Of a stretch of 38,907 nucleotides of DNA, positions 1 to 38,907 are shown piece by piece. Position 1 is the first letter of the stretch. Each line of letters begins with the position of its first letter. The notes under the pieces were generated by a model that saw only the letters and a program-made list of their open reading frames with translations, made no database searches and was not told where the DNA came from. Origin of the DNA: Clostridia bacterium (GTDB lineage Bacteria > CBDUZB01 > JAGLHV01); assembly GCA_030595925.1 (NCBI GenBank), contig JAUVLC010000011.1, forward strand, positions 1 to 38,907, in the 5' to 3' direction. Made by a program: the position numbers and the translations under genes.

Positions 1-1255
1 TAGTTTTTCTTAATTTCTCTAAATAAATATCCAGGGAATCTTTGTTACGCTGAAAAACAATATTGTGCTGTTCTTCTATAGCTCTTTTTAACAATTTCCT
101 TGTAGTTTTAACTACACTATGTCCATCAAAACGACTATTCAGTTTATTTCTAACAATTTCATACCCAAATGCATGGAAAGTTTGTACTGAAACTCCTTCA
201 TCTCTTGTAAAATGTTCTGCGACGGGAATTCCTTTGCTCTTTAATCTTTGCTTCATTTCATCTGCTGCTTTTTTATTAAATGCAAGTGCCAATATGGAAT
301 TAGGCTCAATCCCCTTGTTTAGTAATTGTGCAATTCTGTTGATTAACGTTTTAGTTTTTCCAGAACCAGCAGGAGCCAAAACCCTAATTAGTCCTGTAAT
401 AAAATCCAGTGTTCTAAGTTGTGATTCATCTTTTTTTAAGTCTTCATCGATTGGATATTTTTTTGGGGTCGTTCTATAGCTGATACTCTGTATTTTCTCT
501 ATACAAGAATCTATATTAATATAGATTTCCGAACCTGTAAAGTGAATAATTCTATAATCTTCTTTACTCAATTCCTTATCACGTTTCTTGTCTCGATAAG
601 GATTATGATACTCCCTCCCATCACACTCTACGATTATTTTCTGGTTATCGCACTCGATTAAAAAATCTACATAAAATCGACCTAATTTAACTTGTGGAGT
701 AAAGGATATATTTCTCTTTTCTAAAGCTTCTTTCATAATCTGTTCAATCGGTGTATAAATAGTTTTTTCCCATGAAGTTTTTAGAAACCTTGGTGATGAA
801 AATTTGTAATTTACTTGATCTATTAAGTCTATCAATTGCTCGATAAAAAGGAAATTGAAAACTTTTTGTAAATCGGTATGAATCATTCCACTTTTTATCT
901 GTTTTCTACTATAATCATCGGCATCATTTTTGCTAAAGAAGCAAATGGACTTATTTTTATAAAAAGCAGGATATACTAATTTATTTACAAATGGATCGAT
1001 AAATTTTTGGAGGTCTATAATATCAACGTCTTGATAGATTAACACCAAATCAATTGTATTATCAATATTAGGAAGTCTACCATCTTTTAAATAATCAGAA
1101 GATTTAAATACAACTCGTTTACGATTAGTGGCTTCTACTTGAGTCAAGAAACTAAAGAATAAATTATCATCGGCATTGAATATAGAGATTCCTTTTCCAG
1201 ATTGAATATGATATTTAATATTTCCAAAATAATACGCAAACAATTCGTTACTCAT
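1..1255 (-). CDS. UvrD/Rep-type superfamily 1 helicase with N-terminal DUF559/Vsr-like nuclease domain (3' end outside window)
   Basis: Only the first 418 codons are in the window; the frame runs open off the left edge. Residues about 185-255 form a DUF559/Vsr-like PD-(D/E)XK module: VDFLIE (196-201), then IIVECDGREYH (207-217), where the Asp and the E-x-D pair fit metal ligands. A superfamily 1A helicase core follows, with Walker A APAGSGKT (294-301), motif Ia ALAFNKKAADEM (324-335) and VQTFHAFG (357-364), as in UvrD/PcrA. Residues 1-180 match nothing I recognise. The ATG was chosen because no earlier in-frame start fits; AGGAT lies about 7 nt upstream. Helicase-nuclease fusions of this kind usually act in DNA repair or defence. 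A dispersed repeat separates it from the next gene, so it probably forms its own unit. Domain calls are firm; the biological role is inferred. Confidence 0.85.
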   Translation of the reverse strand, partial: MSNELFAYYFGNIKYHIQSGKGISIFNADDNLFFSFLTQVEATNRKRVVFKSSDYLKDGRLPNIDNTIDLVLIYQDVDIIDLQKFIDPFVNKLVYPAFYKNKSICFFSKNDADDYSRKQIKSGMIHTDLQKVFNFLFIEQLIDLIDQVNYKFSSPRFLKTSWEKTIYTPIEQIMKEALEKRNISFTPQVKLGRFYVDFLIECDNQKIIVECDGREYHNPYRDKKRDKELSKEDYRIIHFTGSEIYINIDSCIEKIQSISYRTTPKKYPIDEDLKKDESQLRTLDFITGLIRVLAPAGSGKTKTLINRIAQLLNKGIEPNSILALAFNKKAADEMKQRLKSKGIPVAEHFTRDEGVSVQTFHAFGYEIVRNKLNSRFDGHSVVKTTRKLLKRAIEEQHNIVFQRNKDSLDIYLEKLRKT

Positions 1256-1303
1256 ACTTAATATCCTATAAATCTCTTTTTATTTGTTTGTAGCATAACA
1301 TTT

Positions 1304-1467
1304 GCGGGACGTTGCTTAAAGTTTTAATTTATTGGAGTATCTATTCTTTAATCCCTAATAATTTTCCCATCTTCACACCTGGTTTCTTCAGATGTCTACT
1401 CGCCTAATATACTACTACACTTTTCGTTTTTTCCATTTATACTTTAAAGCTTTAAGCAACGTCCCGC
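1304..1467 (-). repeat. Dispersed repeat copy R1, intact terminal inverted repeats
   Basis: The ends are a perfect 18-bp inverted repeat: GCGGGACGTTGCTTAAAG at 1304-1321 and its complement at 1450-1467. The interior matches copies R2, R3, R5 and R6 but lacks roughly 55 bp of the central part. It lies 41 bp after the stop of the 602-residue gene and upstream of the helicase gene. No target duplication is obvious. Confidence 0.85.
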
Positions 1468-1508
1468 ATCTTTCCCCGTATTATTTCCCGTATTGTCTTA
1501 TTCACTAA

Positions 1509-3317
1509 TCATAATGACATCTTTACGTATGCGTGCTTCGCTGTTAAAGCATTAATATTTCCTTCAACACCAAGCACTTTTAGCTTTTTTTCTAAACATT
1601 TTTTTGGGTTTGCGTTCTTATTTTTAGATTCTAAACCGTACCATGTGAGATAACCATTTTTAGGGGAAATCTTCAGCAAACCTCCATCATATTCAATTAA
1701 ATCTCTTTTTTTATTAGAGAACGTAACTGAACCAGCAACAACCAAATATTTATTTCTATTGTTGTTTCTCTGCTGTTCTTTTATTAATTGCTTTCGTAAT
1801 TCACGCAAACCCAAGACTTCTTGATATTCATCTTGAGATTCAATCTTACTGTCATCACGCTTTCTTATTAAATGTTTTGTGAAGGGATCACTTAAATTCG
1901 GATTACTCGCCCAAATATTTATCTGACTATAGGTATTAACCTCATTAAACAACCCCATTCTTTTAAAATTCCATGGTATAATTTTTACAATCACATTATC
2001 AAATTTTAGTTCCACCGCTCTTGACAATAAAATTTTATAAGAATTTAATAGCGACTTTTTTTTAAAAACATCCATGGTATCTTCTAATTTCGCGTTAATA
2101 TTGTCAATCCTCTTGATCAACCATGCAATAAGACGACCTACTTCTTGGGTGTTTGGATTTTTGCTAATAACATCTATTATCATCTCATTAGGCTCAAACA
2201 TGACACTCGAATTCCATGCCTTATATTCGAAGACAGCAGGATATTTAAATTTCTTTTTCCGTAAACTATTTTCTAATTTCAAATAAGACTCAGGTAAATG
2301 TATAAAATGGCTCCTCAATCTGATGGTGGCAGAAATCGTAAACTTATCTTTTTCCTTAATTCTACCCAATTCTAACTCGTGCCTAAGTCCAGATTTTAGC
2401 CATTTATCAATTACTTTCAGGCTATTTCTTTCTTCCACTAGTTTGATATAAACGCTTTCCGATAATAGTGCTGTTTCTTTTCTTGTATCCACTCGATGAT
2501 AAATCTCATCATATACAGCCTTTTCAATGGGCGACAATATTTCACTGATTCGGTTTTCAAATTCTTCAATGCTTATAGAATCGCAATCAATAAGCGATTC
2601 TGCAAGTGAGGGTATGTTGGGCGCCCATCGCATTCCGCTCATAGGCACATCAATGGTAAGATATGCTAAATGCCTGACGACCTTAAAACATGATCGCAAC
2701 TTATACCATTGTGCTGAAATTGGCTCATCGTACCCAAGCAAAAAAGGTGCTGCAAAATTTAAGGTAAACTGTAACAAATCATCATTTTTATCGGTAACAT
2801 AGCAAAGAAGTTTATAAATACATAGTATTCTAGAAAGTGCTAAATAATCATCTTTTAGAAACAATGCATTGGCTTTTTTAATTATTCTTTTGACCTCAGC
2901 CATCTCGCTAAAGCGCCAGTTTAATTGTTTAACAGGCGACTTACTACTTTTATGTGAAAGATATCGACACACACCTTTTTCAACCGCAAATGTCCCTGGC
3001 AAATGTCCAATATTCCAAATAAGTGATAATGCCTGCAACGCAGAAATGCCTGATGTGAAATCTATTTCTCCTATTTTAAAATTACCTTGCATTCTGGAAA
3101 TTTTAAAGTTTGTAGAATAATAAAGCATGGCAACAGAGTAATCCCAGCGGGCCAAACGGGCACCTTGCAAAACATATGCATATGCACCAAGATGTCGTAA
3201 TTTATTAAGCCGATTTAACTCTTTTTTTTGCTTTAATCTTTGATATATCGACACCGCGGGATCATATAAAGTTAATTCTTGATAACCGACTTGAGGGATA
3301 ACATGTATGATATTCAT
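1509..3317 (-). CDS. Unrecognised 602-residue protein, possibly a degenerate HD-like plus C-terminal nuclease-like protein
   Basis: I do not recognise this family. The sequence is soluble, helix-rich in the middle and has no signal peptide or membrane segment. Around residues 97-113, LSLIWNIGHLPGTFAVE resembles the H-D-I-G-H-x-P core of HD/dGTPase-type phosphohydrolases, but the HD pair reads WN, so the site would be degenerate. Near the C terminus, Asp544 in EYDGG and Glu563-Ser-Lys565 in GLESKN have a D...ExK arrangement, as in some PD-(D/E)XK nucleases; this is suggestive only. It is a single-gene unit with dispersed repeats on both sides, between an OLD-type nuclease and a nuclease-helicase. 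That context argues for a defence role. ATG start; no strong ribosome site is visible. Confidence 0.75.
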   Translation of the reverse strand: MNIIHVIPQVGYQELTLYDPAVSIYQRLKQKKELNRLNKLRHLGAYAYVLQGARLARWDYSVAMLYYSTNFKISRMQGNFKIGEIDFTSGISALQALSLIWNIGHLPGTFAVEKGVCRYLSHKSSKSPVKQLNWRFSEMAEVKRIIKKANALFLKDDYLALSRILCIYKLLCYVTDKNDDLLQFTLNFAAPFLLGYDEPISAQWYKLRSCFKVVRHLAYLTIDVPMSGMRWAPNIPSLAESLIDCDSISIEEFENRISEILSPIEKAVYDEIYHRVDTRKETALLSESVYIKLVEERNSLKVIDKWLKSGLRHELELGRIKEKDKFTISATIRLRSHFIHLPESYLKLENSLRKKKFKYPAVFEYKAWNSSVMFEPNEMIIDVISKNPNTQEVGRLIAWLIKRIDNINAKLEDTMDVFKKKSLLNSYKILLSRAVELKFDNVIVKIIPWNFKRMGLFNEVNTYSQINIWASNPNLSDPFTKHLIRKRDDSKIESQDEYQEVLGLRELRKQLIKEQQRNNNRNKYLVVAGSVTFSNKKRDLIEYDGGLLKISPKNGYLTWYGLESKNKNANPKKCLEKKLKVLGVEGNINALTAKHAYVKMSL

Positions 3318-3414
3318 TATTTACTTTTTCTCCTTGACTTGTTGGTAGCATTGAAACACAATATTAGAATGCTAGACAATATACGGAAAGTTGTTTAAAA
3401 TTTTAGGAACATAT

Positions 3415-3633
3415 ACGGGACGTCGCTTAAAGTTTTAATTTATCGAAATATCCTTTCTTCAATCCCTTTCTTTTTACAAAAATTTCTGCCTCTTTCTTTT
3501 GTTATCCTTATTGCACCTGATTCAATCTCTAATCTTCCCCAACCTCACACCTGATTCCTTCAAATATTTACTCGCCTAATACACTCTTCGTTTCTTCTGT
3601 TCATACTTTAAACCTTTAAACTACGTTGACCCC
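3415..3633 (-). repeat. Dispersed repeat copy R2
   Basis: About 219 bp, aligned over its whole length with R3. The left end ACGGGACGTCGCTTAAAG matches the family terminal repeat with two changes; the right end has diverged (TTTAAACTACGTTGACCCC). A second, weaker terminal-repeat-like stretch (ACGGAAAGTTGTTTAAAA, 3383-3400) lies just outside the left end. It begins 47 bp after the OLD gene's stop and fills most of the 363-bp gap before the 602-residue gene. Confidence 0.8.
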
Positions 3634-3680
3634 TTTTCTCTTTACAGTTTTCCTTATAACACTTTCAGAAAGAATATTTG

Positions 3681-5234
3681 TTATTTATTCCACTCTTTTA
3701 TTTTATTATAAATTGTTTTAATCTTTTCATTAAGGTCAGATATATTAAGCTTTAATTTGTCTATATTGTCATACGCGAACTCTATTTTATCTCGATTTTT
3801 AAATTTCTTTTTAATGCTCTCGGGGAGATATCCTTCAATTGTGGATATAGGTATTTTTCTGTTGTAGCCCTTGTATTTAACGTTGACCTTTGCAGTTTCA
3901 CTTGTTAACCATACATTACTTTTCTTAACTTCATTAATAAAATCTATTTTACTTTTCCATTTTCCTTTATCTTTCTTACCCCTATCCCTGTCTATTACCA
4001 CAAAGTAATTATGATTTAGGTTAATTACTTTAACGCGATTTTTATGGTTATTATTGTCATTGAAGAATTCATAATTTTTTAAACTTCCATTATAGGGTAA
4101 TATTATGTATTCAGTACCTTCTTCATACTTTTTTTTTCTGTATTTTTTCGTCCATAATTTAAGCCATTGATTAATATATATTCTATCAGATGGGCCCTCA
4201 ACCCAAATAATACCGTTGGGCTGCAACAAATCACTTGCTTTTACTCCTATACGCTCCAGCATTTCTATTTGCTTACTGTTATTACAAGAAATATCTTCAT
4301 AAGTAGTGTAATACTTTCCATCTCCTTTCGAGTACTCTTTCTTAAAGTTTAATATACCAATATCTTTTTTGTATCTGGAGCTTGATGCAAAATTAATAAT
4401 AAAGGGAGAATGTGTCGTTATGAAAAATTGCTTTCCTGTTTTTGACAATTTAATCAGATAGCTAAGAAACATTTTTTGAAGACTAGGATGCATATGATTT
4501 TCTGGCTCTTCAATTAGGAATATATATGTACCACTAATCTCTATACCATTCTCATCTTTTTCTCTTGTATTTGCAATTGTATTTTCTATTTCAGCAATAA
4601 AATATAAAAACATTCCAATTCCTGAGCCTATTTCAGATGTTGGAATGCCATCTTTATCCTTACCTTTAAGATAATCTGCAAGTGATTTATCTATTAGGTC
4701 ACTTGTTTTTGAAGGGAGCTCAATTTTTGCTTGACCTGTTAATTTAAGTATATTATTCATTTTGTTTTGCACTTTTTTTCTTAAATCATCATCGAATTCC
4801 AATATATAAAGGTATTTAGAATTATTTGCCCATTTGTGCCAAGACCTGTCTGGGCCTATCGGAAAAAAGCGTTTTCTACATTTTGTAAGCTTTGTTACTT
4901 TAATAAGTTTGACTGTTTCGTTATCATATTGACATTGTTTTACAACTGGTAATTCATTTTTACCAGCGAATTCACATTGTAATGTTATTATTTTATTTTC
5001 ATTATAAAAATCATTCTTTGTTTTAATATCGCTTCTTCCATGTCCGCCTCCGTGATCTGTACCTGTGTCAGGTTTTAATAATAATCTCAATGCATTAGCA
5101 AAATTACTCTTACCTGAAGAATTTGGGCCAATTAAAATATTAATTGGTTTTAACCCCGTAAACCTTTTTGAGTCACTGAATGACCTATAATTATTAATTG
5201 TAATACTTTTTATTATATATGGATTTTGTGTCAT
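3681..5234 (-). CDS. OLD-family ATPase with C-terminal TOPRIM nuclease domain
   Basis: The N-terminal half is an ABC/SMC-like ATPase split by an insertion. It has Walker A GPNSSGKS (36-43), a signature-like IGSGIGMFLY (202-211), Walker B YIFLIEEPENHMHP (237-250) and a switch histidine in FITTHSP (271-277). The C-terminal half carries a TOPRIM fold: Glu346 in WVEGPSD, the acidic pair in FVVIDRDRGK (411-420), and TIEGYLP (465-471), the metal-site pattern of OLD nucleases. OLD proteins are ATP-regulated DNA nucleases, many with anti-phage roles, including Gabija GajA and retron partners. The start codon abuts the stop of the upstream TerB_N gene with no gap, so the two are almost certainly translated together. 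Family assignment is strong. Which OLD class it belongs to cannot be settled by reading; the partner here is not UvrD-like. Confidence 0.9.
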   Translation of the reverse strand: MTQNPYIIKSITINNYRSFSDSKRFTGLKPINILIGPNSSGKSNFANALRLLLKPDTGTDHGGGHGRSDIKTKNDFYNENKIITLQCEFAGKNELPVVKQCQYDNETVKLIKVTKLTKCRKRFFPIGPDRSWHKWANNSKYLYILEFDDDLRKKVQNKMNNILKLTGQAKIELPSKTSDLIDKSLADYLKGKDKDGIPTSEIGSGIGMFLYFIAEIENTIANTREKDENGIEISGTYIFLIEEPENHMHPSLQKMFLSYLIKLSKTGKQFFITTHSPFIINFASSSRYKKDIGILNFKKEYSKGDGKYYTTYEDISCNNSKQIEMLERIGVKASDLLQPNGIIWVEGPSDRIYINQWLKLWTKKYRKKKYEEGTEYIILPYNGSLKNYEFFNDNNNHKNRVKVINLNHNYFVVIDRDRGKKDKGKWKSKIDFINEVKKSNVWLTSETAKVNVKYKGYNRKIPISTIEGYLPESIKKKFKNRDKIEFAYDNIDKLKLNISDLNEKIKTIYNKIKEWNK

Positions 5235-6170
5235 TTATTCCTTCTTTTTCAAACTTTTCAAGATATTTTTTACTTCTTCGTGAGTTATATTGTGAATATT
5301 TATTATCTCCTTTTTAAATGGCCCGTGATTAAACAATTCCGGCACATGTGGCAACCTGATATGTGACGGAAATGATATATTTGCAAATGATATAGTTTGC
5401 CGCTGCTTAAGTTCAGCTATATTGTATCTTCCGTAGAACGGAAATCGTTTTGTACCGTAATGGTTTTTTATCTGGTTTTTAAGTGCAGATAAATATAAAT
5501 CAGGATTATTTTTTATATATCGTTTGTTCAAATCCGGCATTCTTTTGAATATTCTTACCAAATCCTGTGCTTCCAAATCATGATTCATTAAGTTTAACAT
5601 TAAAAGCTCTATGTTATTATCTGTATCATCTGCAATTTTAATTTCTTTCACCCTGTCCATTCTTTTACGCAAAATGCAAGCATATATAAGTGCATGGTTA
5701 CTGTAACTAATAAAAGAACTATTTTTATGATATTCTCTAAGTAACATTATTTTGTCAAAAGCAAGATCAAATTTTTCGAGCACCAAATGTCTTTCAAGCC
5801 CATAGTAGTAAATGAACACATATCCTATGTTTATCTCACCGGTTATATCTTTCAACCAATTAAGATATATCCATTTTTGTTCTGGCGATAAACCAGCATA
5901 TGTAGGATAATAACTTGGCCGTGGAATATCAAACCCATTTGGATTTCTGATTGGCATCTTGATATAAATTGTGCTTGGCTCTAAAGAAAACTCTTTTAGT
6001 TTTACTTCTCCGGTTAAAATATCAAAGGTTATATTGATTGGCATACCACAGCGAAAAGATTCTGTGGGGGGTTCATAAAAGGAAATATACAGCAATTCCT
6101 TTGTTCTCGCAGGAATTTTAAATACCGTTTCTTTCAGTTTTATTTCTTCATATTTGACAAGATTGTTCAT
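5235..6170 (-). CDS. TerB_N-domain protein, partner of OLD nuclease
   Basis: Residues about 60-250 match the TerB N-terminal domain (TerB_N). The diagnostic blocks are RPSYYPTYAGLSPEQKWIYL (84-103) followed by IGYVFIYYYGLERHL (115-129). Family members usually continue into TerB and TerB_C domains. This 311-residue protein ends soon after TerB_N with a Lys-rich tail, so it looks like a stand-alone or shortened form. No membrane segment or signal peptide is visible. Its TAA is followed immediately by the ATG of the OLD-type gene, making a tight two-gene operon. TerB-type domains occur in tellurite/stress and phage-defence contexts. I infer that this one senses or scaffolds for the nuclease. An alternative is a generic stress protein co-inherited with OLD. 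Confidence 0.85.
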   Translation of the reverse strand: MNNLVKYEEIKLKETVFKIPARTKELLYISFYEPPTESFRCGMPINITFDILTGEVKLKEFSLEPSTIYIKMPIRNPNGFDIPRPSYYPTYAGLSPEQKWIYLNWLKDITGEINIGYVFIYYYGLERHLVLEKFDLAFDKIMLLREYHKNSSFISYSNHALIYACILRKRMDRVKEIKIADDTDNNIELLMLNLMNHDLEAQDLVRIFKRMPDLNKRYIKNNPDLYLSALKNQIKNHYGTKRFPFYGRYNIAELKQRQTISFANISFPSHIRLPHVPELFNHGPFKKEIINIHNITHEEVKNILKSLKKKE

Positions 6171-6228
6171 TTTTTATGCCCTAAAATCTTATGGGATTTG
6201 AGGAACAGTCTTAAGATAAGGCGAATAT

Positions 6229-6449
6229 GCGGGACGTTGCTTAAAGTTTTAATTTATTGAAATATCTCTTTTTTCAATCCCTTTTTTCTTAAACAAAAAA
6301 CTGCCTTTTTCTTTTGTTATACTTATTATATCTAATCCAATCTTCAATAATTTCCCCAACTTCATACCTGATTCCCTCGGTTATTTACTCGCCAAGTACA
6401 CTTTTCGTTTTTTCTATTCATACTTTAAAACTTTAACCTACGTCTCCCC
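6229..6449 (-). repeat. Dispersed repeat copy R3, best-preserved interior
   Basis: 221 bp with an exact left terminal repeat (GCGGGACGTTGCTTAAAG, 6229-6246) and a diverged right end. Read on the minus strand, the interior contains two short overlapping open frames. One starts ATGAATAGAAAAAACG and ends in an ATGA overlap; the second begins MKLGKLLKIGLDIISITKEK and runs to a TAA just before the terminal repeat. The other copies carry frameshifts in this region. Apart from R3, the 344-bp gap between the TerB_N and membrane-protein genes shows nothing recognisable. Confidence 0.85.
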
Positions 6450-6514
6450 AAACTCACCTTGTCCCTTATGTATCCCCAACTTAATGTAGTATATTCCTCA
6501 TTCCTTCTTTAAAA

Positions 6515-7897
6515 CTATTTCTTTCCTTTATTAAAATCAGGGATTACTCCTTGTTTGACCATAGTTGTCCAATCATTCAAATGATTCCGTCCCATTTCCC
6601 AGAATTTGGCACAAAGCTGAAAAAATTCAATAACGACTTCTCTTTCCCCTTTCTTCAACAATTCTTTCGCAAGCCCCATGCTCGGACCAAAAGAATTGAG
6701 TTGAGGAGAACCGGGTGTCTTACCAGCTTCAAGGAGATAATGCTTAGCTTCCTGGATATTATTTTCTTTTAAGGCGACACGCCCGAGAATAATATTCGCA
6801 TCGTAGATAACATTTCCATAATTCCAATTCCCTTCTTGTCCTTGTACAGATTCCAAAAGGGCATTTGCATATTTAACTTCAAAATATCTTGAAATCGGGC
6901 TAACAAAAACAAGTAAAGAAAACATCGTAATAATTAATCCTATAATCACACCACCTAAAGCCCAAGATATTCCGAACAATTTCCCCTGGCTCTTTTTAAT
7001 TCTCACCAAGGCCACTGCTCCAACAACTAATGGAGGTAATCCAACTAACAAAAGGAACACAGCGGCTTGCTTAATAACTTCTGAAACGCCAAGTAGTTCA
7101 ATGGTAGTCATAAACACAAAGTCTTGTGGAAGTCTAAAGCGAAATGGAAAGATTGCGGCAAAGATTATACCAAAAATTCCAATGATAGTTGCAAAAACAG
7201 CGAGACCACTTCTCTCAACGGAAGGAGATTCTTTAATTTGATACTGATTCCTACTATCAATTATTATCTTTTTCGTGGAATCTATTCCCATTCCAAACAA
7301 TGCCCCTCCAGCAACATGGGCAATCAACAATCCGATGAAAAATGCTAATCCAAAAGCAATCTCCATCCTCAATTCTATAAACGTGTTCATAATATCAAAT
7401 AAAACAAAGGCAATAGCACCGCCAATGGTCCCACTGATACAAAACCCAATAGCACCAGTTATCACTATATATACAACCGAATAAAAATCAGTAATTTCTT
7501 TTACCCCTAAGCATAAAAATATCGCGCCAATCGCTCCTGCAACACCAAAAGCGATACCCCAACTACCTGCATTCCACACTACTGAAGTTACAGAAACAGC
7601 AGTATTAAGACTTAATATTGAAAAGGGGATAATTACACTCACAATTATAAAACCAAGCCCAAAACCAAAAGCAACAATCAGCGAGGACTTAATGTCCATT
7701 CTTCCCCAACATAAAAATCCCCCACCAATAGCTCCACCAATAACAAAGCCAAGAAACAAAACAGCCTCTAAAGATAATACCACAGCTAAAATTATTACGA
7801 GATATGCAATGAGATTACCCGATCCAAATCCAACAGCTCCTCGAAGAGCAAAACCATTGATTACTCCTGTTTTTTTCATAGTTTTCTTGTCCAACAT
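6515..7897 (-). CDS. Polytopic membrane protein with DUF4190-like segment and C-terminal helical-repeat tail
   Basis: About 460 residues. The first 330 or so hold eight to ten Gly/Ala/Ile-rich hydrophobic segments with small-residue packing patterns such as GGAIGGG. The stretch ALVRIKKSQGKLFGISWALG before the last membrane segments resembles DUF4190. The final 120 residues are soluble and look TPR-like (ILGRVALKENNIQEAKHYLL, then AGKTPGSPQL). The ATG at 7897 was chosen over a possible earlier start at 7939 because GAGG lies about 6 nt before it and the earlier start has no ribosome site. Repeats R3 and R4 flank it as a single-gene unit within the defence-like region. It could be a membrane effector or just a passenger; no function can be assigned. 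Confidence 0.8.
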   Translation of the reverse strand: MLDKKTMKKTGVINGFALRGAVGFGSGNLIAYLVIILAVVLSLEAVLFLGFVIGGAIGGGFLCWGRMDIKSSLIVAFGFGLGFIIVSVIIPFSILSLNTAVSVTSVVWNAGSWGIAFGVAGAIGAIFLCLGVKEITDFYSVVYIVITGAIGFCISGTIGGAIAFVLFDIMNTFIELRMEIAFGLAFFIGLLIAHVAGGALFGMGIDSTKKIIIDSRNQYQIKESPSVERSGLAVFATIIGIFGIIFAAIFPFRFRLPQDFVFMTTIELLGVSEVIKQAAVFLLLVGLPPLVVGAVALVRIKKSQGKLFGISWALGGVIIGLIITMFSLLVFVSPISRYFEVKYANALLESVQGQEGNWNYGNVIYDANIILGRVALKENNIQEAKHYLLEAGKTPGSPQLNSFGPSMGLAKELLKKGEREVVIEFFQLCAKFWEMGRNHLNDWTTMVKQGVIPDFNKGKK

Positions 7898-7958
7898 ATT
7901 ATCCTCGCTTTTCCTACTTAGTGGAAAAAAGGGGAACAAAGTTGACTTAGGGACTTCT

Positions 7959-8000
7959 ACGGGACGTTGCTTAAAGTTTTAAAGTTGTTGAAGTATATAC
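7959..8000 (-). repeat. Dispersed repeat copy R4, truncated to one end
   Basis: Only the left terminal repeat and a few following bases remain: ACGGGACGTTGCTTAAAG then TTTTAAAG and TTGTTGAAGTAT. The interior and the other end are missing. It lies downstream of the endonuclease gene, next to the attC-like palindrome. Confidence 0.7.
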
Positions 8001-8036
8001 CTTTATTTCCCAAATATTACATTTTTTTTCTCATAC

Positions 8037-8068
8037 ACATAACGCTTGAGCTCAGCGATTTGTTAGAA
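8037..8068 (-). other. Short attC-like palindrome directly after the endonuclease stop codon
   Basis: On the minus strand, TTCTAACAAATCGCTG is followed by AGCTCAAGCGTTATGT. TAAC pairs with GTTA and GCT with AGC. These are close to the outer arms of integron attC (59-base element) sites, which typically read TAACAA-TCGCT ... AGCTCAAGCGTTA. They begin one base after the gene's TGA, where attC sites normally sit. The central variable stem is missing: about 32 bp against a usual minimum near 57. No integrase is in view. Treat it as a possible remnant. Confidence 0.35.
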
Positions 8069-8677
8069 TCATATCTTTATAAATTCTTTCAAAAATCTTG
8101 GTCTTGCATAGAAGGCTCTCGTAGTAGAACCATGACCAGAACCTTTAGTTCGTGGTTGAATATAGTATCCCATTTTTCCAGTTAAGGCATCAAATCCCTT
8201 TTGTGGATCAAGAAGTGTTTGCCTGACAAGATCGTAATCATCCTTTACGGCATTATATAACTTTCCGTGCAAATCGAATTCAACAACAGAATGAATCTTG
8301 GTGGGTTCATCTACAGAGTCTCCAACAATCCGTGTAATCACTACTGCCTTTCTAAGTTTAGCCAATAAATGACTTTCTTCAAATTCTTTCTGACAGACAT
8401 TAATCGGATCGATCATAGTAACCGCCATAGTTTCCTTGAATGTGAGTTCCCCATTCTTTTTATATCTCAATGGAATTGACTTTAATTCCCATGAACCAAA
8501 ATTTGGAGACTGTGCTGAGTTTATAGGAATCTCTAAATATCTCTCAAATATATGACCGGCCCAGCCTTTATTTACCTTCCCGTTGCGATAAATGGTAACA
8601 TTATATTTACCTGCCAAGGCATGTAGTTCTTTTCCAACAAGTTTTTTCAGTTTTTCAATCGCTTCTTTTCTTTCCAT
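8069..8677 (-). CDS. Type II restriction endonuclease, MutH/Sau3AI-like fold
   Basis: A 202-residue protein with the MutH/Sau3AI core: KGWAGHIFERYL (37-48), SPNFGSWELKSIPL (57-70) and TMAVTMI (83-89). The C terminus has TTRAFYARPRFL (185-196), which matches the MutH-family Arg-Ala-Phe-Tyr-x-Arg-Pro block. Expected metal ligands are Glu45, an acidic residue at 59, Glu64 and Lys66. Position 59 is Asn instead of the usual Asp, so activity may be reduced or the site may be a subfamily variant. It follows the methyltransferase gene by 18 bp in the same direction, the usual R-M layout. MutH relatives and the DpnA-like partner both suggest GATC-type recognition, which is inference. Confidence 0.8.
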   Translation of the reverse strand: MERKEAIEKLKKLVGKELHALAGKYNVTIYRNGKVNKGWAGHIFERYLEIPINSAQSPNFGSWELKSIPLRYKKNGELTFKETMAVTMIDPINVCQKEFEESHLLAKLRKAVVITRIVGDSVDEPTKIHSVVEFDLHGKLYNAVKDDYDLVRQTLLDPQKGFDALTGKMGYYIQPRTKGSGHGSTTRAFYARPRFLKEFIKI

Positions 8678-8695
8678 CTTAAAATTCCTTATAAA

Positions 8696-9556
8696 TTATG
8701 GCAGCAACCCGTATTCAAGTTGTTTTTCTTTAACGCGAAGTTGCTTAGCATTAAACAAAGGTGATTTTTTTCGCAAAAGTTCATCCTTGATTCTTGGAAT
8801 TGCAAAATTGTCTAAATATTCTTTTTCTGAATCTATCCCTACAAATCGACGATTGAGCCTAATAGCCGCAACTCCGGTAGTCGCGCTACCGCAAAACGGA
8901 TCAAGCACAATGTCTCCTTTATTACTACTGGCTAAGATAATACGTTCCAGTAATGTTTCGGGTTTCTGTGTGGGATGTTTCCCGTATTTTTTTTCACCGT
9001 TTTTAGGTGTTCCAATAGCCCAAATACTTCTCATTTGTTTATTAGGTTTCTTAATAAAATCATCTGGGAAAGAGCCATTTCTCATTTTATTATAATTAAA
9101 GGTATGCTTTGCCTTTTTATCTTTTCTAACCCATAATAAGGTTTCATGACTTGCTGTAAACATTCTGCACGAAAGATTAGGTGACGCATTTGGCTTATAC
9201 CAGCAAATATCATTTATAATATGCCAACCTTGTTTTTGAAGGGCGTAACCACACACATATATTGAATGATAAGTTCCCGAAATCCATAAAGATCCTTTCG
9301 GCTTCAAAACACGCTTGCATGCCTCAATCCAACTGTAATGAAAATTAAAATCTTCCTCTATTCCTTTGCTTTTGTCCCATTTGCCCTTATTGACACTGAC
9401 TCGCTTTCCTGCATGGCATGTAAATCCACCATTCGAAAGATTGTAAGGCGGATCAGCAAAAATCAAATCGACACTTTTTTCCGGTAAAGAGTTTAAAACA
9501 TCTATTACATCACCTCGAAAAAGTCTTATTCCAATTTCTTTGAAATATGCTTCCAT
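8696..9556 (-). CDS. Adenine-specific DNA methyltransferase, beta class, DpnA-like
   Basis: The 286-residue protein has catalytic motif IV FADPPYNLSNGG (33-44) first and the SAM-binding motif LDPFCGSATTG (218-228) near the end, the beta-class order. KHPTQKP (193-199) precedes motif I as in N6-adenine methylases. WISGTYHSIY (91-100) and ASPNLSCRMFTASHETLLW (124-142) closely resemble DpnA (M2.DpnII), a GATC methylase able to use single-stranded DNA. It protects host DNA from the endonuclease encoded 18 bp downstream. The ATG is 3 bp after the stop of a broken upstream ORF, which suggests a once longer operon. I saw no degenerate motif; function is firm, specificity inferred. Confidence 0.92.
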   Translation of the reverse strand: MEAYFKEIGIRLFRGDVIDVLNSLPEKSVDLIFADPPYNLSNGGFTCHAGKRVSVNKGKWDKSKGIEEDFNFHYSWIEACKRVLKPKGSLWISGTYHSIYVCGYALQKQGWHIINDICWYKPNASPNLSCRMFTASHETLLWVRKDKKAKHTFNYNKMRNGSFPDDFIKKPNKQMRSIWAIGTPKNGEKKYGKHPTQKPETLLERIILASSNKGDIVLDPFCGSATTGVAAIRLNRRFVGIDSEKEYLDNFAIPRIKDELLRKKSPLFNAKQLRVKEKQLEYGLLP

Positions 9557-9559
9557 TTC

Positions 9560-9805
9560 TTATTCCTTATCTTTTAATTTTTCTAATAAATCCTTCAGTC
9601 CTGTTCCTGTTTTTTTCCACTTTTCTCCATTTTTCTTCCACCCTTCCCAAGACATAGCACGTCCTTTTCCTTTGGGATAGTTTACATCTTCTTGCCCCCA
9701 TATCCACTTATATGCTTTTATCAAGGCTTCGGGGTTTTCTCCTGAGGGAGTAGATAGATTAATTTCTTTTAATATTCTTTTATGGACCGTTGCGTCCTCT
9801 CGGAA
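9560..9805 (-). pseudogene. C-terminal fragment of an unidentified gene, start missing
   Basis: An 81-codon frame is open from an upstream TAG to a TAA 3 bp before the methyltransferase ATG. It includes ALIKAYKWIWGQEDVNYP and GRAMSWEGWKKNGEKWKK. It has no start codon near its beginning, only an internal ATG that would give about 34 residues. The Trp/Lys-rich text reads like genuine protein. Its operon-style spacing suggests it is the tail of a third gene of the restriction-modification locus, truncated by rearrangement. I cannot name the family. Confidence 0.5.
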
Positions 9806-10065
9806 CTAATTATTTTTTGTATTAGTTTCATTGCATTTTTGGACGGAGTAAACTTGGTTCACTTATTACCCTAAAATCCCCTTGCTGTTTTTTATTATAT
9901 CATTTCTTCCTAAATATTCCCAATAAAAAAAAGGAACTGTCTATTTATTTAATCCCCTGGCCATCAAAAAAATTTAAATCTATCAAAAACTCTGTTTCTC
10001 TTCGTATAGTTTTGCGGAAAAAATCACTCTGTAAGCTTCTCTCGGAATTCTGTTATGCTTACCTG
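9806..10065. other. Intergenic stretch with no recognised feature
   Basis: AT-rich sequence between the broken ORF and repeat R5. I see no open frame with a ribosome site, no RNA gene and no convincing promoter. Part may be a strongly diverged extension of R5, since similar spacing is occupied by repeat interior in R2 and R3. Confidence 0.5.
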
Positions 10066-10203
10066 TCCGCCAATCCTTAAGGAGGATTATATCTAATCCA
10101 ATCCCCAATAACTTCCCCAAATTCACAGTTGGTTCCTTCAGATATTTACTTGCCTAATACACTTCTCGTTTCTTCTATCCATACTTTAAATATTTAAGAC
10201 ATT
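10066..10203 (-). repeat. Dispersed repeat copy R5, carrying one nested 21-bp palindromic unit
   Basis: The block from TTATATCTAATCC to ATACTTTAAATATTTAAG matches the right half of R2, R3 and R6. Neither terminal 18-bp repeat is intact. At 10066-10086 a 21-bp palindromic unit (TCCGCC...TTAAGGAGGA) interrupts the family sequence at the position where R6 carries two such units and R3 none. It ends 17 bp after the stop of the GH20-like gene. Confidence 0.75.
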
Positions 10204-10220
10204 GTATAATTCCTGTCCTT

Positions 10221-13200
10221 TTACTTCGCCACTGCTATTACTCCATTCATCTCTTTACCATTATATTTATATTGATAGATATAAACACCACTTTCTACCA
10301 CATCCCCGTCATCGTCTTTTCCCTCCCATCTATAAGGAGCAGAATCTATTGTTCTCACCTTCTTACCTGTAACATCGTAAATTTTGATAGAAACACTATC
10401 CCAATCTGTCAATCCGTCAAAATAAGCATAGTCATTTTTACCATCCGCGCAAGCAGGAGTGATAATTTTCTCTCTTGGACGATATGTAAAGTTATTTATT
10501 TGAGCAGGAAATAGGGCAAATAAACTTGTATGTATTAGTGATCTCTTTACAGTATTCAAATCTTTATTTACTTTTCCTCCAACCAGTCGCCACTCAAAAC
10601 CATCCCACCATAAAATTTGTAATTCCTCTTCAAGAATCGGGGTTCCGTCTAGTTTGAATTCATCTGTAAAATCAAAATAAAGTAAAGTTAAATTATACGA
10701 TTTTTTAAATTTAATATTTTCCGGTAAAATCTCATACGCTAACAAAGGATTTTTACTTGCGGCTACCCCAAAACCTTGAGGAACATCGCTAATATCTTTC
10801 TGCTTAAAGGTAATAGATGTATCTTTCTCCAATGCCCCCGCCGGTATCTCAATACAAGATTCTCCATCATCAGGATTACCATCAACTAAAACAATACTCC
10901 CTCCTTCCGGTCCTATGATTTTAGTAACACTCGGAATTATATCTATAATATAAGGAAAGGACTCTTTTTCAGCTACTCCGCCGGAACAGGAGACTTTGAA
11001 GTAAAATTTTATCCCGTCGGTAGTAACTGTTTCTTTGGGAATCCAGCCTTTAAATTTATAAGTAGATAATGGTACTGTAAGTTCCTGGATTATTACCTTA
11101 TATTTATCATCCGATTCAGTTTTTTTCTTATAATATAGAGTCACTTTTTCTATATTTATTTCCGTACTAATATCTGCATCTATACATATTTTATTTCCCA
11201 CTATATTAATCTTTAAGGGTGTATTGATAACGATAAAAGGTTTTGGAGTAAGACACCAGGAATAGGCAGCTGAAGGCTTTAATCCACTCCATTTTAGTCC
11301 AGCGGGTGAATCAGGCCAGGCAGTATTAATCATTCCTATACCATCTTTCCTTTCCCTTAAAATATCCGCCCACTTTCTGATATATTCTTCATCATATCCG
11401 GAAGAAACTAAATAATCGAATCCTCTGGATTTGAAATATTCAGGGCTATAATTCATTTTATCATCATTTGGATCATAACTTTCGTTATGACGATACCACC
11501 AAATTAAAAGAATAATATCGGTTGAAATTAAATCTGTGGCTCCGGCGGTTTTACCAAGAGGGCCATAATATTGAACCTGATAATCCTCTTTGCCTCCATT
11601 ATGCCAGGGATTAAGCATATCATCCCACATCATCATTCTTATATTAGGGTCTATAGTGTGGATATAATCATTTAATTTGTTTATGTCTTCAACTAACAAT
11701 TCGGCATTACTTATATTTCTTTTTTGAGATCTGGAATCTCTATTCATACCCCGAATTTCACCGTGGCCTATATTGATAAATTTAGGTTTAAAGACTTCGT
11801 CATTGATCACATCGCTGAGCATTTTAAACATAAGATTATATGTCCTTGGTTCAGAAAAACAGCAGGGATGACTCCACCAAGCCTTTCTTGCTATATGCAC
11901 TACAAAATCATACTCTATTAATACTATCTCTCCCTCTGCAATGTTTCCACTCTCTATTCTTGTGATTCTCGTGGATACATGGTCAGGACGATAGGGATAA
12001 CTCATTTTTCCATCAGTAACATTATAATCTATTCCTTCTAAATAGGTCGTTGTTTTATCCAAATTAGTTATAACAATGTCGGAGGAATCTGTCCTGATGA
12101 CATTGGTTAAAGCACCATTCATTCTTTTTAAGGATATATCGTCAAACCAGGCGGTGCCATAACCTTTATAAATATTGGCATAAATTTGTATTTTGGCGCA
12201 ATTACTTTGGGTTTTAAAATTTAAATGCCCCTCATCCCATTCTTCCCATCCTGCCGAAGAATCTAAAGAACAGTGATGTTGAATCCAACCTCCACCGGGA
12301 TTTAACAATTGTTCCCCATTAGCATCCAACTCTCTTACTCTTATGGCTGGTGAGTAAGTCCCTCCTGTGTTGTTTATTTTAACCCAAAATGTCAAACTAT
12401 AATATGTCGAGGGGGACGCAATTAAAACTGGAGAAGACATCCAGCCGCTAACCCCATCATTAAGACCGCTAATATCAACACGCACCGAATATGTGCCACT
12501 ATGAGCGTTACTGCTATCCCATGACCAACATACCCCTAAATTCCAATCATCGGGCTTACCCTCCACTTTGGCATCTGTCTCAAAGCCAGAATTTTCTACG
12601 AAGATATCTGGAATTACCGGTTCAGCCACATTATTAACAAATTTAAATTGTTCATCTTGAACCCAAAGACCTTCAGCTACATGAGAATCTATTCTAAATA
12701 ACGTATATGAAACACCGCCACCCTGTACTTCCGGTATAGGTTCAATGTGGCATTTTCTACAATAATTGAATAATCCTTGTAACATGTTACGACGATCTTC
12801 CTCATTTAAATTATACCACCATTCTGTTTCAAACATTGCCGTATTCATTTTATATGTAGCCATCTTATCTATCTTATCATAGACATAATCTTCATGAGTG
12901 TCATCAAAATTAACACCACAAAAATGCATCCCCCTCATCTTATTATCCGGCCAGTCTCTTATTTTGACAGCCTTGGCTGTAACGATATTATTTGTAGAGC
13001 TGAGTAACTGTTTTAAGGTCTGCATACCATAGAAGACACCTTTGGAGAAATTAGAAGAAATGATAATCATATTATCCGAGAAAACCTCTAAAAGATAGCC
13101 TTCTTCACCTAATTTGCTGTCAGGGATAAGACTTCTTTGTGTGCAGAGAGCCTGCATAGAGTTATCCTGGCTGGGATTGGCTAAAACAATGTATTTATCT

Positions 13201-13505
13201 CCGGAGATAGAATCAGTATTTATAATAGGCAGCAAGAGATGATAGTTAGTATTTAGGTTTTCTTGAAGCTGTTGAGCGGCAAAACAGTCATCTTCGCTGG
13301 ATAAATTAGCCACAATGCTCCATGAGACACCTATGGTCAAATTATACTCTTTTAGAAATATCTCCTGGGCTTGAGGAACAAGGACTATTTCTTGAGCTTC
13401 TACCTTATAAGAATTTCTTAAGGATACTACGGGATATATTTGAAAAATAAAAAGAACGATAAAAACAATTATTCCTTTACCTAACCGGCGAGTAATTTTT
13501 TTCAT
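10221..13505 (-). CDS. Exported GH20-like glycoside hydrolase with inserted carbohydrate-binding-like module, ZU5-like and FlgD-like domains
   Basis: Counting from the chosen ATG: a signal peptide (residues 1-37, hydrophobic GIIVFIVLFIF), then a GH20b-like N-terminal domain to about 180 and the start of a GH20 barrel (KMRGMHFCGVNFDDTHEDYV, from 189). A jelly-roll module of CBM4/9 style interrupts it at about 305-460, and the barrel resumes to about 760. A ZU5-like domain follows (IIGPEGGS near 863; IEIPAGALEKDT near 886), then a FlgD/T9SS-like tail (SIKIYDVTGKKVRTI, about 1039-1053). GH20 enzymes remove terminal N-acetylhexosamines through an Asp-Glu pair. Here the site reads INIGHGEIRGM (Glu583), with Gly in place of Asp, so the activity or substrate may differ. 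A GTG at 13574 would add 23 residues; the ATG was preferred because it places the signal peptide at the N terminus. It is a single-gene unit. Confidence 0.75.
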   Translation of the reverse strand: MKKITRRLGKGIIVFIVLFIFQIYPVVSLRNSYKVEAQEIVLVPQAQEIFLKEYNLTIGVSWSIVANLSSEDDCFAAQQLQENLNTNYHLLLPIINTDSISGDKYIVLANPSQDNSMQALCTQRSLIPDSKLGEEGYLLEVFSDNMIIISSNFSKGVFYGMQTLKQLLSSTNNIVTAKAVKIRDWPDNKMRGMHFCGVNFDDTHEDYVYDKIDKMATYKMNTAMFETEWWYNLNEEDRRNMLQGLFNYCRKCHIEPIPEVQGGGVSYTLFRIDSHVAEGLWVQDEQFKFVNNVAEPVIPDIFVENSGFETDAKVEGKPDDWNLGVCWSWDSSNAHSGTYSVRVDISGLNDGVSGWMSSPVLIASPSTYYSLTFWVKINNTGGTYSPAIRVRELDANGEQLLNPGGGWIQHHCSLDSSAGWEEWDEGHLNFKTQSNCAKIQIYANIYKGYGTAWFDDISLKRMNGALTNVIRTDSSDIVITNLDKTTTYLEGIDYNVTDGKMSYPYRPDHVSTRITRIESGNIAEGEIVLIEYDFVVHIARKAWWSHPCCFSEPRTYNLMFKMLSDVINDEVFKPKFINIGHGEIRGMNRDSRSQKRNISNAELLVEDINKLNDYIHTIDPNIRMMMWDDMLNPWHNGGKEDYQVQYYGPLGKTAGATDLISTDIILLIWWYRHNESYDPNDDKMNYSPEYFKSRGFDYLVSSGYDEEYIRKWADILRERKDGIGMINTAWPDSPAGLKWSGLKPSAAYSWCLTPKPFIVINTPLKINIVGNKICIDADISTEINIEKVTLYYKKKTESDDKYKVIIQELTVPLSTYKFKGWIPKETVTTDGIKFYFKVSCSGGVAEKESFPYIIDIIPSVTKIIGPEGGSIVLVDGNPDDGESCIEIPAGALEKDTSITFKQKDISDVPQGFGVAASKNPLLAYEILPENIKFKKSYNLTLLYFDFTDEFKLDGTPILEEELQILWWDGFEWRLVGGKVNKDLNTVKRSLIHTSLFALFPAQINNFTYRPREKIITPACADGKNDYAYFDGLTDWDSVSIKIYDVTGKKVRTIDSAPYRWEGKDDDGDVVESGVYIYQYKYNGKEMNGVIAVAK

Positions 13506-13610
13506 ATTTAATTTTTCTTTTTCCACTTTTGTAATGTCAAAAATCTTTTTTTTTCTCCCACTTTTTTCCAACACAAAAAAATCACTCTACCCCTTTTGTG
13601 CCCGCTTGTT

Positions 13611-14015
13611 TTACTTTGAAAAGAACTTTCGAACTTTTGATGCAATCTGACGATCGCTCATTCTATCTTCTGTTTCGACACCTACTATATGTTCAGCGAT
13701 TTTTTTTCTTTCCATCCGTTTTTTCAATTCGCCCTTTGCTTCACCGGAACCAAATATTAGAATAGATTCTGAATTACGAATATACGAAATTACTTCGTCG
13801 TAATACAGATTGAGATGTCCCTTCAAATCTCTTTCGCGTACATCGTCGACCGAAACGGCTCGCTTGCCAAATGGATTAGTGGAATGTGAATCGTGAGAAG
13901 GGTGAACATATTCTTCAATATTTGATTTTACCAGCTTTATTTCTTCCCCTTTATCTGAACTAAATACAATAACGGCTTTCCTATGGTTAATCCATAAACC
14001 TACTTTTGTTTTCAT
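13611..14015 (-). CDS. eRF1-domain-3-like small protein
   Basis: 134 residues beginning MKTKVGLWINHRKAVIVFSS, the hallmark start of a bacterial family related to domain 3 of eRF1 and to host-attachment-type proteins. ILIFGSGEAKGELKKRM (85-101) matches the glycine-rich loop and helix typical of the fold. The tail (MSDRQIASKVRKFF) is also characteristic. The role in bacteria is unknown; a link to translation or stress has been proposed only from fold similarity. GAGAGGAGG lies just upstream of the ATG. The gene stands alone, with a shared 35-bp repeat just upstream. Confidence 0.7.
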   Translation of the reverse strand: MKTKVGLWINHRKAVIVFSSDKGEEIKLVKSNIEEYVHPSHDSHSTNPFGKRAVSVDDVRERDLKGHLNLYYDEVISYIRNSESILIFGSGEAKGELKKRMERKKIAEHIVGVETEDRMSDRQIASKVRKFFSK

Positions 14016-14039
14016 ACTTTCCTCCTCTCATAATATTTC

Positions 14040-14074
14040 GTAATGTCAAAAGTATTTTATTTTTTGGTAGCCGC
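14040..14074. repeat. 35-bp upstream repeat, copy 1
   Basis: Matches 31 of 35 positions of a second copy upstream of the lipoprotein gene. It starts GTAATGTCAAAAGTATTTTA and ends TTGGTAGCCGC. Both copies sit about 20-25 bp upstream of a start codon, on the same side. On the minus strand it contains TTGACATTAC, a -35-like core, but no -10 box fits between it and the ribosome site. Confidence 0.6.
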
Positions 14075-14190
14075 AATTATCATCATTCCTCTCCACATTA
14101 TGAAAAAATTCTTTTTTATTTTCCACGTTAGGTGCATTTTAGTTTACCATTTACACACCAGCAAGAATACCTACGCTTTGCTTGGCACAC

Positions 14191-14208
14191 CTTTAAGCAA
14201 CGCCCCGC
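14191..14208 (-). repeat. Solo terminal repeat of the dispersed family (R7)
   Basis: CTTTAAGCAACGCCCCGC matches the R1 right terminal repeat at 17 of 18 positions. No repeat interior is recognisable on either side, so it is a remnant or a separate use of the same end sequence. Confidence 0.6.
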
Positions 14209-14216
14209 AAACCTTC

Positions 14217-14250
14217 TTTGTCACAAAAAGTATATGCTTTTTGTGACAAA
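14217..14250. other. Perfect 14-bp-stem palindrome downstream of the RAYT gene
   Basis: TTTGTCACAAAAAG, a 6-nt spacer TATATG, then CTTTTTGTGACAAA: 14 of 14 pairs. On the minus strand it is followed by GAAGG rather than a T run, so it is not a standard terminator. It may be a regulatory operator or a structure associated with the transposase. Confidence 0.7.
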
Positions 14251-14263
14251 ATATCAAGCTATT

Positions 14264-14286
14264 TTTATTACATTATATGTAATAAA
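14264..14286. other. Second perfect palindrome next to the RAYT gene
   Basis: TTTATTACAT and ATGTAATAAA around a TAT centre: 10 of 10 pairs, very AT-rich. It lies 13 bp from the first palindrome and 27 bp beyond the RAYT stop codon. It could be an operator or part of a transposon end. Confidence 0.6.
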
Positions 14287-14312
14287 CATGCATAAATCGA
14301 ACAGGCAAATAT

Positions 14313-14900
14313 TTATCCGGAATAATATTCGTCTTTCTCCCAATTAGCGGGGTTGTTTATTATATATTCGCGGATTCGGGCAAGATCGGATTCATAGCGA
14401 ATGACGTGTTCGTAAAAATTGCGTTGCCAGAAGCGGATATCAAATTTCGGCCAATTATTATTTTTGACATTTCGAATATATTCGTTCAATGACATTGTTT
14501 TAAACCATTGAATAATTGTCCCAACCATCGGCGTAGGGGCAGACCTGCATGTCTGCCTTTTAATATTGATATTATCAATGTCGTAATTATTAATGCGATT
14601 GTTATTAACATTATCCCCATTATCAGGGCGGACACATAGGTCCGCCCCTACAATCACGATTATTCCGTGTAAATGATTCGGCATTATTTTGTATTCGTCA
14701 ATTTCAATCATATTGTATTTTCGTTTCAATTCTTGCCACCATTTATCAACCATTTTCCCGCATTCATTCAACACCATTTCACAATTACGCACATCACCGA
14801 ATACGCATTTCCGGTCATTAACACACACCGTCACATAATACACGCCTTGTTGCGTATAATCGTAATCTTTTAACCTGATTGATTTGCGGTTTCCGGGCAT
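14313..14900 (-). CDS. REP-associated tyrosine transposase (RAYT, IS200-like Y1 family) with in-frame REPIN insertion
   Basis: Single-strand DNA transposase of the HUH/Y1 superfamily. The metal-binding HUH pair is His76-Leu-His78 in MPNHLHGIIV, and the nucleophile is probably Tyr179 in REYIINNP. The start MPGNRKSIRLKDYDYTQQGV and the block RFWQRNFYEHVIR (156-168) are typical of RAYTs, which are thought to mobilise REP/REPIN palindromes. Residues 84-123 (GADLCVRP ... TCRSAPT) are not protein-family sequence. They are the translation of a complete 119-bp REPIN inside the gene that keeps the frame. The insert falls in the variable loop after the HUH motif, so activity may survive. No strong ribosome site is visible. 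Two more REPIN copies lie just upstream. Confidence 0.92.
   Translation of the reverse strand: MPGNRKSIRLKDYDYTQQGVYYVTVCVNDRKCVFGDVRNCEMVLNECGKMVDKWWQELKRKYNMIEIDEYKIMPNHLHGIIVIVGADLCVRPDNGDNVNNNRINNYDIDNINIKRQTCRSAPTPMVGTIIQWFKTMSLNEYIRNVKNNNWPKFDIRFWQRNFYEHVIRYESDLARIREYIINNPANWEKDEYYSG
14533..14651. repeat. REPIN copy A, inside the RAYT gene
   Basis: 119 bp starting GTAGGGGCAGACC and ending GGTCCGCCCCTAC. The two outer arms are inverted repeats, and each arm is itself a hairpin (GGGGCAGAC/GTCTGCC and GGGCGGAC/GTCCGCCC). The centre is AT-rich. It adds about 40 codons to the transposase without a stop. Confidence 0.9.
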
Positions 14901-14924
14901 GTGGTTACCTCGTTACAAATAAAC

Positions 14925-15043
14925 GTAGGGGCAGACCCGCGTGTCTTCCCTTTAATATTGATATTGTCAATGTCGTGATTATTAATGCAATTGTTATTAA
15001 CATTATCCCCATTATCAGGGCGGACACATAGGTCCGCCCCTAC
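14925..15043. repeat. REPIN copy B
   Basis: 119 bp, about 92% identical to copy A by eye and in the same orientation. It has the same paired-hairpin arms; the left hairpin carries a mismatch (GTCTTCCC). It lies 24 bp upstream of the RAYT start codon. Confidence 0.9.
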
Positions 15044-15082
15044 AATTATTATTATTCCGTTTAAATATTATATAATATAAAT

Positions 15083-15201
15083 GTAGGGGCAGACCTGCGT
15101 GTCTGCCCTTTAATATCGATATTGTCAATGTCGTGATTATTAATGCAATTGTTATTAACATGATACCCATTATCAGGGCGGACACATAGGTCCGCCCCTA
15201 C
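15083..15201. repeat. REPIN copy C
   Basis: 119 bp, same orientation and arms as copies A and B, with the best-paired left hairpin (GGGCAGACC...GTCTGCCC). It ends 3 bp from the serA stop codon, so it may also act as a 3' hairpin for the serCA transcript. Confidence 0.9.
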
Positions 15202-15204
15202 AAA

Positions 15205-16380
15205 TTATTCTTTTATACGCAAAGCCCTGACCTTTACAACGCCTTTAATACTGTATATCGTCTTTAATGTCTTCTCATTCGGCATAGTAGAAATATCAAT
15301 AATATTGTAAGCATAATCCCCTTTACTTTTATTTAACATCTCAACGATATTGATGTTGGCTGTCGCAAGAATTGTGGAAATCTGCCCGACCATATTGGGA
15401 ATATTTTTATTCATAATCATCAAGCGAAAATCGGAATTTGTCACCAACTTAGTGTCAGGGCAATTTACCGAATTCTTGATATTTCCATTCTCGATAAAAT
15501 CCCTAAGCTGTTCAGCAGCCATAACGGCACAATTCTTTTCAGCCTCTTTGGTTGACGCACCTAAGTGCGGAATTGCAATAACATTTTCCATATTAAGCAG
15601 TTCATCATCAGGAAAATCCGTTACATAACGCCCAACCGTCCCATTATTAATAGCTATCCGCAAGTCATCATTATTAATAATTCCCCCTCGTGAAAAATTT
15701 AAAAGACGCACTCCTTTTTTCATAAGGGCAAACTTTTTGACATCAATCATTCCGCGGGTTTTATCCGTTAAGGGAGTATGTACCGAAATATAGTCGGCAT
15801 CACCAATCAACTCATCCATCCCATCCGCACGCTGAACGTCTCTGGATAATCCCCATGCTGATTCTACTGAAAGAAACGGGTCATATCCTATTACACGCAT
15901 TCCTAAATCAATGGCACTATTGGCAACCATTACCCCAATTTTTCCAAGCCCAATTACGCCAAGAGTTTTCCCCTTGATCTCTTGCCCTGCAAACTTTTTT
16001 TTGTTCTTTTCTACGAGAGCAGGAACTTCAGGCCCTTTTCCTTTAAGAGATTGTGAAAAATTAATTCCCCCTGCAATATCTCGAGACGCCAAAAATAAAC
16101 CGACTAAAACCATCTCCTTGACCGCATTAGCATTCGCCCCCGGGGTATTAAAAACGACAATCCCTTTCTCTGAACATCGTGAAACAGGAATATTATTCAC
16201 CCCCGCACCAGCCCGTCCTACGGATAGTAATGCCTCTGGTAAATCCATATCGCACATATCTGAGCTTCGGACTAGTATCACGTTCGGATTTACAATTTCT
16301 GTCCCGATTTCATATTGATCCAAAGGAAAAACAGCCAGACCGTCTGCTGAAATCTTATCGAGTTTTAAAACTTTATACAT
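15205..16380 (-). CDS. serA: D-3-phosphoglycerate dehydrogenase
   Basis: First enzyme of serine synthesis; it oxidises 3-phosphoglycerate to 3-phosphohydroxypyruvate with NAD. About 391 residues: a substrate-binding domain, a Rossmann domain with GLGKIG (144-149), active-site Arg231 in NFSRGGI and His272 in IPHLGAS, and a C-terminal ACT domain from about residue 315 (MIMNKNIPNMVGQISTIL) that usually gives serine feedback. This is the short form without the intervening ASB domain. The ATG at 16380 was chosen because GGAGGAGG precedes it by about 5 nt; it overlaps the end of serC by 8 bp, so the genes are translationally coupled. Base use looks richer in G+C than the flanking accessory DNA. Confidence 0.95.
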   Translation of the reverse strand: MYKVLKLDKISADGLAVFPLDQYEIGTEIVNPNVILVRSSDMCDMDLPEALLSVGRAGAGVNNIPVSRCSEKGIVVFNTPGANANAVKEMVLVGLFLASRDIAGGINFSQSLKGKGPEVPALVEKNKKKFAGQEIKGKTLGVIGLGKIGVMVANSAIDLGMRVIGYDPFLSVESAWGLSRDVQRADGMDELIGDADYISVHTPLTDKTRGMIDVKKFALMKKGVRLLNFSRGGIINNDDLRIAINNGTVGRYVTDFPDDELLNMENVIAIPHLGASTKEAEKNCAVMAAEQLRDFIENGNIKNSVNCPDTKLVTNSDFRLMIMNKNIPNMVGQISTILATANINIVEMLNKSKGDYAYNIIDISTMPNEKTLKTIYSIKGVVKVRALRIKE

Positions 16381-17470
16381 TATTTCCTCCTCCTTTATTT
16401 GTTTCAAATTCTTTCATAAACGAAACAAGAGCCTTAACCCCTGCTATCGGCATTGCATTGTAGATACTTGCCCGCATTCCTCCTATTGTCCGGTGCCCTT
16501 TTAGAGTCTTCAATCCGCGTTGAGAACTCTGTTCAATAAATTCCGCGTCAACCTCTTTATTTCCGGTTACAAAAGGAACATTCATCATTGAACGACTCGT
16601 CTTTTGGACGGGACTACTAAAAAGGGTTGAAGAATCCAGATAATCATACAAAATTTGCGCTTTTTCCTTATTGTTCTTTTGCATAGCAGGCAAACCACCG
16701 TTCTGTTTGACCCATTCAAAAACTAATCCGGCTATATAAATCGAATAACACGGCGGCGTATTGTATAGAGACCCATTATCAACCTGAGTTTGATAATTCA
16801 AAAGCGATGGAACATCCTTGGCGGCTCCGCCAACAAGATCTTCCCGGATAATGACTATGGTCACCCCCGCCGGCCCGATATTTTTCTGAGCACCTGCAAA
16901 TATTACCCCAAATTTAGATACATCTATCGGTTCCGACAAAACATTGGAAGACATATCTGCAACAAGAGGAACATCCCCTGTTTGAGGAATCTCCTTATAT
17001 GCCGTTCCGTATATAGTATTATTGGTCGCGATATAAAAATAATCCGCATCTTTTGAAAACGTTGCCGGATCTAGTTTAGGAATACAGGTAAAATTATCTT
17101 CCTCGGAACTGGCAACAATGTTTATCTCACCAAATTTTTTAGCTTCCGTTATCGCCTTTTTCGTCCACTGTCCCGTATGAACAAAATCAGCCTTTTTACT
17201 TTTTCTCATTAAATTTAACGGTACCATGGCAAACTGTAGGGACGCACCACCCTGAAGAAACAACACCTTATAATTTTCAGGAATATTCATCAGATCTCTT
17301 AACTTCACCTCCGCCGATTCGATAATTTGTTTAAATTCTTTCCCCCGGTGAGAAATCTCCATCACAGACATTCCTGAACCTTTATAATCCAACATCTCCT
17401 GAGCCGCTTTTTGTAAAACCTCTTCCGGTAAAATCGCCGGACCGGCACTAAAATTGTAAACCCGTGTCAT
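16373..17470 (-). CDS. serC: Phosphoserine aminotransferase
   Basis: Second step of serine synthesis; it moves an amino group from glutamate to 3-phosphohydroxypyruvate using PLP. 365 residues, the usual length. The N terminus YNFSAGPAILPEEV is diagnostic. FLQGGASLQF (71-80) binds the cofactor phosphate, and Lys196 in GAQKNIGPAG forms the Schiff base. AAGGAGG sits just before the ATG. It is first in a serC-serA operon, overlaps serA by 8 bp, and has a near-consensus promoter. Confidence 0.96.
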   Translation of the reverse strand: MTRVYNFSAGPAILPEEVLQKAAQEMLDYKGSGMSVMEISHRGKEFKQIIESAEVKLRDLMNIPENYKVLFLQGGASLQFAMVPLNLMRKSKKADFVHTGQWTKKAITEAKKFGEINIVASSEEDNFTCIPKLDPATFSKDADYFYIATNNTIYGTAYKEIPQTGDVPLVADMSSNVLSEPIDVSKFGVIFAGAQKNIGPAGVTIVIIREDLVGGAAKDVPSLLNYQTQVDNGSLYNTPPCYSIYIAGLVFEWVKQNGGLPAMQKNNKEKAQILYDYLDSSTLFSSPVQKTSRSMMNVPFVTGNKEVDAEFIEQSSQRGLKTLKGHRTIGGMRASIYNAMPIAGVKALVSFMKEFETNKGGGNNV

Positions 17471-17483
17471 GCCTTCCTCCTTT

Positions 17484-17526
17484 AATATTTTGTGATCATT
17501 TTATGAATATTTTGTGATAATGTCAA
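17484..17526 (-). promoter_or_regulatory. serC promoter with a 13-bp direct repeat
   Basis: -35 TTGACA (17521-17526), a 17-bp spacer and -10 TAAAAT (17498-17503), all reading toward serC. The 13-mer ATCACAAAATATT occurs twice, at 17506-17518 inside the spacer and at 17484-17496 just after the -10. The repeats are 22 bp apart, about two helix turns. This spacing would suit a repressor binding both sites on one face. Confidence 0.75.
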
Positions 17527-17577
17527 GAAACAACATGCGGGCAAAACCTGGCACTTCATTTCTATTCAACATTCCCC

Positions 17578-18804
17578 TTATCTTCTTCTTTTCCCCCAAG
17601 TCCGTGTCCGTCCCTGTTTCTTGCCGAAACTGCGGGGTTTGGACCGGTTTTTTGACTCTTCAACAAATTTTTGACGCGGAAAGTCAGGATGATCCGATAC
17701 AGACAAGGTTAACTTAATAAGTTTTTCGATATTACGCACATCCTTTCCTTGCTCCGGCGTCGCAAAAGAAATGGCACGCCCTTTTTCTCCTGCTCGCCCT
17801 GTCCTTCCTACCCGGTGTACATATTGCTCAATATCATCCGGAAGATCGTAATTAATGACCAATTCTATACCGATAACATCTATCCCTCTGGCCGCAATAT
17901 CAGTCGCCACAAGCACTTTATATTTCCCTATCTTAAATCCATTGAGTGCCTCCTTCCGCTGTGCAAGCGAACGGTCAGAATGAATTTCCGAGGCCTTGTG
18001 CCCCATTTGATGAACAGCCCTTCTGATATTTTTAGCTCCCCTCTTTGTGCGGGAAAAAATCAATACCGGCCCATAATACTGCTCAAGTATTTTAGCCAAT
18101 AGTTGTTTCTTTTCAATTCTTTTGACAATAAATAATTCCTGAATAACATGTTCCGCCGTAGTTCCGGACGGTGCAACTTCAATATGAACGGGAAGTTTCA
18201 TATATGCAGCTGCTATTTTTACAATTTCCTGTGGTATCGTCGCCGAAAAAAGCATTGTCTGCCTTTTAATCGGAATGACCTTAAGGATACGTTTTATATC
18301 CGGCAGGAAACCCATATCCAACATACGGTCTGCTTCGTCAATAACCACTATATCCACATCCGACAAATGGATTGTACGCTGGTTCATATGATCGGCAAGC
18401 CGTCCGGGTGTCGCGATAATAACACGACAATTAGTCTTTAACTTCCTCAACTGCTCCCCCATGGATGCCCCGCCTATGATAACAACCGTTTTTACACCAA
18501 ATAGCGGAGCAACCTTGCTAAAGGTCTCGTCAACCTGAAGAGCAAGCTCCCTGGTAGGCACGACAACCAAACAACGCCCCTTCGTCTGGGAAAGACGCTG
18601 AATAACCGGTATGGCAAAGGCTAACGTTTTACCTGTCCCTGTTTGTGCAACCCCAATAATATCTTTCCCTTCCAACGCAATAGGAATCGTTTTATGTTGA
18701 ATCGGAGTAGGCACCGTAAATTTCATCCTGTCTAACACTCCAAGTATCTTTGGAGCAATTCCCATTCCATAAAAAGAATGGTTTGATCTTTCTGATTCTT
18801 TCAT
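17578..18804 (-). CDS. DEAD-box ATP-dependent RNA helicase, RhlE type
   Basis: 408 residues with all core motifs: Q motif FTVPTPIQ (29-36), AQTGTGKT (53-60), PTRELA (83-88), TPGR (132-135), DEAD (156-159) and SAT (187-189). The second RecA domain has VATDIAARGIDV and HRVGRTGRAG. The C-terminal tail is short, basic and rich in Arg/Lys/Gly, as in RhlE/CsdA-type cold-shock and ribosome-assembly helicases. Annotators often call such proteins rhlE, but the exact orthologue is not clear. It is monocistronic. A GAGAGG stretch lies about 10 nt before the ATG. Confidence 0.93.
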   Translation of the reverse strand: MKESERSNHSFYGMGIAPKILGVLDRMKFTVPTPIQHKTIPIALEGKDIIGVAQTGTGKTLAFAIPVIQRLSQTKGRCLVVVPTRELALQVDETFSKVAPLFGVKTVVIIGGASMGEQLRKLKTNCRVIIATPGRLADHMNQRTIHLSDVDIVVIDEADRMLDMGFLPDIKRILKVIPIKRQTMLFSATIPQEIVKIAAAYMKLPVHIEVAPSGTTAEHVIQELFIVKRIEKKQLLAKILEQYYGPVLIFSRTKRGAKNIRRAVHQMGHKASEIHSDRSLAQRKEALNGFKIGKYKVLVATDIAARGIDVIGIELVINYDLPDDIEQYVHRVGRTGRAGEKGRAISFATPEQGKDVRNIEKLIKLTLSVSDHPDFPRQKFVEESKNRSKPRSFGKKQGRTRTWGKRRR

Positions 18805-18871
18805 TGTAATTACACCTCTCTTAGAATTTTAATTAGTTTAACAGCTGTCATCTGCCATTTATTTGTTTTTG

Positions 18872-19098
18872 CTTTTTGAAATCCCTTTTTTTACACAAAA
18901 ATTGCCTTTTTCTTCTCTTATGCTTACCTGCCTGTCCGCCAATCTTTAAGGCGGGTCCGCCAATCCTTAAGGTGGATTATATCTAATCCAATCTTCAATA
19001 ACTTCCCCCACTTCACACCTGGTTTATTCAGATATTTACTTGTTTAATATATTTTTCCTTTCTTCCATTCATACTTTAAAGCTTTAAGCATTTTTCCG
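18872..19098 (-). repeat. Dispersed repeat copy R6, with two nested 21-bp palindromic units
   Basis: The interior aligns with R2/R3 over about 180 bp. The left terminal repeat is missing, and the right end keeps CTTTAAAGCTTTAAGCA before diverging. Two tandem 21-bp units (TCCGCCAATCTTTAAGGCGG at 18935, and a second at 18956) interrupt it at the site where R5 has one unit. It ends 21 bp after the stop of the 40-residue ORF. Otherwise the 315-bp gap holds only the helicase leader. Confidence 0.75.
18935..18976. repeat. Two tandem 21-bp palindromic REP-like units
   Basis: Each unit pairs TCCGCC with GGCGG(G) or GGTGGA around AATCTTTAA. Related units occur at 10066-10086 (one copy, also inside a dispersed repeat) and at 35497-35517 (16 of 21 identical). 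Copy number therefore differs between otherwise matching sites. Confidence 0.75.
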
Positions 19099-19119
19099 TA
19101 TAATTGTATATTCATTGTC

Positions 19120-19242
19120 CTAATCTGTTTCATCTTTTTTCAGAAAAATTGATTCAAGCATATCCGTCAGATCCAGAGGATCCCGCATCCCTTCTGTAGC
19201 TTCTCCCTTATCAAAATGTTCCGAATTTATGTTTCTATTCAT
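19120..19242 (-). CDS. 40-residue acidic small protein, coupled to the upstream gene
   Basis: Begins MNRNINSEHFDKGEATEGMR and continues DPLDLTDMLESIFLKKDETD. Its ATG overlaps the upstream gene's TAA as TAATG, a classic termination-reinitiation arrangement. It has no cysteines or membrane segment. Product unknown; coupling and normal codon usage are the evidence that it is real. Confidence 0.55.
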   Translation of the reverse strand: MNRNINSEHFDKGEATEGMRDPLDLTDMLESIFLKKDETD

Positions 19243-19682
19243 TATTTCGTAATTTTTAGATTTTTAATGCCATTTTTTCCAAATTCATCTTTATATTTTT
19301 CAACGAAAGGACGTTCTTTCTCTAACAACTCATCAAAAGTCATTTTTTCTATCGCCTTTTCACCATATTTTTCAATAACATCTCGCTTTGATAAAGAGGA
19401 TACCAAATCATCCCAGAAAAAGGCATTGTCATATTCTTCTATGTACTCATCTATTTCCTCATCATCTTCAAATTCGATAGTAGGAAAAAATCTATTTAAT
19501 TCGCTGTTAAATTCTATATACTTATCTAACCCGGCATCTTTGGCAAATGAATAAATATGCTGTTCTGTTTCATTGTATTTCTTAACTATATTATCAAAGC
19601 GAACAGAATTAATCATCCAATTGCCAAGATATACCATTTTAATCAAATCTTCATACTGCTTTTTCGTAAATTTAATTTCCAT
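19242..19682 (-). CDS. Conserved-looking acidic hypothetical protein
   Basis: 146 residues, soluble, strongly acidic in the middle (EFEDDEEIDEYIEEYDNAFF, about 70-89), starting MEIKFTKKQYEDLIKMVYLG. GAGGAGGGGAT precedes the ATG by about 6 nt, so the start is secure. I recognise the N terminus as a recurring hypothetical type but know no function. It forms a TAATG-coupled pair with a 40-residue ORF, like small antitoxin/regulator pairs, though nothing toxin-like is visible. Confidence 0.75.
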   Translation of the reverse strand: MEIKFTKKQYEDLIKMVYLGNWMINSVRFDNIVKKYNETEQHIYSFAKDAGLDKYIEFNSELNRFFPTIEFEDDEEIDEYIEEYDNAFFWDDLVSSLSKRDVIEKYGEKAIEKMTFDELLEKERPFVEKYKDEFGKNGIKNLKITK

Positions 19683-19777
19683 TATTTTATCCCCTCCTCT
19701 TTAAAATATTTTCCTCTCTTATTTTTTCATTACTTATTATTCTACCTCTGTCTTTATGATTGAAGCACCTATTATTA

Positions 19778-19806
19778 AATTCAAATAAGAATCGATATTA
19801 TGTCAA
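19778..19806 (-). promoter_or_regulatory. Possible promoter for the 146-residue gene
   Basis: -35 TTGACA (19801-19806) and a weak -10 TGAATT (19778-19783) with a 17-bp spacer. The -35 overlaps a near-palindrome, GTTAACCCGGTTGAC, which could be an operator. The weak -10 limits confidence. Confidence 0.4.
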
Positions 19807-19855
19807 CCGGGTTAACTCCGTCTGAGTATACGCCAATACCATTTTTTTCTAATCC

Positions 19856-20599
19856 TTATTTTACTTCTATAGTAGCCTTAGCATCAAAAGGATTTGTTCT
19901 TATAGCCAAAGAGAAAAGATAAGGATAATCGTATTTTAAATGTTTCATATAATTTAACCATTCAAAAATCAACAAGTGATACGCCCGTTTAATATCACCG
20001 GCGAGATGTTGATAATCCGTTTGGGGCAAGTATTTAAAATCTTTTCTTTTAACTAGTTCTTCCGTTAAATGAAATACTCCAAAAAGAAGGTCAGTAAAAG
20101 AGTCATGTTCTAACAAATTGGGATTTCCTAATAGATTAAGTAAAAAATCCCTTTTTTCTAACAAAATTTTTTTTATTTCTTCTAATTCTCCTTTTTCAGT
20201 ATCAATATTACTCGTATGTTCCTTGAGATATTTATGTACTCTTAAAAAATCTTGATTAGACCAATCATTAGCAACAACTAGCTTTTTAGTAATTTTAAAA
20301 GCTTCTAAATCAAAATCGGAAAGTTTTTTAAGTAAGATGGTCCCTATTTCACTAAAAAAAACACCAATTACCATGTTGAGCTTTTTTAACATTATCTGCT
20401 TTTCTCTATAAACAAGTATCCCGTGAATAATCAGAGAAACCAGTAAAACTTCCAGGAAAACAAAAGCAACATCCCCCAATAGATAGATAAAAATATGATG
20501 AGCATCCCTGAAAACTAAATAATGAACAAGATAAACTACTGCAGATAATATCACTAAAACCAAACCTAAAACAACTTGCCAATTAAAAATACGTTTCAT
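19856..20599 (-). CDS. Two-segment membrane protein of unknown function, partner of the permease
   Basis: 247 residues. Two hydrophobic segments near the N terminus (about 10-27 VVLGLVLVILSAVVYLV and 38-62) precede a large cytoplasmic helical domain. The ATG at 20599 was chosen with GAGG about 7 nt upstream; an earlier TTG would add four residues. It follows the permease gene by 20 bp and is probably in the same operon. No enzymatic motif is visible; the conserved-looking soluble domain may be regulatory. Confidence 0.75.
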   Translation of the reverse strand: MKRIFNWQVVLGLVLVILSAVVYLVHYLVFRDAHHIFIYLLGDVAFVFLEVLLVSLIIHGILVYREKQIMLKKLNMVIGVFFSEIGTILLKKLSDFDLEAFKITKKLVVANDWSNQDFLRVHKYLKEHTSNIDTEKGELEEIKKILLEKRDFLLNLLGNPNLLEHDSFTDLLFGVFHLTEELVKRKDFKYLPQTDYQHLAGDIKRAYHLLIFEWLNYMKHLKYDYPYLFSLAIRTNPFDAKATIEVK

Positions 20600-20619
20600 T
20601 TTTTTCCTCAAATCCCCTT

Positions 20620-21687
20620 CTAACCCCGCACTGGAATTGCCTGTTTGTTTTTTTTGTTTTTAATGATGTTTAACAAAATTCCTAACAATAAAAAAATACT
20701 GGTTATCATCCTCATCCAGGAAGGAATTATTGTACTATGATGAACTATTAGCTGGGTAATATCAATATTTAAAAATCCCCACAGATAATTTAACAAAAAA
20801 CCCAATCCCAGGCCGCATCCGATAATTGAACTTAAAAAAATAAAAACAGTTTTCTTTCCAAACTGACTAGCAATAACGGTGAGAGCTACTGAATTTGTAG
20901 CCGGACCGGCTAAAAGAAAAACAAAGGCTGCTCCGGGATTCATTCCTTTCAAAATTAATGCTGCTACTATAGGTAAGGAACCGGAAGAACATACATACAT
21001 TGGTATTCCCACCAAAAGCATAATAAATATCGACTGCCATCCGGAACCAAGATAACGCACAACCAATGTTTCAGGAATAATAGATGATATCATTCCTCCG
21101 ATTAAAATACCGATTAGCAGCCATTTACTAACATCCCCTAAAAGATCGCCAAAGGCATAAGTAAAAACACCTTTAATTTTATTTAAAACATTATGTTTTA
21201 CCAGCAAATGTTCATTATTATGACAAAGTTTGCACTTGTGTTCATTATCGCTGGAATTAAAAGACGGCTCTTCTTTTTTTAAAAATAAATTGGCCAAAAC
21301 CCCGGCAAATACGGCAATGACAAAAGAAGCCACTACCCGATAAACAGTAAAAACTCCACCCAGCAAAGCATAGGTAGCAAAAATAGAATCAATTCCTGTG
21401 GTAGGAGTAGAAATCAAAAAAGAAAGTACAGCCCCCCTGCTTGCTCCGCTTTTGCGTAAAGACAATGCTGCGGGAATTACCCCACAGGAGCAAAGCGGCA
21501 AAGGAATGCCAAAGAGAGATGCTTTTATTACCGACAGAAAATTATTTTTACCCAGATGGTTGGCAATTATTTTTTCTTGTATAAAAACATGCAAAATTCC
21601 GGCAAATAGAAAACCGAAAACCAGATATACTGACATTTGGTTTAATAAAAAATATGCTTCTTTAATAATGTTTAAGATAATTTGCAT
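20620..21687 (-). CDS. ArsP/SO_0444-type permease (putative metal or metalloid efflux)
   Basis: 355 residues with about eight membrane segments in two related halves. The first half has PLCSCGVIPAALSLRKSGA and STPTTGIDSI; the second repeats the pattern as MYVCSSGSLPIVAALILKG and LAGPATNSVAL. The Cys-x-Cys-Gly in a membrane segment is the hallmark of this permease family (DUF318/ArsP_1), whose members export organoarsenicals or Cu/Zn. Between the halves, a cytosolic loop HKCKLCHNNEHLLVKH is His/Cys-rich and could bind metal. It comes first in a two-gene operon. Substrate is inferred; no metal-sensor gene is adjacent. Confidence 0.88.
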   Translation of the reverse strand: MQIILNIIKEAYFLLNQMSVYLVFGFLFAGILHVFIQEKIIANHLGKNNFLSVIKASLFGIPLPLCSCGVIPAALSLRKSGASRGAVLSFLISTPTTGIDSIFATYALLGGVFTVYRVVASFVIAVFAGVLANLFLKKEEPSFNSSDNEHKCKLCHNNEHLLVKHNVLNKIKGVFTYAFGDLLGDVSKWLLIGILIGGMISSIIPETLVVRYLGSGWQSIFIMLLVGIPMYVCSSGSLPIVAALILKGMNPGAAFVFLLAGPATNSVALTVIASQFGKKTVFIFLSSIIGCGLGLGFLLNYLWGFLNIDITQLIVHHSTIIPSWMRMITSIFLLLGILLNIIKNKKNKQAIPVRG

Positions 21688-21729
21688 ATTTTCCTCTAAA
21701 ATTTAGGAGCAGATAAATACTTGAAACAT

Positions 21730-21751
21730 ACAAGGGAAATATCCCCCTTGT
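21730..21751 (-). terminator. Weak hairpin after yajQ
   Basis: ACAAGGG and CCCTTGT form a 7-bp stem around an 8-nt loop just past the yajQ stop. The following sequence (ATGTTTC) is only moderately T-rich, so termination would be partial at best. Confidence 0.35.
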
Positions 21752-21752
21752 T

Positions 21753-22247
21753 TTAGCGATAATTACAAAAACTTAGTGCTAAGGAAAAATCAATTTCTTT
21801 TAGATGAGTAATAACTACTTGCAAATCGTCCTTTTTTTGTGAAGAAACCCTCAATTTATCATCTTCAATCTGTGTCTGCACCTTCAATTTCAAATCTTTG
21901 ATAATTTTTACCAATTCTTTTGCTTTTTCCTTGGAAATACCTATCGATATCTCCACATTTTGACGCAAAGTCCCCTCAAATGCTTTATCAGGATCATTGA
22001 AATTAAGTGCTTTCGGAGAAATTCCTCTTCCAACAACACGGGAAACGAATATACTTTTTAACGCTTTTAATTTATAATCATTATCTGCAACTAAAACTAC
22101 TTTCTTTTCCTTGCGATCATACTCAATGGAAGATTTACTATTTTTAAAATCATACCGCTGAGCTAATTCTTTCTTAGCCTGGTTTATAGCATTATCCATT
22201 TCCTGCAAATCAACCTCTGAAACAATATCAAAAGAAAACTTGGCCAT
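21753..22247 (-). CDS. yajQ: YajQ-family nucleotide-binding protein
   Basis: 164 residues, the standard length. The opening MAKFSFDIVSEVDLQEMDNA and QRYDFKNSKSSIEYD (35-49) are diagnostic of YajQ, a two-domain ferredoxin-like fold. Xanthomonas and Pseudomonas members bind cyclic di-GMP, and others bind nucleic acid; which applies here is unknown. It is cytoplasmic and probably monocistronic, with AAGGAGAT just before the ATG. Confidence 0.95.
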   Translation of the reverse strand: MAKFSFDIVSEVDLQEMDNAINQAKKELAQRYDFKNSKSSIEYDRKEKKVVLVADNDYKLKALKSIFVSRVVGRGISPKALNFNDPDKAFEGTLRQNVEISIGISKEKAKELVKIIKDLKLKVQTQIEDDKLRVSSQKKDDLQVVITHLKEIDFSLALSFCNYR

Positions 22248-22390
22248 ATTTTATCTCCTTTTTAAAAAAATTATTAAAACCAAAAAAAATCTGTGCCTGT
22301 TTTTTATCTATGGACTATTCTTTCAAACTCCCAACTCCCAAATTCAAACTTCAAACTTTTTTAACTTATAACTTTCTGTTATCCGTTGTC

Positions 22391-22573
22391 CATGGACTAA
22401 ATCTGTTTTTATTCTTGTCCGTTACTATGGACTATTGACTATCGACTATCGACTATGGACTTTTGTTTATCTTTATCTTTATCTTTATCTTTTGTCTTTA
22501 TCTTTGTCCGTAATCTATGGACTATCGACTGTGGACTATGGACTGTCTTTCTGTCTATGGACTGTCTTTCTGT
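22391..22573. repeat. Degenerate tandem and simple-sequence repeat tract
   Basis: Multiple imperfect copies of a 7-9-base unit of the type CTATGGA/CTATCGA, interrupted by a TTTATC hexamer run (about 22466-22492) and ending in two TATGGACTGTCTTTCTG copies. The tract runs into the 3' end of the ABC-F gene and supplies its last codons and stop. Outside it, the 307-bp gap holds only AAACTCCCAACTCC-type low-complexity DNA. Confidence 0.8.
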
Positions 22574-24423
22574 TTTTCCGTATCCCATTCGGCAAACCGT
22601 TGTTTATAATACTCACATTCTTTTTCATATTTAGAAAGCGTTTTTTCCAGCTGACCATATAGTAAATCAATATGCGAACGCAATTCGTGATGTTTCCGGG
22701 ATAGCTCTGTAATAGCCGACGAATTACCCTTTGTAGACGCTTTTACCAGAAAAGCAGTGGTTTGATGCATTTCTTTCTCTTTTTCGCTTATAGTTCTTTC
22801 TAACTCTTTTATTCGTAATTCAAGCGGATTGAGTGCCTGGCTGCGATCCTGAATAAGTTGCGCTTTCAATTTTTTTAAAGCTTTCCTGTCAACAGCAACC
22901 ACATTTTTCTTTTTCTGTTTCCGAGACTCTCCTTCCTCATCCTGCCAACCAATTTTCCGAAGAAACTCCCTATACATTCCGTCAAAAACCGTAACACGCC
23001 CCCGGTCAAATATAATAAAACGATTGGCTATAGCATTCAGAATCATTTCGTTATGGGAAACAATAACCAGAGAACCGTCAAAATTGTTTATTGCTTCCAA
23101 CAAAGCATCGCTAGATTCCATATCTAAATGGTTCGTTGGCTCATCCAGCAAAAGCAGGTTTGACGAACTCATCAACAATCGGCCTAAAAGCACCCTGCTT
23201 TTTTCTCCGCCGGAAAGTAGTTTTATTTTTTTTAAGGCATCATCACCACTGAACATCATCGCACCACAAATATTGCGTACCGTCTGAGGAAGCGAACTGG
23301 AATTGCCTTCCCCAACTTCTTCCAACACCGTCTTGTTTTCCCTCAGTCTGGCAATATTTGATTGCCCAAAATAACCAATCTCCACTGCGGCATGCATTTT
23401 AATATTTCCCGATTGAGACTTCAGCTCACCAGCAAGAATCCGCAATAATGTGGATTTACCCCGCCCATTTCTTCCAATTACGCAAATCCGTTCCCGTTTA
23501 CCCAGCGAGATAGAAAAATCATCAATAAGTTTGGGTTCATTTTGGTCATAACTGAAGCCTATATTGTATACCTGCATCATCTGTGCTGCCGGAAACAAGG
23601 CAGTGTTAAAAGCAAACTCGAGATTATCTATTTTTTTCAGTTTATCCTGTTTTTCCCGTTTTTGAAGAGTTTTTATCCGGGACTGAACCATCCCCCCCAA
23701 CCGTGCTTTAGCCCGGAACCGCCGGATAAACAATTCCGTTTTCTTTCGCTCTTTATCGTCACGAAGACGGGTTTTCTCATAAATTTCTTCTTCTTGTGCA
23801 ATCTGATTATATAACTTGGCAGTATCTCCGGAAATTTTTTTGACGGTATTACGATGAATGACCATCGTATGAGTAGTAATATTGTCCATAAAATTACGAT
23901 CGTGGGTAATCAGCATGATCTCTGTCTTCCAGGACTTCAAAAATCCGGTCAACCAACGGGTAGCAACAATATCAAGATAATTATTCGGCTCATCCAGAAG
24001 AAGAAGATCCGGAAAAGAAATGAGCACCTTAGCAAGATTAAGCCGTATTTGATAGCCACCGGAAAAAACTGACGGGTGTTTAGATAAATCGTCTTTGTTA
24101 AAACCCAGCCCGCTAAGCACTTTTTCTACCTTCCAATGATTATGCTTTTCTTCATCCCGAAGACCAAGACAACCCTCTTCCAAAGCAGTTACCTGTGTAA
24201 AATTGATGTACTGCTCAACATGTCCGATACGATAATTACGGGGAAAGAAAATACTCCCGGCATCCGAATCAATACGCCCGAGAATCATAGAAAACAGCGT
24301 CGACTTCCCCGACCCATTTCTTCCTACCAGGCCAATCTTGTCTCCGCGATTAATAGAGAAACTGAGATCCTTAAATAATATCCGTTCCCCGTATGATTTA
24401 CTAAGCCCTAATATCTGTATCAT
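22555..24423 (-). CDS. ABC-F family ATPase (Uup/YheS-like)
   Basis: 622 residues with two ATP-binding cassettes and no membrane domain. First Walker A VGRNGSGKS (34-42), signature FSGGYQIRLNLA and Walker B LLLLDEPNNYLD; second Walker A IGRNGRGKS, signature LSGGEKSRVLLGRLL and LLLLDEPTNHLD. A basic linker lies between the cassettes, and a C-terminal coiled coil (about 530-610) matches Uup-type members. ABC-F proteins act on ribosomes or branched DNA rather than in transport. The final residues TEKQKDSP and the stop come from the adjacent tandem repeat. No good ribosome site lies near the ATG; the reading of MIQILGLSKSYG is family-typical, so the start stands. Confidence 0.94.
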   Translation of the reverse strand: MIQILGLSKSYGERILFKDLSFSINRGDKIGLVGRNGSGKSTLFSMILGRIDSDAGSIFFPRNYRIGHVEQYINFTQVTALEEGCLGLRDEEKHNHWKVEKVLSGLGFNKDDLSKHPSVFSGGYQIRLNLAKVLISFPDLLLLDEPNNYLDIVATRWLTGFLKSWKTEIMLITHDRNFMDNITTHTMVIHRNTVKKISGDTAKLYNQIAQEEEIYEKTRLRDDKERKKTELFIRRFRAKARLGGMVQSRIKTLQKREKQDKLKKIDNLEFAFNTALFPAAQMMQVYNIGFSYDQNEPKLIDDFSISLGKRERICVIGRNGRGKSTLLRILAGELKSQSGNIKMHAAVEIGYFGQSNIARLRENKTVLEEVGEGNSSSLPQTVRNICGAMMFSGDDALKKIKLLSGGEKSRVLLGRLLMSSSNLLLLDEPTNHLDMESSDALLEAINNFDGSLVIVSHNEMILNAIANRFIIFDRGRVTVFDGMYREFLRKIGWQDEEGESRKQKKKNVVAVDRKALKKLKAQLIQDRSQALNPLELRIKELERTISEKEKEMHQTTAFLVKASTKGNSSAITELSRKHHELRSHIDLLYGQLEKTLSKYEKECEYYKQRFAEWDTEKQKDSP

Positions 24424-24595
24424 AGTAAAAAATTAATATAGCCCTCTAAAGAATCACCTCTGCAAATAGCCAAAAATGTTCTTGTCTATAATTTCCCCTC
24501 TGAATTATATATTTATAGTGTGAGAATATGGAGAGACCGACGAAGTTTTACTCATAGCAATAATGTATAACCATTTACGTTATTTATTATTTTAC

Positions 24596-25123
24596 TTAAT
24601 CAGCCGACTTTGCCTTTTTTAAAAATTCTTTATATTCCTTTTTTGCTTTTTTGTATAATTCTTTTTTTCCTTTAACCTGGTCAGTCATACTTTTTCTGGA
24701 ATTTTTCGCCTTTTCTTTTGCCAATAAATATTCCAGCTTTGCTATTTTTTGTTCTTGCTTTAAACAAAGAGCCTCTATCTTAATTAAGGCTTTGGGAATA
24801 CCAATGTTTGTATATTCCCATGTTAATTTATTTAACTTCACTAATTCTTTATTAGTTAAAATCGATTCCATCCCTTTTTTGTTCTTTTCTGTATTTTTCC
24901 CTTCTGTAGGACGGCCTTTTATTTTTTTAAAAGCATCTTCTATTTTAATCTGTTGCTCTAAGTAAGCATCCCGAAACCAGTCTAATATTTCGTCTATTTT
25001 TTTCGATGCGTCAATATCTATGATTTTTTCCTGTGCAATAATTTGCCTGCTTTTGGGTAAAATAAACATACCGAAAATTAATAAACAAATTATCATACCG
25101 AACATAAATTTTAAAAATTTCAT
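24596..25123 (-). CDS. Small exported helical protein of unknown function
   Basis: 175 residues with a signal peptide (MKFLKFMFGMIICLLIFGMF, then a likely cleavage near IIAQ-EK). The mature part is Lys/Glu-rich and coiled-coil prone (KQEQKIAKLEYLLAKEKAKN). There are no cysteines after processing apart from one. The ATG at 25123 was chosen over one 15 bp earlier because AGAGGG lies about 5 nt upstream. It is monocistronic. A periplasmic chaperone-like role is possible but unsupported. Confidence 0.7.
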   Translation of the reverse strand: MKFLKFMFGMIICLLIFGMFILPKSRQIIAQEKIIDIDASKKIDEILDWFRDAYLEQQIKIEDAFKKIKGRPTEGKNTEKNKKGMESILTNKELVKLNKLTWEYTNIGIPKALIKIEALCLKQEQKIAKLEYLLAKEKAKNSRKSMTDQVKGKKELYKKAKKEYKEFLKKAKSAD

Positions 25124-25184
25124 TTTCCCTCTTTTCATAAAAATGATTAAAGTTCTACAAAATATTTTTAACCCGCTTCACCTG

Positions 25185-25269
25185 TGTCATTGCGAACCTA
25201 TAAAAAAATAACAATCTCCTTCTCCCATGAAAACAACAATATTGCTTTCCCATTTTACCTCACAATGAT
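25185..25269. repeat. Degenerate GTCATTGCGA-type palindromic repeat
   Basis: GTCATTGCGAACC at one end and TACCTCACAATGAT at the other form decayed inverted ends, with AACAATCTCC and ATATTGCTTTCC inside. This is the layout of the widespread GTCATTGCGAG...GAAGCAATC...CGCAATGAC intergenic repeats of many bacteria. It fills much of the gap after the NADH-oxidase-like gene. Confidence 0.6.
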
Positions 25270-25349
25270 ATTTTTAAAAAAATTTTAAACAATCTCTAAA
25301 AGCAACCCTTCAAATTGTTTGTCGGCAACAAATTTTATCTTTATGCCGG

Positions 25350-26696
25350 TTAAATTTTACCTACTGCGTCATGAGCAGCTAATACCAGTGGATATGTAGT
25401 CGGAGCACTGGTCAAACAAGGATGAGTAGCCATTTGCAGGGTTTCCAACTCAGTTAAAGAAATCCGTTGCTGTATTGCTACTCCAATGATATTAATTATT
25501 TCGCCACAGGATATTCCCCCTGAAACCTGACCACCCATTAAAATCCCGGACTGTTTTGAAAAAATTAATTTAACTTTTAATTCATGTACGTCAGGCATAG
25601 TAACGGGATGTTTATCAACACTATTAGCAACACCTACCACAATTTCAAAACCTTCTCTCTTTGCACTCGTTTCAGTAAGTCCGGCTGAAGCTAAAGCTAA
25701 ACCGTTAACATAGGTTGAATATATTGCAATTATTCCTTTAATTTCACGAACAACTTTTAGCTGATACAGATTTGAGCCGGCTATTCTGGCTTCTGCGGTT
25801 GCGGTTGAAGCAAGCATTACCGGTGCATCTTTGCGTGTAAAAAAATCTCTTTTCCCCGCACAATCTCCTACCGCAAAAATATCTGAATCAATCGTTCTCA
25901 TATATTCATCTACCCAAATACCTCTACCCATGCCTATTCTCAAACCTGCTTCTTTAGCCATTTTCGTATTAGGAAACGCACCAATGCCTAAAACAACACA
26001 ATCAACAGCTATCTCCTGGCCATTAGAAAATTTAACCGTTTTTACTGCTTCATCGCCTGAAAAACTTTCTACCTTAACATTGGTCAATACATTTACTCCA
26101 TTTGCCTTTAATTTTTCCTCTACTAATTGGGAAAATTCGCTATCAAAAGAATTAGCTAATAAATCCGGCAACATTTCAACTAAATACACATTATGCCCGT
26201 CTATTTTGGCAAGCTCATCGGCAAATTCCACTCCAATAAATCCTCCTCCTAATACCAAAACATTTTTTGCTTTTTTAAAGGTTTTTACAGCGTCTTTGAG
26301 ATAGTCCATTTCTTTATACACAGGATAGATACCTTTTTTATCAATACCGGGAATAGGTGGTACAATAGGGTTTGAGCCAACCGCCAAAATTAATTTTTCA
26401 TAATGATAGGTATCTTTATTTTTAGTAGTGACAACTTTTTCTTTACGTTCTATTTGGACCGCTTCATCTACAAATACTTCAACATTGTTCTTTTCCAATG
26501 CCGCATTTCCTAATTTGTTTTCCTCCGGATTTTTTAAAGAAGCAAACATATATGGAATACCACAAGGAATAACCCCCTTCTCTATACTTTTGATCAGAGA
26601 TATTTTTTTATTCGGATAATATTTTCGGGCGGTAACCGCACTAATTATTCCGGCAGGACCTCCCCCTACTACTAAAACATCTGTTTCTTTTTTCAT
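25350..26696 (-). CDS. FAD-dependent NAD(P)H oxidase / CoA-disulfide-reductase-like flavoprotein
   Basis: 448 residues of the pyridine nucleotide-disulfide oxidoreductase family. FAD-binding VLVVGGGPAGIISA (7-20), NAD-binding VLVLGGGFIGVEFADELA, and FAVGDCAG for the flavin ribityl. The redox cysteine is single, in VIPCGIPYMF, as in NADH oxidase, NADH peroxidase and CoA-disulfide reductase; a CxxxxC pair is absent. A C-terminal dimerisation domain completes it. In an anaerobe, it would reduce oxygen, peroxide, polysulfide or CoA disulfide. Context next to rubrerythrin and superoxide reductase favours oxygen or sulfur redox stress. It lies behind its own promoter with a 24-residue ORF. Confidence 0.9.
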   Translation of the reverse strand: MKKETDVLVVGGGPAGIISAVTARKYYPNKKISLIKSIEKGVIPCGIPYMFASLKNPEENKLGNAALEKNNVEVFVDEAVQIERKEKVVTTKNKDTYHYEKLILAVGSNPIVPPIPGIDKKGIYPVYKEMDYLKDAVKTFKKAKNVLVLGGGFIGVEFADELAKIDGHNVYLVEMLPDLLANSFDSEFSQLVEEKLKANGVNVLTNVKVESFSGDEAVKTVKFSNGQEIAVDCVVLGIGAFPNTKMAKEAGLRIGMGRGIWVDEYMRTIDSDIFAVGDCAGKRDFFTRKDAPVMLASTATAEARIAGSNLYQLKVVREIKGIIAIYSTYVNGLALASAGLTETSAKREGFEIVVGVANSVDKHPVTMPDVHELKVKLIFSKQSGILMGGQVSGGISCGEIINIIGVAIQQRISLTELETLQMATHPCLTSAPTTYPLVLAAHDAVGKI

Positions 26697-26782
26697 TTAC
26701 AATTTACTCCTCTTTATTAATTTAATATTAACTATTATAATGAAAATGGCTTTTTCTATTATAATATTATTTCTTGAAATAT

Positions 26783-26857
26783 TCATTTATTGTCTTTTTG
26801 ACGCAATAACAACATCACCCCGATAATAACTAATATCAACACTACGATCATTATCAT
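26783..26857 (-). CDS. 24-residue single-span membrane peptide
   Basis: MIMIVVLILVIIGVMLLLRQ then KDNK: one hydrophobic span followed by a positively charged tail. GAGGAG sits about 9 nt before the ATG, and a near-consensus promoter lies 36 bp upstream. The gap to the NADH-oxidase-like ATG is 86 bp, so both are probably on one transcript. Such tiny proteins are often missed; the strong translation signal is the main support. Confidence 0.5.
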   Translation of the reverse strand: MIMIVVLILVIIGVMLLLRQKDNK

Positions 26858-26884
26858 AATTAATTTCTCCTCTTTTTTAAAAAA

Positions 26885-26921
26885 TATAATGCATTATACA
26901 AGTTTTGATTATTGTTTTCAA
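26885..26921 (-). promoter_or_regulatory. Promoter for the 24-residue ORF and NADH-oxidase-like gene
   Basis: -35 TTGAAA (26916-26921), a 17-bp spacer and -10 TATAAT (26893-26898). The -10 is half of a perfect 14-bp palindrome, TATAATGCATTATA (26885-26898), which could be an operator. Confidence 0.7.
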
Positions 26922-26992
26922 TAGAGAAATGTTTTTTTATAGTCATCGCAAAAAAATGGGAGATAATGCGAGGATGATATTATTCGCTCTGT

Positions 26993-27025
26993 AAAAAAAT
27001 GTTCACGCTTACATTGAAGTGAACA
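26993..27025 (-). terminator. Rho-independent terminator after the hydrogenase gene
   Basis: Reading leftward: TGTTCAC, a 12-nt loop, GTGAACA, then T7. The 7-bp stem is short but the T run is clean. It lies 46 bp after the hydrogenase stop and separates that operon from the promoter of the next. Confidence 0.75.
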
Positions 27026-27071
27026 ACATATATTTTTTTATTTCCGACTATTTTTGCAAGACAAAACCGAT

Positions 27072-28865
27072 TTATCCTTTGGTTACTCGTAACTTATCCT
27101 TATAGGGGCAGGTAAATTCATCTCCTGCATAAAGGGGCCGGGCATAATATTGTGTATGCAATAACTCCCGAGCTTTATCTTCCAAAGGTTTACCTAAATA
27201 TTCCTTGTACAATTGTTGAATATACGGGTTTTTATGTGATTTACGAAAAGGAAGTTTTTTCTCTTCTTCGTAAATTGCTTTTGCTCTTTTTTCCCTTATT
27301 GCTAATCCTCCGTAAGGCTGCCCTCCTCCACCTACACATCCCCCCGGACACGCCATTACTTCAATAAAATGATACGGAAGTTGATTTTTTCGTTTTCCTT
27401 CCGCTACCTTGTCCAGAATATATTTTACATTGCCCAAACCATGGGCAACAGCAACTCTTATTTTTTGATTATCTATCTCAATCTCCCCTTCCTTTACCCC
27501 CTGGAAACCACGAACCGATTCAATATTAATATTTAACAGTTCTTCTGTTGTAATAAACTCATAAGCCGTTCTCAAAGCCGCCTCCATTACTCCCCCTGTA
27601 ACACCAAAAATTAAACCTGCTCCGGAATAAACGCCAAAAGGAACATCCGCTTTACCATCAGGAAGGTTAACCAGGTCAATTCCGGCTTGTTTAATAAGTC
27701 TGGCAAATTCTCTGGTGGTAATGGTAACATCTACATCCTGAACCCCTGAGGAAAACATATCATAACATCGAAGTATCTCATATTTTTTTGCCGTGCAAGG
27801 CATTATCGAAACCATAAATATTTTCTCTTTAGGTATTTTCATTTTTTCCGCCCAGTAAGTTTTGACCATTACCCCTAACATTTGATGAGGAGATTTTGCC
27901 GAAGAGAAATTATCAATAAATTCAGGACAAAATTTTTCCATATAATCAACCCAGGCCGGGCAACACGTGGTAATAAGAGGAAATCGATGTTTTTCTTTTT
28001 TATATCTTTTGACAAATTCCGATGCCTCTTCCATAATTGTTAAATCGGCACCAAAATTAGTATCAAACACATAGTCAACACCCAGCAACCTGAGTGCAGT
28101 ATAAATTTTTTCAGTAATAGAAGTTCCCGGTGGTAAACCAAATTCTTCCCCCAGAGCAACCCTCACCGAAGGGGCAATCTGTGAAATTACAATAGTTTCC
28201 GGATCGTTAAGTGCGTCCCATACCTCCTGGGTATGTTCTTCTTCATAAATAGCTCCTGTAGGACAATAAGAGGTACATTGTCCACACTTGACACAAGGAC
28301 TATGAAATAAATCCGGTTTTGCCGCAGCATAAATTTCAGAACCCCTCTCAAACATTGCTAATGCATTTACTTTTTGAATTTCGCTGCAAATATAGACACA
28401 CCTTTCGCAAGCGATACATTTTTGCGAATCAATGTTTAACGCTACAGAGGTGTTGTCCCGATGTCCTTTTTTTAGCTTATGGAAAAACCGAAGTTCATCT
28501 CTAACACCTAACTGAATGGCCAAATCCTGTAACTGACAATTTCCATTTTTAATACAAACAAGACAATCCGTGGGATGAGAAGACAGTATCAATTCTAAAT
28601 TTATACGCCTTGCTCTAAGGACTCTTTCCGTGTGGGTAAATATTTCCATCCCTTCCTCTACAATAGTAGTACAGGCACACTCTAAATGCTCTCTCCCCTT
28701 TATTTCTACCAGACAAATACGGCATGTTCCTTTCACCTTAAGATCCGGATGATAACACAAGGTAGGAATAATTATCCCGATTTTTTTAGCTGCGTCTAAA
28801 ATTGTACTCCCCTCAGGAATTCCGACCTTCTGCCCATTTATTATTAAGTTTATCTCCGGATTCAT
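27072..28865 (-). CDS. hydA: [FeFe]-hydrogenase, NADH/ferredoxin-type catalytic subunit with fused small-subunit domain
   Basis: Reversible H2 production or uptake on an H cluster. About 597 residues: an N-terminal [2Fe-2S] domain (CYHPDLKVKGTCRICLVEI), a His/Cys [4Fe-4S] region (HPTDCLVCIKNGNCQLQ), two [4Fe-4S] clusters (CIACERCVYICSE; CVKCGQCTSYCPTG), then the H domain with L1 TTCCPAW, L2 MPCTAKKYE and L3 MACPGGCVGGGGQP. A C-terminal small-subunit-like segment (NPYIQQLYKEYLGKP) follows. L1 has Thr where most have Ser. This layout matches HydA/HndD of bifurcating or NADH-linked enzymes, but no HydB/HydC genes are in view. The ATG at 28865 was preferred; a TTG would add seven residues. Confidence 0.95.
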   Translation of the reverse strand: MNPEINLIINGQKVGIPEGSTILDAAKKIGIIIPTLCYHPDLKVKGTCRICLVEIKGREHLECACTTIVEEGMEIFTHTERVLRARRINLELILSSHPTDCLVCIKNGNCQLQDLAIQLGVRDELRFFHKLKKGHRDNTSVALNIDSQKCIACERCVYICSEIQKVNALAMFERGSEIYAAAKPDLFHSPCVKCGQCTSYCPTGAIYEEEHTQEVWDALNDPETIVISQIAPSVRVALGEEFGLPPGTSITEKIYTALRLLGVDYVFDTNFGADLTIMEEASEFVKRYKKEKHRFPLITTCCPAWVDYMEKFCPEFIDNFSSAKSPHQMLGVMVKTYWAEKMKIPKEKIFMVSIMPCTAKKYEILRCYDMFSSGVQDVDVTITTREFARLIKQAGIDLVNLPDGKADVPFGVYSGAGLIFGVTGGVMEAALRTAYEFITTEELLNINIESVRGFQGVKEGEIEIDNQKIRVAVAHGLGNVKYILDKVAEGKRKNQLPYHFIEVMACPGGCVGGGGQPYGGLAIREKRAKAIYEEEKKLPFRKSHKNPYIQQLYKEYLGKPLEDKARELLHTQYYARPLYAGDEFTCPYKDKLRVTKG

Positions 28866-29031
28866 TTTCCCATATTCTCCCTTCAAAAGGTAATGTTAAA
28901 AATCATTGTTTTATTTACTCTACCTATGAAAAATATCCCATAATCCATAATCCTTTTTTTCTTTTATGTTTTATTTGATAATATCCATCAAAAAATATTT
29001 TTCGTGCTTTGCATTTTAAGGAACGAATATC

Positions 29032-29607
29032 TTAATAGTTTTCGCAGAGTAATTCATAGTAACTTTGCGGATGTGCACAAGCCGGACACAGTTGAGGTGC
29101 TTCTTTTCCTTCATGGACATATCCGCAATTACGACATTTCCATTTAACTACACTATCCTTTTTAAATACATTAGATTCTTTTATATTTTTAAGTAATTTT
29201 AGGTACCGTTTTTCGTGTTCTTCTTCTACTTCTGCTATCTCTTTAAATAAATCAGCTATTTCCTCAAAACCTTCTTCTCGAGCTGTTTCTTCCGCTTCTT
29301 TATAAAGTTTAGTCCATTCCATATTTTCCCCTGCTGCGGAAGCTTCCAGATTAGCTGCAGTATCATTGATAATTCCGGCAGGATAGCCTGCAGTAATTTC
29401 TAATTCTCCCCCTTCCAAAAATTTAAAAAATCTCTTAGCATGTTCTTTTTCATTATCCGCGGTTTCTAAGAATATCGCCGCTATTTGTTCATAGCCTGCT
29501 TTTTTGGCTACAGAAGAAAAATAAGTATACCGGTTTCTTGCTTGTGACTCTCCGGCAAACGATGCCAGGAGATTTTTTTCTGTTTTGGTCCCTTTTATGC
29601 TTTTCAT
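29032..29607 (-). CDS. rbr: Rubrerythrin
   Basis: 191 residues. A ferritin-like four-helix domain carries the diiron ligands in FAGESQARNRY, ETADNEKEHAKRF and EIAEVEEEHEKRY. It is followed by a rubredoxin-like domain, CRNCGY...CPACAHPQ. It reduces hydrogen peroxide in the cytoplasm with electrons from rubredoxin or NADH-linked donors. Co-directional with desulfoferrodoxin and Rrf2, it fits an anaerobe's oxygen-defence set. GGAGG lies about 8 nt before the ATG. Confidence 0.97.
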   Translation of the reverse strand: MKSIKGTKTEKNLLASFAGESQARNRYTYFSSVAKKAGYEQIAAIFLETADNEKEHAKRFFKFLEGGELEITAGYPAGIINDTAANLEASAAGENMEWTKLYKEAEETAREEGFEEIADLFKEIAEVEEEHEKRYLKLLKNIKESNVFKKDSVVKWKCRNCGYVHEGKEAPQLCPACAHPQSYYELLCENY

Positions 29608-29660
29608 TTTAAACCCCTCCTTTAATGAATTATATTTTTTTAGAGTCTCTCATCTTTCCC

Positions 29661-29960
29661 TTATTTTATTGCATAATTACCTTTATTCCGGTCTTTTAAC
29701 TCCCCGAGTTTACTCTTGTTCCAATTTTCAATACGTGAAAAATAACCTACCACCCGGGAAATATGATGAATTTTTTTTCCCTGGGTTATCTGGTTTTCCA
29801 AAATCGGCCACTCATTTTGTTGGATTGCTTCAACAAGGAAATGGGCAACAGTGTTTAGTTCTTCGCTCCCGACAAAATAACCGTCTTTACCTTCATGTTC
29901 TCCCTGATACCAGTGGTAACCATTTTCAACACAAGCATTTATAAAATCTTCTACTTCCAT
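29661..29960 (-). CDS. Small NrdD-C-terminus-like protein
   Basis: 99 residues. The last 40 (KKIHHISRVVGYFSRIENWN, then KSKLGELKDRNKGNY) resemble the C-terminal end of anaerobic ribonucleotide reductase NrdD. The zinc-binding cysteines and the glycyl-radical RxxGY context are not preserved as a functional centre. The N-terminal 55 residues include YHWYQGEHEGKDGYFVG and match nothing I know. GGAGG lies about 8 nt before the ATG, and the gene is within the stress operon, so it is expressed. It may be a stand-alone accessory, or the NrdD likeness may be superficial. Confidence 0.65.
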   Translation of the reverse strand: MEVEDFINACVENGYHWYQGEHEGKDGYFVGSEELNTVAHFLVEAIQQNEWPILENQITQGKKIHHISRVVGYFSRIENWNKSKLGELKDRNKGNYAIK

Positions 29961-30035
29961 TTTTTTATACCTCCTATTTCTTTAATTTTTTTTTCTGCTA
30001 ATTTCTTACTTTTTCTGTTATTTTTATCCTCCGCT

Positions 30036-30416
30036 TTATTTATTTTTCCAAAGACCATGTATAGTACAAAATTCCCGCACTTCTAATATATCCGTTTTTG
30101 AGACATCAGATTGAACCTCGGGATTTTGTCCGGGTTTTAATTCTACCCTCAAAACTTTATCGTTGGTCAGGACCTCAATAAATTTGATATAATGTTTTTC
30201 TTCCATAGGATGGGCAATACTTCCTACTTTTATGGTGGTTCCCCCATCGACTTCTTCTATTACCGGAACATGTTTTTCGCTTCCGGTATCCTCGCTTTTG
30301 GCCTCTAATTTTACCATTGGCTGATTACAACATACCAGTGCCGGTGCCCCTTCATGGGTTATTTCCACAACATTTCCACAAATATTACAACGGTAAAGCT
30401 CTCTTAACTTAGTCAC
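30036..30416 (-). CDS. dfx: Desulfoferrodoxin (superoxide reductase)
   Basis: 126 residues, the normal length, from a GTG start. An earlier ATG would add 32 unrelated residues; the GTG has AAGGAGG about 8 nt upstream. The N-terminal Fe(SCys)4 centre is YRCNICGNVV and VCCNQPM. The catalytic Fe site uses His in KHVP, HPMEEKH, and Cys/His in EFCTIHGLWK. The enzyme reduces superoxide to hydrogen peroxide, which rubrerythrin encoded downstream can remove. Part of the Rrf2-led cluster. Confidence 0.97.
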   Translation of the reverse strand: MTKLRELYRCNICGNVVEITHEGAPALVCCNQPMVKLEAKSEDTGSEKHVPVIEEVDGGTTIKVGSIAHPMEEKHYIKFIEVLTNDKVLRVELKPGQNPEVQSDVSKTDILEVREFCTIHGLWKNK

Positions 30417-30448
30417 TTTCTTTTCCTCCTTATTAAATAATTTTACAT

Positions 30449-31504
30449 TTATTTTAGCGAAAAACAACGTTTTTTTTCTTTTTTTATACAGGTTTTTCCG
30501 CAATGATAACAAATCTCATTTCTTAAATATCCACCGTTAAAAAATTCAACAATATTCTCGAACGTTGTCCGGGCAATATTACTCAACGCTTCTTTAGTAA
30601 AAAAACCCTGATGGGAAGTAATAAGTACATTGGGAAAAGTCAGGAGCCGTGCTAATACATCATCGCTAATCATTGATGACGAAAAGTCCTCAAAGAAATA
30701 ATTGCTTTCTTCTTCATACACATCTAATCCTGCTCCTCCGATTTTCCCACTTTTAAGGCCTTCTATCAATGCCTGGGTCTTAATTAATTTTCCTCTACCC
30801 GTGTTGATAATCATTACCCCGTCTTTCATCCGGGAAATACTCTCTTCGTTAATCATATATTGGGTTTGAGGCGTTAATGGACAATGTAAGGAAATAATAT
30901 CCGATTTTTCATAAAGTTGAGCAAGAGAAACATAAGTAACCCCTGCACTCTTTGAATATGACTCATCAGGGTAGAGATCAAAACAAAGAATATCCATCCC
31001 AAATCCTTTAAGAATAGAGATTAAACATTTTCCGATTTTTCCGGTTCCGATAACCCCGGCAGTTTTACCGTGCATATCAAATCCAATCAATCCGTTGATG
31101 CTAAAATTATTATCCCGGGTACGATAATAAGCCCGGTAGATTTTCCTGTTTAATCCAAGCATCAAGGCTACCGCATGTTCACTAACGGCATAAGGAGAAT
31201 ATTCCGGCACACGCATAATATGAATATTTTTAAATGCTGCTCTTAAATCCACATTGTTATATCCGGCACAACGCAAAGCAATTAATTTAACACCTTCTTG
31301 TTTTAGTATATTTATAACATTTTTGTCAACAGTATCGTTAACAAATGCACATACTACATTAAATCCCTGCACCAGTTCAGCAGTGTCTTTGTTTAAATGA
31401 TTTTTGAAATATTTTATATCAAAATTATAATGACTGTTTGCCAGCTCAAAAAATTCCCGGTCATAAGGTTTAGTATCAAAAAATGCTATCTTGACTTTAT
31501 TCAT
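30449..31504 (-). CDS. D-lactate dehydrogenase-type 2-hydroxyacid dehydrogenase
   Basis: 351 residues. NAD-binding GVIGTGKIGKCL near 150; the catalytic set is Arg in NTGRGKLI, a Glu further on and His in ITSHQGFFT. RCAGYNNVDL and VPEYSPYAVSEHAVAL are characteristic of fermentative D-LDH (LdhA). It converts pyruvate and NADH to D-lactate. The C-terminal tail, after ICYHCGKTC, has three cysteines and a basic run not usual for LdhA and may bind metal. It lies 15 bp after the Rrf2 gene, so redox-responsive control is likely. Confidence 0.9.
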   Translation of the reverse strand: MNKVKIAFFDTKPYDREFFELANSHYNFDIKYFKNHLNKDTAELVQGFNVVCAFVNDTVDKNVINILKQEGVKLIALRCAGYNNVDLRAAFKNIHIMRVPEYSPYAVSEHAVALMLGLNRKIYRAYYRTRDNNFSINGLIGFDMHGKTAGVIGTGKIGKCLISILKGFGMDILCFDLYPDESYSKSAGVTYVSLAQLYEKSDIISLHCPLTPQTQYMINEESISRMKDGVMIINTGRGKLIKTQALIEGLKSGKIGGAGLDVYEEESNYFFEDFSSSMISDDVLARLLTFPNVLITSHQGFFTKEALSNIARTTFENIVEFFNGGYLRNEICYHCGKTCIKKEKKRCFSLK

Positions 31505-31519
31505 TTTTGTCCCTCCGGT

Positions 31520-31924
31520 TTAATTTTTTTTCAGCAAATAAGCTAAGGAAACACTTTTTAATTCGGAAATGACACACTTTTCTATCTTATCAATTTTCTT
31601 TTTAAGTTTACAGGTTTTTATGTTCGGACAAACTTGTTTTTTAAAAATACATTCATTTAGTTTTAGTGGCCCTTGAAAAATTTTCATCAAATCGGTCAGA
31701 AGTATTTTATCCTGAAGCTTAGTTAAGGAAAAACCACCGTTTTGTCCTTTATATGACTTGAGTAGTTTTTTCTTGTTTAAAATTTGAAGTATCTTTCTTA
31801 AAAAAGGTCCGGGGATTTCTAATACCCTTACCAGTTCCTCAACCGTTACTTTCTTTTTTTTACTCTGAGCAATAAAACAAAGTGCCCGAACGGCATAATC
31901 TGTATTCCTTGTAATCAATTTCAT
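31520..31924 (-). CDS. Rrf2-family transcriptional regulator, IscR/NsrR-like
   Basis: 134 residues. The winged helix-turn-helix begins MKLITRNTDYAVRALCFIA, with GPFLRKILQILNKKKLLKS as the recognition region and a GQNGGF wing. Three cysteines (ECIFKKQVCPNIKTC, about 90-104) could hold a [2Fe-2S] or [4Fe-4S] cluster that senses oxygen, NO or Fe-S status. It is first in a run of D-LDH, superoxide reductase, rubrerythrin and hydrogenase genes, which it probably controls. Its own promoter carries a palindrome. Confidence 0.93.
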   Translation of the reverse strand: MKLITRNTDYAVRALCFIAQSKKKKVTVEELVRVLEIPGPFLRKILQILNKKKLLKSYKGQNGGFSLTKLQDKILLTDLMKIFQGPLKLNECIFKKQVCPNIKTCKLKKKIDKIEKCVISELKSVSLAYLLKKN

Positions 31925-31942
31925 ATTTGTCTCCCTTTGTTT

Positions 31943-31970
31943 ATGATACTAAATTTGTATCATTTGTCAA
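31943..31970 (-). promoter_or_regulatory. Rrf2-gene promoter with overlapping palindromic operator
   Basis: -35 TTGACA (31965-31970), a 16-bp spacer and -10 TATCAT (31943-31948). A 21-bp palindrome, ATGATAC-N7-GTATCAT (31943-31963), covers the spacer and -10. Rrf2 regulators typically bind such dyads, so autorepression is likely. The start codon is 18 bp further on, giving a very short leader. Confidence 0.8.
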
Positions 31971-31990
31971 GAAAAAAAATAAAATTAATT

Positions 31991-32569
31991 TTATTTAATT
32001 TTTTTCCCGAGCATAAAAGCTTTAATTAAATATTTTTGCGGTATTTTATCCATCTTTGATGTTCCAGTCAAGGTAAAATCATCTATTATTTTTATCCCGC
32101 TGTATTTACAAACTTCCTTTAACCGGCCAAAACAGGCTCTTGATTGATTAAATATCCAATTAAACGGCCAGGATGTACTGCAGGCAGTAACCAATACAGC
32201 TTTCTTACCCTTTCCTGCCTTAGCAACAGGAAATCCTAGGGGTTTCTCTTCGATTAAAAAACCGAATAATCGCTCTATTGTTCGAAGCATTATTCCGGAA
32301 ACATTTCCCCAGTGTGTTGGCGTAGCGAATATTATTACCTCATTTCTTCTTATTGCCTCTTCAACAATTTGGATATCATCCCTTATTATACATTTTTCTT
32401 CTTTCTGGCATTTCATACATCCTTTACAATCACTTATATCCTTAATGTCCGACAAATATAAAATTTCACATTCGTTATTTTTCTCCAAGGACCCTTTTAT
32501 GATTTCTTTAACTATTATACTTATTTTTCCGTTTTTTTTAGGACTTCCGTTAATTGCCAGTATTTTCAT
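31991..32569 (-). CDS. Iron-sulfur-flavoprotein-like NAD(P)H-dependent FMN reductase
   Basis: 192 residues in a flavodoxin fold. The phosphate loop is ILAINGSPKKNGKISIIV (3-20), and FATPTHWGNVSG contacts FMN. The cysteines in CKGCMKCQKEEKC (48-60) match the compact [4Fe-4S] motif of archaeal/clostridial iron-sulfur flavoproteins. The substrate is open: oxygen, peroxide or quinone reduction are all possible. It starts 2 bp after the methyltransferase stop and sits just upstream of the Rrf2 promoter. Confidence 0.85.
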   Translation of the reverse strand: MKILAINGSPKKNGKISIIVKEIIKGSLEKNNECEILYLSDIKDISDCKGCMKCQKEEKCIIRDDIQIVEEAIRRNEVIIFATPTHWGNVSGIMLRTIERLFGFLIEEKPLGFPVAKAGKGKKAVLVTACSTSWPFNWIFNQSRACFGRLKEVCKYSGIKIIDDFTLTGTSKMDKIPQKYLIKAFMLGKKIK

Positions 32570-32571
32570 TC

Positions 32572-33180
32572 TTAATCCTTTATTTTAATTATTGATATTT
32601 CCTGAAATTTACTTCTATGTTTTTCTATTTTGAAATTTTTAGCCATTAAATAATTATCTATATCCGTTAAATTAATTTTAGTAACATTATGTTTTTTACC
32701 TTCACTGAGATGAACCTTATCAACTAATTCCAACCCTTCTTTAGTAAAATCACTTAAAACAATTTTACCTCCCGGGGAAACGATTCGAAACCACTCATCC
32801 ATAACTTTAAATGAATTTGTAAGATGATGAACTACATTAACCGAAATAATTGTATCAAAACTATTATTATCAAAGTTTAAATGTTCGGCATCTTCTATTT
32901 TAAAATCTACTCGCTTATCCAATCCTAAATATTGCGTATTCAAACGGGCAAACTCCTGTTCTTCTGAGGAAATATCAACACTAACAAAGCTATAGCCCTT
33001 TTTGGCTAAAGCAACGGTTAAATGTCCCTTTCCTGTACCGATTTCTAATATGCGACCATAAATAGGTTGTGCTTTCTGAATAATAAGGTTCCGTTCTCTT
33101 TCATTGTCATAACCAGAATTTTTATAAACATCTATTCGCTCTAAATACCGCTGATGGTTCTCTATTGCCTCTTTTTTCAA
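32572..33180 (-). CDS. Class I SAM-dependent methyltransferase
   Basis: 202 residues, Methyltransf_11/UbiE-like. SAM-binding GRILEIGTGKGHLTVALA (47-64), acidic loop FVSVDISSEE, and FDTIISVNVVHHL (108-120) as motif II. Substrate is unknown; the context beside a redox flavoprotein does not settle it. It is coupled to the downstream gene with a 2-bp gap. GGAG lies about 9 nt before the ATG. Confidence 0.85.
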   Translation of the reverse strand: MKKEAIENHQRYLERIDVYKNSGYDNERERNLIIQKAQPIYGRILEIGTGKGHLTVALAKKGYSFVSVDISSEEQEFARLNTQYLGLDKRVDFKIEDAEHLNFDNNSFDTIISVNVVHHLTNSFKVMDEWFRIVSPGGKIVLSDFTKEGLELVDKVHLSEGKKHNVTKINLTDIDNYLMAKNFKIEKHRSKFQEISIIKIKD

Positions 33181-33223
33181 GGTTCTCTCCTGTTATTCTA
33201 TGTTATATTTTAAAATTATTTTT

Positions 33224-34717
33224 TTACTCTTCTAAATATTCCTTAGCCACTGTTCCCCACTCAAGATCATAAGGAGGACGGGTAAGTTTTTCCAGATATT
33301 GTTTAGCTTCCTGAGTACGATGTAACTTTTGTTTAAGAATTTTACCCAACGCAAGTAATACCTTCGGCATATAAGTACTTCTATTAAATTTTTCAATAAT
33401 GTATTGATAGGTCTGCACTGCTTCTTTCCAGCGTTGGGCTTTTTCATAAAAAGAAGCAATCTGAAAAAAAAGAAAATCGTTTAATTCTGCGTTTTTGACA
33501 ACAATTTTTGTCCGGTCTAAAATTTCATTCATTAAGACTGTATCATCTTTTTCATTAGCTATTTTCATTAATTCTATTGCTGTCTGACAAAAAGCCGATT
33601 GATTATTTTCCCGCTCATAAACACGCAAAAGGCCTTCTCTCGCTTTTATGTGTTGCGGACAAACAATAATAATTTCGTTAAAAATTCTCCGGGCTTTTTG
33701 AAAATCATTCAAAAAAAAAGCAGAAACACCTTTTTCCACCTTGAGTTCAAGTTTATTCGGAGCCTGTTCAAATATCTCTTCCCATTGTTTGCCAATACGA
33801 AAAGTTCTAATTAAAATCCCTCCTCCGACACCGAAAAGGAAACCACCTATATGTGCCCAATATCCTACTCTGGGTGTATATTTAAGAGTCATTAAACCCA
33901 TAAATAATTGTTGAAAAAACCATAAGGGGGCTACTATCCATGCCGGCACTTCAAACGTTCCAAAACGAGGATAAAAAGATAAAAATAAGAGGTAGAAAAT
34001 ACGGATTTTCATTGCCGCATAACGAATAAGAAAAGCTCCCATCATTGATGCCACTGCCCCGGAAGCTCCGATCAAAGGTTCCTGGTGTTGAGGATAAAAG
34101 GCATTTTGCACTAAAGCCGCCACTACTCCGCCTAAAAGGTACAATGATAAAAAAATCGGTGGTCCCCATCGCTCCTCTATATTGCATCCAACTAACCATA
34201 AAAAGAACATATTAAAAAAAATGTGTAATATCCCTGCATGTAAAAATTGATAAGTCAAAATATTAGGGAATATCGGCCCCTCCTTAGAAAAACCATACTT
34301 AGAAAATACGGAATGGCGATTTTCAGAAGATTTTTCTAAGCTTTCTTTAAAAGCAATATATAGGGGATAACGTAATTGCCATTGGTATTGAGCTTGATGA
34401 GAAATTACTATTGTTTGATTTTGAACTGATAAAAAAATTTGATTAACTAAAGGAGTAGGAAAATCCGGTGATTCCTTTTCATTTTGCAGTAGTATTCTTG
34501 TTTCTTGTGGTATCCCTGAATTAGGACTAATTAAAACATCTAAAACTTGCTGTCCCAGAGAAGAAAACTGTTCAAAACTTACCCGTTCGTTTAAAAACTT
34601 TTTTTCTCCCGGCCAGGTCAAAACAAAAACCAAAGCATTAAGTAAAATCAATCCAATTGTAAAATAAGGAAACTTATTTAGTGCCGCCTTACGGCCAATG
34701 GGGAAAAAAATAAACAT
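33224..34717 (-). CDS. Rhomboid intramembrane serine protease with C-terminal TPR-like domain
   Basis: 497 residues. Six to seven membrane segments carry the Ser-His dyad: Ser219 in IGASGAVAS and His289 in WAHIGGFLFG. HAGILHIFFNMFFLW (160-174) gives the conserved His/Asn oxyanion segment. A long non-membrane insert (about 40-150) follows the first segment. The last 170 residues are soluble helical repeats (TPR-like: EKAQRWKEAVQTYQYII), probably recruiting substrates. It is 2 bp from the lipoprotein gene, so the two are translated together. Substrate unknown. Confidence 0.93.
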   Translation of the reverse strand: MFIFFPIGRKAALNKFPYFTIGLILLNALVFVLTWPGEKKFLNERVSFEQFSSLGQQVLDVLISPNSGIPQETRILLQNEKESPDFPTPLVNQIFLSVQNQTIVISHQAQYQWQLRYPLYIAFKESLEKSSENRHSVFSKYGFSKEGPIFPNILTYQFLHAGILHIFFNMFFLWLVGCNIEERWGPPIFLSLYLLGGVVAALVQNAFYPQHQEPLIGASGAVASMMGAFLIRYAAMKIRIFYLLFLSFYPRFGTFEVPAWIVAPLWFFQQLFMGLMTLKYTPRVGYWAHIGGFLFGVGGGILIRTFRIGKQWEEIFEQAPNKLELKVEKGVSAFFLNDFQKARRIFNEIIIVCPQHIKAREGLLRVYERENNQSAFCQTAIELMKIANEKDDTVLMNEILDRTKIVVKNAELNDFLFFQIASFYEKAQRWKEAVQTYQYIIEKFNRSTYMPKVLLALGKILKQKLHRTQEAKQYLEKLTRPPYDLEWGTVAKEYLEE

Positions 34718-34719
34718 AT

Positions 34720-35304
34720 TTATTCAGGTTTAACAAAAAGGCCGTCATCAACATAACCATAACTAATTTCCAGACATTCCTGGCTGTTTTGGGTCACCAT
34801 CTGGCTTACCTGATGAGAATAAATAGTTTGAACCGATTTTAATGCTATTCCCGTTTTCGCATCTACCCAAACCTGAGAAGAAATCTCTCCATCCGGACGA
34901 TTCATTTTAGCCTGATAAAGTACTGTTTCCTGTCCGGCGATGTTTCCTCCGGGACCGGTTTTTCCCTGATGAATAACAAACCAGAATTTAGACGGTTTTA
35001 TTTTTTCAGGAGAAATTTCATTTATATGTACCGGAAAATTATGTCCTTCCAAAGTATTTTTCATCTTTGAATATAAATATTTCCCATCATAAACCTGAAT
35101 ACTATTTTCACTTTCCGTTCGAAACCGCAGCCCATCGGTAAAAACATCTACAATACTTTCGTCTTTCACTCCCATTATACAATTCTCAAAAACCTGTTTC
35201 CACTTTCCCTTAAAAGACGCCTCTTTAGGTTTAGATGTTCCACAAGAAATACATCCCCACAAAATTAACAATGCAATATTAAAAATTATAGCTTTTTTCA
35301 ACAT
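34720..35304 (-). CDS. Lipoprotein of unknown function (LolA-like length and style)
   Basis: 194 residues. The signal peptide ends in a lipobox region, LLILWGCISCG; either Cys17 or Cys20 could carry the lipid. The mature part is beta-rich (VYDGKYLYSKM, EISSQVWVDAKTGIALKSVQ), in the manner of LolA/outer-membrane-lipoprotein sorting proteins, but the similarity is loose. It is probably anchored in the periplasm. It begins a coupled pair with the rhomboid protease, a possible substrate relationship. GGAGGGG lies just before the ATG. Confidence 0.8.
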   Translation of the reverse strand: MLKKAIIFNIALLILWGCISCGTSKPKEASFKGKWKQVFENCIMGVKDESIVDVFTDGLRFRTESENSIQVYDGKYLYSKMKNTLEGHNFPVHINEISPEKIKPSKFWFVIHQGKTGPGGNIAGQETVLYQAKMNRPDGEISSQVWVDAKTGIALKSVQTIYSHQVSQMVTQNSQECLEISYGYVDDGLFVKPE

Positions 35305-35322
35305 AATCCCCTCCTTTTTTTA

Positions 35323-35357
35323 GTAATGCCAACAATATTTTATTTTTTGGTAGTCGC
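35323..35357. repeat. 35-bp upstream repeat, copy 2
   Basis: 31 of 35 positions match the copy upstream of the eRF1-like gene. It sits 19 bp upstream of the lipoprotein start codon. A GC-rich palindrome, CCGCCTAAGGCGG, follows directly at 35358-35370. Confidence 0.6.
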
Positions 35358-35465
35358 CCGCCTAAGGCGGACGTTTTTATGTAATAATTCCTTCTAAATC
35401 AAAACCCAATGAACCTTCAAACGAATATTCTTCCCAGTTATTAATTGTAACAATTTAAAGACAAT

Positions 35466-35532
35466 CTGCGGCTCCCTTTCTTACGCAGGCTACTTGTCCG
35501 CCAGTCTGTTTGGAGGAAAGCCTGCGGCTACC
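35466..35532. repeat. REP-like palindrome cluster with a third 21-bp unit
   Basis: CTGCGGCT, GCAGGCTAC and AGCCTGCGGCTACC form imperfect inverted arms. Between them, 35497-35517 (TCCGCC...TTTGGAGGA) matches the 21-bp unit at 10066 at 16 of 21 positions. It lies in the 283-bp gap between the Mut7-C and lipoprotein genes. Confidence 0.65.
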
Positions 35533-35587
35533 ATATTTCTACAACTACCCTTTTTTTAAAATCAATCCTTTTATATCATATTTTTGT

Positions 35588-36061
35588 TTATAAAAAAAGC
35601 ATTTTTTTTAATTCTTCTTCAACCAGTTTCCAATGGGTTCCCTTCCAATAAATCTTTTGGCAAAAAGGACATAGTGAAAATTCTTTTTGTGTTTGATAAA
35701 CATAGGCAGGAACTTTTCCTTCGACTTTCAGTTTATCAACTTGAATCAAAAGCGTATTGCAAATTGTACAACGGGAAAAAATTTTATTTTTATCTAACTT
35801 TAAATCAAACGACTTAAACACCTGAATTAATTGTTCAGGCAAAAAATCACTTTTAATAAGTACTATTTTTAAAGCTTTTTTCCTGCTTAAGGTTGTATCC
35901 CGACTTAAAATGATTCTACTTTCTTTAAGACTTTGATAGATTAAATCTTTTTTGCCTTTAAACCCGGAAAAAGGTTCCCTCTTAAAATATAGACAGTCAT
36001 AACCTAAAATACATAACCAGCGATGAAGCCGGCCTAACATAAAATCTACTAAAAATTTCAT
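35588..36061 (-). CDS. Mut7-C RNase-domain protein with zinc ribbon
   Basis: 157 residues. The N-terminal PIN-like Mut7-C domain has acidic residues in KFLVDFMLGRLHRWLCILGY and ILSRDTTL, which fit metal-dependent RNA cleavage. The C-terminal half has two Cys pairs (CTICN about 97-101; CPFCQ about 131-135) forming a zinc ribbon. Bacterial members often lie near housekeeping genes; their RNA targets are unknown. Its ATG abuts the ligA stop, so it is translationally coupled to the ligase. Confidence 0.88.
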   Translation of the reverse strand: MKFLVDFMLGRLHRWLCILGYDCLYFKREPFSGFKGKKDLIYQSLKESRIILSRDTTLSRKKALKIVLIKSDFLPEQLIQVFKSFDLKLDKNKIFSRCTICNTLLIQVDKLKVEGKVPAYVYQTQKEFSLCPFCQKIYWKGTHWKLVEEELKKMLFL

Positions 36062-38083
<2,022 letters not shown>

Positions 38084-38091
38084 TTAAAGTT

Positions 38092-38508
38092 TTATTTCTT
38101 TTTTTTTATTCTTTCTTCTTTTAACTTGTCTAATATCCCATTAATAAATTTTCCGGATTCAGCCGTACTATATTTTTTAGCTAACTCTACTGCTTCGTTA
38201 ATAATAACACTTATGGGAATTTCCGTTAAATAAATAATTTCATAAGAAGCACTTCGTAATATATTGCGGTCAACTGCTGCCATTCTCTCTAATTCCCAAT
38301 TATCCGCATATTTAGTAATTAAAACATCAATCTTTACTATGTTTTCGACAGTTCCCTCAACTAACTTATTAACAAACCTTAATATTTTCGGAGAGCGATT
38401 TTCTTTCAATAATGAAAATTCTTCGTCAACTTCGTTGTCTATCTTACAAACATCCATAAAATACAAAATTTGTAAAGCGCATTCCCTTGCTTTCCTGCGT
38501 ACACCCAT
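38092..38508 (-). CDS. nusB: Transcription antitermination factor NusB
   Basis: 138 residues, all-helical, the normal length. RRKARECALQILYFMDVC (4-21) and the block ADNWELERMAAVDRNILRSA (67-86) are diagnostic, as is VIINEAVELAKKYS. It binds boxA RNA with NusE in rRNA antitermination. It follows ribH by 41 bp, a common bacterial pairing. Confidence 0.97.
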   Translation of the reverse strand: MGVRRKARECALQILYFMDVCKIDNEVDEEFSLLKENRSPKILRFVNKLVEGTVENIVKIDVLITKYADNWELERMAAVDRNILRSASYEIIYLTEIPISVIINEAVELAKKYSTAESGKFINGILDKLKEERIKKKK

Positions 38509-38549
38509 AAAATGCTCCGTCTTAAATTTTTTCCATATTTTAACTGATT

Positions 38550-38907
38550 TTATTTTTTCATTTTCCTAAACAAATTTACCATTTCGATTGCCGCTAAGGC
38601 ACTGCTTGCTCCTTTGTTTCCCAGTTTAGTCCCTGCTCTCTCAATGGCCTGTTCTAATGTGTCAGCAGTAATTATCCCGAATATTACCGGAACGCCTGTT
38701 TGTAACGAAATCTGAGCAACTGCTTTGGATACTTCCGTAGCTATGTAATTGAAATGCGGAGTTGCACCACGAATAATTGTTCCCAAACAAATTATTGAAT
38801 CATACTTGCCGCTTTTGGCCATAAGATCGGCTGCGTAAGAAATCTCAAAAGAACCGGGAACCCAAACAATATCTATTTTTTCTTCTTCCGCATCATGACG
38901 CATTAAA
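38550..38907 (-). CDS. ribH: 6,7-dimethyl-8-ribityllumazine synthase (5' end outside window)
   Basis: Penultimate step of riboflavin synthesis. [40 protein letters not shown] and [20 protein letters not shown] are all classic RibH motifs; the His in TPHF acts in catalysis. The frame stays open past an internal Met to the window edge, so roughly the first 35-40 residues are missing. It is the first visible gene of the ribH-nusB-ligA run. Confidence 0.96.

Follow-up and report, generated by a model that had tools for sequence, protein, structure and literature searches.

In the genome of a Clostridia bacterium, a gene for a protein with a TerB_N domain ends exactly where a gene for an OLD-type ATPase/TOPRIM nuclease begins. 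The question is whether these two genes form a defence system of their own, as an earlier note made from the sequence alone had proposed, or are two mobile genes that have come to lie side by side. The window that we analysed is a whole contig of 38,907 nucleotides from a 2.6-Mb genome, whose phylum is represented by three genomes in our collection.

Organization of the gene pair

Both genes are located on the minus strand, which carries nearly all of the genes in the window, and TerB_N is the upstream gene. The features of the locus are as follows:

5235-6170, minus strand: stand-alone TerB_N protein of 311 aa, recognized by Pfam TerB_N, with a mostly helical core
3681-5234, minus strand: OLD-type ATPase-TOPRIM nuclease of 517 aa, Class 1-like, recognized by AAA_15 and by profile and Foldseek matches
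5232-5237, minus strand: junction of the TerB_N stop and the OLD start, gap of 0 nt, from the sequence and the ORF list
4185-4199, minus strand: OLD TOPRIM motif 1, EGPSD, E346 to D350 (motif position 344-350), invariant in 24 sequences
3984-3992, minus strand: OLD TOPRIM DxD motif, D415 to D417, invariant in 15 and 24 sequences
6215-6455, plus strand: dispersed repeat copy upstream of the pair, with 46 matches in the genome
3411-3626, plus strand: dispersed repeat copy downstream of the pair, 83% identical to 6215-6455
1300-1463, 7960-8007, 10086-10197 and 18872-19087: further repeat copies in the window

The contact between the two genes that the earlier note had described was confirmed in the sequence: the ATG start codon of OLD abuts the stop codon of TerB_N, and an AGAAGGA-like ribosome site lies ahead of OLD within the 3' tail of the TerB_N gene. 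Gaps of 0-2 nt were also found at 3 of the 30 other gene junctions in the window; the spacing of the pair therefore points to a common transcript and is not unusual.

The nuclease is a Class 1-like protein of the OLD family

The OLD protein matched Pfam AAA_15 (E=1.8e-31) and showed many PADLOC matches to the GajA, Old, AriA and NsnB models, and the separate OLD TOPRIM model of Pfam gave no score on the 517-aa protein. A profile built from the protein and 14 homologues matched the Thermus scotoductus OLD structure (TsOLD, 6p74) at 1.6e-23 and GajA structures at 3e-21. The AlphaFold2 model was weak (pLDDT 61), and a Foldseek search with this weak model returned GajA, the Retron-Eco8 OLD and TsOLD as the first PDB matches (E 4e-13 to 3e-11). 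The Walker A motif (GPNSSGKS, residues 36-43) and the Walker B region (LIEEPENHMHP, residues 240-250) are conserved in the alignments of 15 and 24 sequences. The protein thus combines what defines the OLD family, an N-terminal ABC-type ATPase with Walker A and B motifs and, in the C-terminal part, the TOPRIM acidic residues E346, D350, D415 and D417. The latter correspond to E377, D381, D431 and D433 of TsOLD, metal-binding residues whose mutation lowers cleavage (PMC7049728).

The last acidic TOPRIM residue is probably E467 in STIEGYLP, a candidate assigned by pattern only from its likeness to S478-x-E480 of TsOLD. A lineage-specific insertion of ~20 residues precedes E467, MAFFT aligned this region differently, and the model has a pLDDT of 33-46 there. 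Because E467 lies behind the insertion and the alignments disagree, the claim that the nuclease keeps all of its catalytic residues holds for the Walker motifs and the four conserved acidic residues, while for the complete set it is likely rather than shown. The divergent insertion, together with decayed repeat copies with stops nearby, would fit a scenario in which both genes are decaying relics without function. However, both reading frames (311 and 517 codons) are intact and the main catalytic and core residues have been kept, and we therefore consider such decay improbable.

By its sequence and length, the protein is best placed with the Class 1 OLD proteins, which include P2 Old, TsOLD and E. 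coli YbjD. As in these proteins, an ABC ATPase and a TOPRIM domain are joined in one chain of 500-600 aa, the metal-binding residues match, and neither a UvrD helicase nor a reverse transcriptase is immediately adjacent. However, Class 1 genes are described as isolated, whereas the OLD gene in the window is abutted upstream by TerB_N, so that in the strict sense it falls outside the isolated-gene definition of this class. Two other systems with related proteins were rejected. A retron with an OLD effector (Class 3) does not fit, as no reverse transcriptase was present among the profiled neighbours on either side and there was no Rfam match in 1200-8100; in PARIS (AriA/AriB), the ATPase and TOPRIM parts are encoded by separate genes, whereas here one ORF encodes both.

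Gabija (GajA/GajB), a Class 2 OLD system, likewise contains an OLD-type protein, and the profile and fold matches to GajA were described above. If the locus were an expanded or broken Gabija-like locus, OLD would be GajA and its helicase would be the UvrD-type ORF at 1-1255, which lies on the same strand two genes downstream (Pfam 1.1e-23) and matched GajB profiles. However, a repeat, an unrelated 602-aa gene (1509-3317, no family match) and a second repeat intervene between OLD and the helicase, so that no GajB-like helicase adjoins OLD. The architecture of the UvrD-type protein also differs, as its helicase domain begins only at residue 277 and is preceded by a nuclease-like domain (DUF559/MTES_1575) at the N-terminus, whereas that of GajB starts from the N-terminus. 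In addition, an OLD protein of 517 aa is short and falls on the Class 1 side, and the helicase gene is interrupted by the contig end. We therefore rejected Gabija membership and regard a Gabija-like origin of the locus as very unlikely. The UvrD-type helicase and the 602-aa protein possibly represent another system.

The TerB_N protein belongs to a stand-alone clade

The upstream protein matched Pfam TerB_N (PF13208) with an E-value of 6.7e-14 and 52.6 bits against a curated cut-off of 25, and this was its sole Pfam match at E<=0.1. At this threshold, no hidden TerB or TerB_C domain was found, and the earlier note was thus correct in describing a TerB_N gene that lacks both domains and shares a compact operon with an OLD-type nuclease gene; the hidden domain that it had named as a refutation is absent. 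An AlphaFold2 model based on an alignment with 37 relatives was confident and mostly helical (pLDDT 88.1, pTM 0.84), and a match to this fold was found neither in the PDB nor in predicted viral structures. The literature examined gave no mechanism for TerB_N and contained no relevant paper under TerB_N or TerB-N.

Used alone as a query against the genome and viral contigs, the TerB_N protein returned no match, and finding homologues needed an alignment that included phage and Cetobacterium homologues. Relatives were then found at 53 genome loci, a few of the weakest being Shango-type, and on 22 viral contigs, on plasmids and in one phage record; all 41 aligned relatives match TerB_N. In the phylogenetic tree, the stand-alone TerB_N proteins formed a single clade, separated from four Shango-type proteins (100/100), and the window protein grouped with the Bacteroidota prophage proteins L026, L028 and L076 (100/98), on long branches and at an identity of ~30-35%. 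Some relatives are similar in length to the window protein (285-360 aa) and others carry extra N- or C-terminal parts. The window gene is therefore no shortened Shango protein, and the term "shortened" used in the earlier note was misleading: a length of 311 aa is that of the core shared by a large stand-alone clade and not that of a truncated SngA.

TerB_N is part of Shango (SngABC), an experimentally tested system (PMC10250203). A reduced Shango, in which TerB_N would be SngA and the ATPase would be SngB, is suggested by a PADLOC SngA match (E=1.6e-12) and by the composition of Shango, in which TerB_N likewise occurs together with an ATPase, besides a DEAD helicase. However, only the TerB_N part was matched, with 45.9 bits vs. 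350 bits for a real SngA. SngA extends beyond TerB_N to a total of about 700-780 aa, and its partners are another ATPase and a DEAD helicase. None of these additional parts and partners is present here: the window protein is without TerB_C, and no DEAD helicase is adjacent. Moreover, the tree places it within the stand-alone clade, apart from the four Shango-type proteins. Because these domains and genes are missing, Shango membership is refuted, and the probability that we assign to a reduced Shango is close to negligible.

TerB_N genes in prophages and integrative elements

Of the 57 non-redundant loci of the TerB_N clade, 25 contain a tyrosine or serine integrase within 4 kb of TerB_N, 25 contain an ImmA peptidase or a repressor of phage type within this distance, and in three a large terminase gene adjoins TerB_N; the integrase, repressor, ImmA and resolvase families were confirmed by Pfam. 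The stand-alone TerB_N clade is thus a gene family of prophages and integrative elements, often situated in the lysogeny module. Lysogeny modules are known to carry anti-phage genes, of which P2 old is an example (PMC10568477). From this position, we infer a role of TerB_N in conflicts between mobile elements, which the genomic context supports.

The clade is also modular. In one Lachnospiraceae branch (L045, L046, L048 and L051), an Mrr-type nuclease domain is fused to TerB_N; Mrr_cat was matched at a Pfam E-value of about 1e-27 in the three fusions scanned, and the E..D..QxK motif is intact in all four loci. As the fusion is confined to a single lineage, it probably arose in one event. Phage repressor and integrase genes flank three of these four loci, and the fusion gene is a candidate single-gene prophage defence. 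Other TerB_N relatives possess C-terminal TPR repeats, a zinc ribbon or a Phage_Mu_F-like part, the latter at the C-terminus in L029, L037 and L063. In a gut phage (L013, 9767-11293) and related viral contigs (L018, 7791-9308), a TerB_N-TPR gene is flanked by those for the large terminase and the portal protein, which is an unusual position for a defence-type gene. In comparison with members such as those of Cetobacterium (L002), phage PV036459 (L013), Bacteroides (L026) and the Lachnospiraceae fusion L046, the window protein shares the nearly full-length TerB_N core at an identity of about 23-36%, and like them it stands apart from the Shango-type proteins in the tree. In contrast, these members lie beside repressor/integrase or terminase/portal genes or are fused to Mrr, TPR or zinc-ribbon parts, and none of them is accompanied by OLD.

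Repeats and the accessory region

The earlier note had also pointed to repeats flanking the pair. These repeats are real, and a copy lies on each side; they do not define the pair, because the dispersed element has 46 matches on more than 20 contigs of the genome. In eight sampled contigs, the copies occupied intergenic positions, with an orientation that was almost always constant with respect to the genes, and many of the genes that they separate are of accessory types. This placement indicates that the repeats mark intergenic gaps in general. The element is ~200-240 bp long, and copies read in the gene sense encode a decayed tail, for example EQKKREVYLASKYLKESGEKLGKLLGIGLG...QILQ-stop. A short decayed ORF end of this kind was found in repeat copies at 29 places, none of them within a long ORF; by eye the tail resembles a transposase C-terminus, and it had no Pfam match. 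Rfam families were likewise absent from the repeats within 1200-8100. Integron attC sites were considered and rejected: the core-site motifs misfit by eye, and matches to integron integrases were below the cut-off, such weaker matches occurring in every control genome too. In the same genome, repeat-separated genes that by eye are defence-like, of RloB/RloA-type and OLD/AAA-type, were seen at L209 (7344-9115) and L210 (4621-6486).

The TerB_N protein, the 602-aa protein and a 474-aa protein had no match in two congeneric genomes, whereas an aminotransferase gene on the same contig (16373-17470) is conserved at 93-95% in both. The pair therefore sits in an accessory region. Neighbouring genes encode a Sau3AI/MutH-like nuclease and a methyltransferase (8069-9556, minus strand); the endonuclease is compact (202 aa), and the adjoining adenine methyltransferase is of CcrM type. 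An IS200-type transposase gene (14313-14900, minus strand) has a copy with 98% identity at a different place in a congener (L206, 8092-8507), indicating that it was recently mobile.

The pairing is not found elsewhere

The adjacency of TerB_N and OLD was examined from both sides. First, apart from the window, an iterated OLD profile and a signature scan found an OLD gene near none of the TerB_N relatives, including the 57 non-redundant loci of the clade; the iterated profile finds all 15 independent OLD homologues. At least 1 kb on both sides was present in 57 of 68 TerB_N loci. The result was the same in two other phyla: TerB_N genes from 22 of 399 genomes in one and from 14 of 28 in the other had no OLD neighbour. 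Second, no TerB_N gene was found at 46 OLD loci, of which 8 were from 7 other genomes, 7 from plasmids and 31 viral, and the OLD relatives are mostly single genes. The OLD search with all 15 homologues had too few conserved stretches, and six were used. The searches of the contig collections used peptide patterns and were not exhaustive, and relatives of both proteins are distant (<=~40% identity); a small clade that has the pair may therefore have escaped them. Within this reach, there was no recurrent adjacency in unrelated genomes, which is the outcome that the earlier note had named as refuting its proposal, and a conserved two-gene system was not supported. The pairing is best read as specific to this lineage: as it was seen nowhere else, it resembles two mobile parts brought together locally more than a widespread defence system not described before. 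The suggestion that the pair matches no described defence type has stood up, as no system with a TerB_N and OLD gene pair was found in the profile libraries and literature examined.

How should the two genes in the window then be explained? The explanation that we favour, at slightly less than an even chance, is that they form an accessory, likely anti-phage two-gene unit, which arose in this lineage when an OLD effector gained TerB_N as its partner. Several observations are consistent with this scenario: the exact junction with its ribosome site; the repeats, which set the pair apart from other genes; the accessory region and the neighbouring Sau3AI/MutH-like nuclease and methyltransferase; the OLD motifs and the profile and fold matches to TsOLD, GajA and the Retron-Eco8 OLD; and the occurrence of the TerB_N clade in prophage lysogeny modules, in Mrr_cat fusions and of TerB_N in Shango. 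However, conserved two-gene systems normally recur, and this pair was present in no other genome, plasmid or viral contig found. In addition, the OLD relatives are mostly single genes, the Mrr fusion is restricted to one lineage, and the OLD model is weak. The phenotype of E. coli YbjD needs no partner (PMC13261556), which also counts against a paired unit.

The lack of recurrence on either side fits a scenario that we consider almost as probable, in which two independent mobile genes, a stand-alone Class 1 OLD and a stand-alone prophage-type TerB_N, lie on a common transcript by chance and each function separately. Both families occur mostly alone, Class 1 OLDs are described as single genes, and close junctions on one predominant strand are found elsewhere in the window. 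Two observations speak against it: the junction of exactly 0 nt with the ribosome site within the first gene, and the position of the pair as a two-gene unit between repeats where most neighbours are single genes or clear functional pairs (restriction-modification). The exact junction and the TerB_N-nuclease fusions thus favour an effector/sensor unit, while the absence of any recurrence, and the fact that both families usually occur as single genes, favour independent genes, and the two explanations are nearly level.

For the favoured two-gene unit, we infer a joint function, an antiviral role and a division into sensor and effector. TerB_N and OLD would be transcribed as a single accessory unit, which most likely acts against phages (mobile elements). 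OLD would be a Class 1-like effector whose ABC-type ATPase gates the TOPRIM nuclease, which may cut DNA or RNA once infection perturbs the cell. TerB_N, a small helical protein whose family is carried by prophages and elsewhere occurs fused to Mrr or alone, would serve as an adaptor or sensor. It would have been put in front of OLD here, to be translated together with it, and would probably hold OLD inactive, or recruit it on sensing a phage product.

Implications for the TerB_N and OLD families

Whether Class 1 OLD nucleases need a partner has been named as an open question (PMC10568477). A broader and rather doubtful idea is that prophages and integrative elements use stand-alone TerB_N as an interchangeable sensor or regulator that is combined with different nucleases, by fusion with Mrr in Lachnospiraceae or in an operon with OLD here, so that the pair would be one member of a group of undescribed TerB_N-gated nuclease defences. 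The natural TerB_N-OLD operon and the TerB_N-Mrr fusions are simple objects for testing whether a nuclease is switched on or off by TerB_N. Even if the pair is accidental, it would be useful to recognize TerB_N without TerB/TerB_C as a gene of prophage lysogeny modules across several phyla, with a fold that matches no solved structure.
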